Source of the DNA: Varunaivibrio sulfuroxidans
GTDB lineage: Bacteria > Pseudomonadota > Alphaproteobacteria > Rhodospirillales > Magnetovibrionaceae
Direction of reading: 5' to 3'
Assembly: GCF_029318635.1 (NCBI RefSeq)
Contig: NZ_CP119676.1
Location: 2,369,001 to 2,433,000, forward strand
Length of the DNA: 64,000 nucleotides
Both the position numbers and the translations under genes were made by a program. Below the pieces are notes generated by a model, which was given only the letters and a program-made list of their open reading frames with translations, was not told the DNA's origin and made no database searches. Position 1 is the first letter of the stretch. Each line of letters starts with the position of its first letter. Below are positions 1 to 64,000 of this stretch, one piece after another.

Positions 1-121
1 TGTCCTCGCAACACGAAGGCGCCCCGCACTACCCGGTCGTCGTTCATCGTGGCGACGAGCATCGTTCTTCCGAGACTTTCACGGCCCTGCCGGCCCTTCA
101 AGTTGTCGATGGCGGGCGCCG
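1..121 (-). other. Possible gene fragment running off the left edge
   Basis: The first 120 bases stay open on the minus strand, encoding a stretch that includes LVATMNDDRVVRGAFVLRG and runs off the window. The composition looks protein-like and GC3 is high. A plus-strand frame is also open from base 3 and ends at a TAG at 123-125, inside the start of the dispersed repeat. I do not recognise either product. The minus frame looks more natural, but sequence left of the window is needed to decide. Confidence 0.25.
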
Positions 122-242
122 CTAGTGGTTTGAGTTTAACATTTGAGTCCGATGCAATTGGACACAAATGTGTGAAGAAATCAAACTGCAACAAAAAGAT
201 AGATAGTGGTCGGCCCGATGGTTCGCGGGAGCGAAACGTCGG
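122..242 (+). repeat. 121-bp structured dispersed repeat, copy 1
   Basis: This block is identical base for base to 28260-28380. It contains an interrupted hairpin: ACATTTG-A-GTCC (139-150) pairs with GGAC-A-CAAATGT (160-171). An outer GTTTGA/TCAAAC pair (128-133 with 181-186) and a TTCGC-GGGA-GCGAA stem near the right end add further structure. No plausible protein is encoded in both contexts. It is followed by CGATCCATTAG here and CGATCCACTAG at copy 2, so the related region extends about 13 bp further. Confidence 0.9.
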
Positions 243-354
243 CCCGATCCATTAGGGTATTTCCAGGCCCCTGGCCTCGGCGCATCCCCGTGGTCTCGGC
301 GTTCGTCGGCGCAATATTTTTCCGATAATGTTGTGGAGGCGTGACGGGAAAATT

Positions 355-1308
355 TTACACGGCCACGATGGTGCGCCTGGATTTTGAGAAAAAGGTCTCA
401 AATTTCGTTGCGTCGGCTCCCGAGGGCAGGGGGGTTGTGGGCGAGATGATCCAGGATGCGACGTCACGCCAAACCGTGTCGGCGTTTAGGTCGCGGCCGA
501 GCATGTGCCAACCTTGTGGATAGAGGGCGATGGTGCGCTGTTCGCTGGGAACGTCGGGTAAATTTTCCAACATGATACGCACCGGTTCCTTGGGAATGAC
601 CTGATCGCGCGCTCCGTAAAGGATTAAGGCGTGATCGGCAAGTCTTGGCGCGGCGGCGAGGGCGTCGTCCATCACATCGACAATGCCTTTCAGGGCGTCG
701 GCGCGGGTGTTCTGGATGAACAAAGGATCGGCGTTAAGCGCCCGCAACATGGCGATATTGTCGGACGCCTGGATGCGTAGGGTGTTGCCGTTGAGTTTTA
801 GACAAGGGGCGATGTGCGCCGCCAACCATAGCCCCAGGCGCTGATAGAAAGGCTGGGTGGCCCGCGCCCACACGGCGGGCGCCGATAAGATTACGCCGTC
901 AACGTCCGGCGCCGTGGGGGCGGTCATGGCGAGCATGACGATCGCCCCGCCCATGCTTTCTCCCAGGATGTAGGTCGGCAGATCCGGGTGGCGTGCGCGC
1001 ACCAGGCGCGTAAAGACCTTCAGATCGTCGATCAGGGCGGCTTTGCCGGGCCAGTGTCCGGCGTCGGGGTCGGTTCCAAACCCGCGTTGATCGTAAGCGT
1101 AAACGCCGATCCGATGGCGGTTAAGGTTGCGCGCCCCCTCCTCGATGAAGCTGGCATGGTCGTTAAACCCGTGTACCGCGATCACGATCGCGCGCAGGGG
1201 TGCGCCATCGCCCAATCGACAAAGAACCCGGTGAGGTTTGTCGTCGGCGGTGGTGAACAGGTTTGGCGTCAGTTCCGGGTTTTTCATATTGGCTCCGGCC
1301 GGTTTCAT
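355..1308 (-). CDS. Alpha/beta hydrolase, lysophospholipase-like
   Basis: This is a monoacylglycerol lipase/lysophospholipase-type serine hydrolase (Hydrolase_4 family) of up to 317 residues, expected to cleave ester bonds of lysolipids or monoglycerides. Visible features are the oxyanion-hole segment AVHGFNDHA, the nucleophile elbow GESMGG, and a C-terminal region with ALILYGARDQV and a late His (GWHML) completing the triad. The eighth codon (ATG at 1287) has GGAG five bases upstream and is a likelier start than 1308. It is an isolated transcription unit on the minus strand. Substrate cannot be deduced from sequence. Confidence 0.85.
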   Translation of the reverse strand: MKPAGANMKNPELTPNLFTTADDKPHRVLCRLGDGAPLRAIVIAVHGFNDHASFIEEGARNLNRHRIGVYAYDQRGFGTDPDAGHWPGKAALIDDLKVFTRLVRARHPDLPTYILGESMGGAIVMLAMTAPTAPDVDGVILSAPAVWARATQPFYQRLGLWLAAHIAPCLKLNGNTLRIQASDNIAMLRALNADPLFIQNTRADALKGIVDVMDDALAAAPRLADHALILYGARDQVIPKEPVRIMLENLPDVPSEQRTIALYPQGWHMLGRDLNADTVWRDVASWIISPTTPLPSGADATKFETFFSKSRRTIVAV

Positions 1309-1542
1309 CGTGGGCGCGAAATGGGCGCGAAATGGGCGCGAACCCGCCGATCGTCACGACAAGGCCGAGAAGCGGATAAAATTTCGAAGCGGAAATAAAA
1401 TAGAGTATTCGTGAAAATTTATATAGTGTTTATGATGTGTGCGCGCCGCGAAAAAAGGACAAGTGGACCAAAAGAAACCACACGCATCGCGTTTTTAAAT
1501 TTTACGCCACCGGTCTGCTTCGTTTGCGCGCGCCGGGTCGGT

Positions 1543-2559
1543 TCAGGGCGCGCGTCTTCGTGTTGTTTCACATTTGGACTGCGTTTCGTCGTCCTCATCG
1601 TTTTCCGACGCGCGCGTCAATTTCAGGAAAATATCTTCCAGTTCGACTTCCTCGCTGGTGAGGTCGGTGAAAACCAGACCCGCACTTTGCACCGCCGCGA
1701 CGACCTCGGAGGCGCTGGTTTGGCTTGGCGGAAATTGGATCGAAAGGGTGTTGGGCTCGCTCAAGGTCGCCTCGAAAGCGGACAGCGTATCGGGAACGGC
1801 GTCGAGCGGGGCGGACAAGGTAAAGGTTAGGGCCTTGGAATCGATCCCGCCCAGCAAGGATTTTGTCGTATCGCAAGCGATGAGACGGCCGTGATTGATG
1901 ATCGCGACGCGATCGCACAGCTCCTCGGCCTCCTCCAGATAATGGGTGGTTAACAAAATCGTGGTGCCACGGGCATTGAGTTCCTTGACATAATCCCAGA
2001 GTTGACGGCGCAATTGGATATCGACTCCGGCGGTCGGCTCGTCGAGAACCAGAACCCGAGGCGCATGAACCATCGCCTTGCCGACAAGAAGACGTCGGCG
2101 CATCCCGCCCGATAGAGTTCGCGCGTAGGCGCCGGCCTTGTCTTCGAGTCCGATGGCCTTGAGGATTTCATCCGTGCGTCGCTCGGATCTGGGGACGCCG
2201 TACATCCCGGCTTGAAGTTCGAGCATTTCGCGTGGGGTAAAAAAAGGGTCAATATTCAATTCCTGGGGGACGACGCCGATCGACCGGCGCGCGGCGCGCA
2301 TGTCGTTTTCGATATCGTAGCCCCAAATGCGCGCGGTTCCCGACGTCTTGACGACCAATCCGGCGAGGATGTTGATCAAGGTGGATTTTCCCGCGCCGTT
2401 AGGTCCGAGAAGGGCGAAAAACGATCCTTGCGGGATGTTTAATGAAATATTTTTCAGTGCGCGCTTGGGCGGCATTTTGGAACTGCCGACATAGGTTTTG
2501 GCGAGAGCGTCGATTTCGACGGCATATTGAGGGGGGGCGCTGTCATTGAATGCACGCAT
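1543..2559 (-). CDS. ABC transporter ATP-binding protein
   Basis: This 338-residue ABC ATPase resembles the YadG / multidrug-export class. It has Walker A (GPNGAGKST), a signature loop (LSGGMRRR), Walker B with catalytic Glu (VLVLDEPTAG) and the switch His (TTHYLEEAE). A roughly 90-residue C-terminal extension follows the nucleotide-binding domain, as in DrrA/YadG-type exporters. No permease gene lies next to it: the downstream neighbour is a hydrolase and the upstream one is divergent. Its membrane partner must therefore be elsewhere, or supplied in trans. The transported substrate is unknown. Confidence 0.88.
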   Translation of the reverse strand: MRAFNDSAPPQYAVEIDALAKTYVGSSKMPPKRALKNISLNIPQGSFFALLGPNGAGKSTLINILAGLVVKTSGTARIWGYDIENDMRAARRSIGVVPQELNIDPFFTPREMLELQAGMYGVPRSERRTDEILKAIGLEDKAGAYARTLSGGMRRRLLVGKAMVHAPRVLVLDEPTAGVDIQLRRQLWDYVKELNARGTTILLTTHYLEEAEELCDRVAIINHGRLIACDTTKSLLGGIDSKALTFTLSAPLDAVPDTLSAFEATLSEPNTLSIQFPPSQTSASEVVAAVQSAGLVFTDLTSEEVELEDIFLKLTRASENDEDDETQSKCETTRRRAP

Positions 2560-2786
2560 CGAAGGGGTTCACTTCAGATCTGGAGTGGCGGGTCGAGGCG
2601 CCCCTGGGGACGTCTTTAAACGAGGGCGTTGAATGTCGCGCGGCAATCGCTATCATCCACCGTGACGGTTCGTCAACGCATCGGGTACAATATGGTCGCT
2701 TTCTTGGCAATGTGAACCCCCGCCCCTCGGCGTGGGACGATCCGCGAGGCGCGCCCGCGCGAATCATAGCGTATAACGAAAGGCTA

Positions 2787-2975
2787 ATGTTCATGAAAAA
2801 CGTGGAAACCATCATCGTCGAGAGCAGAACCGTCCCGTGCGACGGCGACGGCGGCGCCCTGGGGCATCCCAAGGTGTACCTGGAAATCCCCCATGACGAG
2901 AGCGAAATCACCTGCCCGTACTGCTCGCGTCGTTTCGTGCTCGACGCCGCGAAGAAGACGGCCGTGGGGCATTGA
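2787..2975 (+). CDS. Zinc-finger domain-containing protein (zf-CHCC)
   Basis: This is a 62-residue protein with the order Cys (TVPCDG), His (GHPKVYL), then CPYCSRRFVL, matching the zf-CHCC family related to the NDUFS6/13-kDa subunit of respiratory complex I. Bacterial members are small and usually stand alone; a zinc-binding role in complex I assembly or stability is known for the mitochondrial relative and only inferred here. ATG 2787 is preceded by AAAGG; ATG 2793 is an alternative. It lies just upstream of polA and is divergent from the ABC ATPase gene. Confidence 0.8.
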   Translation: MFMKNVETIIVESRTVPCDGDGGALGHPKVYLEIPHDESEITCPYCSRRFVLDAAKKTAVGH

Positions 2976-3056
2976 CGCCCGGCGGCGGCGCAAAGCTACA
3001 GGGTTAGCGCCGGGTCGATATTGGGCCGCCATCGGTCCCCAAACACTAGGAAGCGC

Positions 3057-5855
3057 ATGAAGCACGTATTTTTGATCGACGGTTCGGGGTTTATTTTCCG
3101 CGCCTTTCACGGATTGCCGCCGATGAGCCGCCCCGACGGCACGCCCGTCAATGCGGTATATGGTTTTGTCATGATGCTGATGAAATTGGTCGAGGAAACC
3201 GACGCCGATCACATCGCCGTCCTGTTCGATCGGGCGCGCAAGACTTTTCGCAACGATATCTATCCCGACTACAAGGCCAACCGGGCCGAGCCGCCTGAAG
3301 ATCTGATCCCCCAGTTCGCCCTGGTGCGTGATGCGACCCGGGCGATGGGACTTCCCGCCGTCGATATGGACGGCTTCGAGGCCGACGACCTGATCGCCAC
3401 CTATACCAGGATCGCTCTTGAAAGGGACGCCGACGTCACCATCGTTTCATCGGACAAGGATCTGATGCAATTGGTCGGGCCGCGAGTCAATATGATGGAC
3501 GCGATGAAAAACCGTCTCATCGGTCCCGACGAGGTGCGTGAAAAATTCGGCCTGGGGCCGGACAAGGTGGTCGATATCCAAGCCTTGGCGGGCGACTCGT
3601 CGGACAATATTCCGGGCGTGCGCGGTATCGGCGTTAAAACGGCGGCGCAACTGATCGAACAGTTCGGCGATCTGGACGGCGTTCTCGCCGGGGCCGAAAG
3701 CATCCCCCAACCAAAACGGCGGCAAAGTCTGATCGAACAGGCCGACATGGCCCGCCTGTCGCGCCGACTGGTGACCTTGCGAGACGATATTCCGGTTGAC
3801 GTCGATATCGACAGCTTCGATGTGCGTGAGCCTAACGCTCCGGCGCTGCTGAAGTTTTTAGAGGCGCAAAATTTCCGCTCGCTGGCGGCGAAGGTGAAAA
3901 GTCGTGGCGTACACCCGCACGGCAAGCCGAAAGAGGTTTCTCCGGCCACCGGCGACGTCGGGGGAAAGCCTTCCGCCGCGCCCATCGCGGAGGAAGGTCC
4001 CGGGCGGAATTACGAACTGATTCAGGATATTGAAACGTTAAAACGTTGGATCGCCGAAGCCGAGGAAAAGGGTGTTGTCGCGGTGGATTGCGAAACGACG
4101 TCGTTGGACGTGATGCGGGCCGAGATTGTCGGTGTTTCCCTGGCCTACGAGGAGGGTCGCGCCTGCTATATTCCGCTCGCCCACAAGGGTGCGCCCGACC
4201 AGGGCGCGCTGGACTTCGGCGCCGGCGACGCCCCCGCGACGGGCGCGCCGAAGCAAATTCCCCGCGATCTGGCGCTGGCCCAGCTAAAAATGCTGCTTGA
4301 GGACGACGGCGTTCTTAAAGTTGGTCAAAACATCAAATACGATATGCATATTTTTCAAAAATACGACATATCCATCGCCCCTTACGACGACACCATGGTG
4401 CTGTCGTTCGTCCTCGAAGGGGGGCTGCACGGCCACGGCATGGATGAACTGGCCCGCCTCCATCTGGGGCTGGAAACGATCAAATTCAAGGACGTCGCGG
4501 GAAGCGGCAAGGCGCAGGTCACCTTCGACCGCGTCGCCTTGGACAAGGCGGTCGAATACGCCGCCGAGGACGCCGACGTCACCTTGCGCCTGTTTGGCCT
4601 GCTTAAGGGGCGTCTGGTTCACGAACGTCTGGTCAGCGTCTACGAGACCCTGGAGCGTCCGCTGGTCACGGTTTTAAAGGACATGGAGCGCCACGGCGTT
4701 CTGGTGGACGCGGTACAGTTGAAGGATTTGTCGGATGATTTCACGGCGCGGATCGGCGATCTGGAACGGGAAATCCACGCCTTGGCGGGGCATGAATTCA
4801 ATGTCGCCTCGCCCAAGCAACTGGGCGAAATCCTGTTCGACGAAATGGGTCTCGCGGGGGCGAAAAAGGGCAAGACCGGCGCCTATGGAACCGGTGCGGA
4901 GGTGCTTGAGGAACTCGCCGCCCAGGACGTGAAAATCGCCGCCAAGGTGCTCGATTGGCGTCAGTTGGCGAAATTGAAAAGTACCTACACCGACGCCCTG
5001 ATCAAACAGATCGACCCGGCGACGGGACGGGTGCATACCTCGTTCGCGATGGCGGCGACGTCAACCGGGCGGCTCGCATCGTCGGATCCCAACGTGCAAA
5101 ACATTCCGGTGCGCACCGAGGAGGGGCGTAAAATTCGCCGCGCCTTTATCGCCAAGCCGGGTCATAAACTGCTGTCGGCCGATTATTCGCAAATTGAATT
5201 GCGGTTGCTCGCCCATGTCGCGGACATCGACGCCTTGAAAGACGCCTTCGCCAAAGGCCAAGACGTGCACGCCATGACCGCCGCCCAGGTCTTCGGTGTG
5301 CCTCTGGAGGGTATGGACCCAATGGTGCGCAGGCAAGCCAAAGCGATCAATTTCGGTATTATTTACGGCATCTCGGCGTTTGGGCTAGCGCGTCAATTGG
5401 GCATTTCCCGACCCGAGGCGGCGCGCTATATCGACGCCTATTTCGAACGCTATCCCGGCATTCGGGCGTACATGGACGAGACCAAGGCCGCGGCGCGTCG
5501 GGACGGTTATGTCACGACATTGTTCGGGCGGCGTTGCCATGTCGCGGGGATCAACGAGAAAAATCCGGCGCGGCGCAACTTCGCCGAGCGCGCCGCGATC
5601 AACGCCCCGATCCAGGGCGGCGCCGCGGATATCATCAAACGCGCCATGATCCACCTGCCGGGCGCCTTGGCGCGGGCCGGCCTCAAGGCGGTTTCGATCC
5701 TTCAGGTGCACGATGAATTGATCTTGGAGGTCCCCGATAACGAATGTGACGACGCCACCGCGTTGGTGCGCGCGGTGATGGAAAATGCCGCGCATTTGGA
5801 GGTTCCTCTATTGGTGGATGTCGGTCTTGGATACAACTGGGAGCAAGCGCATTAA
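3057..5855 (+). CDS. polA: DNA polymerase I
   Basis: This full-length Pol I (932 residues) is used in Okazaki-fragment maturation and repair. The N-terminal 5'-3' exonuclease starts MKHVFLIDGSGF and contains the helix-hairpin-helix run GDSSDNIPGVRGIG. The 3'-5' exonuclease keeps its metal ligands (DCETTSLD, D344/E346), so proofreading appears intact. The polymerase palm has DYSQIELRLLAH (D709), the O-helix RRQAKAINFGIIYG and QVHDELILEVP (D886). ATG 3057 follows AGGAAG; the longer frame from 3021 lacks a binding site. It is monocistronic or leads into the small gene at 5938. Confidence 0.97.
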   Translation: MKHVFLIDGSGFIFRAFHGLPPMSRPDGTPVNAVYGFVMMLMKLVEETDADHIAVLFDRARKTFRNDIYPDYKANRAEPPEDLIPQFALVRDATRAMGLPAVDMDGFEADDLIATYTRIALERDADVTIVSSDKDLMQLVGPRVNMMDAMKNRLIGPDEVREKFGLGPDKVVDIQALAGDSSDNIPGVRGIGVKTAAQLIEQFGDLDGVLAGAESIPQPKRRQSLIEQADMARLSRRLVTLRDDIPVDVDIDSFDVREPNAPALLKFLEAQNFRSLAAKVKSRGVHPHGKPKEVSPATGDVGGKPSAAPIAEEGPGRNYELIQDIETLKRWIAEAEEKGVVAVDCETTSLDVMRAEIVGVSLAYEEGRACYIPLAHKGAPDQGALDFGAGDAPATGAPKQIPRDLALAQLKMLLEDDGVLKVGQNIKYDMHIFQKYDISIAPYDDTMVLSFVLEGGLHGHGMDELARLHLGLETIKFKDVAGSGKAQVTFDRVALDKAVEYAAEDADVTLRLFGLLKGRLVHERLVSVYETLERPLVTVLKDMERHGVLVDAVQLKDLSDDFTARIGDLEREIHALAGHEFNVASPKQLGEILFDEMGLAGAKKGKTGAYGTGAEVLEELAAQDVKIAAKVLDWRQLAKLKSTYTDALIKQIDPATGRVHTSFAMAATSTGRLASSDPNVQNIPVRTEEGRKIRRAFIAKPGHKLLSADYSQIELRLLAHVADIDALKDAFAKGQDVHAMTAAQVFGVPLEGMDPMVRRQAKAINFGIIYGISAFGLARQLGISRPEAARYIDAYFERYPGIRAYMDETKAAARRDGYVTTLFGRRCHVAGINEKNPARRNFAERAAINAPIQGGAADIIKRAMIHLPGALARAGLKAVSILQVHDELILEVPDNECDDATALVRAVMENAAHLEVPLLVDVGLGYNWEQAH

Positions 5856-5937
5856 CTATTTTGACTAAACTCGTTATCATGGAAAAACAGGTTGCCATGG
5901 TTTGGGGTGGAGGCAACGCGTAGAAACGGGATTGTCC

Positions 5938-6333
5938 ATGCCGAAAGATGTTCGCAAGCTTGTCTTTAACGCCAAGGAAACGCGGATCGCCTTGCTCCAT
6001 TATTGTAAAATGGAGGGGGTGGCTCTGCCGCCGTCGCAATTTGAGGGGTTTGTTCTCAGAGAAGAACGTTTTTCCGTCGAGCTGTGTTTCGCCAGCGCCA
6101 ATCCGAAAAAACCCTTCGTCGTTTATCTCAGTTCGAATCAGGCGATCGGGGCGCTGATCGGGGCGTGTCGGGTCAAACACATTCCGCTGCCGCGGGAGGG
6201 GCGCAAATATCTGCAAAAAAATGCCGAGGACGGTATTACGCTGTCGGTCGGTCTGGATAGCATTCACCTGGAAGAAAGCGATTATGCCGCAGCGGCGGCG
6301 GCGGAAAGCGCTAAACCTCGCGCCTCGGGTTAA
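5938..6333 (+). CDS. Conserved hypothetical protein
   Basis: This is a 131-residue soluble protein beginning MPKDVRKLVFNAKETR with no signal peptide or membrane segment. It has an alpha/beta composition, a GALIGACRVKHIPLPREGRK stretch mid-protein and an Ala-rich tail. I do not recognise the family. ATG 5938 is chosen because the upstream TTG at 5902 would add 12 residues unlike the rest. It follows polA by about 80 bases on the same strand and may be co-transcribed. Function is unknown. Confidence 0.6.
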   Translation: MPKDVRKLVFNAKETRIALLHYCKMEGVALPPSQFEGFVLREERFSVELCFASANPKKPFVVYLSSNQAIGALIGACRVKHIPLPREGRKYLQKNAEDGITLSVGLDSIHLEESDYAAAAAAESAKPRASG

Positions 6334-6429
6334 AAATCCCCTCGCGTAAACCGGACGGGTTACATTAACCAAGTCCGGATCCTAACCAAAAGAGATTCGC
6401 CTCAGGGCGCAGATCGCTCGACGATCATC

Positions 6430-7560
6430 TCATAGCTTGCGATATAGCGCGTTAAACTCCGATACGATTGTTTTTATGTCTGACGTTCGCGAAATATTCG
6501 CCCGGGCGGCGACGCCAAGTCCCTTGAAGGTATCTTTGTCGAGGGTGATCATGAATTTTAACGCCGCCGCCAATTCCGGAGGATTGCGAGGGGGAACGAC
6601 CCGTCCCGTCGTTCCGATAATTTTTGCCGTATCGCCGACATCCGTTGCGACGACGGGTAAGCCGGTCGCCATGGCTTCGCCGACGACGTTCGGAAAACCT
6701 TCTCCGTACGCGGACGATAGGATAAGAAAATCGAGCCCCGGAAGAAGTTCGGCGACATTTTTCATTTCCCCCATAAGGAAAGCAACGTCCTGCAGTTCGC
6801 GCCTTTTAACCTCCAGCGAAAGCGCTCCGTCGGGTTCGCACCCTCTTCCAACGAAAACCGTTTTAAGACGCAAACCCTCCTTGGCCAATAGGGATAGTGC
6901 GTCCAACAGGCAGGCATGATCTTTTTGCGGGTCCAGGCGTGCGACCATGCCGGCCAACATCTCATCTTCGGAAACACCGATCAGCGCCCGAAAGCGGAGC
7001 CTTAGGCTTTCGTTGGGTTGGAAACGGTCGAGATCAAAGCCGTTGGGTATGATTTTCCATTTAGGAGGCTTGTACCCAAACGCCACGTGATGGGCGTAGC
7101 CCGCTTCGGAATTAACGATAACGGCGCTGGAAAAACGAGATAATATTCTCAGCAACCACACCACGATCCGGGTAAGAAATGTGTAATTTTTGAATGCGAT
7201 GTTAGAACATCTTACATTCCAGATAATTTTTTTGATTCCGAGTATTTTACCGAAGACAAATCCTAGCAAATCCGCATGGTAGAGCCATGTTTGTAAAATA
7301 TCGGGTCTCTCCATTCTCAATATTTTGATCAAACGATAGACGCTCGCCGGCGACGGCATGCCGCGGCGCATATCGAGGGTGTATAAACGGACGCCTCCCC
7401 GTTCGATGGCGGGACCGAAGAAGCCCCTTCCCATCATGGAGACCACCACATGATCAACACCATCATTCCGCCCCAATACGGCGATCTGGCTGAGCATGCG
7501 TTCGGCGCCGCCGCCATTCAGGCCGGTAATGAGGTGTAAAACTTTAACGCTTGGGTTCAG
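6430..7560 (-). CDS. Glycosyltransferase family 4 protein (start abnormal)
   Basis: This is a GT-B glycosyltransferase related to WaaG/PelF/capsular transferases, transferring a sugar from a nucleotide sugar to a surface glycan. The C-terminal donor site has GYGEGFPNVVGEAMATGLPVVATDVG with the EX7E glutamates. The first ATG (7497) is too far in: 21 codons upstream in the same frame encode VKVLHLITGLNGGGAER, the conserved N-terminal acceptor loop of this family. No ATG, GTG or TTG occurs between that segment and an in-frame stop at about 7629. A CTG at 7560 sits seven bases after GGGGGAG and could initiate; otherwise a small frameshift separates it from an ATG at 7592. It is an orphan, away from other glycan genes. 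Confidence 0.8.
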   Translation of the reverse strand: MNPSVKVLHLITGLNGGGAERMLSQIAVLGRNDGVDHVVVSMMGRGFFGPAIERGGVRLYTLDMRRGMPSPASVYRLIKILRMERPDILQTWLYHADLLGFVFGKILGIKKIIWNVRCSNIAFKNYTFLTRIVVWLLRILSRFSSAVIVNSEAGYAHHVAFGYKPPKWKIIPNGFDLDRFQPNESLRLRFRALIGVSEDEMLAGMVARLDPQKDHACLLDALSLLAKEGLRLKTVFVGRGCEPDGALSLEVKRRELQDVAFLMGEMKNVAELLPGLDFLILSSAYGEGFPNVVGEAMATGLPVVATDVGDTAKIIGTTGRVVPPRNPPELAAALKFMITLDKDTFKGLGVAARANISRTSDIKTIVSEFNALYRKL

Positions 7561-7864
7561 TGTCGTTCTCCCCCTCGGCGGAGCTTTTGACCATATCCCC
7601 TCTCCCCGGCGCGCCTTTTTGGGCTACCGCATCACGTTTGTTTGAGGGGCGACGTCATCGTGTGCGCAGGGTGTGCGCAGGCGGCGAATTCTCCATAGCC
7701 GATGAATGCCGAAAACGTCGCAAACATAAGGCGACGGGAGGATGTCAACAACGCCGCCGTGACATCCTTCGTCTCGCGTAAAGAGCGGCATATTGGAATA
7801 TATTTATCGTATTTTGGCGTTTCATTCTCCATTTGGAGGAGGAGTATTTAAGAAAAGGCAAAAA
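7561..7864. other. Intergenic region between divergent glycosyltransferase and kinase genes
   Basis: These 304 bases hold the 5' regions of two divergent genes. On the minus strand, ATG 7592 opens a 16-codon reading frame after GGGGAGAGGGG and ends inside the start of the glycosyltransferase; it may be a leader, or the true N-terminus separated by a frameshift. On the plus strand, GGAGGAGGAG (about 7837-7846) and AAAAGG (7854-7859) precede the kinase start. TGTGCGCAGGG/TGTGCGCAGGC is a short direct repeat near 7660-7681. No other gene is visible. Confidence 0.5.
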
Positions 7865-10609
7865 ATGGAAGACCAAAAATCCAGCTCGTTTCGACGCTGG
7901 GCGCTTCAATCATCCGCGGTCGCCCTCGCCTACGTCGTCACGGGTAAAATCAGCTTATTGTTGGCCATTCCGCCCGGCTATGCAACGGCGATTTGGCCGC
8001 CGGCGGGGATCGCGTTGGCGGCGGTGCTTGTTTACGGCTACCGGTCTTGGGTGGGGGTATTCCTGGGGTCGTTTTTCGTCAACGTATTGACCGGTTTCGA
8101 TACGCGTACGGAAGGCGCCGTTTTAACGTCTTTTCTCGTTCCCGTCGGCATCGCTTTCGGCGCCGCCCTTCAAGCCGTAGGCGGCGCTTATTGCGTGCGC
8201 CGGTTCGCGAGGTTTCCCAATCAGCTGAGCACCGAGAGGGAGATTTTTTTACTCTTGTTCTGGGGTGGGGTGGTTAGTTGTTTCGTGAGTGCGGGCGTCG
8301 GGACGGCGGTTCTCATGGCGACCGGAAAAATTCCGGAGTCAATCTTTTTACTTAATTTTGGAACATGGTGGATTGGGGACGCTATCGGCGTGGCTGTGTT
8401 TACGCCTCTCGTTCTGGTGTGGACGTTGCGTCCCGTCGAAGTCTGGATGCCCAGGCGTTTTATTGTGACGGTCCCCATAACCATCGCACTCGCGTTGACC
8501 GTCAGCGCCGTATCCATAGGCTCAAACTGGGAAAGGCAGCGCATTAAGCTTCAGTTTGATCAACAGGCGTCGCCCCTGGCTCCGGCATTGCAGAAAACCC
8601 TGAACAGCTATCTTGGGGTGCTTTATTCTTTAAAGGGCTTTTACGCGGCGTTTCCCCATGGTGATAGGGATAATTTCAGGACTTTTACGCACCAATCGCT
8701 TTCCGTTCTTACGGGGCTGCAGGCCCTGTCGTGGAACCCTAGGATTAGCGGGAACGAACGCGCCGATTTCGAAAACCGAATGCACCGCGAAGGGTACCCC
8801 GATTTTCATATTATCGAGCGGAACGCCGAGGGAAAAATGGTCCCGGCCGCAAACCGTTCCGAATACATTGTCGTTGACTTCATCGAGCCGCTTGCGGAAA
8901 ACAGGAAAGTCCTCGGCTTTGACGTGGCGTCCAACCCAAAGCGAAAAAAGGCCCTGGAACGTGCGCGTGACACGGGGCGGCCTACCGTGACGTCCCGCAT
9001 CACCCTGGTTCAGGAAAAGGGCAACCAGTTTGGTTTCCTTGTCTTCATGCCCGTTTATTTAAAGGGGCGTCCCCACGACACGTTGGAAGACCGCCGTTTG
9101 AACTTGGCGGGGTACATGGTTGGGGTCTTCCGTGGCGGCGATATTGTAAATGCCGCCCTGCAGGACATGAATATGGGTGGGCTTGTCTATCGTCTCATCG
9201 ACGTAACAAACGTCCCGTCGGGGGTGTTCCTCACGGAGAACCGTCCACCGGAACACGGCTCTTCCACTTTGGTGGATGAGGGTTTTTTCGGTGGCTCGAT
9301 GTCCATAGGACGATCGTTTCCCATAGATTTTGGGGGGAGGAAGTGGGAATTCAAAGTCTCCCCAAGCGAGGACTATATCGCCCGTCATCGTCAAGGGAAT
9401 ACCTGGATGCTCTTGATCGGCGGCATGGCGCTGACGAGCTTGGTCGGCATGTTCGTCATGGTGGTGAGCGGGCGTAGCGCCTTGCTTAGAAATTTAGTCG
9501 CCGAACGCACCGATAAGTTGGCCCAAAGCGAGAAGCACGTCAGGGCCATTGTTGACAGTGCGCTCGATGGGATCATTACAACGAATGACGCCGATATTAT
9601 ACAGTCGGCAAACCCGGCGATTGAGAGGATTTTTGGATATTCGCGCGACGCGCTGATCGGACGAAATATAAACATTCTCATCCCAGACTCCTATAGCGCC
9701 ATACATCGTGAATATATCTCCAATAGCGTGAAAACCGGAGAGCCCAAGGATAACGGCATAAGGCGGGAATTCGAAGGCCGGCGCAAGGACGGAACGCGCG
9801 TCGCCGTGGAAATGCAGATCACTGATTTTTACATCGGCGAAGATCATTTGCTCCTGGGCATGGTCCGGGACGTTACCGAGCGTAAGGAAATTGATCGTAT
9901 AAAAAATGAATTCCTTTCTACCGTTAGTCATGAACTGAGAACCCCGCTCACCTCGATCAAAGGCTCGCTCGGCATCGTCAATGCCGAGGCTCTCGGAAAA
10001 TTACCCGAAAAAATAAAAAATATGATTCAGATCGCCATCAAAAACGCCGACCGATTGACCGGTTTGGTCAACGATATTTTGGATATGGAAAAACTCGGGG
10101 TGGGCAGCATGGAATTCGACTTCGAGGAGGCGGATCTCCGGGATGTTTTGAGGCAAGCGATTGAAGATAATACGGGCTACGCCCAGGAGTACGGCGTTGA
10201 ATTCGTGCTCAAAAAAACAAACTTTGAGGCTAAGGTAAATGTCGATGTCGGCCGAATTTCTCAGGTCATGGCGAACTTGCTGTCCAACGCCGTAAAATTT
10301 TCGCCGCAGGGGGCTCAAGTGGAAATTTCCCTTGCGCGGCATGACGACATGTTTCGGGTTTCGGTCGTCGATCATGGTATTGGCGTTTCAAAAGATTTTC
10401 GGGATAAGATTTTCGGTAAGTTCGCACAGGAAGATTCCTCGGATTCGCGTAAAAAAGGGGGAACCGGTTTGGGGTTGAATATTACCAAGTCGATGATCGA
10501 GAGGCACGGCGGACGCATTGGGTTCGATAGTGACGTCGGTGTCGGTTCCACATTCTATTTCGACCTTCCCGAGCGAGGGCGAAACGAGGCGATATCGGCC
10601 GACAAGTAG
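7865..10609 (+). CDS. MASE1-CHASE-PAS sensor histidine kinase
   Basis: This is a 914-residue membrane kinase. Residues ~1-235 form a multi-helix MASE1 sensor (signature GYATAIWPPAGIALA). A CHASE-type extracytoplasmic domain follows (~240-490, with FYAAFP and the F-HR-GYPDF region), then a transmembrane helix (~510-530) and a PAS domain (~555-670, IVDSALDGIITTNDADIIQ). The HisKA box has His689 in SHELRTPLTS. The ATPase has NLLSNAVKFSP, DHGIGV and GGTGLGLNI. No receiver domain or adjacent response regulator is present, so it is an orphan kinase. CHASE domains bind small ligands in known cases; the ligand here is unknown. ATG 7865 is preceded by AAAAGG; an upstream TTG at 7793 is less likely. 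Confidence 0.92.
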   Translation: MEDQKSSSFRRWALQSSAVALAYVVTGKISLLLAIPPGYATAIWPPAGIALAAVLVYGYRSWVGVFLGSFFVNVLTGFDTRTEGAVLTSFLVPVGIAFGAALQAVGGAYCVRRFARFPNQLSTEREIFLLLFWGGVVSCFVSAGVGTAVLMATGKIPESIFLLNFGTWWIGDAIGVAVFTPLVLVWTLRPVEVWMPRRFIVTVPITIALALTVSAVSIGSNWERQRIKLQFDQQASPLAPALQKTLNSYLGVLYSLKGFYAAFPHGDRDNFRTFTHQSLSVLTGLQALSWNPRISGNERADFENRMHREGYPDFHIIERNAEGKMVPAANRSEYIVVDFIEPLAENRKVLGFDVASNPKRKKALERARDTGRPTVTSRITLVQEKGNQFGFLVFMPVYLKGRPHDTLEDRRLNLAGYMVGVFRGGDIVNAALQDMNMGGLVYRLIDVTNVPSGVFLTENRPPEHGSSTLVDEGFFGGSMSIGRSFPIDFGGRKWEFKVSPSEDYIARHRQGNTWMLLIGGMALTSLVGMFVMVVSGRSALLRNLVAERTDKLAQSEKHVRAIVDSALDGIITTNDADIIQSANPAIERIFGYSRDALIGRNINILIPDSYSAIHREYISNSVKTGEPKDNGIRREFEGRRKDGTRVAVEMQITDFYIGEDHLLLGMVRDVTERKEIDRIKNEFLSTVSHELRTPLTSIKGSLGIVNAEALGKLPEKIKNMIQIAIKNADRLTGLVNDILDMEKLGVGSMEFDFEEADLRDVLRQAIEDNTGYAQEYGVEFVLKKTNFEAKVNVDVGRISQVMANLLSNAVKFSPQGAQVEISLARHDDMFRVSVVDHGIGVSKDFRDKIFGKFAQEDSSDSRKKGGTGLGLNITKSMIERHGGRIGFDSDVGVGSTFYFDLPERGRNEAISADK

Positions 10610-11262
10610 AAACATCCCCCCGAAACGGCTGTGAGGGGGCTATTCAGTTCAAAATACGAGAAAATTCTACTTCTGAAGGCATCTTATTTTGAGGTGTATT
10701 ACCATCGGACATTGGCAATCCACTACAAATCCGGCGCGCCGTACTATGCCGCGATAAAAACCACTAGGACCGGAAAACGATGTTTCTTCTGAGTTTCCGC
10801 CGCGCAAACGCCGACGATATCCAACGCGTCGCCCGGCGCGGTGACATCATCCGGGATTGGGTGAAAAAATAACGCGGGGTGAGGACTCCCAAGTCCCTCA
10901 CATAGCACTCCGGTTCCAGGCGATGCTGTGACCGTGTTACGGCTGGGAGGTTCACCGCGTCGCCCGCGCGTTCTCAGATTATAGCCCCAATCCCCCCAAA
11001 AATCCACACTACCGAAAATTTGCCCCGTCAGGCCCTTTGTGGGGGTTTCTCCCCCCATTACCCATTAAATGCCCCCTTAAATGGCCCGGCAATCGGGCAT
11101 ATACGCCCGCAAGCGGTGCGCCGTTCGCGACGGGTGGGATGTTTATGGTGGGCTTTTCCATGGTGGGGGTGGGATCGGTTTTGCGTCTCGGTCCCCTGAC
11201 ACCCGGGCTTCGCCCCCCTGACAATTGTCCGGGGGGACGGTCCCGTCACATCCCCATAAGCC
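10610..11262. other. Gene-poor region, probable mobile-element debris
   Basis: These roughly 650 bases lack a convincing gene. A CCCCC/GGGGG hairpin lies just after the kinase stop (10617-10640), without a T-run. A 30-codon frame at 10779-10871 (MFLLSFRRANADDIQRVARR...) has no good family match that I can name. Frames on both strands between 10744 and 11250 are short, proline/arginine-rich and broken. Base use differs from flanking genes, with long G and C runs. Given the phage-like and IS remnants that follow, this is best read as decayed insertion material. Confidence 0.4.
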
Positions 11263-11540
11263 GCCACCAACAATCCCGCCATCCACGACCTGTCCGCCCT
11301 CGCGGGCGCCCAAACGAAAGGACCCCAAGTTATGCCCCCCAAGTTATGACCGAAGAGCAGTTCAACGCGCGCGCCGCGGCGCTCGGCCTGCCCCATGTGG
11401 ATCGCGCCGACGCCGACGGCCCCGCCATCATCGCCGCCGCGACGGCGCTGGCCGCCGCCAACGCCCAAAACGTCGGCGTCATCGCCGCGACCGCCGCCGC
11501 GTTGGAATTGGCCGCCGCCGTGTCTGACGTCAACGCCTAT
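11263..11540 (+). pseudogene. Broken Mu-like phage I-protein fragment (putative)
   Basis: One frame gives ATNNPAIHDLSALAGAQTK, resembling the TN-PA segment of Mu-type prophage I protein (capsid protease/scaffold). It then hits TGA at 11347. The next frame resumes MTEEQFNARAAALGLP and continues Ala-rich to about 11540, where IS3-type sequence begins. Between them the sequence AAGTTATGCCCCCC is followed again by AAGTTATG: removing 14 bases restores one continuous frame. So a small tandem duplication broke the gene. The homology is my recognition of a short motif and is uncertain; that the frame is interrupted by a duplication is directly visible. Confidence 0.42.
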
Positions 11541-12262
11541 GGGACTAAAATCCATGACGACGAAAGACGCCGTCGAGAAGACCGTTCGCGACATCCGGCG
11601 CAAAACCCGCAAGCAATATTCCGCCGAGGAGAAAATCCGCATCGTCCTTGAAGGCCTGCGCGGCGAAGAGAGCATCGCCGCTCTGTGCCGTCGGGAAGGC
11701 ATCGCGGAAAGCCTGTATTACAGTTGGTCGAAAGAATTCCTGGAAGCCGGCAAAAAACGCTTGCCCGGGGATACGGCCCGCCAAGCCAATACAGGTGAGG
11801 TCAAGGCGCTACGTGCCGAAGCCCGCGATCTCAAAGAAGCGCCTACTCAAAAAAAGCATGATCGCGGATGGGGGAGACGACGCATGAGGTATTCCGCATC
11901 CGAAAAGCTTGAAATCATCCGGCCGGTCGAGAAGTCCCACCTGCCGGTGCGCCGCGCCCTGGATAAGCTGGGCATCCCCAGCACGACGGTTCTATCGCTG
12001 GTACGACATTATCAGGCCCTTGGCGAAACCGGCCTCGCAGACCGCACCAGCGGCCCCGGCCGGGTGTGGAACCGCATCCCCGACGTTGGCCCGCGAGCGG
12101 ATCGTGGAACTGGCCCTGAACGAGCCCGAACTGAGCTCCCGGGAATTGGCGGTGCGGTTCACCGACACCCGGGGCTACTTCGTCTCGGAAGCCCCGGTCT
12201 AGCGGCTTCTCAAGGCCCATGATCTGATCACCAGCCCAGCCTTCGTGGTCATCAAGGCGGCG
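11541..12262 (+). mobile_element. IS3-family insertion sequence remnant (orfA-orfB)
   Basis: OrfA-like residues start at ATG 11554 (MTTKDAVEKTVRDIRRKTRK) with the HTH segment EESIAALCRREGIAESLYY. They then lose several codons and shift frame before the OrfB start MRYSASEKLEII (11884). OrfB jumps frames at least three times: GIPSTT, then FYRWYD in the next frame, then YQALGETGLADRTSGPG back in the first, then ERIVELALNEPELS in the second. A TAG at 12200 stands where a Tyr codon is expected. OrfB breaks off at 12262, before the DDE catalytic core. The element is therefore dead and truncated. Terminal inverted repeats could not be identified. Confidence 0.88.
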
Positions 12263-12264
12263 TT

Positions 12265-12341
12265 TGGTGACCCCGACAGGATTCGAACCTGTGACCCCCA
12301 GATTAGGAATCTGGTGCTCTATCCTGCTGAGCTACGGGGCC
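12265..12341 (-). tRNA. tRNA-Arg (anticodon CCT)
   Basis: Read on the minus strand, the 77-nt gene starts GGCCCCG and ends CGGGGTC-A-CCA with a seven-base acceptor stem (one G-T pair). The D-arm region is TAGCTCAG, the anticodon stem CCAGA/TCTGG encloses loop TTCCTAA (anticodon CCT), and the T-loop is GGTTCGAATCC. The CCA end is encoded. It decodes AGG codons. The IS3 remnant ends two bases downstream of the 3' end, suggesting this tRNA end has served as an insertion or recombination boundary. Confidence 0.96.
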
Positions 12342-12430
12342 CTGACGCTTTTGATTGGGCGTTTATATACCATGAGGTGGGGTCGCGCGAGATAGAAAAG
12401 AAACGTATCGCGCGCCACCGTGAGGGGGCG

Positions 12431-12982
12431 TCAGTTGCCCAGCAGCGTGTCGATCGGCACCGAGTAGTATAGCGTCGCCGCCTCCGTGCCCGGGTTGGTC
12501 TTGCCCAGCGAGGCATTGGAATAATGCGATACCGCGACGCCCAGCCGGGAGCGGTTGTCGAAGCGGTAGGCGAACTCGATCTGTGAGCGAAATTCCAGGG
12601 GATAGTCGAGGTCCAGTTTCTTGTTGCCGCCGGTGTAATAGTGAGGGGCGAAGCTGGGCGTGATGACGAAACGCTTGCCGACGTAGAGGTCAACCAGCAC
12701 GCCGGCGCCGGCGAAGTAGTTGCCGGTAGTGGTGCCCGCGACGGCGACGAACGGTTTGAAAATACCGCCGATCTTGTAATTGGAACGGTATTCCATGCGG
12801 AACTCCGCACCTTCATCCTTGCGTCGGTTCCAATCGAAAGTGCCCGCGCCGATGCTGAGGAACGCCGGGTCGTCGGCATGGGCCTCGGGCGCGGGCGCGA
12901 ATAAGGATAAAACGAACGTGAGCGCCGATACGGCGAGCAAGCCGGCGGTTGTCCTGGTGTGCAAGATGGAAATCCCCCTCAT
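12431..12982 (-). CDS. Acyloxyacyl hydrolase / PagL-like lipid A 3-O-deacylase
   Basis: This is an outer-membrane beta-barrel esterase expected to remove the 3-O acyl chain from lipid A. With ATG 12982 the precursor is 183 residues: a hydrophobic signal segment ends near AHA-DD (residue 37). The C-terminal barrel carries SHYSNASLG and NPGTE, giving His153, Ser155 and Glu167. The His-to-Glu spacing of 14 matches the triad of Pseudomonas PagL. The last residues end in a short hydrophobic strand. A GTG-like extension to 13045 would disrupt the signal peptide. It is monocistronic, between the tRNA and the iminopeptidase gene. Confidence 0.85.
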   Translation of the reverse strand: MRGISILHTRTTAGLLAVSALTFVLSLFAPAPEAHADDPAFLSIGAGTFDWNRRKDEGAEFRMEYRSNYKIGGIFKPFVAVAGTTTGNYFAGAGVLVDLYVGKRFVITPSFAPHYYTGGNKKLDLDYPLEFRSQIEFAYRFDNRSRLGVAVSHYSNASLGKTNPGTEAATLYYSVPIDTLLGN

Positions 12983-13157
12983 TTGGAACGCCACATCGAC
13001 GATGTGCCATGCGACGCATGCGCCATTTGCGCATAGTGTACGCAATGTTGCGCTCGGTTTGAAATATTTTTGCGCATAGTGGCGTGGCGTTATCCCGATT
13101 GAGTCCAGCCGCGGCCCGTTTCACCGTATTTTCACGAGACTTTCTTGCAGGGCGGCG

Positions 13158-14174
13158 TCATTTCATGTGGGCTTTCATACGCTGGACGGCCTCGATCAAG
13201 CCTTTGCAGTTGGCAGGTTCCAGGGCCGAGTGCCCGGCGTCGTCGCCGATCGTATAATCGCACTGCGGCCAGGCGCGTGCGAGGGCGTCGGCGCTGGTGA
13301 TCGGGCAGACGATATCATACCGCCCCTGGACGATGGCGCACGGCAAGTGGCTGATCGTATCGATATGGGCGAGCAGTTGGTTGTCCTCCAAGAACATATT
13401 GTGGACGAAGTAGTGCGCCTCGATCCGGGCCAACGCGAGCGTTTTGCGCCCAACATTTGGCGGCGTGGCGTTTTGCACCGGGGGTAAAAGTGTCGAACAT
13501 GCATTTTCGTAGCGCACCCAGGCGGCTGCGGCGGGCATATGAACGGCGGGATCGTCGTCGATCAAGCGGGCATAGTAATGCGTTGCGGGGTTTTGACGTT
13601 CGCCGGGAGGCAAATGTTTACAGAAATTTCTCCAAGCTTCGGGGAAGATCGCCTCCATGCCGCCGAGGAACCATTTCAATTCGCGCGCGCGGGCCAGAAA
13701 AATACCGCGGAGCACGAACCCCAGGCAGCGTCCGGGATGACTTTCCCCATAGGCGAGCGCCAGGGTCGCTCCCCATGAGCCGCCGAAAACAAGCCAGCGC
13801 GCGACGTTTAGGTGACGGCGGAGTTTTTCGATATCCGCGATCAAATGCCCGGTGGTGTTGTCGGTAATGTCCGCCAGAGGGCGTGAGCGCCCCGCGCCGC
13901 GCTGATCGAAAACGATAATGCGCCAAAACGTCGGGTCGAAGAAGCGGCGGTGATAGGGGGCGCTGCCCGACCCCGGACCGCCATGTAGGAAAATCACGGG
14001 AACGCCTTGGGGCGCGCCGCATTCCTCCCAATAAACGCTGTGGCGGTCATCGACTTGAAGCATACCCGAACGGTGCGGTTCGATCGGAGGGTATAGCGGC
14101 AGCGTCGTCCTGGGCGTCGTTCGTGAGGATGGGTGGGCGGGCGTCTTGGGCGGCGGGGTCGGATGCAGGATCAT
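13158..14174 (-). CDS. pip: Proline iminopeptidase
   Basis: This is a 338-residue S33-family peptidase releasing N-terminal proline from peptides. After a Pro/Thr-rich leader of about 27 residues comes the family start LYPPIEPHRSGMLQV. Then follow the oxyanion motif HGGPGSG, FDQRGAGRS, the nucleophile elbow GGSWGATL, and the C-terminal catalytic Asp (GRYDIVCP) and His (GDDAGHSA). No signal peptide is seen, so it is cytoplasmic. The start is 14174; an internal Met before QVDDRHS would remove conserved residues. It is divergent from the thermonuclease gene across a perfect palindrome. Confidence 0.93.
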   Translation of the reverse strand: MILHPTPPPKTPAHPSSRTTPRTTLPLYPPIEPHRSGMLQVDDRHSVYWEECGAPQGVPVIFLHGGPGSGSAPYHRRFFDPTFWRIIVFDQRGAGRSRPLADITDNTTGHLIADIEKLRRHLNVARWLVFGGSWGATLALAYGESHPGRCLGFVLRGIFLARARELKWFLGGMEAIFPEAWRNFCKHLPPGERQNPATHYYARLIDDDPAVHMPAAAAWVRYENACSTLLPPVQNATPPNVGRKTLALARIEAHYFVHNMFLEDNQLLAHIDTISHLPCAIVQGRYDIVCPITSADALARAWPQCDYTIGDDAGHSALEPANCKGLIEAVQRMKAHMK

Positions 14175-14296
14175 GGGGGGTTGGATTCCGAAGAGACAAG
14201 GGACCGTGATGGAAAACTTAAGACAGCGTCGGTTTTTTTCGCCGGGGGATAAAGTATTTTTTAGAACGTGGAGGTATTTTTAGAAGATCATGCCTC

Positions 14297-14330
14297 CCAT
14301 GGCGTAACGTTCATGACCGTTACGCCATGG
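14297..14330. promoter_or_regulatory. Perfect 13-bp inverted repeat between divergent genes
   Basis: CCATGGCGTAACG (14297-14309) is mirrored exactly by CGTTACGCCATGG (14318-14330) with an 8-base spacer. It lies in the 250-base divergent interval between pip and the thermonuclease gene. Neither strand shows a T-run after the stem, so a terminator is unlikely; an operator for a dimeric regulator, or a hairpin in the 5' leader, are the alternatives. Confidence 0.6.
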
Positions 14331-14426
14331 AGCATACCATCGTGGAGTGGAACTATGGTATCCCGGTTCCGAGGCGCAATCGGCAAGGCCGCTTGGGGGC
14401 GGGGTGGGGAATAAAGGCGGTTTGCG

Positions 14427-15335
14427 ATGATGGCGCGATGGTTGCGAAAAGGCGTATTCCCGGCGGCGATCGTGGCGGCGCAACTGTTTTTGTTAACCCG
14501 GAACGCCGCTTGGGCCGGGGATGGATTTTTGCCGCGCGGCCTGACCGCCGGTCATGGCGGTCGCGTCGTGGCGGTCGTGGACGGTGATACGCTGCGTCTA
14601 GACGATGGGCGCACGGTCCGCCTGGCGGGTATTCAGGCGCCGCAATTGCCCGGGGTGCGGGATGGGGGACCACGCGGAAGGGCGCGCGCCCCTCGCGGCG
14701 ATGTCGCACCGTGGCCGCTCGCCGATGCGGCGAAGAAGGCTTTGGCGGCGCTGGCGCAAGGAAAATTCTTCGCGCTTTATTTCGCCGGGCGTCGGCGCGA
14801 CCGCTATGGTCATCTGTTGGCGCAGGTGGTCGGGCGCGATGGTGTTTGGCTTCAGGGCCGGATGCTCGCCCTGGGGCTTGCGCGCGTGTATCCCTTCGCC
14901 GACAATCGGACGGTGACGAAAACACTTTATGCCCGTGAACGTGTCGCGCGGGCGGCGCGGCGAGGGATCTGGGCACAGGCGTTCTACGCACCGCGTCGTC
15001 CCGATACGGCGCAGGCCGATATCGGCAGTTTTCAGGTCGTCGAAGGGCGCGTGCGCGCCGTGGCGGTGGTCAGAGGAACGGCGTATTTGAATTTCGGCGT
15101 GAATTGGCGTAACGATTTTACCGTTAAGATTCCTAAAAAAGCGCTGAAAAAGTATCATGACGTCCACGGCGATCCGTTGACGTTGAAGGACCGAACGGTT
15201 CGCGTGCGCGGATGGATCGGATCTGAAAACGGGCCGATGATCGTTCTTACGCACCCCGAGGCCCTGGAGGTTGTGGGCGTAGGACCGCATGAAGAAACGA
15301 AAGCCAATAAGAAAGAAACGGATAAAGGGCGATAG
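14427..15335 (+). CDS. Thermonuclease-family (SNase-like) exported protein
   Basis: This 302-residue protein has an N-terminal signal segment (PAAIVAAQLFLL, cleavage near AWA-GDG) and a staphylococcal-nuclease fold: VVDGDTLRLDDG, VRLAGIQAP and RDRYGHLLAQVV. The usual acidic pair after the second strand (DAPE in active nucleases) reads QAPQ here, so catalysis is questionable. A C-terminal OB-like domain (VEGRVRAVAVVRGTAYLNFG) follows from about residue 195. It precedes the M48 lipoprotein gene by 12 bases, so the two are probably co-transcribed as envelope proteins. Confidence 0.82.
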   Translation: MMARWLRKGVFPAAIVAAQLFLLTRNAAWAGDGFLPRGLTAGHGGRVVAVVDGDTLRLDDGRTVRLAGIQAPQLPGVRDGGPRGRARAPRGDVAPWPLADAAKKALAALAQGKFFALYFAGRRRDRYGHLLAQVVGRDGVWLQGRMLALGLARVYPFADNRTVTKTLYARERVARAARRGIWAQAFYAPRRPDTAQADIGSFQVVEGRVRAVAVVRGTAYLNFGVNWRNDFTVKIPKKALKKYHDVHGDPLTLKDRTVRVRGWIGSENGPMIVLTHPEALEVVGVGPHEETKANKKETDKGR

Positions 15336-15347
15336 AGGACGAAGGCG

Positions 15348-16862
15348 ATGGAAGTTTTTTGGGGCGTGAACAGGCAGGCGGCGTCTTTGCCGCAGATTGC
15401 GAAAACAGCGGTTCTGTTTTTTTCCCTATTGGCCTTGGCGGCATGCTCGACGAACCGGGCGACCGGTCGGCAGACATTTACGGCCTTCATGTCGGAAGCG
15501 CAGGAAATGAAGGTCGGTCGTGAAGAGCATCCAAAAATCATCAAGGCCTATGGCGGGGAATACGGCTCTGCTGCGCTTAGGGCCTATGTCGGCGCTTTGG
15601 GGGACCGCTTGTCGAAGGTTTCCGAGTTGCCCCACATGCATTTTACATTCACGATTCTCAACGACAGCACGGTCAACGCCTTCGCCTTGCCCGGCGGATA
15701 TGTATACGTCACCCGGGGGCTTTTGGCGGTGGCCAGTGACGAGGCGCAACTGGCCGGCGTCCTGTCGCATGAAATTGGCCATATCACGGCCCGACACACC
15801 GCGCAGCGCTATTCTCAAGCCCAGGTCGCCAATATCGGCGTGACGGTATTGGACGTCTTGGGAAGCGCGGCGGGGCTGCCCATGGGGGTCGGCGACGTCG
15901 CCTCGTTCGGGGCCGAGGCGGTGCTCAAAGGCTATTCGCGTGAGCAGGAGATGGAAGCCGATAAATTGGGTGTGCGCTATATGTCCAGGGCGGGCTACGA
16001 TCCGAACGCGATGATCTCTTTCTTTCGCAAGCTCGAAGCCGACACCAAGTTGATGGCGCGAATTGCGGGCAATCCCCAGGATGGCGCACCGAACATCATG
16101 GCGACCCACCCGCGGACGGAAAAACGGATCGCCCAGGCGATCGCCTTGGCGGGGGTGGCCCATGGAGGAAAAGGGATACACCACGAGGCGGCGTATCTAA
16201 AAGCGATCACGGGTATCGTGTTCGGCGATGATCCCGCACAGGGAATTGTGCTTAACCGGCGCTTCATGCATCCCGAATTGAAGATCGCCTTCACCTTGCC
16301 GGAAGGGTTTCATGCCGACAACACACCCAGCAATCTGGTGGCGCGTAATGACGCCGGCGCGCGTATCGTTTTCGACATGGCGCCGCGCGACGATGTCGCC
16401 AAGGCCCCCAGTCTTGGCGATTACGTGGTTCGAGTATGGGGTGGCGGCTTGAACGCGTCCAGTCTCCAGAGAATTACGGTGAACGGTATGGCAGGGGCCA
16501 CGGCGATGGGGCGGGTTCGCACCCAATCGGGGGTACGTGACGTGCGGCTTGTGGCTATTCGGGAGCGCCCGGGGCGAGTGTATCGGTTTTTGTTCCTCAC
16601 GCCCCCCGCGCTAACGGGGCGCCTGGCGACCGCCTTAAAGCGAACGACCTACAGCTTCGCGCGGTTAAGCGCGGACGAGGCGGCGCGCATTCATCCACGC
16701 ACCATCCAAATACGAACCGTCCGTCCGGGCGATAGCGTGCAAAGCTTGGCCCGGGCGATGGCGGTGGACAATTTCAAGGAAGCATGGTTCGACGTGCTCA
16801 ACGGCGTGCGCCGGGATCAGGATTTGGCCGTGGGTATGAAAGTCAAGGTGATCGCCGAGTGA
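15348..16862 (+). CDS. M48-family metalloprotease with LysM domain (BepA-like)
   Basis: This is a 504-residue periplasmic zinc protease, probably for envelope protein quality control. The N-terminus has a lipobox (LALAACST), suggesting a lipoprotein. The active site is HEIGH (residues 141-145), and the third ligand lies in the EQEMEAD helix. A second domain (~290-430) follows the catalytic part. The C-terminal ~50 residues form a LysM module (TVRPGDSVQSLARAM...GMKVKVI), predicted to bind peptidoglycan. GAAGG precedes the start. It is downstream of the thermonuclease gene and convergent with carD. Confidence 0.9.
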   Translation: MEVFWGVNRQAASLPQIAKTAVLFFSLLALAACSTNRATGRQTFTAFMSEAQEMKVGREEHPKIIKAYGGEYGSAALRAYVGALGDRLSKVSELPHMHFTFTILNDSTVNAFALPGGYVYVTRGLLAVASDEAQLAGVLSHEIGHITARHTAQRYSQAQVANIGVTVLDVLGSAAGLPMGVGDVASFGAEAVLKGYSREQEMEADKLGVRYMSRAGYDPNAMISFFRKLEADTKLMARIAGNPQDGAPNIMATHPRTEKRIAQAIALAGVAHGGKGIHHEAAYLKAITGIVFGDDPAQGIVLNRRFMHPELKIAFTLPEGFHADNTPSNLVARNDAGARIVFDMAPRDDVAKAPSLGDYVVRVWGGGLNASSLQRITVNGMAGATAMGRVRTQSGVRDVRLVAIRERPGRVYRFLFLTPPALTGRLATALKRTTYSFARLSADEAARIHPRTIQIRTVRPGDSVQSLARAMAVDNFKEAWFDVLNGVRRDQDLAVGMKVKVIAE

Positions 16863-16945
16863 TGCGCACAGCCACATGGGCGCGATGATGGTCGCGATCG
16901 ATGGTCATGCCGGGAAAAGAAGGAACGAAACCGCGGCCAATCGCA

Positions 16946-17023
16946 ACCGTCCGCTAGACTCGCAACCGTCCGCCAAATTTTAGCGCGCGCGACACCTGAA
17001 AATAAAAAGGAATCGCGCGCGCT
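16946..17023. repeat. Short direct and inverted repeats between convergent genes
   Basis: CGCAACCGTCCGC occurs twice 19 bases apart (16942-16954 and 16961-16973). Next, AGCGCGCGCGA (16982-16992) pairs perfectly with TCGCGCGCGCT (17013-17023) across 20 bases. The position between two convergent genes suggests a transcription-end hairpin, but neither side has a proper T-run. Confidence 0.5.
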
Positions 17024-17032
17024 GGTGGAAAA

Positions 17033-17530
17033 TCAAGCCGCGGTTAGCAGGACTTCGAGCTTTTTCGTGGCTTTATCGACATCGGTCTTATCGACGGCGG
17101 CGACCTCGCTGGCGAGACGTTCGAGGGCGGCCTCATAAATTTGGCGTTCGCTGAACGACTGGTCGGGCTGATCGGTGCTGCGGTGCAGGTCACGGACCAC
17201 TTCGGCGATGGCGACGGGGTCGCCGGAATTGATCTTGGCTTCGTATTCCTGGGCCCGGCGGCTCCACATCGTGCGCTTTACCCGGGCGCGGCCCTTCAGG
17301 GTCGATAGGGCGCTTTCCATCATTTTCTTGGTCGATAGCTTACGCAGTCCCGACGTCGCGACCTTGGAGGTCGGCACGCGCAGCGTCATCCGTTCACTGG
17401 AGAAGGTGATAACGTAGAGTTTAAGCTGGTGCCCGCCGATTTCCTGTTTTTCGATATCGGTCACTTTGCCGACGCCGTGGGTGGGATAGACGACGAAGTC
17501 GCCGGATTTGAAAGTCATTTCTTCAGCCAT
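17033..17530 (-). CDS. CarD-family transcriptional regulator
   Basis: This 165-residue protein is of the CarD/CdnL type. The N-terminal Tudor-like RNA-polymerase-binding domain reads FKSGDFVVYPTHGVGKVTDIE; the helical C-terminal domain includes the conserved TMWSRRAQEYEAKINSGD and AEVVRDLHR. CarD proteins bind the polymerase beta subunit and stabilise open complexes, especially at ribosomal and housekeeping promoters. The length is typical of alphaproteobacteria. A roughly 555-base upstream gap gives room for its own promoter. Confidence 0.94.
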   Translation of the reverse strand: MAEEMTFKSGDFVVYPTHGVGKVTDIEKQEIGGHQLKLYVITFSSERMTLRVPTSKVATSGLRKLSTKKMMESALSTLKGRARVKRTMWSRRAQEYEAKINSGDPVAIAEVVRDLHRSTDQPDQSFSERQIYEAALERLASEVAAVDKTDVDKATKKLEVLLTAA

Positions 17531-18085
17531 TTTGTGCTTTCTTCTGCTTTCGGACCTAAGGTGGGCCTTCGAGGTTTTATTGATATCTTCGGTGTGTTAA
17601 CGCCCCGACAGGGGTGCGGCTTTCCATTGGCTTGAATATACGGTTGTTGTTTTTCAAGGGCGCTTCGCTATCCGTTGGGGGTCATTGCGCATCACTTTTC
17701 CCGACTCTCCCGACGGGTTTCCGACCGCCGGGCGCAAAGCCAAAACGCTACACCCCGGAAACTTTCCCACATGCTCACGGAACGCGGCTCGCGCCACGAC
17801 GACGCGGATCCGAACCGCAGACAAAAAACCCGGCACATTCGCTCGAATATATCCAGCCGAACGCCGGGGCGCCAAACCAGACGACGCCTAATCGGATAGG
17901 GTCCAAATCGAGATGGCTGTGTCGCGGGTCGCATATCGCAGAGTCGGGTCGCATAATGTGGGCCAAACGACCAAAGCCGGCTCCCGAAGGAACCGACCCT
18001 GATCTTATAACACAAAAAAACGCTAAATCCTACCCCACATCGCCACGCCGATCGTCAAGACGAGGGGCGCGCCGGAAGGAGGGGG
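17531..18085. other. Gene-free interval upstream of carD
   Basis: I see no convincing gene in these 555 bases. Open frames here are Arg/Pro-rich and lack ribosome-binding sites. GGTCGCATA occurs twice within 25 bases (near 17928 and 17949), and AAACGCTA recurs near 17744 and 18019. These are weak repeats of unclear meaning. The interval should contain the carD promoter (reading left) and the end of the fdxA transcript. Confidence 0.5.
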
Positions 18086-18421
18086 TCAGGTGCCCTGGCC
18101 GGGGTTCGGGTCAAGCAGGGCGGCCTTTCCGGGTTTTCCGTTCCACTCCTCGGCGTCGGGAGGCTGCGCGCCCTTGCGCGTGATGTTCGGCCATTCGAGG
18201 GAATACTTGGTATTGATTTCCACCCATTTTTCGACATCGGGCTCGGTGTCGGGCAAAATAGCCTCGACCGGGCATTCCGGTTCGCAGACGCCGCAGTCGA
18301 TGCATTCATCGGGATTGATGACGAGGAAATTTTTCCCCTCGTAAAAGCAATCGACCGGGCAGACTTCGACGCAATCTTGCATTTTGCAGTTGATGCAGTT
18401 TTCGGTGACGACGTAGGTCAT
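18086..18421 (-). CDS. fdxA: Seven-iron ferredoxin FdxA
   Basis: This 111-residue ferredoxin has two cluster motifs: [19 protein letters not shown] at the N-terminus and [17 protein letters not shown] around residues 38-54. The first motif's spacing (a non-standard second cysteine) is typical of the [3Fe-4S][4Fe-4S] FdxA group. The C-terminal tail (~60-111) is longer than the minimal fold and is normal for the alphaproteobacterial form. It carries electrons in the cytoplasm; its partner is unknown. It follows the TerB gene by 27 bases on the same strand. Confidence 0.95.
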
Positions 18422-18448
18422 TGAGTTCTCCGTATTTTTCGTAAGGCG

Positions 18449-18919
18449 TCAGGGCTTAGACGCCGTATTCCCCATTTTTTCCAAAACGCGCTTGCGCGCT
18501 TCCCCGCTTTCCCGGTCGGGAACGTATAAAAGACCTGCTATTCGGCGAACCAAGTTGGATTCAAAATCGTCGAGAACGCCATCGGCGTAAACGACTTCCC
18601 ACAGCATTTCGATCATCCGCACGCGGTCGGTGTGATCGAAAGTTTCCTTGATGGTGTGCGTGAAAACATACAGCCCGCCCGATTTTTCCAATGCCCCTTG
18701 CGCGTCGGCCAGAAGGGTGTCGATTTCGTCAAAAGAGAGATCGAAACGATCCTTCAAAAGATTGCGAATGGTCTGGCGTTCGATTTCATCGAAGTGGCCG
18801 TCCATCGTCGAGGCTTCGACAAGAAGAGCCGTAACCGCGATGCGCAGAGCATCCTGTGACGATTTTCTTGCGGAGGGTGTGTTGGCGCCGAGGATCAGGG
18901 CTTTGATGCGTTCTATCAT
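18449..18919 (-). CDS. TerB-family tellurite resistance protein
   Basis: This is a 156-residue, all-helical protein of the TerB/DjlA N-terminal family. It shows two internal repeats of the pattern VEASTMDGHFDEIERQ and VVYADGVLDDFE; acidic residues in these loops bind metal in TerB structures. No J domain is attached. Stand-alone TerB proteins are widespread and have no settled role; tellurite resistance should not be assumed. It is probably co-transcribed with fdxA downstream. Confidence 0.85.
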   Translation of the reverse strand: MIERIKALILGANTPSARKSSQDALRIAVTALLVEASTMDGHFDEIERQTIRNLLKDRFDLSFDEIDTLLADAQGALEKSGGLYVFTHTIKETFDHTDRVRMIEMLWEVVYADGVLDDFESNLVRRIAGLLYVPDRESGEARKRVLEKMGNTASKP

Positions 18920-18987
18920 GAGAACCCTCTAGCATACGGGCGAACCATCGACAAGCCTTAGCACCCTGGAGACGCGCGTCGGGTCTT

Positions 18988-19647
18988 GTGTTCGGCTCCG
19001 TGGGCGCTTACCTCACGGAGATGAATAATCATATAAAAGACGATGCGCGGGACCTCCGCCAGTTCGCCCCATCGACCGCGCGCAACCGCGATGCGATTGG
19101 CGCGGTGTTGCGCCGGGTGCTTCCCGAGCAGGGCTATCTTCTTGAAATTGCATCGGGAAGCGGTGAACATGCGGTGGCGTTCGCGGGGCTTTTCCCCGGC
19201 CTGCGTTGGCAGCCCAGCGATTGCGACCGCGACGCCCTGGCGTCGGTAGAGGCTTGGCGCGTCGAGGCTTCTTTAGAAAATGTCCAAAGTGCCGTTTTCC
19301 TCGACACCACCGACGCCCATTGGCCGGTCGAACGGGCCGACGCCATGGTCGCGATCAACATGGTTCACATTGCGCCTTGGGCGGCGTGCGAGGGGTTGAT
19401 GGCCGGTGCGGGGCGCGTGCTTCGTCAGGGTGGCGTGCTTTATCTTTACGGTCCGTACACGATCGACGGTAGGCACACCGCGCCCAGTAACGCCCAGTTC
19501 GACAACTGGTTGAAGGCGCGCGACCCGGCTTTCGGTGTGCGTGATCTTGCCGAGGTTGAGAGCTGCGCCAAGGCGAACGGGCTTATGTTGGATGAGTGCC
19601 GCGCCATGGCGGCGAACAATTTTTCCTTGATTTTTCGACGGCGCTGA
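18988..19647 (+). CDS. DUF938 SAM-dependent methyltransferase-like protein
   Basis: This 219-residue protein is of the DUF938 family. The SAM-binding motif LEIASGSGEHAVAFA and PSDCDRDALASV (acidic residue after strand 2) mark a class I methyltransferase fold. The family's NMVHIAPW and LYLYGPY segments are present. The substrate is unknown. The GTG at 18988 gives the longest product; ATG 19021 (MNNHIKDDARDLRQFAP) matches where relatives usually begin and may be the true start. It is convergent with the TerC gene, separated by three bases. Confidence 0.82.
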   Translation: MFGSVGAYLTEMNNHIKDDARDLRQFAPSTARNRDAIGAVLRRVLPEQGYLLEIASGSGEHAVAFAGLFPGLRWQPSDCDRDALASVEAWRVEASLENVQSAVFLDTTDAHWPVERADAMVAINMVHIAPWAACEGLMAGAGRVLRQGGVLYLYGPYTIDGRHTAPSNAQFDNWLKARDPAFGVRDLAEVESCAKANGLMLDECRAMAANNFSLIFRRR

Positions 19648-19650
19648 CGG

Positions 19651-20397
19651 CTATTCGCCGGCGTGTTTGGCCTTGCGTTCGCGCGCGGCGGCCCACAAAT
19701 TGAGCGCTTCGACCGAGACCGAGAAACCCATCGCGAAATACAAGTATCCCTTGGGAATGTGAAAACCCATGCCGTCGGCCACCAGCGCCATGCCGATCAA
19801 CAGCAAAAAACTCATCGCCAGCATTTTAACCGTCGGGTGACGGCTGACGAAGGCCGAAAGCGGTCCCGACGCCCACAACATCACCACGACGGCGACGGTG
19901 ATCGCGGTCGCCATGATGCTTACCTCGTTGACCATGCCGACGGCGGTGATGACCGAATCGAGGGAGAAAATAATATCGATCAGCGCAATTTGAACGATCG
20001 TCGCGATGATACCGCGTTTGACTCGCTTCAAGTCGGCCTCGGCGCCGGCTTCTTCGAGGCGTTCGTGAATTTCACGGGTCGCCTTGACCAGCAGGAACAG
20101 GCCGCCGGCGATCAGAATCATATCGCGCAGGGACAGCGGATGATCCGCGATGACGAGTAGAGGCGCGGTCAATTTGGCGAGCCACGCCAGGGTGAACAAC
20201 AGCATTAATCGGGTCACCAGCGCCAGGGCGATGCCACCGCGTCGGGCCGAGGTCTGGTGTTCCTTGGGCAGCCGATCGACCAAAATGGCGATAAAGACCA
20301 AGTTGTCGATACCGAGAACGACTTCGAGGCTGATCAGTGTGGCGAGGCTGATCCAGGTCTCGGGAGTCGCGATCAGCGTGACGATGGCGGTTTCCAC
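19651..20397 (-). CDS. TerC-family integral membrane protein
   Basis: This 248-residue protein has about seven transmembrane helices. The two conserved acidic motifs are present: LGIDNLVFIAIL in helix 1 and IIFSLDSVITAVGM in the fourth or fifth helix. TerC proteins are implicated in metal (Mn) export to secreted metalloproteins; the specific ion here is inferred only. The start METAIVTLIATPETW matches the family. A REP-like palindrome lies 28 bases upstream. Confidence 0.9.
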   Translation of the reverse strand: METAIVTLIATPETWISLATLISLEVVLGIDNLVFIAILVDRLPKEHQTSARRGGIALALVTRLMLLFTLAWLAKLTAPLLVIADHPLSLRDMILIAGGLFLLVKATREIHERLEEAGAEADLKRVKRGIIATIVQIALIDIIFSLDSVITAVGMVNEVSIMATAITVAVVVMLWASGPLSAFVSRHPTVKMLAMSFLLLIGMALVADGMGFHIPKGYLYFAMGFSVSVEALNLWAAARERKAKHAGE

Positions 20398-20425
20398 GGT
20401 GCTGCTCCTGTCTGCGCGGTTGGGT

Positions 20426-20440
20426 TAGGGTCAGGACCTA
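20426..20440. repeat. REP-like palindrome supplying a stop codon
   Basis: TAGGGTCAGGACCTA is a near-palindrome found in several intergenic places in this window. Here its last three bases, read on the minus strand, are the TAG stop of the S4-domain gene. It lies between that stop and the TerC start. Confidence 0.75.
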
Positions 20441-20830
20441 ATCGTAATCTTTTAGGCGATCGATGGCGCGTCGCTCGGCCTTAGTGGGGCGGCCCGCGCC
20501 GGGATCGCGCCGGGCGGAGGGATAAATACCATGCTTTCCCGGCGCGCGCGCGTCTTCTTGCGGGCTGTGGTCGATGTACAGGCTCTGGGCTTCGGGCGCG
20601 GGGCCTCGGCGTGCGCCCAGGGCGACGACTTCGATGATGCGCTTCCGTTCGTTCAGGGTGAAGGTCAGGATATCTCCGATTTTTAAAGCGTAGTGGGCTT
20701 TGCTTGGCTCCGACGACGCCCTGCGCACATTTCCCGCATGGCAAAATTGCGTGGCGCGGGCGCGGCTTTTAAAAAAACGCGCCTGCCAAAGCCACTTGTC
20801 CAAGCGGATCGTCGCCGGGGGCGTGTTCAT
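20438..20830 (-). CDS. S4-domain RNA-binding protein, Hsp15/HslR-like
   Basis: This 130-residue protein opens with an S4 fold: IRLDKWLWQARFFKSRARATQF, then HAGNVRRA and KIGDILTF. In E. coli Hsp15 this domain binds 50S subunits carrying stalled nascent chains. The C-terminal tail is basic (GAGRPTKAERRAIDRL), typical of alphaproteobacterial homologues. The start overlaps the helicase stop by ATGA (20827-20830), so translation is coupled. The stop codon falls inside a REP-like 15-mer, so the last residues (KDYD) may differ from relatives. Confidence 0.9.
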   Translation of the reverse strand: MNTPPATIRLDKWLWQARFFKSRARATQFCHAGNVRRASSEPSKAHYALKIGDILTFTLNERKRIIEVVALGARRGPAPEAQSLYIDHSPQEDARAPGKHGIYPSARRDPGAGRPTKAERRAIDRLKDYD

Positions 20831-23622
20831 TTCTTCAATTTCAGCTCCAGCAACTTGGCGAAGGGCGAATCGGGATCGACCGTGGGCTTGGCCTGTTCAT
20901 CGCGCCGCGAGGCGGGATGCGGCGCGCCCTTACGGCTCTTTTTGACCTTGCTTCGCCCGCCCGGTTTTTTCTTGTGGGCGGTCTTGCCGTCGGCGGAGGG
21001 TGGGGGCGTTTGCGCACCGTCTCCCGGCGGCGCGGGGGACGCGGACGGTTTCTGTTCACCTTGTTCGGATGCGGGTGTTCCGGTGTCGCCCGAAGCCGGC
21101 GTGGGCATGGTCCCGTCGGGTACCGGCGCGGTCATGACGTCGGGGGCTTGCGTCGCGTCGTCGTTCTGCGTGGTGGAGGCTTCGGCCGCGGCTTTCAGCG
21201 CCTTGCGGACTTTATGACGCAGGTGTTTGAGCGTGTATTTATCCTCGATGGCGACGAACCCGATGTCGTGGAGGATGGCGTCCATTTCCTCGGGGCCGCA
21301 GCCGGCCAGGGACATCAAATCCGCAGATAGGGAAAATGCGCCATCGCCATCGCGCAGCAGGCTCCAGGACAGCTCGCAGATGCGCTCCAGCATATCGATG
21401 CGCAAGGCCAACGGGCCGGCGCGGCGAAAGCCCACGGCGTCGTAATAGCCGCGGGGTTGGGCACGATCGAAGGGAACGGAGACTCGACCCGGCGGCGGCG
21501 GCGGCGGCGGGCTGAGCAGGCTTTCGCGCACCGCCCACAGCATCAGGCGCATTTCCATCGCGGCGGGCTTGAGCAATTCGGGCATATAGACCATTTGGCG
21601 ACCGAGGCGCACGCCGAGGCGGCGCATTTCCCGGCGTTCCTCGCGCTCGATCGCCTTGATCTGCTCCTCGACGCCCTCGCGGTCCAGCGAGCCCAATTGT
21701 TCGGCCAATTGAAAAACAAGTCCCCGAGCCGGCCCCTTGAGGTCCGAATCGAGGGCGGTGAGTAGGGGCTTCATGCGGGTGTTCAGCGTCGTTTCCAGCC
21801 ACAGGGCGAGGCGGGTTCGAATTTTTTCCCGTTCGGGGCTGTCGAGCAGATCCGACGTTAGGGCGAAGGCTTGGGGCTTCAGCGCCGCCGGACCCGCCTT
21901 GACGGCCCCGACCGCGTCGCCGCGCCACAAAATTCGCCCCTGGGGCGTGAAGCTAAATTGCGCATCGTCGTCGAGGGTCAAGGCGGAAACCCGTTCCTTG
22001 ACGCGGGCGCGCAAGATCCGGGTCGCGGCGTGGTCCAGCGCGCGCGCCGCGCCATCGTGCTCGTTTGCGTCGGCGGTGAAGCGAAATCCACGAAGGTGGC
22101 CGATAAAATGGCCTTCGACTTCGACGGCGCCATCATCGGCGATATGGGTGTCTATGTGATCTTGATCGGTCATGGGACGCATTAATACAGCACTTCTTCG
22201 GTCAACGAAACGCTGAGTTAAGCGCTCGTGCAGGGTATCTGACAAGTTGTTTTCGATGCTCCGGGTGCGTTCTTGCCATCCTATGGGGTCATCAAGCCAT
22301 CCGGTTTGGTGCGAAACGTAGGTCCAGGTTCGGATTTGACTGATCCGTCCCAACAAGGTGTCGATGTCGCCGTCGAGCCGGTCCAGGCGGGCGACGCGCT
22401 CGTTCATCCACGATCCCGGCAGGCGTCCGGCGGGGCCCGCCAGGTGGCGAAAAAGCTGTCCCAGCAGTTGGGCGTGGGCGTCGGACATGATTTTTTGAAA
22501 GTCGGGAATCCGGCAGACGTCCCAAAGCAGGTGCACCGCGGCTGGGGTGTGCGCGATATCGCGCAGGACGGCGTCCTTGGCGAGCGTGATCAAGGCCCGT
22601 TCGTCGTGGGCTTCGCGTGCGCGCACCAGACCGGGGCGATCGGGAACGTCGCGCAGGCTGTGGAGCAGGGCGTCGAGCGAAGAAAATCTTAGCGCCGCGT
22701 TGCGCCAAAAGAGCGTCCGCACGGGGGCGAAATTGTGGTTTTCGATCTGCTCGACTTCCTCGGCGCTCAGGCGGTCTGCGGCCATGGTGGTGCCGAAGGT
22801 GCCGTCGTTCATGTGCCGGCCCGCCCTTCCGGCGATTTGGGCCAGTTCGGCGACGGACAGGCGGCGTCGGATGCGCCCGTCGAATTTTCCGGTCGCGGCC
22901 AGGGCGACGTGATCGACGTCCATGTTCAGGCCCATGCCGACGGCGTCGGTGGCGATTAGGTAATCGACCTCACCGGATTGGAACATCTCGACCTGGGCGT
23001 TGCGGGTGCGCGGACTGAGCGCCCCCATCACCAGCGCCGCGCCGCCGCGGTGACGACGCATCATCTCGCCCAGGGCGTAAACGTCGGCCAGGGAAAATGT
23101 GACGACGGCGCTGCGCGGGGCCAGGCGGGTAATTTTCTTGCGCCCGGCATAGCCGAGCGCGGAAAAGCGGGGGCGCGAGATAAAGGAGATGTCGTCGAGC
23201 AGCGCGCCGAGCGCCGGGCGCATGGTGTCTGCGCCCATGAACATGGTTTCCTTCAGTCCCCGGGCGTGGAGCAGGCGCTGGGTGAAAATGTGGCCGCGTT
23301 CGGGGTCGGCGCACAGTTGGATTTCATCGATGCCGACGAAGTCGAGGGGGCGGTCGGTGGGCATCGACTCCACGGTGCACAGAAAATAGCGTGCGCCCTT
23401 GGGGAGGATTTTTTCCTCGCCGGTGATCAGGGCGACCTGCCCCCGGCCCTTGATCTTGACCGCCCGGTCGTAATTTTCTCGCGCCAGCAGGCGCAACGGG
23501 AACCCGATCATGCCCGAGGCGTGTGCCAGCATGCGTTCCATCGCCAGGTGGGTCTTGCCGGTGTTGGTGGGGCCGAGCACCGCTTTCAGATTGTCGCGAA
23601 GGCGTGATGTTTCGATATGCAT
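20827..23622 (-). CDS. Suv3-like superfamily II helicase
   Basis: This 931-residue protein resembles mitochondrial Suv3 RNA helicase. Motif I is GPTNTGKTH (near residue 20), motif II is DEIQ (~100), and motif VI is QIAGRAGRH (~260). After the core come a long helical region and a proline run (around residue 700), and a low-complexity C-terminal tail rich in Ala/Pro/Lys from about 830. Alphaproteobacterial homologues are thought to act in RNA turnover or remodelling; evidence is limited. It heads a two-gene operon with the S4-domain protein, itself RNA-binding, which supports an RNA role. Confidence 0.9.
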   Translation of the reverse strand: MHIETSRLRDNLKAVLGPTNTGKTHLAMERMLAHASGMIGFPLRLLARENYDRAVKIKGRGQVALITGEEKILPKGARYFLCTVESMPTDRPLDFVGIDEIQLCADPERGHIFTQRLLHARGLKETMFMGADTMRPALGALLDDISFISRPRFSALGYAGRKKITRLAPRSAVVTFSLADVYALGEMMRRHRGGAALVMGALSPRTRNAQVEMFQSGEVDYLIATDAVGMGLNMDVDHVALAATGKFDGRIRRRLSVAELAQIAGRAGRHMNDGTFGTTMAADRLSAEEVEQIENHNFAPVRTLFWRNAALRFSSLDALLHSLRDVPDRPGLVRAREAHDERALITLAKDAVLRDIAHTPAAVHLLWDVCRIPDFQKIMSDAHAQLLGQLFRHLAGPAGRLPGSWMNERVARLDRLDGDIDTLLGRISQIRTWTYVSHQTGWLDDPIGWQERTRSIENNLSDTLHERLTQRFVDRRSAVLMRPMTDQDHIDTHIADDGAVEVEGHFIGHLRGFRFTADANEHDGAARALDHAATRILRARVKERVSALTLDDDAQFSFTPQGRILWRGDAVGAVKAGPAALKPQAFALTSDLLDSPEREKIRTRLALWLETTLNTRMKPLLTALDSDLKGPARGLVFQLAEQLGSLDREGVEEQIKAIEREERREMRRLGVRLGRQMVYMPELLKPAAMEMRLMLWAVRESLLSPPPPPPPGRVSVPFDRAQPRGYYDAVGFRRAGPLALRIDMLERICELSWSLLRDGDGAFSLSADLMSLAGCGPEEMDAILHDIGFVAIEDKYTLKHLRHKVRKALKAAAEASTTQNDDATQAPDVMTAPVPDGTMPTPASGDTGTPASEQGEQKPSASPAPPGDGAQTPPPSADGKTAHKKKPGGRSKVKKSRKGAPHPASRRDEQAKPTVDPDSPFAKLLELKLKK

Positions 23623-23695
23623 AGCGGGAACCGTCGGCCTCTCGATAGGGGAGCCATGGAATGGAAGGTGTTATCGCAAATTTCGGCGCGCGGCG

Positions 23696-23755
23696 CTAGG
23701 GTCAGGGCCTCTTCATCTGGTGCGTCTGGCGGAGATGAATAGGCCCTGACCCTAG
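23696..23755. repeat. 60-bp REP/MITE-like element with 15-bp inverted ends
   Basis: The element starts CTAGGGTCAGGGCCT and ends with its exact reverse complement AGGCCCTGACCCTAG (23741-23755). The 30-base centre includes CTTCATCTGGTGCGTCTGG and GGAGATGAAT. Very similar head sequences occur at 24928, 25200 (reverse), 28263 (reverse) and 47277 (reverse). No coding capacity. It lies upstream of the helicase gene, between divergent promoters. Confidence 0.88.
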
Positions 23756-23898
23756 TCTCCCGTTGGATGGCCAGTCTCCCGTCGGATGGAGTGGGTGCGC
23801 GACGGTCGAGTGTGCTATGATGTCCCCTTCGACCGGGGGGCGAACGATCGCATCCGAACCGTAGAAATTAAAGGGGGATAGATAGGGAGGACATGTAG

Positions 23899-24366
23899 AT
23901 GGGGCTTATTCTCAGCAGTCCGGCTTTCGACGAAGCGCAAAGAATACCCGACCGGCACACTTGTATGGGCGAGGACGTCTCGCCGCAACTGGTGTGGGTG
24001 GGCCTTCCCAAGAGTACGCGGAGCCTGGCCTTGATCGTTAGCGATCCCGACGCCCCGGCGGGGACGTGGTATCACTGGGGGATTTTTGATATCCCTCCTA
24101 CCTTAGGCGGTTTGCCCGAAGCGTTCCCCTGCGAAGAGCTGTCGGACGGTATCCGCCAGTCGCTCAACGATTTTGAGCGGATCGGGTATGGCGGTCCTTG
24201 TCCGCCCAAAGGCCATGGCGTGCACCACTACCGCTTCACGCTGTTGGCGCTGGGGGTTGAAAGCCTCCCTCTCGGTTCGGGAATCGACAATCGGGATGTC
24301 GAGGTCGCCGCCGCCCAGCACGTCATCGAACGGGCCGTTCTCTGCGGAACTTACTCGCGCGCCTAG
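23899..24366 (+). CDS. YbhB/YbcL-family (PEBP/Raf kinase inhibitor-like) protein
   Basis: This 155-residue phosphatidylethanolamine-binding-protein homologue has the family blocks DEAQRIPDRHTCMGEDVSPQL, DPDAPAGTWYHWGIFDIP and GPCPPKGHGVHHYRF. The Asp/His ligand pocket is intact. Bacterial members bind anionic ligands, but no firm function is known. GGGAGG precedes the ATG by 8 bases. It is monocistronic, divergent from the helicase gene and convergent with the HPF-like gene. Confidence 0.93.
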   Translation: MGLILSSPAFDEAQRIPDRHTCMGEDVSPQLVWVGLPKSTRSLALIVSDPDAPAGTWYHWGIFDIPPTLGGLPEAFPCEELSDGIRQSLNDFERIGYGGPCPPKGHGVHHYRFTLLALGVESLPLGSGIDNRDVEVAAAQHVIERAVLCGTYSRA

Positions 24367-24415
24367 GGCGACGCCCCTTGTTAAGGGGGCGGTCCTAAAG
24401 ATTAAGGGGGCGACT

Positions 24416-24790
24416 TTAAAGGCCGATTTCCTCCGGCGGGTTCTGGCGTTCCTTGGTCCGGCGCTTTTCAGTGCGGCTCTTTAACTGGCGCTCGACGGCG
24501 CTGAACGCGTCGCGTACGGCGAGATAGGGGTCGGTGTGGGCGGGGTTCGCGCCGGGATCGTGAAAAATGATCGGATCGGTTCCCGGGATGACGAGATCGA
24601 CGCCGACTTCAAACAGCGCGCCCTTGGTGTGGTGCTTGTGGGGCAGGGCGACGGTGACCCGACACTGGGTGATCCGTTCGTGATAGACATGCAGCTTTTG
24701 GGCGCGCGCCTCAATATCGACCTGAAGGGCGTCGGAATGATCGCAATTGAGGAATCTGACCTGGACGGGAATTTGTTTGAGATCTTTCAT
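24416..24790 (-). CDS. HPF/RaiA-family ribosome-associated protein
   Basis: This 124-residue short hibernation-factor-like protein has a beta-alpha-beta core: IPVQVRFLNCDHSDALQVDIEA, VTVALPHKHHTKG, and a helix YLAVRDAFSAVERQL with a basic tail SRTEKRRTKER. Such proteins bind the 30S decoding region in slow growth. The start at 24790 is set by GGAG six bases upstream; the longer frame to 24835 has no such site. It lacks the long C-terminal dimerisation domain of long HPF. A large foldback repeat sits upstream. Confidence 0.85.
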   Translation of the reverse strand: MKDLKQIPVQVRFLNCDHSDALQVDIEARAQKLHVYHERITQCRVTVALPHKHHTKGALFEVGVDLVIPGTDPIIFHDPGANPAHTDPYLAVRDAFSAVERQLKSRTEKRRTKERQNPPEEIGL

Positions 24791-24927
24791 GAAAGTCTCC
24801 AACCGGGGTTGAAAAACCGGGAGGTGCGCACCCACTCTTCCGGTTCCCTTTCGCGCCGCGTGAAACGCGGACGACGCGGCGGGGCGGGGATCGGCGGGGT
24901 GAATGTCAAAGGCGAGTCCTCCCTCCG

Positions 24928-25200
24928 GTCAGGACCTCTTCATCTGGTGCATCTGGTTTGTGAAAAATGTCACAAGCCGAGGAGAAGACTTGCCGGAAGT
25001 GCCGTTCACTTTCAAAAGTCTTCGACGACGTTCCTGGGGCATTTTTCACAAATCCCTGCGGGACGGGATGAATTTAAGCGCGGATGTCGTTGGAAAACCC
25101 TTGCAACTTGCAATGAGAGCCATTGCGGCGGGTTCTCCGCCTAACCCGCACTTAAATTCATCTCCGCCGGATGCATCAGATGAAGAGGTTCTGACCCTAG
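24928..25200. repeat. Composite branched foldback repeat element
   Basis: Outer arms 24928-24956 and 25167-25195 are inverted and match at 26 of 29 positions; the right end finishes CTGACCCTAG. Inside are two further dyads: TTTGTGAAAAATG (24957-24969) with CATTTTTCACAAA (25040-25052), and GATGAATTTAAG plus CGCGG (25067-25083) with its partner at 25146-25162 (one mismatch). The first continues with GAAGACTT/AAGTCTTC and the second with AACCC/GGGTT and GCAATG/CATTGC. The whole can fold as a three-way structure. It has no coding sense. The outer arms are REP heads like 23696-23755. Confidence 0.85.
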
Positions 25201-25437
25201 TTTTAGATGGTCTCGAACGGGGAGGCGGTCAAGCCCGTGGGCGTGAAGAAAAACGGACGGGGAGTCTACGTGAAGGGGTTGCATCCGCTTGGCAAACAAG
25301 ACATATCTGTCGTGCGCGCAAGGCCCGCGCTCCGTCGTCGGGCGGCGCGGCGTGATTATGAACTGTAATTTTGACGATGACCCTTAGTTTCTGACGATGA
25401 CCCCTAATTTTGACTATGAAGTGAGTGACGTATCGCC
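25201..25437 (+). promoter_or_regulatory. htpG upstream region with 20-bp direct repeats
   Basis: No gene is seen between the foldback element and htpG. TGACGATGACCC occurs at 25372-25383 and again at 25392-25403, exactly 20 bases (about two helical turns) apart. Each is followed by a TA-TTT tract, and a degenerate third TGACTATGA lies at 25411. The phasing suggests tandem binding sites. No clear RpoH-type promoter was found. Confidence 0.5.
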
Positions 25438-27378
25438 ATGACGACGCAAACCTTTACCTTTCAGACCGAAGTCAGCCGGCTTCTCGATATCGTTGCGGGA
25501 TCTTTATATAGCCATAAGGAAATTTTCCTGCGCGAGTTGATTTCCAACGCCTCGGACGCCTGCGACAAGCTACGCTACGCGGCGCTGACCAAACCGGAGC
25601 TTATCGACGACGGGGCGAGCGGTGATTTTCGCATCGCGCTTGCGGTGGACGCCAAGGCCAAGACCCTGTCGGTTTCGGATAACGGCATCGGCATGAACCG
25701 TCAGGATCTGATCGACACCCTGGGCACCATTGCCCGTTCGGGCACGGGCGCGTTCGTGGACGCCTTGTCGGGGGACGCCAAGAAGGATTTGCCGTTGATC
25801 GGCCAGTTCGGCGTCGGTTTTTATTCCGCCTTCATGGTGGCGGACAAGGTCGAGGTGCTGACCCGCAAGGCGGGCGAAGCCGAGGCCTGGGTATGGACAT
25901 CCGACGGCAAGGGCGCGTTTGAAATTTCCGACGGCGCGCGGGGCGCGCGGGGAACCACGGTGACCTTGCACATGAAGAAGGACGCCAAGGAATTCCTTGA
26001 GAAAGAGCGACTCAAACATATCGTCAAGACGTATTCGGACCACATCGGCTTTCCCATCGTCCTTGAGGAAGTGAAAGATGCGAAAGGCGACGGCGACGGC
26101 GACGGCGACGAGAGCGCGCCCCTGAACGCCGCTTCCGCCCTTTGGACGCGCCCGAAAAGCGAGATCACCGAGGAGCAATATAAGGAGTTCTACCATCATT
26201 CTTCCCATAGCTTCGACGATCCCTGGCTGACCTTGCACAACCGGGTCGAAGGCGTGCTTAGTTACACCAATTTGCTGTTCATTCCTTCGACGCCGCCGTT
26301 TGACTTGTTTCAACCGGAACGCAAAGGGCACCTTAAGCTTTACGTCAACCGGGTGTTTATTACCGAAGACTGTGAGGGGTTGGTGCCCAGTTGGCTTCGG
26401 TTCTTGCGCGGGGTGGTCGATTCGGAAGACCTGTCTTTGAACATTTCGCGCGAAATACTGCAGAACGATCCCAAGCTGGCGAAAATTTCTAGCGGTCTGG
26501 TCAAGCGCGTTCTCGGCGAATTGAAGAAAAAAGCCGAGAAGACGCCTCAGGATTACGCCGATTTCTGGAAAAATTTTGGCGCCGTCCTCAAGGAAGGCTT
26601 GTACGAAGACTATGCCCGGCGAGACGAGCTTCTTGCCCTCAGCCGTTTCAAGAGCACGGCGGGCGACGCATGGGTGTCCTTGGAAGATTACGTCCAGCGC
26701 ATGAAGGAAGGTCAGGACGCGATTTACTACATCACCGGTGAAAACCCGGAACAGTTGGCCAAAAGTCCACACCTGGAAGGCTACCGCGCCAAGGGTGTCG
26801 AGGTTTTGTTGCTGTCCGATCCGATCGACGATTTTTGGGTTTCTGCGGTAGGAAAATTCAAGGACAAGGATTTCAAGTCGATTACCAAGGGCGCGGCGGA
26901 CCTGGATAAGGTTAAGGGCGCGGACGGAAAGGACGACGGTTCTCAGGACGACGCCGGAACAGCGCCCGGGATGGACCGCCTGATCGTCGCCGTCAAGGCG
27001 GTTCTGGGCGATGCGGTTAGCGACGTGCGCGTCTCCAAACGCTTGACCGACAGCGCCGTTTGTCTGGTTGCCGACGAGGGGGCGATGGATGTCAACCTGG
27101 AGCGGATGTTGAAACGCCACGGCCAGATGACCGGCGGTATGAGCGGGAAGATCCTCGAAATTAATCCCAAGCATCCCTTGATCGAAAAACTGGCGTCGCG
27201 GGCGGAAAACGCCGCCGCGCAGGATACGGAAGAAGCGGAAAAAGCGGAGAAAGACGCGACGCTGGACGACGCGGCTCATCTTCTGTTCGATCAGGCGAAA
27301 ATCGCCGAGGGCGAAATTCCCGACGATCCCCAGGCTTTCGCCCGGCGACTGAGTGCGATGATGGCGCTCGGCGTTTGA
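25438..27378 (+). CDS. htpG: Molecular chaperone HtpG (Hsp90)
   Basis: This 646-residue bacterial Hsp90 has an N-terminal GHKL ATPase with FLRELISNASDACDKLRY, DNGIGMNRQDLIDTLG and GQFGVGFYSAFMVADKV. The middle domain follows with LYVNRVFI and SEDLSLNISREILQ. The C-terminal dimerisation domain is present without the eukaryotic MEEVD tail. A short Gly-Asp repeat (DGDGDGDES, near residue 220) is encoded by GGCGAC hexamers in the charged linker. It is followed by a strong terminator, so it is transcribed alone. Confidence 0.97.
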   Translation: MTTQTFTFQTEVSRLLDIVAGSLYSHKEIFLRELISNASDACDKLRYAALTKPELIDDGASGDFRIALAVDAKAKTLSVSDNGIGMNRQDLIDTLGTIARSGTGAFVDALSGDAKKDLPLIGQFGVGFYSAFMVADKVEVLTRKAGEAEAWVWTSDGKGAFEISDGARGARGTTVTLHMKKDAKEFLEKERLKHIVKTYSDHIGFPIVLEEVKDAKGDGDGDGDESAPLNAASALWTRPKSEITEEQYKEFYHHSSHSFDDPWLTLHNRVEGVLSYTNLLFIPSTPPFDLFQPERKGHLKLYVNRVFITEDCEGLVPSWLRFLRGVVDSEDLSLNISREILQNDPKLAKISSGLVKRVLGELKKKAEKTPQDYADFWKNFGAVLKEGLYEDYARRDELLALSRFKSTAGDAWVSLEDYVQRMKEGQDAIYYITGENPEQLAKSPHLEGYRAKGVEVLLLSDPIDDFWVSAVGKFKDKDFKSITKGAADLDKVKGADGKDDGSQDDAGTAPGMDRLIVAVKAVLGDAVSDVRVSKRLTDSAVCLVADEGAMDVNLERMLKRHGQMTGGMSGKILEINPKHPLIEKLASRAENAAAQDTEEAEKAEKDATLDDAAHLLFDQAKIAEGEIPDDPQAFARRLSAMMALGV

Positions 27379-27449
27379 TGGACGCGCCCGGTCGGGCGCG
27401 GCGAAACCGTTCTTGACCGGGCGCGCCCGCGCGCCGTATATCTTTCTCG

Positions 27450-27486
27450 GCCCCGCGCATCCATGGGGGATGCGCGGGGCTTTTTC
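27450..27486 (+). terminator. Rho-independent terminator of htpG
   Basis: GCCCCGCGCATCC (27450-27462) pairs perfectly with GGATGCGCGGGGC (27468-27480) over a 5-base loop and is followed by TTTTTC. It lies 70 bases after the htpG stop. It rules out the upstream start at 27413 for the next gene. Confidence 0.95.
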
Positions 27487-27499
27487 TTTGGGGTTTGCG

Positions 27500-28231
27500 A
27501 TGTGGGCGACGTTTGATCCGGCCTTTGGGTTTTCGGCGTTGGCGGTTTTCGGCGCCGGCGTGCTGCGCGGATTTACCGGCTTCGGCGCCGGTATGGTGAT
27601 CGTGCCCGCCCTTAGCCTGATTTACACGCCGCCGGTGGCGGTCGCCACCTTGGTGTTGATCGAAATCGTGGCGACGATCCAATTGATGCCGCGCCTGGTT
27701 TCCCACGTCGAATGGCGCACGGTGTTGCCGTTGGGCGCGATGGCCTGCCTAGGGTTGCCGGTTGGGGCCTGGGTGTTGCTCAACGCCGATCCCGCTATAA
27801 TGCGCCGTGCGATTGGCGTCGTCGTCATGTTTTCGGCCTTTATCCTATCGTTTGGGGTGCGTTTTTCGGTCACCCCCAGCCGAAGCATGGCGGTCGGCGC
27901 GGGGGCTTTGTCGGGCGTATTGTCGGGGGCGACCGGGGTCGGCGGCCCGCCGATTATCCTGTTTTACCTGTCGGGTCCACAAAACAAGATGATCGCGCGG
28001 GCGTCGATCACGACGGTTTTCGCCGTGACGACGGTCCTGATGAGCCTGATTTTTTGGTGGGAGGGGGTTTTGACGGCGCACCTTCTGCTGCGTTGCGCCG
28101 TTCTCGTGCCGTTGTATACCGTCGCCGTGTGGATGGGATCGCACATGTTTTCGATCGCGTCCGAAACCGTCTTTCGCCGTGCGGCGTTCGCCGTTCTGTT
28201 TGCGATGGCCCTATTGGCGTTGTTCGGTTGA
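27500..28231 (+). CDS. Sulfite exporter TauE/SafE family permease
   Basis: This 243-residue integral membrane protein has about eight hydrophobic helices in two related halves. The first has RGFTGFGAGMVIVPALSLIY and the second SGVLSGATGVGGPPIILFY, the family's duplicated Gly-rich motifs. TauE/SafE proteins export sulfite, sulfoacetate or other organic anions; the substrate is not inferable. ATG 27500 lies after the htpG terminator; the in-frame 27413 start would overlap the terminator stem. A REP-like palindrome lies 16 bases past the stop. Confidence 0.92.
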   Translation: MWATFDPAFGFSALAVFGAGVLRGFTGFGAGMVIVPALSLIYTPPVAVATLVLIEIVATIQLMPRLVSHVEWRTVLPLGAMACLGLPVGAWVLLNADPAIMRRAIGVVVMFSAFILSFGVRFSVTPSRSMAVGAGALSGVLSGATGVGGPPIILFYLSGPQNKMIARASITTVFAVTTVLMSLIFWWEGVLTAHLLLRCAVLVPLYTVAVWMGSHMFSIASETVFRRAAFAVLFAMALLALFG

Positions 28232-28246
28232 GGGCGTTCCGGGTGA

Positions 28247-28263
28247 CTAGGTCCTGACCCTAG
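28247..28263. repeat. REP-like palindrome joined to the 121-bp repeat
   Basis: CTAGGTCCTGACCCTAG follows GCGTTCCGGGTGA. The same ~30-base block recurs at 47247-47277 with two differences. It directly abuts copy 2 of the 121-bp repeat, sharing its CTAG. Confidence 0.8.
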
Positions 28264-28380
28264 TGGTTTGAGTTTAACATTTGAGTCCGATGCAATTGGA
28301 CACAAATGTGTGAAGAAATCAAACTGCAACAAAAAGATAGATAGTGGTCGGCCCGATGGTTCGCGGGAGCGAAACGTCGG
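28260..28380 (+). repeat. 121-bp structured dispersed repeat, copy 2
   Basis: Identical to 122-242, same orientation, with the same interrupted hairpin. It lies between the TauE gene and a small conserved gene on the other strand, whose stop codon (28391) falls in the similar segment just beyond the exact match. Confidence 0.9.
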
Positions 28381-28390
28381 AGTCGATCCA

Positions 28391-28591
28391 CTAGAGCCCG
28401 ACCCGCAAATTGCGGCGGCTTTGGGCGATCAGACCCGTCAATTCGGAGAGATCGACGCCGTCGCTGGCCATCAGCTTGTGGGTGATCGGGTCGCCCAGCA
28501 CCTCATCCAATGACGGTTCGAGTCCGACGAACCGCGTCTGCCGTGTGGTGGTGGGCCGTGTTTCCGGGCGTTCTACTTTGCGCGGCGTCAT
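28391..28591 (-). CDS. Small conserved alphaproteobacterial protein
   Basis: This 66-residue soluble protein has a basic N-terminus (MTPRKVERPETRP) and a C-terminal helical part SLDEVLGDPITHKLMASDGVDLSEL. Similar short proteins with a DP-x3-LMA-x-DGV core occur in alphaproteobacteria, as far as I recall; no function is known to me. ATG 28591 has GGAG six bases upstream, better than 28603. The stop lies next to the 121-bp repeat. Confidence 0.65.
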   Translation of the reverse strand: MTPRKVERPETRPTTTRQTRFVGLEPSLDEVLGDPITHKLMASDGVDLSELTGLIAQSRRNLRVGL

Positions 28592-28603
28592 GGTTGTCTC
28601 CAT

Positions 28604-28921
28604 ACTTTTTGTGCGATTGAATTGGTGGGCCGTCCTATAACGGTCTCATAACAACCGATATTTACGGCAAAGCGATGGCGGTGATGTGAAACTTACGTGA
28701 CGAATGTCTTTTGGCGACGTCCCCCCATCTTGCTTGTATTTTCTTGTCCGTGTTTTCCTCCCCGCGCACAAGAACGGGCGCGGCGGCGAAGCCGTGGGAT
28801 AGACATCGGGTCTCTGTTTTGGATTTTCAAGGGGCGATAGCGACGCCCCTGCTCGTCATCAAACCCGAAAGCGGCGGGAACCCGCTTGGAAATGCCGCTT
28901 TTTGGGGGCGCGTCGGGGTAT
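28604..28921. other. Gene-free interval with hairpins
   Basis: No gene is supported here. AGGGGCG/CGCCCCT (28830-28850) forms a short hairpin. AAAGCGGC (28868-28875) pairs with GCCGCTTTTT (28894-28903) and ends in a T-run on the plus strand, terminator-like although no plus-strand gene precedes it. The promoter of the small minus-strand gene should lie near 28610-28660. Confidence 0.4.
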
Positions 28922-28953
28922 GAAAAACCCCGGACCAGGATATGGTCCGGGGT
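28922..28953 (-). terminator. Rho-independent terminator of acnA
   Basis: On the minus strand ACCCCGGACCA pairs perfectly with TGGTCCGGGGT across a 5-base loop (28927-28953) and is followed by TTTTC. It sits 75 bases after the acnA stop. Confidence 0.92.
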
Positions 28954-29027
28954 GGTGGATACGACGAGAGTCGAGGATGTCGGGCGACGATGTCCGCCAT
29001 AGGCGGGGCCCGCCATGAGAAGGCTTT

Positions 29028-31700
<2,673 letters not shown>

Positions 31701-32314
31701 GAAGGGTCTCCTCGATGTCCTCGTGCGTCGTTATCGGTGCTGCGCGCACGGGAAAAAGCGTTAAAACTAAAATGTGTTGGCGCAGGGCGATCGGCGTTTT
31801 GCGGCCCCCTGCATCCGGAAGATTAATGTGTTAAAGGCCGCGCACCGTGGTTCTCGGGGCTTTTGGAGGGGACGCGGCGGCCTTTCGCGGCGCAACAATA
31901 GCGTCCGGGGCGCGACAAGTGAAGTGTGAACATTGTTCCTGTATGTCCGCCCGTTTTTCGCCGTTCGTCCGGCGGTTATCGGGACAAAAACAAATGATCA
32001 CGAGATTGTCCCGTTCTGAGCATAAAGTCGCCACATTTGGGCGTCTAAATCCTATTCATAGGCTCCCCTGAGACCTTGCCAAAGAGTTCCCTCCCTCTTT
32101 GGCCCCTGGAAACGGCAGCGATGCCGACCCTGACGGCTGGATTTCCCCTGATCCAGCCGTCGCCGTTTTCGGGGCGCGGTTTCGTTACCTTCGACGTTTT
32201 CTTGCGGCCGGGTCGTCCCATCTCGATCCCAAATGCGTCTTGCCGGTGCGTGGCTATCGCCTTTTTTTCGTTTTATGATATTGTCCGGCGTCTTTTTTTC
32301 GTGTGGGGAGATGG
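31701..32314. other. Divergent acnA-ccmA interval with three dyads
   Basis: No protein gene is supported. Three inverted repeats stand out: AAAGGCCGC (31833-31841) with GCGGCCTTT (31877-31885); CGGGACAA (31980-31987) with TTGTCCCG (32006-32013); and GACGGCTGGAT (32132-32142) with ATCCAGCCGTC (32151-32161), a perfect 11-bp stem with 8-base loop. None has a strong T-run. They may be operators for either gene, or parts of a small RNA or long leader. The interval is unusually long for this gene-dense window. Confidence 0.5.
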
Positions 32315-32992
32315 ATGGCCTGTTTTAGCGCTGAAAGCCTAGATTGCGTGCGCGGCGAAAATCACGTGTTCCACGCCCTGAATTTTTCCCTGAATTCGGG
32401 GGGCGCCCTGGTTTTGATCGGCCCTAACGGATCGGGAAAATCGAGCCTTCTGCGCATGATGGCGGGATTGTTGCGCCCCCATGCGGGCGTGTTGGCGTGG
32501 GATGGCGAGGATATTCGCGAGGAACCCGACGCCCATAACGCCCGCTTCCATTACGTCGGCCATCACGACGCCGTGAAACCGGTGTTGAGCGTGGCCGAAA
32601 ACATTCTTTTTTGGGCGGGCCTGCGCGGCGGCGGGGCGGACGATTTCGCGCGCGCGTTGGCGGTCATGGATATCGCCCATCTGGTTGACGCCCCGGGCCG
32701 ATTTTTGTCGGCCGGTCAAAAGCGTCGGGTCAACTTGGCGCGGATCATCGCCGCGCCCGCGCCGCTGTGGCTTCTGGACGAACCGACGACGGCGCTCGAC
32801 AAGGCGTCGATCGCGCGCCTCGAGGCGGCGATCGAGCAGCACCGCGCCGCGGGGGGGATGGTGGTGGTCTCGACCCACAGCGATATCGCCCTGGCGCGGG
32901 GTGAGGTGCTGGATGTCGGCGACTACTGCGCCAATCTCGGCCCGTATGTCGATGGGTACGATGGCGTTTCGTACGAGGACCTCGCGCAATGA
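32315..32992 (+). CDS. ccmA: Heme exporter ATP-binding protein CcmA
   Basis: This 225-residue ATPase subunit of the CcmABCD complex releases holo-CcmE from CcmC. Walker A is GPNGSGKSS, the signature is LSAGQKRR (a Ccm-type variant of LSGGQ), Walker B is LWLLDEPTTALD, and the switch His is STHSDIAL. ATG 32315 lies four bases after GGGGAG; the earlier GTG at 32303 is less likely. The stop overlaps ccmB by ATGA. Confidence 0.93.
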   Translation: MACFSAESLDCVRGENHVFHALNFSLNSGGALVLIGPNGSGKSSLLRMMAGLLRPHAGVLAWDGEDIREEPDAHNARFHYVGHHDAVKPVLSVAENILFWAGLRGGGADDFARALAVMDIAHLVDAPGRFLSAGQKRRVNLARIIAAPAPLWLLDEPTTALDKASIARLEAAIEQHRAAGGMVVVSTHSDIALARGEVLDVGDYCANLGPYVDGYDGVSYEDLAQ

Positions 32993-33654
32993 ACGGTTTT
33001 ATGCTCGTGGTGCGCCGAGACCTCAGGCTATCGTTCCGTCAGGGCATCGACAGCTTCATGGTCGTCACCTTTTTCGTTCTCGCCGTGGTGCTGTTTCCCT
33101 TCGGCGTCGGCCCCGAGCCGAATATTCTGGCGCGCATCGCCGCCGGCGTGATCTGGGTGGCGGCGTTGCTGTCGGCGATGCTTTCCTTGGAACGCCTGTT
33201 CCTGGCCGATTATGAGGACGGATCGCTGGAACTGCTGGCGCTTTCTCCGGGGGTTTTGGAGGTCACGGTACTGGCGAAAATCACCGCGCACTGGTTGACC
33301 ACGGGGGTGCCCCTGATTGTCGCCGCGCCGGTGTTGGCGGTGCTTTTGCATATGAACGGCGATGGATTTTGGATATTGGTGGTGGCGCTGTCGATCGGCA
33401 CCCCGAGCCTGTCGTTGATAGGCTCGGTGGGGGCGGCTTTAATCTTGGGTTCGCGCCGGGGCGGGGTCTTGTTGTCGCTGCTGATTCTCCCGCTCTATGT
33501 GCCGTTGTTGATATTCGGCGTTTCCGCGGTGGACAGTGCGATCGCCGGATTCCCCTTCTCCGCCCAGCTTTATGTTCTGGGCGCCTTGTTGTTGGGGGCG
33601 TTGGCGTTGTGTCCCTGGGCCGCCGCCGCCGCCTTGCGCCAGGCGATGGAATAA
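32989..33654 (+). CDS. ccmB: Heme exporter membrane protein CcmB
   Basis: This 221-residue inner-membrane protein has six hydrophobic segments. The family cytoplasmic loop LERLFLADYEDGSLELLALSP is intact, as is SIGTPSLSLIGSVGAALILGSRRGGVLLSLLILP. It pairs with CcmA. The start codon overlaps the ccmA stop. After ccmB the operon is interrupted by 262 bases with tandem repeats before ccmC. Confidence 0.95.
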   Translation: MNGFMLVVRRDLRLSFRQGIDSFMVVTFFVLAVVLFPFGVGPEPNILARIAAGVIWVAALLSAMLSLERLFLADYEDGSLELLALSPGVLEVTVLAKITAHWLTTGVPLIVAAPVLAVLLHMNGDGFWILVVALSIGTPSLSLIGSVGAALILGSRRGGVLLSLLILPLYVPLLIFGVSAVDSAIAGFPFSAQLYVLGALLLGALALCPWAAAAALRQAME

Positions 33655-33716
33655 GGGGCGATGAAGGCGCGCCGTTGGACTTTGGTCAAGGCGGCGACGC
33701 GAAGACTTGATATGCT

Positions 33717-33780
33717 GTCGTGACCGACCGTCATTTGCCGTCGTGATCGACCGTCATTTGTTGTCGTGATCGACCGTCCG
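33717..33780. repeat. 23-bp tandem repeat, about 2.8 copies
   Basis: GTCGTGACCGACCGTCATTTG begins the first unit at 33717; near-identical units follow at 33740 and 33763 (the last truncated). The period is exactly 23 bases. It lies between ccmB and ccmC. Confidence 0.88.
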
Positions 33781-33861
33781 GGGAAACACATTTTCCGGCA
33801 GAGCCGTCTTACGGTATGAAACGAGACGGCCTACAATGAAGAGGAGGGGCGCCGGATATGT

Positions 33862-33905
33862 CCCTCGTGTGCGTTAAAAGATGCCCTCGTGTGCGTTAAA
33901 AGATG
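33862..33905. repeat. 22-bp perfect tandem duplication before ccmC
   Basis: CCCTCGTGTGCGTTAAAAGATG occupies 33862-33883 and again 33884-33905 without a gap. The second copy ends 11 bases before the ccmC start, so the duplication changes the leader of this mRNA. Confidence 0.9.
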
Positions 33906-33916
33906 AAAGTGATCCC

Positions 33917-34642
33917 ATGCACCGGTTTGCCAATCCTACCCGCTTTCTGCGTCTGAGCGACGTGATTTTGCCCTGGTCGGCGGCGTTGACCGCGATCTTG
34001 ATGACCGTCGGTCTGTACGGTGCGTTTTTCATCGCCCCACCCGATTATCAGCAGGGTGAAAGCGTGCGGATCATGTATGTCCATGTGCCTTCGGCGTGGA
34101 TGGGGTTGTTTTGTTATACCTCGCTGGCGATCGCCTCGGGGGTGGCGCTGATCTGGAAGCATCCGCTGGCCGACGTCGCCGCCCGCGCGACGGCGCCGAT
34201 CGGCGCGGCGTTCACGTTTTTGAGTCTGGTCACGGGCTCGCTTTGGGGCAAGCCGATGTGGGGGACATGGTGGGTCTGGGACGCCCGCCTGACGTCGATG
34301 CTGATTTTGTTCTTCCTCTATCTGGGATATATGGCGCTGGCAGGGGCCTTCGATGACCGCGCCCGGGGGGAGAAGGCGTCGGCGATTTTGGCCCTCGTCG
34401 GTTTCGTCAACGTGCCGATCATCAAGTTTTCCGTCGATTGGTGGAACACGCTGCATCAACCGGCCAGTGTCTTTCGCATGGGCGGGCCGACGATCGCCTG
34501 GTCGATGTTGTGGCCCCTGTTGGTCATGGGGGCGGCGTTTACGGCCTATTATGTTTGGGTTTTGTTGTTGCGCATGCGCGCCGAACTGATGGCCAATAAA
34601 ATCCGTATTTTGCGCATGAAGCGTATACAATCGCACGGCTGA
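33917..34642 (+). CDS. ccmC: Heme ABC transporter permease CcmC
   Basis: This 241-residue, six-helix heme-handling protein delivers heme to CcmE. The WWD motif reads KPMWGTWWVWDARLTS; the flanking His ligands lie in MYVHVPSAWMG and NTLHQPASV. The start MHRFANPTRFLRLSD at 33917 suits the family; an upstream ATG at 33881 lies within the 22-bp duplication and is an artefact. It is followed 22 bases later by ccmD. Confidence 0.95.
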   Translation: MHRFANPTRFLRLSDVILPWSAALTAILMTVGLYGAFFIAPPDYQQGESVRIMYVHVPSAWMGLFCYTSLAIASGVALIWKHPLADVAARATAPIGAAFTFLSLVTGSLWGKPMWGTWWVWDARLTSMLILFFLYLGYMALAGAFDDRARGEKASAILALVGFVNVPIIKFSVDWWNTLHQPASVFRMGGPTIAWSMLWPLLVMGAAFTAYYVWVLLLRMRAELMANKIRILRMKRIQSHG

Positions 34643-34664
34643 ACAGGGCACGAGGAAGTTTCGC

Positions 34665-34880
34665 ATGTCTCAATTTTTCGCTATGGGCGGGTACGCCGCC
34701 TTTGTTTGGCCATCTTTTATTCTTACGGCTGTAGTCTTGGTCGTGATGGGGTTTGTCAGCTGGCGCGCGATGAAAAAGAACGAGTCTGAATTGAAGGAGC
34801 TGCAAGGCGCGCCACGCAGGTCGCCGCGCGATGCGCCCGCCACGCCGCCGGCGGGTCGCGCCCCGAAGGAGCACGCTTGA
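34665..34880 (+). CDS. ccmD: Heme exporter protein CcmD
   Basis: This 71-residue protein has a single membrane helix (YAAFVWPSFILTAVVLVVMGFV) and a basic, Pro-rich cytoplasmic tail. It is recognised by position between ccmC and ccmE and by the MGGYAAFVWPS N-terminus. CcmD helps release holo-CcmE from CcmABC. The stop overlaps the ccmE ribosome-binding region by one base. Confidence 0.93.
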   Translation: MSQFFAMGGYAAFVWPSFILTAVVLVVMGFVSWRAMKKNESELKELQGAPRRSPRDAPATPPAGRAPKEHA

Positions 34881-34881
34881 G

Positions 34882-35355
34882 ATGAAGCGCAAGCATAAAC
34901 GCCTGACGTTCGTCCTGATCGGCATGGGGCTGCTGGGCCTCGCCGTGGGGCTGGCTCTGTCGGCGTATCGTCAGAATATTGTTTTTTTCCATAGCCCGAC
35001 CGATGTGGTGACGAAAAAACCGCCGTCCGACCGTCGTATCCGATTGGGCGGTCTGGTCGAAAAGGGGAGCGTCGTTAAGACGCCGGGGAGTGCGGTGGTG
35101 AAATTCCGGGTGACGGATTTGGCCAATTCGGTGCCGGTAACCTTCAAGGGGTTGCTGCCCGACCTGTTCCGTGAAGGCCAGGGCGTGGTGACCGAGGGGC
35201 ATATGGTCAATGGCGTTTTAATCGCCGACGAAGTGCTTGCAAAGCATGACGAAAAATACATGCCGCCGGAAGTCGCCGACGCCCTGAGAAAATCCGGGAA
35301 GTGGAAAGAAATGTCTACCGAAATGAAAAAACAGGCCCACCAAGGGGCTCAATAA
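34882..35355 (+). CDS. ccmE: Cytochrome c maturation protein CcmE
   Basis: This 157-residue periplasmic heme chaperone has an N-terminal membrane anchor. The heme-binding His is in LAKHDEKYMP (the H-x3-Y motif), and the OB-fold core includes RRIRLGGLVEKGSV and VTFKGLLPDLFREGQG. The anchor starts MKRKHKRLTFVLIGMGLLG. ATG 34882 immediately follows the ccmD stop. Confidence 0.96.
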   Translation: MKRKHKRLTFVLIGMGLLGLAVGLALSAYRQNIVFFHSPTDVVTKKPPSDRRIRLGGLVEKGSVVKTPGSAVVKFRVTDLANSVPVTFKGLLPDLFREGQGVVTEGHMVNGVLIADEVLAKHDEKYMPPEVADALRKSGKWKEMSTEMKKQAHQGAQ

Positions 35356-35386
35356 AAACGCCGCTGCGTGAAGAGGGAGATACGTG

Positions 35387-37381
35387 ATGATCGTCGAAAC
35401 CGGCCATTTCGCCTTGATTTTGGCCCTGATGGTGGCGTTGTTTCAGGCCACCGTTCCCTTATGGGGCGCGCAACGCGGCGACGGTGCGTTGATGGCGGCG
35501 TCGCGGTCCGCCGCGGCGCTACAGTTCGCCCTCGTGGCGATCGCCTTCGCGGCGCTGACCTACGCCCATGCGACGTCCGATTTTTCAGTCCTTAACGTGG
35601 TCAACAATTCGCATTCCGACAAGCCGATGTTGTACAAGATTTCCGGCGTGTGGGGAAATCATGAAGGCTCGATGCTGTTATGGGTGCTGATTTTGGCGCT
35701 TTACGGTATCGCGGTGGCGGTGTTCGGGCGTAATTTGCCGCCCGCGTTGCGCGCCCGGGTGCTCGCCATCCAGGCGCTGATCGCGGTCGGCTTTTATCTG
35801 TTCATTTTGTTCACGTCGAACCCGTTCGTGCGCATTTTCCCCGCCCCGGCGAACGGCCAGGGCCTCAATCCCCTGTTGCAGGACCCCGGTCTGGCGTTTC
35901 ATCCGCCGTTTCTCTATCTCGGCTATGTCGGCTTTTCGATCGCCTTTTCGTTCGCCATCGCCGCCCTGATCGAGGGCCGGGTGGACGCCGCCTGGGCGCG
36001 CTGGGTGCGCCCGTGGACGCTGGCGGCGTGGACATTTCTGACCGTCGGGATCGGCCTGGGGTCGTGGTGGGCGTATTACGAGCTGGGCTGGGGCGGATGG
36101 TGGTTCTGGGATCCGGTGGAAAACGCCTCGTTCATGCCGTGGTTGGTGGGCACCGCGCTTTTGCATTCCTCGATCGTGGTGGAAAAGCGCAACGCCCTTA
36201 AGGGGTGGACGATCTTCCTCTCGATCCTGGCCTTTTCGTTTTCCCTGCTGGGCACCTTCATCGTCCGCTCCGGGGTGCTGACGTCGGTGCATTCCTTCGC
36301 CACCGACCCCAGGCGCGGGGTGTTCATCCTGGTTTTGCTGATTATCGTGATCGGCGGTTCGTTCACGCTGTTCGCCTTGCGCGGACCGCAGCTGAAAGCG
36401 GGCGGCCTATTTCGGCCGATCTCGCGCGAAGGCTCCTTATTGCTCAATAATCTTGGGATGACGACGGCGGCGGCGGCGGTGCTTCTGGGCACGCTGTATC
36501 CGCTGTTCCTCGACGCCATCGGCGGCGACAAGGTGTCGGTCGGGCCGCCGTTTTTCAACGCGGTGTTTATCCCGCTGATGATGCCGGTGTTGATCGTGAT
36601 GGCGGTGGGACCGTTCATGGCGTGGAAGCGCGGCGATCTGAAAAGCGCCCTGACGCGCTTGCGAATCGCCCTGTTCGGCGCCGCCGCGGTGAGCCTCATC
36701 GGCTGGTATATCCATTCCAGCCAGACTATTTTCGCCGCCCTCGGCATGGGGGTCGCGGCGTGGTTGATCATCGCCACCCTGAGCGACGGGGCCGTTCGCA
36801 TCAAACTGTTCAAGACGTCGTTGGGCGAAAGCCTGCGCCGTCTGGCTCATCTTCCCCGCGCCAATTGGGGAATGTGGATCGCGCATATCGGATTGGGCGT
36901 CGCCATGGTTGGGATGATCGGTTCGACGATTTGGCGCACCGAGAGCATTCAAGTGATGAAAATCGGTCAAACCGTTCACGTTTCCGGCTTCGATTACACC
37001 TTCAAGGGGGTGCGCGAGGGACGTGGGCCGAACTATTTCTCGACGACGGGAACCTTGGATGTCTCGCGGAACGGCAAGGCCGTCACGGTGATGCATCCGC
37101 AGAACCGGATTTATCCGGTGCAGCATCGTCCAACGACGGAAGCGGCGATTTATCCAACCGTGTGGCGCGATCTTTACGTCGCCCTGGGCGATAAGGACGC
37201 GGGCGGCGGATATGTCGTGCGGATTTACGACAACCCCCTGGTGACGTGGATCTGGGGCGGCGTTCTGTTGTTGATGTTGGGTGGTTTGGTAAGTCTGACC
37301 GATCGCCGTCATCGTATCGGCGCGCCGACGAAAAGCCGGACCAAGGCCCCCTCCGGCGCGGCGGGCGCGCCGGCCGAATAA
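35387..37381 (+). CDS. ccmF: Cytochrome c heme lyase subunit CcmF
   Basis: This 664-residue multi-helix membrane protein transfers heme from CcmE to apocytochromes. The WWD motif reads GWGGWWFWDPVENASF; GLNPLLQDPGLAFHPP and VVNNSHSDKPMLYKISG, which carry essential histidines, are present. A C-terminal periplasmic domain of about 90 residues ends in a basic tail. The start may be ATG 35387 or the GTG one codon earlier; GGGAG is upstream. Confidence 0.96.
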   Translation: MIVETGHFALILALMVALFQATVPLWGAQRGDGALMAASRSAAALQFALVAIAFAALTYAHATSDFSVLNVVNNSHSDKPMLYKISGVWGNHEGSMLLWVLILALYGIAVAVFGRNLPPALRARVLAIQALIAVGFYLFILFTSNPFVRIFPAPANGQGLNPLLQDPGLAFHPPFLYLGYVGFSIAFSFAIAALIEGRVDAAWARWVRPWTLAAWTFLTVGIGLGSWWAYYELGWGGWWFWDPVENASFMPWLVGTALLHSSIVVEKRNALKGWTIFLSILAFSFSLLGTFIVRSGVLTSVHSFATDPRRGVFILVLLIIVIGGSFTLFALRGPQLKAGGLFRPISREGSLLLNNLGMTTAAAAVLLGTLYPLFLDAIGGDKVSVGPPFFNAVFIPLMMPVLIVMAVGPFMAWKRGDLKSALTRLRIALFGAAAVSLIGWYIHSSQTIFAALGMGVAAWLIIATLSDGAVRIKLFKTSLGESLRRLAHLPRANWGMWIAHIGLGVAMVGMIGSTIWRTESIQVMKIGQTVHVSGFDYTFKGVREGRGPNYFSTTGTLDVSRNGKAVTVMHPQNRIYPVQHRPTTEAAIYPTVWRDLYVALGDKDAGGGYVVRIYDNPLVTWIWGGVLLLMLGGLVSLTDRRHRIGAPTKSRTKAPSGAAGAPAE

Positions 37382-37469
37382 GGGGCGAGGCGGTCCCTCC
37401 GGTCGTTCTGGTGGGCAATTCCAAGGAAAAAACAACGGGGGTTCGGTCCCCGCGGAGAAATCGGAAGTC

Positions 37470-38006
37470 ATGCGTCGTTTGGTATTTCTTGTTCCCCTCG
37501 GGATATTTGCCGTCCTCGTGGTCTATTTTGCCGTTGGTTTAACGAAGGACCCGAAAATACTGCCTTCGGTCCTGATCAACAGAGAAGTTCCGCCTTTCGA
37601 TTTGCCTGCGATCCAAGGACCGTTCAAGGGGTTCGCCAACCGGGACTTGATCGGGCAGGTCACGCTGGTCAACGTCTTCGGTTCGTGGTGTATCGCGTGC
37701 CGGGCCGAGCATCCCTTCTTGGTGCAGATCAAAAGCCAGGGCGCCGTCCCGATCTATGGCATTGATTGGCGAGAGGTTAATCGGGTCGATGGTCCGGCCT
37801 GGCTCGCCCGGCTGGGTAATCCGTACACACGTGTCGGCGACGATCCGGACAGCGCGGTGGCCATCGCTTTTGGCGTTACCGGCGCGCCGGAAAGCTTTAT
37901 CGTCGATAAAAAAGGGGTCATTCGTTATAAGCAGATCGGTCCGATCACTCCCGAAGCGTGGGACCGGACCATGCTTCCCCTGATTAGGGAGTTGCAAAAA
38001 CAATGA
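37470..38006 (+). CDS. ccmG: Thiol:disulfide interchange protein CcmG/DsbE
   Basis: This 178-residue membrane-anchored thioredoxin-like reductant has the active site FGSWCIACRAEHP. The acidic family insert is present in DWREVNRVD, and the cis-proline lies in GVTGAPESFIVD. It reduces the CxxCH cysteines of apocytochrome c. The end overlaps the ccmH start by ATGA. Confidence 0.95.
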   Translation: MRRLVFLVPLGIFAVLVVYFAVGLTKDPKILPSVLINREVPPFDLPAIQGPFKGFANRDLIGQVTLVNVFGSWCIACRAEHPFLVQIKSQGAVPIYGIDWREVNRVDGPAWLARLGNPYTRVGDDPDSAVAIAFGVTGAPESFIVDKKGVIRYKQIGPITPEAWDRTMLPLIRELQKQ

Positions 38007-38512
38007 GACGTTTTTTCCTTTTGCTGATCGGCGCGGCGGCGGTCTTCGGCGCGTCGCGCGCCCTCGCCGTCGAACCTAGCGAAATGCTGGCCAATCCGGT
38101 GCTCGAACACCGCGCCCGCGTGGTCGATAAGCAACTACGCTGCGTGGTCTGCCAGAACCAGTCGATCGACGATTCCGACGCCGACCTCGCCCACGACATG
38201 CGGGTGTTGGTGCGCAAGCGGATAACGGCGGGTGACAGCAATCAGCAGGTAATCGATTACATGGTCGGGCGCTATGGCGATTTCGTCCTGCTTGATCCGC
38301 CCCTCAAACCGGCGACGTATGTTTTGTGGTTTGGGCCGGCCTTTATCGGGTTGATCGGTCTTGGCGTGCTTTTCCTTTTCTATCGCCGCCGTATCGTTCG
38401 GGACAGCGGCGACGGCGACGGCGACGGCGAGGGCAAGGGGATGGCTGAACCGCCGTTAAGCGCCGCCGAAAAAAAACAATTAGAGAGTCTCTTGAAGGGC
38501 GATAACGCATGA
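38003..38512 (+). CDS. ccmH: Cytochrome c maturation protein CcmH
   Basis: This 169-residue protein has a signal sequence, the redox motif LRCVVCQNQSI, a three-helix domain and a C-terminal membrane helix (VLWFGPAFIGLIGLGVLFLFY). A Gly-Asp run (SGDGDGDGEG), encoded by GGCGAC hexamers, follows the helix and is unlike typical CcmH. It works with CcmF and CcmI in heme ligation. It overlaps ccmI by ATGA. Confidence 0.95.
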   Translation: MRRFFLLLIGAAAVFGASRALAVEPSEMLANPVLEHRARVVDKQLRCVVCQNQSIDDSDADLAHDMRVLVRKRITAGDSNQQVIDYMVGRYGDFVLLDPPLKPATYVLWFGPAFIGLIGLGVLFLFYRRRIVRDSGDGDGDGEGKGMAEPPLSAAEKKQLESLLKGDNA

Positions 38513-39939
38513 ATATGCTGATGATTTCAGCTCCAATTTTGGTGTTTATGACGGTGGGAATTTTGGCGGTATCGGTATTGCGCCGCGCCAAGGACGGGTA
38601 TTCCCGCAAGGAATATGACGTTGCTATCTATAAGGACCAATTGACGGAAGTCGATCGCGATCTCGATCGCGGTGTGCTCAACGCCGATCAGGCCGAGGCG
38701 GCGCGCGTGGAAATCGAGCGACGCATGCTGGGCGCGGATGCGGGCGCCGGGGCGTCCAAAGGCCGCCCGCTGTCGCAAAAGGCCCATCGGGTGCTGACGG
38801 CGGTTGTCGTCGTCGTCGTGCCTTTGGGCGCGGCGGCGTTGTACCTCGACCTGGGTAAGCCGACGCTGCACGATCTGCCTTACGCCGGACGCCACGACCC
38901 TGCGTTTCAGCAGGCCAACCGACTCGATCAACTTCGAAGCATGGTGGTCCAGCTCGAAGAAAAGGTGCAGCGCCGGCCCAACGACCAAAAGGGCGTCGCT
39001 CTGTTGGGGCAGGCCTATGTCGCCCTCGGCGAATATGAAAAAGCGGTCAAAATGTATCGACGGCTGGTTAAGCTGACCAACCGCGGAACAGAGGCCTTGG
39101 CGGCCTATGGCGAGGCTTTGGCGCTGGCGGGAAACGGGCCGATTCCGAAAGAGGCGCAAACGGTATTTCAGGAAATTCTCGTGCGCGACGCCAACGACCC
39201 CAGGCCGTATTTTTACCTTGGTATGGCCGACGCCCAACAGGGTCGTCTCAAGGCGGCGATCGACACCTGGATGGCGCTGGTCAAGCGGTCGCCCCCGGAC
39301 GCCCGGTGGTTGCCGCAGTTGGCGTCTCTAATCGGCCAGGCGTCGAAGGAACTGGGCGTCGCCCCGCCCCCGGAAATTCTGGCGCTTAGCCAACCGAAAC
39401 TGCCGCCCTTCGCATCGGGTGGGGCATCGGGGGGTGCGTCCTCCGGCGCTTCGGGGCCGACCCGGGAACAAATGCAGGCAGCGCAGAACATGACGCCCGA
39501 GCAGCGTCAGGCGTTCATTCGCTCGATGGTCGATAAATTGGCGCAGCAGTTAAAGGCCAACCCAAACGATCTTCAGGGCTGGCGGCGCCTGGCGCGCGCT
39601 TACGACGTTCTTGGTGAGAAGGACAAGGCGAAGCAGGCCCGTGAAAGGATCGCCGCGCTGCAAAAAAGCGGCGCGCAAAATCAAGGTGGCGGGCAGAGTC
39701 GGGTCGCCCCGCCGCCGGGGCCGACCCGCGAGCAAATGCAGGCGGCGCAGAGTATGACGCCCGAGCAGCGCCAGGCGTTCATTCGCTCGATGGTCGATAA
39801 ATTGGCGCAGCAGTTAAAGGCCAACCCGAACGATCTTCAGGGTTGGCGGCGTCTGGCGCGCGCCTATGATGTCCTCGGCGAGAAGGACAAGGCGAAGGAG
39901 GCCCGGGCCAAGATTGCGGTCCTGCAGGGCAAGCCCTGA
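38509..39939 (+). CDS. ccmI: Cytochrome c biogenesis protein CcmI with duplicated C-terminal repeat
   Basis: This 476-residue TPR apocytochrome chaperone has an N-terminal membrane helix, the coiled stretch YKDQLTEVDRDLDRGVLNADQAEAAR, a second helix and TPR repeats. The C-terminus carries two almost identical copies of a ~66-residue module that begins GPTREQMQAAQ and contains RQAFIRSMVDKLAQQLK (residues ~316-381 and ~404-469). The period is 264 bases, exactly 88 codons. The DNA copies start at 39454 and 39718. It is the last gene of the operon, followed by a bidirectional terminator. Confidence 0.92.
   Translation: MNMLMISAPILVFMTVGILAVSVLRRAKDGYSRKEYDVAIYKDQLTEVDRDLDRGVLNADQAEAARVEIERRMLGADAGAGASKGRPLSQKAHRVLTAVVVVVVPLGAAALYLDLGKPTLHDLPYAGRHDPAFQQANRLDQLRSMVVQLEEKVQRRPNDQKGVALLGQAYVALGEYEKAVKMYRRLVKLTNRGTEALAAYGEALALAGNGPIPKEAQTVFQEILVRDANDPRPYFYLGMADAQQGRLKAAIDTWMALVKRSPPDARWLPQLASLIGQASKELGVAPPPEILALSQPKLPPFASGGASGGASSGASGPTREQMQAAQNMTPEQRQAFIRSMVDKLAQQLKANPNDLQGWRRLARAYDVLGEKDKAKQARERIAALQKSGAQNQGGGQSRVAPPPGPTREQMQAAQSMTPEQRQAFIRSMVDKLAQQLKANPNDLQGWRRLARAYDVLGEKDKAKEARAKIAVLQGKP
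39454..39920 (+). repeat. In-frame 264-bp duplication inside ccmI
   Basis: Copies start at 39454 and 39718 with GGGCCGACCCG. They differ at scattered, mostly third-position bases, so the duplication is not very recent and the reading frame has been kept under selection. Confidence 0.9.
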
Positions 39940-40012
39940 CGCCCGTGCGCTTGTCCCCGTGCCCGTGTGCTTCTCCCGTGAGCTTGTGATGTCCGTCCGC
40001 GTGTGACGCATC

Positions 40013-40050
40013 AAAACGCCCGCCCCGTAATTCTGCGGGGCGGGCGTTTT
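40013..40050. terminator. Bidirectional terminator between ccmI and shp
   Basis: AAAACGCCCGCCCCG (40013-40027) pairs perfectly with CGGGGCGGGCGTTTT (40036-40050) over an 8-base loop. A/T runs at both ends let it serve the convergent ccm and SHP operons. Confidence 0.95.
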
Positions 40051-40082
40051 AGTGCGGACGTTCAGGTGGGGGTGGGTGCGCG

Positions 40083-40517
40083 TCACAGGCTATTCATGAA
40101 GGTGATGTAATCGCCCTTTTCGGTCGCCGTGCAGGCCCGACCGATAACGCTTTTGCAATTCCGGCGGAACCACTTGGCGACTTTCTTCGGCTTGGTGAAA
40201 CGCGCCGGGGTGCGCGAGACGGCCATCGGTTCGATCACCTTTCCGGCGCGGGTCTTGCCCTGGGCGCGCGGGTCCATGGTATGGCACGTGCTGCAACTCG
40301 GCGTATCCGGTTTTCCGGTGGTGAATTTCGTGGAGAACAAAGTTTTTCCGCGTTCGACGCTGAAGGCGGAGAAATTCGGGTTCTCGGCCTTCGCCTGGGC
40401 GGCCAACTTAGCCAAAATGGCGTCGCGTGCGGGATCGGCGTGGGCCGTTTGGGCGGTGGAGGCGATGGCGAAAACGCCGAGGCCGAGGGCGACGAAAACG
40501 GAAGCGGTTTTTTTCAT
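40083..40517 (-). CDS. shp: SHP-type oxygen-binding cytochrome c (DUF1924)
   Basis: This 144-residue exported monoheme cytochrome resembles the sphaeroides heme protein (SHP). The signal peptide ends near AHA-DP (residue 28). The heme site is CSTCH (75-79). The segment RRNCKSVIGRAC holds Asn120, matching the unusual Asn distal ligand of SHP, and Cys121/Cys129, matching its disulfide. Rhodobacter SHP binds O2 and NO at the Asn side; that is inferred here. GGAG precedes the start, five bases after the CytB-DHC stop, so it is the second gene of a two-gene operon. Confidence 0.9.
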   Translation of the reverse strand: MKKTASVFVALGLGVFAIASTAQTAHADPARDAILAKLAAQAKAENPNFSAFSVERGKTLFSTKFTTGKPDTPSCSTCHTMDPRAQGKTRAGKVIEPMAVSRTPARFTKPKKVAKWFRRNCKSVIGRACTATEKGDYITFMNSL

Positions 40518-40522
40518 AAATA

Positions 40523-41638
40523 TTACTCCTTGGGGATATTGATTTTTTGATCGTCGAAACGGCCGCTGGCGTCATCGCGATGACAGGCGGCGCAATGGCC
40601 TTTGGCGCCGATCGACTTGCGGGCGAAAACCGCGGGGGGGATATTTTTGTGTTTCCATACCCAGTATGGGGTGGCGGTAATTTGCCAAGGATGGCGGGGG
40701 TTGACCTTACGGAAGCGGTTGGCCGCCTCGGTATCCCAGGCGTCGGCGCTGTTGGCGCTAAGGTAGCGTGTAATTTCAACCTGATCGGCAGGAGCGAGGG
40801 AGGCGTCCTCGCCGAAATGGTTGCCTAGGTTGCCCATCAGAGCGCGCCAGGATGACGCCGGCAGCAGGCTGGGGTGGTAAAGCTGATGACAATCGGCGCA
40901 ATTACCCTGATAGGCGCTGTTTGCGGCCAATTTTGAAAGTCCCGACGGCGGAATTTTCGATAGCCCCCACAACGCGCCGCCGCCGGCGAGGACGAAGGCG
41001 CCCAGGACCGTCGCCGCGGCGCCGATACGGGGGGCGCGGGCTTTGGGTGGGATCACCCCGGCGGGTAGGGCCTTCCAGCCCGTGATCATGGCGCGTACGA
41101 GATCTTCGCCGGTGAGACGGATTTCCAGCACCACCCCGGCGATATGAAGCACCACCAGGCCGAGCAGGGTATACACCAGGACGTTATGAACCGTGCGCGC
41201 GATGTCGCCCGCGCCATAGCCGACGACGCCCGCCAGCGCCCCTTGGTTTTCCTCGCCGCCGAGAAGGGTCAGGCCGCTCAGGGAAATGCCGGCCAGGATG
41301 AAGATCAGGGTGAACACCATCAGCGCCCCACTGGGATTGTGCCCGACGTAATGGCTTGGGCGCAGGAAAACCAGCTCGCGCATGTGCGCCCAAATTTCCC
41401 GAGGCGAGAAGGTAAAGGTTTCGATGCGTGAAAATTCGGAACCGTAAATCCCCCAGACCAGGCGAAACACAACCAGGACCACGGTGATATAACCGGCCCA
41501 GATGTGCACGCCCATCCACCATTCCGGGGCGATATAGCCGGTGATGAAACCGATGGCGACCGAGGCGACCAGCGTCCAATGGAACAGCCGGACGGGAAGA
41601 TCCCATACCTTGATACGGCGCTGATGGTGTGTCGTCAT
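40523..41638 (-). CDS. Cytochrome b561-diheme cytochrome c (CytB-DHC) fusion
   Basis: This is a 371-residue fusion. Residues ~10-185 form a four-helix cytochrome b (VWDLPVRLFHWTLV; candidate b-heme histidines include H20, H45, H151 and H165). After a helix at ~208-225, a periplasmic domain carries two c-heme sites, CADCH (247-251) and CAACH (349-353), with the DHC-like LYHPSLLPASSWRALM. In Rhodobacter, CytB and DHC are separate genes next to SHP. The fused protein would take electrons from quinol and pass them through two hemes to SHP; this path is inferred. Confidence 0.9.
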   Translation of the reverse strand: MTTHHQRRIKVWDLPVRLFHWTLVASVAIGFITGYIAPEWWMGVHIWAGYITVVLVVFRLVWGIYGSEFSRIETFTFSPREIWAHMRELVFLRPSHYVGHNPSGALMVFTLIFILAGISLSGLTLLGGEENQGALAGVVGYGAGDIARTVHNVLVYTLLGLVVLHIAGVVLEIRLTGEDLVRAMITGWKALPAGVIPPKARAPRIGAAATVLGAFVLAGGGALWGLSKIPPSGLSKLAANSAYQGNCADCHQLYHPSLLPASSWRALMGNLGNHFGEDASLAPADQVEITRYLSANSADAWDTEAANRFRKVNPRHPWQITATPYWVWKHKNIPPAVFARKSIGAKGHCAACHRDDASGRFDDQKINIPKE

Positions 41639-41979
41639 GACGTTGTCTCTTCAGGGATGCGTCGTGTTTGCGGAGGGGGCCGTTTTTTGGCGTCCCGGTT
41701 TTGGGTGCAAAAGAACGCCGCCTCAGCGACGGGATCGTCAAAGCGCGTTCCGATTTGACCCTTATACGTCCAGCACTGTGGTCAAAAGGCGCTTAACCCA
41801 ACCTGAATATGCGGGCGAATTTTGAAATTTAAGGGACCGGAACGCACATTCAGGAGACATTCATGTTAATTGTGACATTTTTATTCCAAAATGAAATTCG
41901 TATTTTAAACCCTATTTTAAGTATAACTTCGCATGTGCCGTCGGACTGGCGCGCTAAAAAGCCGAGAAGGAAAGTCAGC
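41639..41979. promoter_or_regulatory. Divergent regulatory region of the SHP locus
   Basis: This 341-base interval separates the CytB-DHC/SHP operon from the cytochrome b operon. TTTGACC (41754-41760) and GGTCAAA (41780-41786) form an inverted pair with 19 bases between. To the right the sequence becomes AT-rich (41860-41935), unlike the rest of the region, as expected for a promoter. No separate gene is seen; the frame from 41863 is an N-terminal overextension of the cytochrome b gene. Confidence 0.5.
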
Positions 41980-42723
41980 ATGTGTCCTGATACTCGAAGC
42001 GACGAAAAAGCGCCCTCGCGTCGCAATCCGGCCTTGGATGAAAAGGGCGGCGCGGGGCGCGGGGCGTCGTCACCGCCATCCGACGTTAAGGTCTGGGATT
42101 TTCCAACCCGGGTGGTTCACTGGGCCGTGGTCATCTTGGTCGGCGTCGCGTGGGCGACCTCGGAAGGTGAAGGAGAGCACGTGCTAACGTCGGTGCACGT
42201 CGATGCCGGGATCGCCATTCTCGTGCTGGTGATTTTCCGTTTGATGTGGGGTGTGATCGGCTCGAAACATTCGCGCTTTGGCGACTTCGTCCGCTCTTGG
42301 GCGGTCGTGCGCACATATGCGGTGCGCTTGTTTTCCTTCAACCCGCCGCGCTATCTTGGGCACAATCCTCTGGGCGGATGGATGGTCTTGACGCTGTTGG
42401 CTTTTCTGGCGGTATCGGTCGTCTCGGGCCTGGCAATGAGCAAGGACGGCTATGTCGGGCCTTTCGCCCATGGTCCCCTGGCGCCGTTGGGGTATGCGCA
42501 CGAAGGTCTGACGACGGCGTTGCTGGCTTTGGCGGGGGTGCACGTCTTTGGGGTGCTGGCGCACTTCTTTCTTTCGGGGGAAAATTTGGTTCGCGCCATG
42601 TTTAGCGGAATTAAGACAAACACCATGTCCGCGCCCGATGTCGCGGGGGGATACGTCGGGTCTTGGCGGGCGGCGCTGGCTCTTGCCGGGGCGATGGCGA
42701 TAACATGGTGGTGGATCAGGTGA
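41980..42723 (+). CDS. Cytochrome b/b6-like (b561) membrane protein
   Basis: This 247-residue second cytochrome b has KVWDFPTRVVHWAVV, HVDAGIAILVLVIFRLMWG, PRYLGHNPLGGWMVL and LLALAGVHVFGVLAHF, the four-helix pattern of the Ni/Fe-hydrogenase b-type/cytochrome b561 family with paired His ligands. The N-terminal ~45 residues are polar. ATG 41980 follows AAGGAAAG. It is similar to the b domain of the neighbouring fusion but lacks the c-heme part, so it probably arose by duplication. It leads a four-gene operon. Confidence 0.88.
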   Translation: MCPDTRSDEKAPSRRNPALDEKGGAGRGASSPPSDVKVWDFPTRVVHWAVVILVGVAWATSEGEGEHVLTSVHVDAGIAILVLVIFRLMWGVIGSKHSRFGDFVRSWAVVRTYAVRLFSFNPPRYLGHNPLGGWMVLTLLAFLAVSVVSGLAMSKDGYVGPFAHGPLAPLGYAHEGLTTALLALAGVHVFGVLAHFFLSGENLVRAMFSGIKTNTMSAPDVAGGYVGSWRAALALAGAMAITWWWIR

Positions 42724-43148
42724 CGCGGCGTCATGATGGATGTTGGCCGGTTAAGGGCGCTTTCGCCGTGTTGCTTGTCGCCGTCGGTCTATTCCTTGTC
42801 CCGTCTTCGGCGCGGGCCGACGGCGTGGACGATCTTAGCGATCATGAGCGCGCGCGCAAGGCGATGATCGCCGGAGAGGTGGCGCCGCTGTCCGAGGCGT
42901 TGAGCAAGGCGGGGAAAATCTATCCCGGCGAAGTGATCGAAGTCGAACTGGAGAACGAGGCCAAAAACGGCGATAAAGACAAAAAAGAGTATGGGACCAC
43001 CGTCGAAGGGTTCATTTACGAGCTGAAGGTGCTGACGGAGGAAGGTAACGTGTTAAAGATTAAGATGAACGCCAAAACCCTGGAGTTTTTGTCCGTCGAG
43101 GGGCATGACGGCAAGGAGCACAAAGACGGCAAGGAGCACAAAGAGTGA
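42705..43148 (+). CDS. PepSY-like periplasmic protein
   Basis: This 147-residue protein has an N-terminal hydrophobic segment (GAFAVLLVAVGLFLV, cleavage near ARA-DG). A PepSY-like region follows: LSEALSKAGKIYPGEVIEVELEN, then YELKVLTEEGNVLKIKMNAKTLEFL. The C-terminus is a His/Lys/Asp-rich repeat (DGKEHKDGKEHKE) that could bind metal. PepSY proteins commonly accompany b-type cytochromes and PhoPQ-like systems. The start overlaps the preceding gene. Confidence 0.82.
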   Translation: MVVDQVTRRHDGCWPVKGAFAVLLVAVGLFLVPSSARADGVDDLSDHERARKAMIAGEVAPLSEALSKAGKIYPGEVIEVELENEAKNGDKDKKEYGTTVEGFIYELKVLTEEGNVLKIKMNAKTLEFLSVEGHDGKEHKDGKEHKE

Positions 43149-43212
43149 CGGACGGTGTGGCGCGCGGGCGCGTGGGGCGGGTGCGCCGGAAATTCAGGGG
43201 TGAGGGATAACC

Positions 43213-43884
43213 ATGCGCGTATTGGTGGTGGAAGACGATCCGGGGTTGTTGCGGCAAATTTCCCGGGCCTTGTCCGAGGTCGGCTACTCCGTCGATCCGG
43301 CGCCGGACGGCGAGGAAGGGCAGTTTCTTGGTGAAACCGAACCCTATGACGCGATCGTTCTCGACCTTGGTCTGCCCAAGATCGACGGTTTGACGGTGCT
43401 TGACCATTGGCGTCAGTCGGGGGTCGCCATTCCTGTTCTGATTTTAACCGCGCGGGACACCTGGAACCAAAAAGTGGCGGGCTTCGACGCCGGAGCGGAC
43501 GATTATCTGACCAAGCCCTTCCACATGGAGGAACTCCTGGCGCGCTTGCGCGCCCTGATCCGGCGCACGGCGGGCCATGCCAATCCGATGCTGGAATGCG
43601 GGTCGGTGCAATTGGACACGCGTACCGGAAAGGTAACGAGCCGCGGCGCCGGCGTCACCCTGACCGCGCATGAATTGAAGGTTCTGAGCTATTTCATGCA
43701 TCACCAAGGCCGTGTGCTCTCGCAAACGGAACTCATCGAACATGTTTACGATCAAGACTTCGACCGTGATTCCAATACGATAGAGGTTTTTATCGCGCGA
43801 CTTCGCAAGAAACTGGGCGCCGAGATGATCAAGACCCATCGCGGGCGGGGATATTCGATGTCGCCGCCCGGCGAAAGCGCCTAG
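43213..43884 (+). CDS. OmpR-family response regulator
   Basis: This 223-residue regulator has a receiver domain with phospho-acceptor Asp51 (IVLDLGLPKIDG), acidic pocket EDD (7-9) and Lys in TKPFHMEELLAR. The winged-helix effector domain (~125-220) ends with RLRKKLGAEMIKTHRGRGYSM. It belongs to the PhoP/QseB-like branch. It is followed three bases later by its kinase. The likely target is the SHP/cytochrome divergent region. Confidence 0.93.
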   Translation: MRVLVVEDDPGLLRQISRALSEVGYSVDPAPDGEEGQFLGETEPYDAIVLDLGLPKIDGLTVLDHWRQSGVAIPVLILTARDTWNQKVAGFDAGADDYLTKPFHMEELLARLRALIRRTAGHANPMLECGSVQLDTRTGKVTSRGAGVTLTAHELKVLSYFMHHQGRVLSQTELIEHVYDQDFDRDSNTIEVFIARLRKKLGAEMIKTHRGRGYSMSPPGESA

Positions 43885-43887
43885 GCC

Positions 43888-45219
43888 ATGGTTTACCGGT
43901 CGGTAAGTCTGCGCTTGATCCTGGGGGCCAGTCTTTGGATAACGTTGACGCTGGCGCTTTCGGGCACGGTACTGGTCGGTCTGTTGCGCACCCAGGTCGA
44001 ACAGTCCTTCGACCGCATCCTCTTCGCCCATATCGAGGAATTGCTGGCGTTGAGCGACTTTGTGGACGGCAGGCTAAAAATGCGCCGCCATCCCGCCGAC
44101 CCCGAATACAACCGGCCGCTGTCGGGGTGGTATTGGGAGGTGGTTTCCAACGGTCGAATTCTCGACCGGTCCCGCTCGTTGTGGGATCAGGTGCTGCCTG
44201 AGATGACCCCGCCGTCACGTGGGCAGCGCATCGGGGTGACTATTGCGGGACTGCGCGACAAGCACGTTCGCCTTGTCGCCGAAACGTTTAGTCTGCCCGG
44301 CGCCCCGCACGAGGTGACGATTTATGTGACCGGCCCTACAAAGGTGATCGACAAGGCGATCGGCGAGTTTACCGAAGCCCTCGTGACCGCCCTGCTTTTA
44401 CTCGGTTTCGGCCTGATCGTCGCCGTGTTCTTGCAGGTGCGCTACGGGCTGCGTCCGCTCAACTTGATGCGCCAAAAATTGGCGGCGGTGCACTGTGGCG
44501 CGGCGGACCGCTTGCAGGGACGCTTTCCCATGGAGGTGCAGCCTCTGGTCGATGATTTGAACGGTCTGTTGGCGCATAACGCCAAGGTGATCGAGCGGGC
44601 GCGCACCCAGGCCGGCAATCTGGCGCACGCCTTGAAAACGCCGTTGGCGGTTCTGGCCAACGAGGCCGACCACCTGCCGGAGGAACCTCGCCATGCGATT
44701 TGGCTGCAAACCAGCTTGATGTCGGACTTGATTGACCGCCATCTGACCCGTGCGCGCGCCGCCGGGTCGCGGGGCGTCGCTGGCGCGCGCGCCGATATCG
44801 AAGGCTTGGCGCAAGGGCTGGCGCGTACCTTGAAGCGGATATACGAGCGGCGCGACATCGACGTTGCCGTGGAGGAAATGGGCGGCCTGTCCTTTCAAGG
44901 AGAGAGCCAGGATCTCGAAGAAATGCTCGGCAATTTGATGGACAACGCCTGCAAGTGGGCGGAGCATCTGGTGGTGGTCAGCGCCCGCAAGGATGGCGAT
45001 CTCCTTGTGATCTCGGTGGACGACGATGGGCCGGGAATCCCCGCCGAATATCGCGCCCGTGCGCTCGATCGCGGCCACCGATTGGACGAAAGCAAGCCGG
45101 GTAGCGGCCTGGGGCTGTCGATCGTTCTCGACATGGCCGAACTGTATGGCGGACGATTGGAGTTGGAGAGATCGTCCGCTGGCGGCCTGTCGGCGCGCCT
45201 GCATCTTCCCGCGGCGTGA
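43888..45219 (+). CDS. PhoQ-like sensor histidine kinase
   Basis: This 443-residue membrane kinase has a first helix (~8-32), a periplasmic sensor of about 130 residues containing WYWEVVSNGRILDRS, a second helix (~165-183), a HAMP-like linker, and H-box AHALKTPLAVL with His247. The ATPase has NLMDNACKWAE, DDDGPGIP and GSGLGLSIV. The HALKTPL variant is typical of PhoQ-type kinases. It forms a pair with the upstream regulator in the cytochrome operon; the signal is unknown. Confidence 0.92.
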   Translation: MVYRSVSLRLILGASLWITLTLALSGTVLVGLLRTQVEQSFDRILFAHIEELLALSDFVDGRLKMRRHPADPEYNRPLSGWYWEVVSNGRILDRSRSLWDQVLPEMTPPSRGQRIGVTIAGLRDKHVRLVAETFSLPGAPHEVTIYVTGPTKVIDKAIGEFTEALVTALLLLGFGLIVAVFLQVRYGLRPLNLMRQKLAAVHCGAADRLQGRFPMEVQPLVDDLNGLLAHNAKVIERARTQAGNLAHALKTPLAVLANEADHLPEEPRHAIWLQTSLMSDLIDRHLTRARAAGSRGVAGARADIEGLAQGLARTLKRIYERRDIDVAVEEMGGLSFQGESQDLEEMLGNLMDNACKWAEHLVVVSARKDGDLLVISVDDDGPGIPAEYRARALDRGHRLDESKPGSGLGLSIVLDMAELYGGRLELERSSAGGLSARLHLPAA

Positions 45220-45469
45220 TCAAAACCCAAGGGGTTCCGGTCGCGTGTCCTGGAGATGTTTTTTTCAATTATTTTATACTTGGGCTTGCCTTTTCGGGCG
45301 CGAATGCGCATAAAGCCGCGCAACGAAAGTATGCCCGTCATCGCGCCAAGGGGATTTTTCCTGCGCCGTGACGCCGGCAAACGCAATACCTTTAATCAAT
45401 ATCTTTGGTATTGCCACAGGAATATCGCCAAACGGCCCAGGGCCGTTGGGGAGGATCGAAGGGGAAACG

Positions 45470-46663
45470 ATGAGCACCTTTAAAACCATTGACGATCTTG
45501 ATGTTGCGGGAAAACGCGTGTTGCTGCGGGCCGATTTGAACGTGCCGATGCAAGATGGTCGGGTTTCCGACGCCACGCGCATCGAGAGGACCGCTCCGAC
45601 GATCCGAGACCTCACCGCGCGCGGGGCTCGGGTGATCGTTCTCGCCCATTTTGGTCGCCCTAAGGGGCGGATCGTTTCCGACCTTTCGCTAAAGCCGGTG
45701 GCCGAGGAAACCGCCCGTGTCCTGGGCGTGCCGGTCGCTTTCGCCCCAGACGCCATCGGTGACGGCGCCCGTGCGGTGGTCGCGGCGATGAAGGATGGCG
45801 ACGTCGCGATGCTCGAAAATGTACGCTTCCACGCCGAGGAAACCGAAAATGACGCCGGCTTCGCCAAGGCGCTGGCGGCATTGGGCGATATTTATGTCAA
45901 CGACGCGTTCTCGACCGCCCACCGCGCCCACGCCTCGACCGAGGCGCTGGCGCGTATTCTGCCCGCCGCCGCCGGACGGTTGATGCAAAGCGAGATGGAA
46001 GCCTTGGGCGGCGCTCTGGAAAATCCCCAAAAGCCGGTCGCCGCCGTGGTCGGCGGGGCCAAGGTATCGACCAAGATGGAGGTCCTCGGCAATCTGGCGA
46101 AGAAGGTCGATATGATCATCATCGGTGGCGGCATGGCGAACACCTTTTTGCTCGCCCAGGGGTACGATATAGGGGTTTCCCTGTGCGAAAAAGAGATGAC
46201 CGACGCGGCCTTGAAGATTATCGCCGACGCCAATGCCTCGGGCTGCGCGGTGGTCTTGCCGGTTGATTTGGTGGTGGCCAAGGAATTCAAAGCCGGCGCG
46301 GCCAATCGTGTGGTCGGCCTGGACGGCGTCGCCAGCGACGAAATGGCCCTCGATATCGGCCCCGCCTCGGTCGCGGAAATCGCAGCCAAGCTCGAAAGTT
46401 GCAAGACATTGGTCTGGAACGGCCCGTTCGGCGCGTTCGAAATCGAACCGTTCGACGCCGGCACCAATGCCGTCGCCCAGGCGGCGGCCCGCCTGACCAA
46501 GGCCGGTAAGCTACTTTCCGTCGCCGGTGGCGGGGATACGGTTTCGGCGCTGGCCCATGCCCGGGCGATCGATGATTTTTCATATGTCTCGACGGCGGGC
46601 GGTGCATTTTTGGAATGGTTGGAGGGGAAGACCCTTCCCGGCGTCGCCGTCTTGCAGGAGTGA
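45470..46663 (+). CDS. pgk: Phosphoglycerate kinase
   Basis: This 397-residue glycolytic/gluconeogenic kinase transfers phosphate between 1,3-bisphosphoglycerate and ADP. Signatures are RVLLRADLNVPM, LAHFGRPKG, LENVRFHAEE, NDAFSTAHRAHAS, VVGGAKVSTKM, IIGGGMANTFL, LVWNGPFGAFE and VAGGGDTVSAL. ATG 45470 follows AGGGGAAA; the frame extends upstream to 45368 without support. It stands alone between the cytochrome operon and a small gene. Confidence 0.97.
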   Translation: MSTFKTIDDLDVAGKRVLLRADLNVPMQDGRVSDATRIERTAPTIRDLTARGARVIVLAHFGRPKGRIVSDLSLKPVAEETARVLGVPVAFAPDAIGDGARAVVAAMKDGDVAMLENVRFHAEETENDAGFAKALAALGDIYVNDAFSTAHRAHASTEALARILPAAAGRLMQSEMEALGGALENPQKPVAAVVGGAKVSTKMEVLGNLAKKVDMIIIGGGMANTFLLAQGYDIGVSLCEKEMTDAALKIIADANASGCAVVLPVDLVVAKEFKAGAANRVVGLDGVASDEMALDIGPASVAEIAAKLESCKTLVWNGPFGAFEIEPFDAGTNAVAQAAARLTKAGKLLSVAGGGDTVSALAHARAIDDFSYVSTAGGAFLEWLEGKTLPGVAVLQE

Positions 46664-47007
46664 TTTCGGTTCCTTCTAGGGGCCGAAATCCGACGTCCGC
46701 ATCGGCCAAGGGGGAGGGCAATAAAGAGCCGGTTTGCGATATGCCCTCGCGATGTGTTACAATGACAGTCGGCGTGGCGAGAGCGGTGTAATATAGGGAC
46801 CGAGGGGTCGTCCCCGCCGGAAGCGCTGCGCAGGCGATCTTGAAAATATCGTTTGCGGCGCCTATATCGTGAAATGTACCCGTCCGATGCCATTGGTTTT
46901 GGCATGAAGTTTCGATAGATGGGGAAGATTTTGTGTATGCCTTTTTGATATGTGCCTTGGTGGGGTTTCGTGCCCGCGTGGGGCATTTTGGATAAGGAAA
47001 ACGGATA
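46664..47007. other. Intergenic region after pgk
   Basis: No gene is apparent in these 344 bases. ATTTCGG/CCGAAAT just after the pgk stop could form a weak hairpin without a T-run. The rest is a mix of AT-richer stretches (46850-46960) compatible with a promoter for the small gene at 47008. Confidence 0.4.
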
Positions 47008-47220
47008 ATGTCGGCAATAGGAGCAGGTTCGGCGTCGAATGTCAGCGCGGCCCTGGCGACTTTGAGCCAGACCGTCCAGCAGGAACACATCGCCGCCGCC
47101 GCGGTCGTGCAGTCCGCCAATGAGGCGGCGAAACAGACCCCCAAGGTCAGCGCGCCCGACCCGACGCAAAGCGTCCCCCGCGATACGAGCCGGGGAGATG
47201 TGGTGGACATCAAGGCCTAG
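47008..47220 (+). CDS. Small Ala/Gln-rich protein, possibly YjfB-like
   Basis: This 70-residue protein begins MSAIGAGSASNVSAALATLSQTVQQ with a helical Ala/Val/Gln core and a polar tail SVPRDTSRGDVVDIKA. The core recalls the short 'putative motility protein' YjfB family, but the match is only by look. AAGGAAAA precedes the start. Codon use matches neighbours. Function is unknown. Confidence 0.55.
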   Translation: MSAIGAGSASNVSAALATLSQTVQQEHIAAAAVVQSANEAAKQTPKVSAPDPTQSVPRDTSRGDVVDIKA

Positions 47221-47574
47221 ACCTAAGCAGGCCGTGTCGCGCGCGTGGCGTTCCAGGTGACGAGGTCCTGACCCTAGAGGTTTTTGGTGGGTTCCACAGG
47301 ATTTGCGGGCGCGGGCGGGAGTTTTTGGCGCGGGCCGTAGCGGCCCGCGTTGTCGCGCCGGTCGCCTCTCTTCTCGGTTATTAGGTATCGGTTATCAGGT
47401 ATCGATTGTCAGGCCTTCTTCCGATTGCGTCCGCGGGGGGCGATTGCGTCGTCGCCCTTTGGTCTCGCCGTCGCCTTTTGGTTAGGGGACGCGGTTTTGG
47501 CCGCCCGAGAACAAAGTCTTGCCCCCAAGAACAAAGTCTTGCCTAAGGGCGCTCTCAACGGTCAAACTGAGAAA
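47221..47574. other. Intergenic region with REP motif, hairpin and short duplications
   Basis: GCGTTCCAGGTGACGAGG followed by TCCTGACCCTAG (47247-47277) matches the REP-bearing block before 28263. CGCGGGCC-GTAGC-GGCCCGCG (47329-47349) is a perfect 8-bp hairpin. GGTTATTAGGTATC/GGTTATCAGGTATC (47377-47405) and AGAACAAAGTCTTGCC (two copies near 47507 and 47528) are direct duplications. No gene is supported, though a frame runs into the NUDIX gene from 47350. Confidence 0.55.
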
Positions 47575-48159
47575 ATGAATACGGATCGCCCCGAGCACGA
47601 CGCCGAGACGGCCCCTGACTCGCCCCCTTCTCCTCGGGCGCGAGAGGGCGGCGGACCTCTCGTGGAAACGATTCCCGAGGGTGATAACCGTGCGCGCTTG
47701 GTCTGTCCCGACTGTGGCTATATCGAATATGCCAACCCCAAGGTTGTCGTTGGCGCGGTGTGTGTTTGGGAGGAAAAAATTCTCCTCTGCCGGCGCGCCA
47801 TCGCGCCTAGGATCGGCTATTGGACGATCCCCGCGGGGTATATGGAACTCAACGAAAGCACGACGGACGGGGCGGTGCGCGAGGTCCGTGAAGAAGCCTG
47901 TACGCGTATCCTGGTGGATGGTCTTGTCGGCATATACGAAATTCCCCATATCAGCCAAGTCCATGTCATCCACCGCGCCCGATTGAGTGAGCCGGTCTTC
48001 GCCCCCGGGATTGAAAGTCAGGAGGTGGCGTTGTTCGCCTGGGCGGATATTCCCTGGGATGCGCTGGCGTTTCCATCCAACACCTGGGCGCTGGAACGTT
48101 TTCGCGAGGGCGGCGGTCCGGTTCTGTATACCGCTAAGGATGTCGTCACGCTGGATTGA
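47575..48159 (+). CDS. NUDIX hydrolase
   Basis: This 194-residue protein has a Nudix box beginning GYMELNESTTDGAVREVREE followed by ACTRI, which fits G-x5-E-x7-REUxEE. An N-terminal CPDCGYIEYANPK segment is the zinc-ribbon-like lead-in of the NudC-related group. It would hydrolyse a nucleoside diphosphate-linked substrate. The first ~30 residues are disordered (Pro/Glu/Asp). ATG 47575 was chosen over 47350 because the upstream part spans the duplicated sequences and has no homology feel. Confidence 0.9.
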   Translation: MNTDRPEHDAETAPDSPPSPRAREGGGPLVETIPEGDNRARLVCPDCGYIEYANPKVVVGAVCVWEEKILLCRRAIAPRIGYWTIPAGYMELNESTTDGAVREVREEACTRILVDGLVGIYEIPHISQVHVIHRARLSEPVFAPGIESQEVALFAWADIPWDALAFPSNTWALERFREGGGPVLYTAKDVVTLD

Positions 48160-48328
48160 ACCGCCGGATGGAATTTTTTGTGGCGCTATGGCGGTGGGGA
48201 AACTATGTAAACGAGACGCTTGGTGAAAAAATGACGTGGCGCGCGATAAACACCCGGAAAAATAACAGCGATGCAATGACGACGACGCATTGAGAAACGT
48301 TTAACTTTCTTAAGGCACACTTCGAGGT

Positions 48329-48628
48329 ATGATGGACATCAAGCGGACCGTTTCCGAAAATCTAGGCGCACGCCCGGGGGCGCACGCCCGTTTGGGCGGT
48401 GCGCCTCGGCAAACGAAAGGGGCCGCCGTTCCCGGCGTCCAACGGTCTTCGGCGCAACCCGAAAGCTATCAACTCGCCCGGGATGCTGGTGCGCGCGCCA
48501 GGGTTTTTCACACCCCGGAAACGCCCCAAAATACGGCTTCCCTGGCCCGGCTCGACCGGATTTTGTCGTCCGGTCAACCCCTGCGCGGCGACGTGCCCCG
48601 GGGATATTACCTCAATATCGTCGTCTAA
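48329..48628 (+). CDS. Small conserved hypothetical protein
   Basis: This 99-residue protein has a low-complexity first half (Arg/Ala/Gly/Pro) and a conserved-looking C-terminus, RLDRILSSGQPLRGDVPRG followed by YYLNIVV, which I associate with short alphaproteobacterial proteins of unknown role. GAGG precedes the ATG pair at 48329/48332. It lies between the NUDIX gene and another small gene on the same strand. Confidence 0.6.
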   Translation: MMDIKRTVSENLGARPGAHARLGGAPRQTKGAAVPGVQRSSAQPESYQLARDAGARARVFHTPETPQNTASLARLDRILSSGQPLRGDVPRGYYLNIVV

Positions 48629-48721
48629 CCGATCGCCGAAGGGTTGCCGCGCGCCTGAAACGGGGCGGTGGCCTCGCCACGCCCACAGTGACGCGACGTG
48701 CTACAGAGTAAGGAATGATAC

Positions 48722-48967
48722 ATGACCACACACGCTCAAATCGCGGCGAATTTGCTGCGCAACGCCGCTACGTTTTTTCGTGATATCGGAGGGCAAAATC
48801 CAGCGCTTGGCGAGCAAATGGGGATGAACGCGCAAACCTACGATGCGGTTGCCGATCTGGTTGAAAGAGATCCCATGGGTGTGATGGGAACGCCCGGCGA
48901 TTCCGACACGGGACCCGATTCCGGCGCGCCCGAAAAGACAGACGGGCCGGACACCCCGTCGGCGTGA
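48722..48967 (+). CDS. Small conserved hypothetical protein
   Basis: This 81-residue protein has a helical N-terminus (AQIAANLLRNAATFFRDIG) followed by YDAVADLVERDPMG and an acidic Asp/Pro/Gly tail. Short proteins with a LLR-A-FFR...DLVERDP pattern are found in Rhodospirillales, to my recollection, without known function. AAGGAATG precedes the ATG. It is convergent with ftsY. Confidence 0.65.
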   Translation: MTTHAQIAANLLRNAATFFRDIGGQNPALGEQMGMNAQTYDAVADLVERDPMGVMGTPGDSDTGPDSGAPEKTDGPDTPSA

Positions 48968-49022
48968 TTTCCCCGAGGTACAGCCCCGGCGCCCCGCTTG
49001 AAAGTCTCGAACATCCCGCGGT

Positions 49023-49937
49023 TTAGAGGCCGACAAGCGAGCGGGCGAAACTTACCCCATCGAAGGGGCGCAGGTCGTCGGCGCCCTCGCCGACGCCGAT
49101 GGCGACGATCGGCACGGCGTATTTTTGCGCCAGCGCCACCACCACGCCGCCCTTGGCGGTGCCGTCCAGTTTGGTCATCACCAGGGCGGATAGAGGCGCG
49201 ACCTTGTTGAAGGTTTCGACCTGGGAATGGGCGTTTTGTCCGACGGTGGCGTCGAGGACGAGAACCGTGTCATGAGGCGCGCTGGGATCGACCTTGCGGA
49301 TCACGCGGACGATTTTGTCCAGTTCGTCCATCAGGTGGCTTTTGTTCTGCAGTCGCCCCGCGGTGTCGATCAACAAGACGTCCATCCCCTGTTCGCGGGC
49401 GCTTTTCACGGCGTCGAACGCGAGGCCCGCCGCGTCGGCCCCGATATCGCGGGCGATCACCGGACAGCCGGTGCGTTCTCCCCAGACCTGGAGTTGTTCG
49501 ACGGCGGCGGCGCGAAAGGTGTCGCCGGCGGCGAGCATGACCCGTAGGCCACGTTCGCTGAACTGTTTGGCGAGCTTGCCGATGGTCGTCGTCTTGCCGC
49601 TGCCGTTGACGCCGCACATTAAAATCACATGGGGGGCGTGGCTTGGGTCGATCTCGATCGGTCGGGCCACCGGATGCAGGATTTCGGCGATGTGTTCGGC
49701 CAGCGCGGTTTGCACTTCTTCGGGGCTGACGTCCTGATCGAACCGGTTCTTGGCGATTTGCGCGCTAAGGCGGGTGGCGTTTTCGACGCCGATATCGGTG
49801 GCGATGAGCAACTCTTCGAGATCTTCCAGCGCGGTTTTGTCCAACGGGCGCTTGGTGAACAGATCGACGATGCCGCCCGACAGCTTGGACGACGTTTTAT
49901 TCAATCCGTGTTTCAGGCGGGAAAACCAACCGCTCAT
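49023..49937 (-). CDS. ftsY: Signal recognition particle receptor FtsY
   Basis: This 304-residue SRP GTPase receptor has an N-terminal helical domain followed by G1 ([15 protein letters not shown]), the insertion-box region [15 protein letters not shown]3 ([13 protein letters not shown]), G4 ([10 protein letters not shown]) and the C-terminal [13 protein letters not shown]. The acidic A domain is short, as is common in alphaproteobacteria. It overlaps mtaB by four bases (ATGA at 49934). Its partner Ffh lies 4 kb to the right. Confidence 0.97.
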
Positions 49938-51181
49938 GGCGTCTCCTTTGCGATCAGGGCGTCGTCATCGAAATTGACGATGCGCAGGGTGTGGACGGTT
50001 CCCGGACGTAGCCGTCGATCGACCCTTACCGGGGCGAAATGGTCGGTGTGGCCGAAGCCGTTTTTTTCGACGAGGACGTTCACGTCGGCGTTGGCGAAGC
50101 GTTGCAAAAAACGCCGCCGGGCCAGGGTGCCTGCTTCGCGCAGGCGGCGCGCGCGATCTTTGATGTCGGCGGGGGCGACCTGAGGCATTTTTGCCGCCGG
50201 CGCGCCCGAACGCGGAGAAAAGGGAAAGACATGCAGCAGGTCGAGACCGAAGGCCTCCACCGCGTTCAGAGTGTTGGCGAACATGACGTCGGTTTCCGTC
50301 GGAAAGCCCGCGATCAGGTCGGCGCCAATGGCGATATCGGGGCGATAATGGCGGAGCAAGGAGATGGCGTCCACGGCCTGGGCGCGGCTGTGGCGGCGCT
50401 TCATCCGTTTCAAGATCATGTCGTCGCAGGCCTGGAGGCTAAGGTGGACATGGGGCATCATTCGTGCGTCCTCGGCGAACAAGCGCGCCAGATCGTCGTC
50501 GATGCCGTCCGGGTCCAGAGAACTGAGGCGCAGCCGCTTTAGGCTGGGAACGTCGTGCAAAATTGTGCGCACCAAGTGCGCCAGGGTCGGGCCGTTATCC
50601 CGTTCGGCGCCATAGGATGAGATGTCAACGCCGGTCAGCACCACCTCTTGGTGGCCGCCGGCGGCCAGCAGGCGCACCTGTTCGACGATCCGCGCGGCAT
50701 CGACCGCACGGTTGGGGCCTCGGGCGAAGGGAATGATGCAAAATGTGCAACGGTGATCGCAGCCCTGTTGAATTTGCACGAAGGCGCGGGTGCGCCCCTC
50801 GATACCGCTGACCAACGGACCGCCGGCCACCTCGTCGGCCATGATGTCGGACACCGCGACGCCGGTGGCGTCGTTGCCGAGTAAGGTGGCGTGGCTCAAT
50901 TTTTCACGGTTGCCGACGACACGATCGACTTCGGCCATGTCGGCGAAGGTTTCAGGGGAAAGCTGCGCCGCGCATCCGGTGACGATGATCTTGGCGTCGG
51001 GGCGTTCGCGGCGAATTTTACGAATGGTTTGGCGGGCTTGGCGTTCGGCTTCGCGGGTGACGGCGCAAGTGTTGACGATGACGGTGTCGCGCGCGCCGCC
51101 CCTGCGCGCCTGATCGCGCATCATTTCCGATTCCAACGTGTTTAGGCGGCAGCCCAGGGTAATGACTTCGGGTTCGACCAT
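49934..51181 (-). CDS. mtaB: tRNA t6A37 methylthiotransferase MtaB
   Basis: This 415-residue radical-SAM enzyme adds the methylthio group to t6A37 of tRNA. The N-terminal MTTase domain has ITLGCRLNTLESE, VNTCAVTREAERQ and TGCAAQ, holding three auxiliary-cluster cysteines. The radical-SAM motif is CDHRCTFC. A TRAM-like C-terminal domain ends the protein. ATG 51181 (MVEPEVITLGCRLN) is chosen; the frame continues upstream over dapF without conserved residues. It lies between dapF and ftsY in one operon. Confidence 0.94.
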   Translation of the reverse strand: MVEPEVITLGCRLNTLESEMMRDQARRGGARDTVIVNTCAVTREAERQARQTIRKIRRERPDAKIIVTGCAAQLSPETFADMAEVDRVVGNREKLSHATLLGNDATGVAVSDIMADEVAGGPLVSGIEGRTRAFVQIQQGCDHRCTFCIIPFARGPNRAVDAARIVEQVRLLAAGGHQEVVLTGVDISSYGAERDNGPTLAHLVRTILHDVPSLKRLRLSSLDPDGIDDDLARLFAEDARMMPHVHLSLQACDDMILKRMKRRHSRAQAVDAISLLRHYRPDIAIGADLIAGFPTETDVMFANTLNAVEAFGLDLLHVFPFSPRSGAPAAKMPQVAPADIKDRARRLREAGTLARRRFLQRFANADVNVLVEKNGFGHTDHFAPVRVDRRLRPGTVHTLRIVNFDDDALIAKETP

Positions 51182-51186
51182 GGCGC

Positions 51187-52053
51187 TTAGTCTTCGGCGG
51201 TGTCGGCAGGGGACGGGGCGGTCAACGAGGGGGCGAGCGCGCCATCGTAGCTGATCGCCACGGGGCCGGTCATTAAGACGTGGTCGTCGGCGCGCCACTC
51301 GATGACGAGGGGGCCGCCGTCAAGTAAAACTTCGGCCGTGCGCCCGGTCAATCCGCGTCGGGCGCAGGCGACGAGAGTTGCGCATGCCCCGGTGCCGCAG
51401 GCCTGGGTGATTCCCGCGCCGCGTTCCCACACGCGCAGGCGGATATGCGCGCGGTCGATCACCTGGGCGGCTTCGATATTGGCGCGTTCGGGAAACAGGG
51501 GGTGTTTTTCCAGAATCGGGCCGTGGGTGTCGAGATCGATCGCCGTGACGTCCGCGACGATAAATACGGCGTGAGGGTTGCCGACGTTGACCGCCACCGG
51601 ATCGCGTAGGGGGCCTGACGAAATGTTCAGGTGCGCCGTGTCGCGCTCTTCGTTTAGGGGAATGTCGCGCCAGCCAAGGCGGGCCGGTCCCATGTCCACC
51701 GTGATCGCGTCGCCCGGCGCGCGGTGGGCATGGAGATTACCCGCCCGGGTTTGTATGACGGCCTCGTCGCGCCCGGTCTCAAGCATGATCGCGGACGCGA
51801 TACAGCGCGTGGCGTTGCCGCAAGCGCCAACCTCACCGCCGTCGGCATTGTAAATGCGCATGAAAACATCGGCGTCTTGGGATGCCGTGTCCGGATTTTC
51901 CATGATAATCACCTGATCGCAGCCGACGCCGGTGCGCCGGTTGGCGATAGCGGCGATTTGCCGGGCGTCCAGGTCTAACAAGCGCGCGCGCGCATCGAAA
52001 ACGACGAAGTCGTTCCCTAGCCCGTGCATCTTGGTGAATGGTGTCGTCATCAT
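51187..52053 (-). CDS. dapF: Diaminopimelate epimerase
   Basis: This ~288-residue enzyme converts LL- to meso-diaminopimelate for lysine and peptidoglycan. The two catalytic cysteines are in GGEVGACGNATRC and TQACGTGACATL. The N-terminus FTKMHGLGNDFVVFD is canonical, placing the start at the ATG pair 52053/52050; a longer frame to 52179 lacks conservation. It is followed by mtaB after five bases. Confidence 0.96.
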   Translation of the reverse strand: MMTTPFTKMHGLGNDFVVFDARARLLDLDARQIAAIANRRTGVGCDQVIIMENPDTASQDADVFMRIYNADGGEVGACGNATRCIASAIMLETGRDEAVIQTRAGNLHAHRAPGDAITVDMGPARLGWRDIPLNEERDTAHLNISSGPLRDPVAVNVGNPHAVFIVADVTAIDLDTHGPILEKHPLFPERANIEAAQVIDRAHIRLRVWERGAGITQACGTGACATLVACARRGLTGRTAEVLLDGGPLVIEWRADDHVLMTGPVAISYDGALAPSLTAPSPADTAED

Positions 52054-52111
52054 GGGGCCTAATATGGCCGTATCGGGGCGAATGTCCATCTTTTTGCCGC
52101 GCGCGTCGCGT

Positions 52112-52807
52112 CTAGTCGGCGTCTTCACGGCGGGTGCGCAGGAAAGCGCGCATATGAAAAGCGGCCTGGGCCGATGCATAGCGGTGTTCTTTCCCCACCG
52201 GACACGCGCGCCGGGCGCGGCATCCCTCGTTCAGGCAATCGTGCCCATCGTCGGTTTTCAAATGCCGCGCGCAGGCGTCGTCGTCGTAGGCCTCCGCGGC
52301 GAAGGCATTGACCGGGCACGCCGAAAGACACGGTTTGGCGGCGCAGTCCCGGCATGTCGTCAACGGCGCGCTGGGGGGAGAGATGGTCAACCGCTGGGCA
52401 AACCCCAGCGCGCCGCGATAAGCATGCCAGGGCCCGAAGCGCGGATGGATCAACGTTCCGATCGGGCTTGGGGCGGCGCAATTGGCCGTGACGGCCCAAC
52501 GTTGGAAGGGAAAATAGGGCGGTCCGTCGAAGGGAAAAAAGGCCTCGGCGTTGAAGGCGGCGGCCAGGGGAGTGATGACCCGGCGCGTCCATCGGTCGAG
52601 AGCGTCGTCTTCTTCGCGGCGCCGGGCGGTGAAGATGGGCCAGAACGCGGCGCCGCCGTTGCCGATCAAGACAATGGTCCGCACCGTCGTGAGAGAGGAG
52701 GGGGCGTTCGCCGCCGTGGGGTGAAAAGCGCCCATGACGCGCAGCCCCGAGGGGACCAGCGCCCGGTCGATCGCGGTGATGTCGGAAGGCGGCGGTGGAG
52801 GGGTCAT
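52112..52807 (-). CDS. Ferredoxin-like 4Fe-4S protein (QueG C-terminal-like)
   Basis: This 231-residue protein has two cysteine groups near the C-terminus: CRDCAAKPCLSACPVNAF and CLNEGCRARRACPVG. The arrangement resembles the ferredoxin half of epoxyqueuosine reductase but lacks its corrinoid-binding part. The N-terminal ~140 residues (VRTIVLIGNGGAAFWPIF) have a mixed alpha/beta character. It is likely an electron-transfer or small redox enzyme; the partner is unknown. It is upstream of dapF on the same strand. Confidence 0.8.
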   Translation of the reverse strand: MTPPPPPSDITAIDRALVPSGLRVMGAFHPTAANAPSSLTTVRTIVLIGNGGAAFWPIFTARRREEDDALDRWTRRVITPLAAAFNAEAFFPFDGPPYFPFQRWAVTANCAAPSPIGTLIHPRFGPWHAYRGALGFAQRLTISPPSAPLTTCRDCAAKPCLSACPVNAFAAEAYDDDACARHLKTDDGHDCLNEGCRARRACPVGKEHRYASAQAAFHMRAFLRTRREDAD

Positions 52808-52883
52808 CGAGGAATGTTCCTGTCAAGCGCGGCGCCGGGCGCCCGGTTCCTCTTGTGCGTCGTCGCAGGGGAAGCGTTCTGTC

Positions 52884-53378
52884 TCAATCCTCGGCGAGAA
52901 GCTGTATCATTTCAAGAATTTCATGGCGGGCGTTATCGTCGATGCTCAAGAACGCCTCCAGCAATTCGCCAATTTCCTCATGTTCGTCGGCGGGCAAATC
53001 AATTTGCGGGTCTTCGAAAAAATAACCGGGATCGACGTTCAAGGCCAAGGCGAGGCGGGCCAGGAGTCCCGGCGATATGCCGATCTGCGCATTTTCCACG
53101 GCGTCGACCGTTCCCGCGGGAAGGCCGCCGATACGGTCGAGTTCGGGACAACTGAATTTCAGCGCGGCGCGGCGCTGGGCGATGCGCTTGCGGACGCCGG
53201 AATCGAGAAGCGCGTCCCGCAAAACTGCCGTGTCCGCGGCCTCTCTCGCGGAATCATGATCGGGGGGGGCGATGTGCGTTTTTATCGCGTTCGAAGACGA
53301 GGACGCGCGGGAGGGGGCGGTTTTGACCAGACGGGGAGTAGGCGGGGACTTGGGAATATCGCTTGGGTGCGACGCCAT
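52884..53378 (-). CDS. Helix-turn-helix regulator (XRE-like)
   Basis: This 164-residue protein has a ~60-residue disordered lead and an XRE-type HTH (~68-125: VRKRIAQRRAALKFSCPELDR, then AGTVDAVENAQIGISPGLL). A helical acidic C-terminus with LLEAFLSIDDNARHEILEMIQ follows, of the type seen in alphaproteobacterial XRE proteins. ATG 53378 is preferred to the GTG at 53387. It is the first of two XRE genes in tandem on the minus strand. Confidence 0.8.
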   Translation of the reverse strand: MASHPSDIPKSPPTPRLVKTAPSRASSSSNAIKTHIAPPDHDSAREAADTAVLRDALLDSGVRKRIAQRRAALKFSCPELDRIGGLPAGTVDAVENAQIGISPGLLARLALALNVDPGYFFEDPQIDLPADEHEEIGELLEAFLSIDDNARHEILEMIQLLAED

Positions 53379-53531
53379 ATCATACACTCATTCGTTTCGT
53401 TAAAAAATAGGGTGAACGAAGCAAAGTAAGTTGTATTTATATCATCACACACGCTAAAGTATAGGTTGGGGGCGCGAAAAAAAATTCTCGCGCCATGCAA
53501 GGGAGCATGTCTCGGACGATCGGGGTGACGC

Positions 53532-53969
53532 CTAAGTCGCGGCGTCGCGGGTTTCGGCGATGGTCTTGACCAACTGGAAGATGCGTTGACGGACCTTGGT
53601 GTTGACGATACGAAAATAGTTGTGCACCAGTTTAATGGATTCCGTCGAGGACATCGGGTCGTGGTCGAATTTGGAAATCGCACTATCGCTCAGCCCGTCG
53701 CCCGCGTGGCCTCCGTGCGTGATCTCTTTGGGGATATCGTGAAAAAAATACGCCACATCGACATCGAGGGCTTGCGACATGCGATATAAGTTGCTGGCGC
53801 CGACGCGGTTGGTTCCGTTTTCGTATTTTTGAATTTGTTGAAACGTTACGTTTAATTTTTTTCCAATTTCCGATTGGCTAATGCGCAACCCCGTGCGTCG
53901 GGCCTTGATGCGTGCGCCGACATGAATGTCGATGGGGTCGGGATGATCTTTAGGTGGTCTCCGTTTCAT
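53532..53969 (-). CDS. XRE-family transcriptional regulator
   Basis: This 145-residue protein has a classic HTH (VGARIKARRTGLRISQSEIGKKL, then VTFQQIQKYENGTNRVGASNLYRMSQAL) and a C-terminal part (SIKLVHNYFRIVNTKVRQRIFQLVKTIAE). This architecture is common in Rhizobiales and Rhodospirillales. It shares domain layout with the neighbouring XRE protein, including the DVAYFFHD/DPGYFFED junction, so the two may be ancient paralogues. ATG 53969 is chosen over the frame extending to 54140. Confidence 0.9.
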   Translation of the reverse strand: MKRRPPKDHPDPIDIHVGARIKARRTGLRISQSEIGKKLNVTFQQIQKYENGTNRVGASNLYRMSQALDVDVAYFFHDIPKEITHGGHAGDGLSDSAISKFDHDPMSSTESIKLVHNYFRIVNTKVRQRIFQLVKTIAETRDAAT

Positions 53970-54307
53970 GTAATTACTTCTCTCAAGGCGGGTGATTGTG
54001 AACGTAATTTTCGATACAATGGAGCATGGACGTCGGCGTTCTGTCAATAAGGCCAGCCCTGAGGTTGGCCTTGAAGGGGGCTTCGGAGGATATAAATAAA
54101 AGCGTATATAAAATTGGGGATGGCGCTTAAATATTGACATCCGGCGGCTCCACGCTTATGTTGCGCGCCTTGCCGCCGTGATGGCGGTGAACACACGCCC
54201 CGAGGGGCATCGTCAGTCCGCGAGTTTCGCGCGCTGGCGCGTTTGTCGTTTTGGTATATTTTTTACATGGCGCAGGCTAAGGCCTGGGCTCAAGAGCCGG
54301 AAAAGAG
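53970..54307. other. Divergent XRE-ffh intergenic region
   Basis: No gene is visible in these 338 bases. A clear sigma-70 type promoter for ffh is listed separately. An AT-rich tract (54085-54135) lies upstream of it. GAGGTTGGCC/GGCCAGCCC type near-palindromes near 54045-54070 could bind a regulator. Confidence 0.45.
54134..54162 (+). promoter_or_regulatory. Sigma-70-type promoter upstream of ffh
   Basis: TTGACA (54134-54139) and TATGTT (54157-54162) are separated by exactly 17 bases. They lie ~145 bases before the ffh start and point along the ffh-rplS operon. Confidence 0.65.
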
Positions 54308-55666
54308 ATGTTCGAAAACCTGTCCAGCCGCTTAGGCGACATTTTCGACGGCCTGAAGAGGCGCGGCGTCCTTAAGGAATCCGACGTTACGGACGCCATG
54401 CGCGACGTGCGGTTGGCCCTACTTGAGGCCGATGTCGCCTTGCCGGTGGTGAAGGATTTTATCGCCAAGGTTACCGAAAGCGCCTTGGGGCAAGACGTCT
54501 TGCGCTCGGTGACGCCGGGGCAGATGGTCGTCAAGATCGTCAACGATCAACTGGCGGCGATGCTGGGTGCCGACGACAGTGCGCTGAAGCTCGCCAATCC
54601 GCCCGCCGCGATTTTGATGCTTGGCCTGCAAGGGTCTGGAAAAACCACGACCACCGCCAAGATCGCGCGTCGCCTGACCCGCCGCGACAAGAAGAAAGTG
54701 CTGATGGCGTCGCTCGACATTTATCGTCCGGCGGCGCAGCAGCAGTTGGCGCACCTCGGCAAGCAATCGGAGATCGTGACCCTGCCGATCGTATTGGGCG
54801 AGCGACCGTTGGCGATCGCCAAACGGGCGATGGATGTCGCGCGCCGCGAAGGCTACGACGTGGTGATTTTGGACAGCGCCGGTCGTCTTCATATCGATCA
54901 AGAATTGATGGACGAGGTGGCGGCGGTCGCCAAGGCGACCGGGCCTAGCGAGAAACTTCTGGTGACCGACGCCATGACGGGCCAGGACGCGGTCAACGTG
55001 GCACGGGAATTCGACCAAAAGGTCGGTATCAGCGGCATCGTGTTGACCCGCGTCGATGGCGACGCTCGCGGCGGCGCGGCGCTGTCGATGCGCGCGGTCA
55101 GCGGGCGTCCGATCAAATTGATGGGGGTCGGCGAAAAACTCGACGACCTTGAGGAATTCGACGCCCAGCGCATCGCCGGGCGGATCCTCGGCATGGGCGA
55201 CGTGGTCGGCCTGGTCGAAAAGGCCGCCGAGGTCATCGAGAACGAAGACGCCGAAAAAATGGCCGCCAAGATGCTCAAGGGTGCGTTTACCCTTGAGGAT
55301 ATGAGCGCGCAGTTGGGTCAGTTGCGCAAGATGGGCGACATGAAGGGGCTTTTGGGGATGTTGCCGGGTGTTGGCAAGGTTAAAAAGCAGCTCGACGCCG
55401 CCAATATCGATGATAAGGCGATCGCTCGCCAGCATGCGATTATTCAATCCATGACCGCCGTGGAGCGGCGTAATCCCAAGGTGCTCAACGGTTCGCGCCG
55501 CCGGCGCATCGCCGCCGGTTCGGGGACCTCGGTTCAAGACGTTAACCGCCTACTCAAACAGTTCATGATGATGAGCAAGATGATGAAGAAGGCGGGAAAA
55601 ATGGGAAAGAAAGGACGGCTCGGATCCGCGATGGGACCCGGCGGCATGATGCCGCCGATGCACTGA
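54308..55666 (+). CDS. ffh: Signal recognition particle protein Ffh
   Basis: This 452-residue SRP GTPase has an N domain MFENLSSRLGDIFDGLK, G1 LQGSGKTTTTAKIA, DIYRPAAQQQL, G3 DSAGRLHIDQ and G4 TRVDGDARGG. The Met-rich M domain contains the RNA-binding RRRRIAAGSG and ends in a Met/Gly/Lys-rich tail. It binds 4.5S RNA and signal sequences. It leads the conserved ffh-rpsP-rimM-trmD-rplS block. Confidence 0.98.
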   Translation: MFENLSSRLGDIFDGLKRRGVLKESDVTDAMRDVRLALLEADVALPVVKDFIAKVTESALGQDVLRSVTPGQMVVKIVNDQLAAMLGADDSALKLANPPAAILMLGLQGSGKTTTTAKIARRLTRRDKKKVLMASLDIYRPAAQQQLAHLGKQSEIVTLPIVLGERPLAIAKRAMDVARREGYDVVILDSAGRLHIDQELMDEVAAVAKATGPSEKLLVTDAMTGQDAVNVAREFDQKVGISGIVLTRVDGDARGGAALSMRAVSGRPIKLMGVGEKLDDLEEFDAQRIAGRILGMGDVVGLVEKAAEVIENEDAEKMAAKMLKGAFTLEDMSAQLGQLRKMGDMKGLLGMLPGVGKVKKQLDAANIDDKAIARQHAIIQSMTAVERRNPKVLNGSRRRRIAAGSGTSVQDVNRLLKQFMMMSKMMKKAGKMGKKGRLGSAMGPGGMMPPMH

Positions 55667-55765
55667 CGCCCGAAAGGTCTTTTTTAATGTGTTCGGTTTA
55701 TCGAGTGGCGTTTCCCGGCGATTAGGGGCGGCGCGCACCAAAGAAAAGAAAGAGAGTATTGAGAT

Positions 55766-56179
55766 ATGTCTTTACGGATCAGGCTTTCCCGCGGCGGCGC
55801 CAAAAAGCGTCCCTTCTATCGTGTCGTCGTCGCCGATTCGCGCAGCCCGCGTGACGGCAAATTCATCGAACGGCTCGGCACATACAATCCGATGGTCGCC
55901 AAGGATCATCCCGAACGGTTGATTTTGAACGAAGAACGTATCAAGCATTGGCTTGGCGTCGGCGCGCTGCCATCCGACCGTGTCGCCCGTTTTCTGGGCG
56001 CGGCGGGAATTGTCGCCGTCCCGGCCGTGCCGAAGCAAACCAAGAAAAATCAACCTAAGGCGAAGGCGCAGGAACGTCTGCGCGAGGCCGAGGAAAAGGC
56101 CGCCGAAGCCGCTGAGGCCGCTGCGACCGCCGCCGCGGCTCCAGATGAAGCCGCCGAGGCCGCCCCGGCAAGCGCGTAA
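55766..56179 (+). CDS. rpsP: 30S ribosomal protein S16 with Ala-rich tail
   Basis: This 137-residue S16 starts [24 protein letters not shown], a canonical core that occupies about 85 residues. The rest is a Lys/Gln segment followed by an Ala/Glu-rich helix that is unusually long for S16 but often extended in alphaproteobacteria. AGAGAG-type sequence precedes the ATG. Confidence 0.97.
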
Positions 56180-56226
56180 ACTGGGGTGCGGGCAGTGCGC
56201 CGCCAAGGCGTCGATCCCGCGTGGTG

Positions 56227-56826
56227 ATGGCGATGACCCAACGATGTGCGCCGCAGCACGGCGAAAACAAGGCGCCCGGCGCACGGGTTTTGGTCGCCGT
56301 TGTTACCGGGGTTCGGGGGCTGAAAGGTGAGGTCCGCCTGAAGAGTTTTACCGCGGATCCGACCCGGGTGGACGCCTACGGCCCCTTATCCGACGAGAGT
56401 GGGCGGCGGCGGTTTTCGCTTCGCACTGTCGGTGCGGCCAAGGGCGGGCAGGTGATCGCTCGGATTGACGGCGTCGCCGACCGCACCGCCGCCGAGGCTT
56501 TAAAGGGGGTGCGTCTGTACGTGGATCGTGACGCCCTGCCCGAGCCCGAGGAGGATGAATATTACTTGTCCGATCTCGTCGGGCTGATCGTGGTGGACGG
56601 CGCGGGCGAGAATTTTGGGCGCGTCGAGGCGGCCGACGATTATGGGGCCGGCGTGGTGCTCGATATCGTATGCGAAGATGGTGTGCGGGTTGTGGTTCCG
56701 TTCACACGGGCGGTCATTCCCGAAGTCGATCTCGCTGGGCGGCGCATGGTGATCGTTCCGCCGGGCGGGCTGTTCGATACACCGCCAAACGAGGACGGCG
56801 GCGAAGGTGGTGACGCGGATGGGTGA
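56227..56826 (+). CDS. rimM: Ribosome maturation factor RimM
   Basis: This ~199-residue 16S processing factor binds S19 and the 30S head. The N-terminal RimM domain has [25 protein letters not shown]; the PRC-barrel domain has [16 protein letters not shown] and ends with [11 protein letters not shown]. The start is uncertain among GTG 56221, ATG 56227 and ATG 56233. The end overlaps trmD. Confidence 0.95.
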
Positions 56827-57559
56827 CGTTGTTCGCCGACCATGGTCGGCCCGCTTGCTGACGCTGTACCCGGAGATGTTTCCCGGGCCGCTGGGTCAAT
56901 CGTTGGCGGGACGGGCGTTGGAAGACGGACGGTGGTCGCTGGAAACGGTGAATATCCGGTCTTTTGCGACCGACAAGCACCACACCGTCGATGATACGCC
57001 GAGCGGCGGCGGGGCGGGCATGGTGATGCGTCCCGACGTGATCGACCGGGCGTTGACGGGAGTGATGGCGGACGGCGCGGTGACGGCGACGGATGGTGCG
57101 CCGTTGATCTATTTGACGCCAAGGGGGCGTCCCCTGACCCAAGATCGGGTCAAGGCCCTGGCCGAGGGGCCGGGCGTCGTGGTGTTGTGCGGGCGTTTCG
57201 AGGGGGTGGACCAAAGGGTGTTGGACGCCCGCGCCGCCGAAGAAATATCGGTCGGCGATTTCGTTCTTTCGGGGGGCGAGATCGCGGCCTTGGTGCTTTT
57301 GGATGCGTGCGTGCGTCTGCTGCCGGGGGTCATCGGCAGCCGGCAATCGCTGGACGAGGAGAGTTTCGAGCGGGATCTTTTGGAATACCCGCACTACACG
57401 CGGCCGCGCAGTTGGGCGGGGCGGGACGTCCCTGAGGTCCTGCTATCGGGGCATCACGAAAAAATTTGCGCTTGGAGGCAAGCCCAGAGCGAAATCGTCA
57501 CCCGTGAACGCCGCCCGGATTTGTGGGCGCGTTATTTGAAAAACAGGGTGTCGAAATAA
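56819..57559 (+). CDS. trmD: tRNA (guanine-N1)-methyltransferase TrmD
   Basis: This 246-residue SPOUT enzyme makes m1G37 on tRNAs. Signatures are [19 protein letters not shown], the trefoil knot [38 protein letters not shown] and the catalytic loop [10 protein letters not shown]. It starts at ATG 56819, overlapping rimM. Confidence 0.97.
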
Positions 57560-57625
57560 ACGAGAGTTGGAATTTAGGCCATAGCCGGGTATAACCCCGG
57601 CCAGACAGACATAAGGAACAGTGTC

Positions 57626-58093
57626 ATGAACATGATCGAACAGATCGAAAGCGAACAGCTGGATAAGCTGGCCGCCGGGCGTGAAACGCCGCAATTCGCC
57701 CCTGGCGATACCGTCAAGGTGCAGGTCAAGGTGATCGAAGGTACGCGCGAACGCTTGCAGGCGTTCGAAGGCGTGTGCATCGCGCGTAAGAACAAGGGGC
57801 TGAATTCCTCGTTCACGGTGCGTAAGATCGCTTCCGGCGAAGGTGTGGAACGCGTTTTCCCGTTGTATTCGCCCAACGTCGCCACGATCGAGGTCGTGCG
57901 CCGCGGCGATGTGCGCCGGGCTAAGTTGTATTATCTGCGCGGGCGCACCGGTAAGGCCGCGCGTATCGCCGAAAAAACCGACGGTTATTCGGGTAAGTTG
58001 ACGGCGGGCGAACGCGCCGCCGCATCCGAGGCCAAGGTCGCGGCGCGCGCTGCCGCAATGGCCGCGGCCGAGGAGAAAACCAAGGAAAAATAA
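57626..58093 (+). CDS. rplS: 50S ribosomal protein L19 with charged tail
   Basis: This 155-residue L19 has the core [44 protein letters not shown] and [15 protein letters not shown]. About 35 extra residues form an Ala/Lys/Glu helix at the C-terminus, parallel to the S16 tail in the same operon. The start is [11 protein letters not shown]. Confidence 0.97.
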
Positions 58094-58227
58094 GGCGGCG
58101 CGTCCCGCTCGATGGCCTTTATGTCCCCACGCCCGTGACGCCATTGGCGTTATGGATGTGTGGGGCGGCCGCGGGGACGTGGTTGCGTGCGTAGACAATA
58201 AAAAATGCCGGGGGAGGCGTGGGCGGT

Positions 58228-59652
58228 ATGGATAAGCCCCAGACACTGTCGGATAAGAAGACACTGTTCGATAAAATATGGCGAAGCCATCTGATCGAGG
58301 CGCAGGATGACGGCGCGTGCCTGATTTATATCGACCGCCACCTCGTCCACGAAGTGACCTCGCCGCAGGCTTTCGAGGGCCTGCGCGCCGCAGGTCGCGC
58401 CGTGCGCGCGCCCAAACAAACCCTTGCGGTCGCCGATCACAATGTGCCGACCACCGGGCGGGCGCGTGGCATCGCCAACGAACAATCGCGCATTCAAGTC
58501 GAAACCCTGGAAAAAAATGTCGCCGAGTTCGGCGTTCCTTATTTCTCGATGGACGACATTCGCCAGGGCGTTGTTCATATCGTCGGCCCCGAGCAGGGGT
58601 TTACTTTGCCCGGCATGACGATTGTCTGCGGCGATAGCCACACCGCGACCCACGGCGCTTTCGGGGCGTTGGCCTTCGGTATCGGCACCTCGGAGGTCGA
58701 GCATGTCTTGGCGACCCAGACGCTGGGCCAGAAACCGGCCAAGAACATGCGCGTCACCGTGACCGGAAGTTTGCCCGCGGGCGTCGGCGCGAAAGACATC
58801 GTGCTGGCGATCATCGGCGAGATCGGCACCGCGGGCGGTACCGGATATGTCATCGAGTACGCCGGCGAGGCGATAACGGCGCTGTCCATGGAAGGGCGGA
58901 TGACGGTCTGCAACATGACCATCGAAGCGGGCGCGCGCGCCGGTCTGATCGCCCCGGACGAGACCACCTTCGATTACCTGAAGGGGCGTCCGATGGTCCC
59001 CAAGGGCGGGGCTTGGGAGCAGGCGGTGGCCTACTGGCGTGGCCTAAAAAGCGACCCCGAGGCACGCTTCGACAAGGAAGTGACGATCGACGCCTCGACC
59101 CTGGTTCCCAACGTCACTTGGGGCACCAGCCCGGAAGATGTGATCGGCATCGACGGGCGCGTGCCCGACCCCGCCCAGGAGGCCGATGAAGGCAAACGCC
59201 GCTCGATGGCGCGGGCGTTGACGTATATGGGTCTTGAGGCGGGGATGGCGATGTGTGACATTGTTATCGACCGGGTCTTCATCGGCTCGTGCACCAACGG
59301 GCGGATCGAAGATTTGCGCGCCGCCGCCGCGATCGCCAAGGGGCGCAAGGTCGCCCCCGGCGTCGGCGCGATGGTGGTGCCGGGCTCCGGGCTGGTCAAG
59401 GAACAGGCCGAGGCCGAAGGCCTGGATGCGATCTTCCTTGAGGCCGGCTTTGAATGGCGCGACGCGGGTTGTTCGATGTGTTTGGCGATGAACGACGATA
59501 AATTAAAGGCGGGCGAACGCTGCGCCTCGACATCGAACCGCAATTTCGAGGGCCGCCAGGGCAAAGGCGGGCGTACCCACCTGGTCAGTCCCGCGATGGC
59601 CGCCGCCGCTGCGATCCGTGGAAAATTGACCGACGTGCGCACGCTGGATTGA
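58228..59652 (+). CDS. leuC: 3-isopropylmalate dehydratase large subunit
   Basis: This 474-residue enzyme of leucine biosynthesis carries a [4Fe-4S] cluster. Signatures are [38 protein letters not shown] and [12 protein letters not shown] with the three cluster cysteines. GGGGGAGG precedes the start; ATG 58228 is preferred to GTG 58219. It lies 134 bases after rplS and 13 bases before leuD. Confidence 0.97.
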
Positions 59653-59665
59653 GGGGAAAAAGCGG

Positions 59666-60277
59666 ATGGACAAGTTCACTAAACTGTCAGGGATCGCCGC
59701 GCCGTTGCCGATCCGCAACGTCGATACCGACATGATCATTCCCAAGCAGTTCCTTAAGACCATCAAACGCACCGGGCTGGGCAAGAATCTGTTCGACGAG
59801 ATGCGCTACCTCGACGACGGCTCGGAAAATCCCGATTTCGTCCTCAACAAGCCGGCCTATCGTAACGCCAAGATCCTGGTGGCGGGGGACAATTTCGGTT
59901 GCGGGTCGTCGCGCGAACACGCGCCGTGGTCGATCCTCGATTTCGGCATTCGCTGTATCGTCGCCACCAGCTTCGCCGACATCTTCTACAACAACTGTTT
60001 CAAGAACGGCATCTTGCCGATCCGTCTACCCCAGGAAGACGTCGATAAGCTGATGGACGACGCTGAGCGCGGCGCCAACGCCGTCGTTACCGTGGATCTT
60101 GAGAAACAGGAAATTACCGGGCCGGACGGCGGGCGGATCTCCTTCGATATCGACCCGTTCCGCAAGCAATGCTTGCTCGAAGGGTTGGACGATATCGCCC
60201 TGACCCTGAAAAAGGGCGAGAAAATCGACGCGTTCGAGGCCCGCTACCGGCTCGGCCAGCCCTGGCTGTTCGCTTGA
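59666..60277 (+). CDS. leuD: 3-isopropylmalate dehydratase small subunit
   Basis: This 203-residue partner of LeuC forms the swivel domain. Signatures are [15 protein letters not shown] and [17 protein letters not shown]. Length is standard. It is followed by leuB after 54 bases. Confidence 0.97.
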
Positions 60278-60331
60278 CGGCCCATCTCAAAGCCCTGAAA
60301 CGTCCTCTCGAAGATTAAGGAGCCGTCCGAC

Positions 60332-61441
60332 ATGTCTGCAAATATGAAACTTCTCATGCTGGCCGGCGACGGTATCGGACCCGAGGTGATGGGCGAGGTC
60401 AAACGGGTTATCTCGTGGATGGATAAGCGCCGTCACGTCGCCTTTGATCTTGACGAGGACCTGGTCGGTGGCGCCTGCTACGACGCCCACGGCGTCGCCG
60501 TCACCGACGCCACCATGGACAAGGCGATGTCCGTGGATGCGGTTTTGTTGGGGGCCGTCGGTGGGCCGAAGTGGGATGACGTAGCCCGCGCACACCGTCC
60601 CGAGGCGGGCCTCTTGCGCCTGCGCAAGGACATGGATTTGTTCGCCAACCTGCGTCCGGCGGTGGTGTTCGACGCGCTGATCGACGCCTCGACCCTGAAG
60701 CCCGAGGTGGTGCGCGGCCTGGACATCATGATCGTGCGCGAATTGACGGCGGGGGTCTATTTCGGCCAGCCGCGCGGCACGGATGTACGCGACGGTGTGC
60801 GCTACGGCTTCGACACCCAAATTTATTCCGAACCGGAGATCGACCGTGTGGCGCGTGTCGCCTTCGATTTAGCCAAGAAACGCGGCAATAAGGTGACCTC
60901 GGTGGAAAAGGCCAACGTCATGGAATCGGGCGTGTTTTGGCGTGAAGTGGTTTCCAACGTCCACCGCGAGGCTTACGGCGACGTCGCGTTGAACCACATG
61001 TACGCCGATAACTGCGCCATGCAGTTGGTGCGCTGGCCCGGCCAGTTCGACGTCATCGTCACCGACAACCTGTTCGGCGATATCCTATCCGATTGCGCCG
61101 CCATGTTGACGGGATCGCTCGGCATGTTGCCCTCGGCGTCATTGGGCGAAGCCGACGCCAGCGGTTTTCGCCGCGCCATGTACGAGCCGGTGCACGGCTC
61201 CGCCCCCGATATCGCCGGGCAAAATAAGGCCAATCCGCTGGCGACGGTGCTTTCGTTCTCGATGATGCTGCGTTATTCCTTCGACATGGGCGCGGACGCC
61301 GATCTGATCGACGCGGCGGTCAAGAACGTGCTCGCCGCCGGGCTGCGCACCGCCGATATCATGTCCGACGGGGCGACTTTGGTTTCGACCGAAGGCATGG
61401 GCCGGGCGCTGATCGGCGAACTGGACAAGATGGCGGCCTAG
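60332..61441 (+). CDS. leuB: 3-isopropylmalate dehydrogenase
   Basis: This 369-residue NAD-dependent decarboxylating dehydrogenase has [51 protein letters not shown] and [24 protein letters not shown] precedes the ATG by nine bases. It is the last gene of the leuCDB block and convergent with the anti-sigma gene. Confidence 0.97.
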
Positions 61442-61535
61442 CGCGCGCGAACTTTTCACGGCGCCGCCAAAGTCACGGCATCCCCCAAGCCGGGCCGCGA
61501 GGCGCTTTGCGGTGGACTCCCTCAGGCGATCAAGC

Positions 61536-62387
61536 CTAGGCGATCAAGGCGTTGTAGGCCTGGCGCGCCAGCCTGAGCAGCTGTTGGCGGGGCAAGTTTC
61601 CGGCGAGGGCGTAACCCAGGCCGCCCTCGATCCAATAAACTGCGGATGTGTTTTCCTCGTTGACGAAACGAAACGAGGTTTCGCCCTTGTCGGCGACGGT
61701 CTTCACCGAAAGCGTCACCCGTCGCCCGGCGCCGTCCTGGTACATGAACAAAGCGGCGGGGCGCCCATCGTCGGCGAGCAGGCGTCCGCCGATGAGATGA
61801 AAGCCGTCCCCCGCCATGTCGGGGGCGCGCACGGCGCGGCCCAGGCGCTTGGACAGCCAGGCGATCAAGTGATCTTCCTCGTTGGCGCCGACCTCGACCG
61901 GGTGGCGGACATCGACGGCGTAAACATTATGGGCGCCCATGGCGCGTTCGGCATAGGCCGCGCCGATGCCCGTGGGCGTGTTCGAGGGCGAGACCAAAGA
62001 CGACGGGGCCGCCGCGCCCCGGCCCAGCCAGCCGCCGCCGGCGCCGATCGCGATCAAGGCGACGGCGGCGGCCAGCCGGCGTAGTGTCGGGGCCGGCGCC
62101 CAACGTTTGACGTCGTTATGCGCCGTCCCGCCCGCCGCCGTTTCTCTCAACCCCAGCATCGCCGTCATGGTCGGGCTGAGTTCCTCGTTCAAAACGGCGT
62201 CGTAGCGCAGATGTAAATCCTGCTTTTGCGCGCGATAGGCCGCCACCTTGCGCGCCAGTTCGGGGCTTTTGGCGATGGCCGTTTCGATGTCGTCGCGGTC
62301 CGCGCCGTCCAGTTCGCCATCGACATAGGCGTGAACCATGGCGTCGAGTATGGAGCCGTCGGAGGCGTCGTTCTTTTTGCCGTTCAT
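61536..62387 (-). CDS. Anti-sigma factor (membrane-bound)
   Basis: This 283-residue protein has an N-terminal cytoplasmic sigma-binding helix region (DAMVHAYVDGELDGADRDDIE), a single transmembrane helix (~112-130, LAAAVALIAIGAGGGWLG) and a periplasmic domain with DMAGDGFHLIGGRLLADDGRPAALF. The zinc HxxxCxxC motif is absent. The start overlaps the sigma-factor stop (ATGA), the usual layout for an ECF pair. Confidence 0.88.
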   Translation of the reverse strand: MNGKKNDASDGSILDAMVHAYVDGELDGADRDDIETAIAKSPELARKVAAYRAQKQDLHLRYDAVLNEELSPTMTAMLGLRETAAGGTAHNDVKRWAPAPTLRRLAAAVALIAIGAGGGWLGRGAAAPSSLVSPSNTPTGIGAAYAERAMGAHNVYAVDVRHPVEVGANEEDHLIAWLSKRLGRAVRAPDMAGDGFHLIGGRLLADDGRPAALFMYQDGAGRRVTLSVKTVADKGETSFRFVNEENTSAVYWIEGGLGYALAGNLPRQQLLRLARQAYNALIA

Positions 62388-62899
62388 TTGATCCTCCTCA
62401 GTGCCGGGGCATGGCGGGTGTCTCCCTCCATCAAGATGCGCAGACGTTCGCGTCCGCGCGACAACCGCGACATCACCGTGCCCATGGGGATGTCGAGAAT
62501 TTCGGAGACCTCCTTGTAGTCCATCCCCTCCAGCCCGACCAGGACGACGACCTCGCGCTGATCGAGACTGAGGGCGGCCAGGGCGCGTTCGATATCGCGG
62601 ATGATGACGCCGTGTTCGGAATTTTCGGTGGCGGCGACGGTGTCATCGAGGGCCTCGTCCCAAGCATCGGTGGGCCGATTTTTCTCGCGTCGGTGGTTGT
62701 TCAGATGGACGTTGTGGACAATGCTCAGAAGCCAGGCGCGCAGATTGCTGTCGCGGCGAAAAAGGTGCAACTTCTCAAGCGCGCGTTCCAGGCTTTGTTG
62801 CACCAGATCGTCGGCGCGATGGATGTCGCCCGACAACAGGGCGCGGGCGTAACGCCGGACCCGGGGCAACTCGCCTGCGATGGCGTGGCGGATATCCAT
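62384..62899 (-). CDS. ECF sigma factor
   Basis: This 171-residue sigma-70 family protein has region 2 (HRADDLVQQSLERALEKLHLF, then LRAWLLSIVHNVHLNNHRR) and region 4 (LSLDQREVVVLVGLEGMDYK, then PMGTVMSRLSRGRERLR). It is regulated by the downstream anti-sigma factor. The target promoter cannot be read here; the exported SnoaL-like gene just upstream is a candidate regulon member. It is not of the EcfG/PhyR type, as no NepR or PhyR is nearby. Confidence 0.94.
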   Translation of the reverse strand: MDIRHAIAGELPRVRRYARALLSGDIHRADDLVQQSLERALEKLHLFRRDSNLRAWLLSIVHNVHLNNHRREKNRPTDAWDEALDDTVAATENSEHGVIIRDIERALAALSLDQREVVVLVGLEGMDYKEVSEILDIPMGTVMSRLSRGRERLRILMEGDTRHAPALRRIK

Positions 62900-63054
62900 G
62901 TCGAAGGGTCCTTATCACCGCTTTCGAGCGCTATCTCGGCCCGTGGCGGAGCGATCATAACGCATCTCGCCGACGGCGTCTCCCGGTCTGAATTGTCGCG
63001 AGACCGGAAGACGCCCCGGGGAGAGATCGTGAACGGCGGCTTTCGTCGGCGCGC

Positions 63055-63507
63055 TTAGTACGCCGTCAGCTTGGGGTCGATCTGCCAGATTTCATCGACC
63101 AACCGTTCGCCGCGATAGACCAGCACATAGCGCACCGGAATGGTTTTATTGCCGGCGAACTTGACCCGCGCCACCACGGTCGCGCCCTGCGCGTTGGCGC
63201 CTTGGGAAATATCGATCACCTCGGCGTGCATTTTACCCTGTCCCTTGGTGAACTTCGTCCACACTTGGGCGATGCTGTCCGCCCCGGTGTAGGCGCCGTC
63301 GAGGGGACCGCCGACCCACTGGAAAAGGGCGTCCTTGGCGTAATGGGATTTCAGCGCGGCGATATCCCCCGCGGCGATGGCCTGAAAATGCGCTTCGGCC
63401 ATGTCCGTGGCGCTCATGCCCATGGCGTCGTCGGCGAAGGCGTTGGACAGCGGCGCGCCCAGGGCGGCGGCGACGGTGGCGGTGGCGAGGATATGTTTCA
63501 TGTTCAT
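63055..63507 (-). CDS. Exported SnoaL/NTF2-like protein
   Basis: This 150-residue protein has a signal peptide (HILATATVAAALGAPLSNAFA-DD). The NTF2-fold segment is AEAHFQAIAAGDIAALKSHYA, with KDALFQWVGGPLDGAYTGADSI and a C-terminal strand RGERLVDEIWQIDPK. Such DUF4440/SgcJ-type proteins bind or isomerise small ligands; the role is unknown. It is on the same strand as, and upstream of, the ECF sigma gene. Confidence 0.85.
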   Translation of the reverse strand: MNMKHILATATVAAALGAPLSNAFADDAMGMSATDMAEAHFQAIAAGDIAALKSHYAKDALFQWVGGPLDGAYTGADSIAQVWTKFTKGQGKMHAEVIDISQGANAQGATVVARVKFAGNKTIPVRYVLVYRGERLVDEIWQIDPKLTAY

Positions 63508-63943
63508 CGAAGGATTTCCTTGATCAGGTTAACGGCGGAACATCCGCCTCTATAGGGGTAAACACGCCCACGCCGGTTTTATTCCCAAGAGGAGATATTT
63601 TTTTTTGTTTCTTCGATCCGCCGTTGGGAATAGGGGGGGGGGATAATCCTTGCCTTTTTTTAGGGCGCGGGTTAAGTCAGGGGTGGTTTTCTTCAGGGTT
63701 GAGCCGATGAACGCAATTTTCACGATCGCGAAAGTACGCAAGAACGATGTGACGGTTCCGTCGCGTGCGCGTGTGTTCGCCGCCTTGACGACGACCAAAC
63801 CGGCGACGGTGAAAACTCAAACCGCACCTTAGGCGGGCCGGTTCGCATAAACGTGAACGAAACAGGCCCGCGCAAGACGCGGGCCTTTCGTTTTTTTGGG
63901 GGGGCGCGTATATGCCGGCGCCATTAAAGTGGAGTAGCGATAC
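63508..63943. other. Interval before asd, with candidate small ORF
   Basis: Runs of T and G (63599-63640) dominate the left half. On the plus strand ATG 63707 opens a 41-codon frame (MNAIFTIAKVRKNDVTVPSRA...) ending TAG at 63832, followed closely by a strong terminator, so a small transcribed unit is possible. There is no recognisable family and the ribosome-binding site (AGGGTTGAG) is mediocre. Confidence 0.35.
63864..63897 (+). terminator. Rho-independent terminator upstream of asd
   Basis: AGGCCCGCG (63864-63872) pairs with CGCGGGCCT (63878-63886) over a 5-base loop, followed by TTCG and seven T residues. It ends transcription entering from the left, so asd must have a promoter in the next ~45 bases or the terminator acts as an attenuator. 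Confidence 0.9.
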
Positions 63944-64000
63944 ATGGGATACAAGATTGCAGTCGTCGGGGCGACGGGGAATGTCGGACGCGAGATTCTG
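63944..64000 (+). CDS. asd: Aspartate-semialdehyde dehydrogenase (5' end only)
   Basis: The frame reads MGYKIAVVGATGNVGREIL, the NADP-binding start of aspartate-semialdehyde dehydrogenase, and runs off the window. GGAG lies eight bases before the ATG. It makes the branch-point aldehyde of lysine, threonine and methionine synthesis; the gene often follows leuB in alphaproteobacteria, as here with an insertion of the ECF cluster. Confidence 0.9.
   Translation, partial: MGYKIAVVGATGNVGREIL

Follow-up and report, generated by a model that had tools for sequence, protein, structure and literature searches.

Between hpf and htpG in Varunaivibrio sulfuroxidans lies a long palindromic sequence, which raises the question of whether it is a mobile element, a structured RNA or a composite of REP units. 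It was analyzed in a window of 64,000 nucleotides, the whole stretch of DNA considered here, from a genome that consists of a 3.07-Mb single contig. The earlier note, made from the letters of this DNA, had described outer arms enclosing two long inner dyads, and both were found where it had placed them: the arms (24927–24956 and 25167–25196) are complementary at 27 of 30 positions, while the inner dyads pair 24957–24974 with 25035–25052 and 25067–25083 with 25146–25162. The element with the positions of its left and right TA, and its parts, are listed in Table 1. In the surrounding 20 kb no other dyad axis reaches 26 of 30 pairs, and none was present in three mononucleotide shuffles. The RNA fold of 24900–25210 had an energy of −151.2 kcal/mol (z −11.4), which was equalled by none of 100 shuffles; with DNA parameters the fold of 24924–25199 gave a z of −12.5, equalled by none of 200 shuffles. 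This copy is damaged at its left end, where it reads TCCGG versus TAGGG in most copies, and its dyad 2 carries 7 extra bases. It adjoins hpf (Ribosomal_S30AE; 24416–24835, minus strand), and htpG starts at 25438, which is 238 bp past the element end and close to the 240 bp noted before; both genes are transcribed away from it. Near-repeats TGACGATGACCC at 25370–25425 lie immediately upstream of htpG. Two open reading frames overlap the element, and neither is a conserved gene by the tests applied. The hpf/htpG neighborhood is one insertion site among many.

Table 1. Positions of the element, its parts and related sequences in the window
Feature	Position	Strand	Remarks
Whole element with flanking dinucleotide places	24924..25199	+	dyad 1 first; left TA changed to TC, right TA intact
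Left outer arm (P1 5′)	24925..24956	+	outer end is an IS5-type terminal repeat
Right outer arm (P1 3′)	25167..25198	+	
Dyad 1 (P2), hairpin unit	24957..25052	+	predicted sense strand +; GGA and GAC bulges conserved
Mini-hairpin P3, between both units	25053..25063	+	
Dyad 2 (P4), inverted and diverged version of the dyad 1 hairpin unit	25064..25166	-	model R2 match on minus strand, E 6.1e-8
60-bp two-ended short form	23697..23754	+	arms of the element, without both dyads
Solo end remnant	20426..20439	+	
Solo end remnant	28250..28262	-	abuts second repeat family
Solo end remnant	47264..47276	-	

The search of the genome with the element gave 96 matches, of which 30 were examined as loci, and further copies were found both in this genome and in relatives. 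Fifteen of the 30 loci are two-ended full-length copies of about 265 bp, one of them (L016) with a partial internal duplication. Four forms of 160 bp are without dyad 2 (L020, L022, L024, L025), and seven two-ended copies of 60 bp are among the genome matches. The suspected kinship of the 60-bp element in the window at 23696 is confirmed by its identical ends. The junctions of the 160- and 60-bp forms sit at GATGAA. Five copies (L021, L023, L026, L027, L028) consist of the left half and break a few bases from the central hairpin, L029 likewise ends near it, and L030 is a right-hand fragment. No right-half-only copy reaching the central hairpin was present among the 30 loci examined, the truncated copies all being of the left half. 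Five copies (L015, L017, L018, L019, L029) are interrupted by a second repeat family, which is roughly 130 bp long, is bounded by AGTGG...CCACT and enters at CTAG. In four of these five (L015, L017, L018, L029) it occupies the same CTAG of dyad 1, and L019 carries it at the base of that dyad; in the window this family is found at 28262–28392, and another copy starts at 124. The 14-bp end of the element, with up to 2 mismatches, occurs in the genome at 80 sites per strand, whereas the reversed pattern is present 17 and 19 times, and at 13 of 14 fetched sites the partner end was absent within the 3-kb stretch. Such solo ends (TAGGGTCAGGACCT), three of which are given in Table 1, are numerous in the genome, some of them beside gene ends.

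The element ends are GGGTCAGGACCT...AGGTCCTGACCC, with a TA on each flank and YTAR as the target. The 15 full-length copies, counted with L016, have this TA on the left in 10 and on the right in all 15, each time within YTA or TAR. Among 43 named copies, TA was present on the left in 40, on the right in 40 and on both sides in 37, preceded by Y in 39 and followed by R in 38. For the analysis of empty sites, the flanks of six Thalassospira copies were joined with one TA and searched in 29 genomes of the genus. The five loci fetched for L173 aligned without gaps at 90–96% identity and contained a single TA, and those fetched for L192 and L196 also had a single TA, with gaps elsewhere. At the L157 and L195 sites the fetched loci aligned yet had no TA, and for L137 no spanning locus was among those fetched. 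A single TA at empty sites of sister species means that insertion of the element duplicates TA, and this was clean at three of six sites. Together with the many copies and the ends shared with IS5 elements, described below, this bears out the reading of the element as non-autonomous and mobile.

The exact end of 20-odd bp was scanned across the genome collection, which gave 74 stretches, every one with an alphaproteobacterial title. From 47 candidate end pairs, the 43 with a match of model R1 inside were retained, and these yielded full elements from 43 of the stretches. In four stretches, from Aminobacter (two), Shinella and Novosphingobium, the partner end was 830 or 844 bp off, and the ends of the element there bound insertion sequences of 826–840 bp, each holding two overlapping reading frames; scans of two of them both gave DUF4096, DDE_Tnp_1 and NF033580 (IS5 family) matches. 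A fifth such stretch, from Aliiroseovarius, is 1189 bp long. The end itself was the search pattern, and it is the IS5 genes found between the ends that are the independent part of this evidence. Model R2 had no match in the four loci, and therefore the interior of the element is not the remnant of an insertion sequence of this kind. Among 18 bearer genomes, NF033580 had a match in 15, above the cut-off in 8, and no match in 3; where IS5 terminal repeats could be detected, they often fit the end consensus of the element (G003, G060, G064, G165, G277). In the window genome no intact IS5 with these ends was found; of its two NF033580 matches one is weak, and the other has ends unlike those of the element and three in-frame stops. 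The frames of eight loci with relatives' copies were inspected by eye, and no transposase gene was recognized beside the copies. IS711 of Brucella, an IS5-like element that also has two frames, targets YTAR and duplicates its TA (PMC2266754), and the same target and duplication are stated for ISPsp10 of the IS427 group (PMC4133298). These similarities of ends, target and duplication suggest that an IS5-family transposase is the likely mover in trans. The element shares terminal inverted repeats with IS5, has a TA duplication in YTAR, and is small, multicopy and noncoding. Hence it is a MITE with IS5/IS427-type ends, and the surprising part is its branched fold, which is kept phylum-wide.

These data also bear on two other readings of the ends. 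The earlier note had seen REP heads in them, and a composite assembled from REPs or CGTC-REPs and mobilized by a Y1/RAYT enzyme could account for palindromic units arranged as head-to-head dimers, and for the GAC/CGACG bulge, which is CGTCG on the opposite strand. CGTC-REPs are likewise dominated by Alphaproteobacteria, form head-to-head dimers, carry an unpaired tag of this kind and have no known transposase (PMC3733652). However, CGTC-REPs have a stem of 8–9 bp, a loop of 4–5 nt and a CCA tail, while the element has a second hairpin in the loop and a unit of about 100 nt; identity with CGTC-REPs was rejected on loop and tail, even though a CGTCG-like tag and an 8-bp stem are present. GTAG REP/BIME with RAYT was rejected as well, given that the window genome is without Y1_Tnp and the unit is of about 100 nt and not 20–40 bp. 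Y1_Tnp is present in three of seven bearer genomes, yet no element-like end that would pair with those Y1 genes lies near them, and the TA duplication is a further point against this composite, which we regard as very improbable; the supposed REP heads are IS5-type terminal inverted repeats with TA duplication. It is similarly hard to believe that the element is a MITE of the IS630 (Tc1/mariner) type. Such an origin would agree with a TA duplication within CTAG, and in one related genus the ends weakly resemble an IS630-like locus there (TAATACCAAGG), but the DDE_3 match is absent in 7 of 18 bearer genomes, the window genome's own IS630 has different ends, and matching ends were found on IS5 elements. 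This resemblance involves loci L086, L088, L091, L092 and L119 in related genera (g37, with L092 from g43), where the elements have ends TACCAAGG..., which resemble an IS630-like locus in one g37 genome and could reflect a swap of ends between transposase families.

The interior of this IS5-ended MITE is made of two homologous, diverged hairpins flanking a mini-hairpin, and is enclosed by arms of 31 pairs. In alignment A1, 21 sequences (14 from the window genome, 7 of relatives) were aligned by sequence alone, leaving out L016 for its internal duplication, the interrupted L015, L017–L019 and L029, and the short and truncated copies. The data showed that 52 of 98 pairs were altered on both sides, with 96.7% of cells paired; none of 500 shuffles reached 52, and slid partners gave at most 16 such pairs. 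The earlier note had proposed a selected three-way fold, of which the branching is upheld, and with covariation, while the mini-hairpin turns the consensus into a four-way junction. Alignments A3 and A4 contain 34 elements picked for spread over genera, and not every match. In the class-wide alignment of 34 elements the mean column identity was 56%, and of the 70 pairs predicted from both strands 68 had at least two Watson–Crick types and 26 had all four. Conservation of 90% or more is seen in 14 columns of the half unit, 10 of which are unpaired; the letters of the conserved blocks are GGA, GG, C-A, GAC and CC, and the mismatched GGA and GAC bulges are kept class-wide (31–34 of 34 in their columns). 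A higher mean conservation of unpaired columns was not seen in two of three alignments, the unpaired versus paired values being 0.68 versus 0.61 for the half unit, 0.62 versus 0.64 for A3 and 0.84 versus 0.91 for A1.

The relation between the two halves was followed with model R2, which was built from first halves alone. An opposite-strand match to the second half was obtained for 36 of 53 loci and, counting own copies, for 12 of 14; for L100 and L139 this match belongs to another copy in the locus. In loci from other classes such a match was present in none of seven, and it was present in both named gammaproteobacterial copies. With RNA parameters the forward strand gave the better fold of the first half in 34 of 34 elements, whereas for the second half the reverse strand did so in 29 of 34; the orientation was set by the model match to the first half, which may favor the former figure and not the latter. 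With DNA parameters the numbers were 32 and 29 of 34. The 70 shared pairs contained 64 G-U versus 70 A-C cells, as compared to 12 versus 0 in a small control of nine tRNAs. Near-equal counts of this kind could be taken as a sign of a DNA-level fold, but that reading does not stand, because pairs predicted from either strand (152 G-U versus 98 A-C over the whole element) and the half unit (68 versus 34) show a strand preference. This excess is explained by the halves folding on opposite strands. According to these predictions, the sense strand of one unit is the antisense strand of the other, and therefore a transcript spanning the whole element is not the product to be expected first; RNAs of the single units would fit, and so would single-stranded DNA from either strand.

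Two further explanations of the fold have to be weighed against these data. One is a structured RNA, in which the hairpin unit would act as a transcript, and the mobile element would carry a unit on each strand so as to produce it whichever way it inserts. It is supported by the preference of each unit for its own strand, which is nearly as marked with DNA parameters, and by the G-U excess in the half unit and over the whole element, while the balanced counts in the pairs common to both strands, so different from the tRNAs, argue against it. Rfam (4227 models, E up to 1) gave no match on the element in the window stretch, and the sole overlap in 15 relatives' loci was a sub-threshold mir-2041 (29 of 70 bits, L085). 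The structured RNA proposed earlier is thus kept as a rival, though a doubtful one, with its units preferring opposite strands. The other explanation is a mutation bias, in which template switching corrects imperfect palindromes and maintains complementarity without selection on the fold. Long palindromes are known in general to undergo such correction, and it may explain part, and could yield much, of the covariation, the more so as the shared pairs over the whole element are without strand bias. However, the persistence of the mismatched bulges across the class, the constant length near 265 bp and the strand preference of each half make it unlikely as the explanation of the whole.

To describe the distribution of the unit, R1 was used in the order, where 39 of 317 genomes gave a match, and R2 in wider samples, counted at E ≤1e-4 per genome with rough calibration, nine candidates scored per genome and the window genome included. 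R2 found the unit in 43 of 385 genomes sampled from the class Alphaproteobacteria and, in a phylum-wide sample of 398, in 56 genomes, of which 20 belong to this class and 36 to other classes; 342 genomes in the class sample and 342 in the phylum sample were without a match. The arms served as an independent check: among seven loci from other classes, six have arms matching at 14–16 of 16 positions between two TAs, with spans of 263–270 bp in five and 164 bp with a single hairpin in one. In the seventh, L304, the arm script gave 6 of 16 and the right end is CTC, and the arms were recognized by eye. The named copies of Halomonas sp. PA16-9 (268 bp) and Azotobacter chroococcum (269 bp) have arms matching at 18 of 18 positions, and across bearers the length stays near 265 bp. 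Two alphaproteobacterial copies had no match in plasmid records, and a copy from another class found four gammaproteobacterial ones.

The nearest known counterparts by terminal repeats and TA duplication in YTAR are members of the IS5 family/IS427 group (NF033580), such as IS711 (PMC2266754); unlike the element, which is without coding capacity and has an unrelated interior, the IS5/IS427 donor has two overlapping frames. Bru-RS1 and Bru-RS2 of Brucella, likened by description alone, are likewise intergenic palindromes of an alphaproteobacterium, of 103–106 bp, and are hot spots of IS711; the entry of IS711 into Bru-RS resembles that of the second repeat into the element at one CTAG. TIMEs, ERIC, RUP, Chunjie and QMITE2 have a similar size range, terminal repeats and a stable predicted fold (PMC4133298, PMC10969869, PMC5896051), and no report of a covarying four-way fold across classes was found for any of them in the literature consulted; TIMEs differ in their Tn3 ends and duplications of 5–6 bp. 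R178 and R200 of P. fluorescens are intergenic Pseudomonas repeats, set beside the element by description only (PMC2718517). No description of the element itself was found in the open-access literature, which omits most subscription papers.

Hence, these data suggest, as the probable reading, a MITE with IS5/IS427 ends that is mobilized in trans and has an inverted-dimer, four-armed interior, the fold of which would be selected because it helps the element itself to move or survive. The terminal repeats would be recognized in trans by an IS5-family transposase, which would insert the element at YTAR with duplication of TA. The four-armed fold, supported by the covariation and by the match of one half to the model of the other, would form from two inverted homologous units around the mini-hairpin, so that a sense copy of the unit could be available on either strand, each folding better on its own. 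Most likely, a single-stranded or extruded structure would be recognized by a protein through the bulges. The short forms, whose junctions were observed at the GATGAA repeats of the stem bases, could arise by deletion (slippage) between these repeats, and breaks at the tip of the hairpin could account for the half copies.

Bacterial MITEs are usually viewed as lineage-bound debris of a single insertion sequence. The near-constant length of this architecture in many Alphaproteobacteria and Gammaproteobacteria, with stems that are re-lettered yet paired, points to selection on fold in a passenger element. It is a tentative proposal that the element is an ancient, phylum-wide parasite defined by folded shape over sequence, with ends matched to whichever TA-duplicating insertion sequence is active (IS5, perhaps IS630). 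If true, its inverted structural units, one sense per strand, would be readable in single-stranded form by a transposase or host protein in either orientation of the element. The covariance models allow the annotation of a repeat family that is missing from Rfam, and the question of whether such palindromes are junk or substrate becomes testable with defined mutants.
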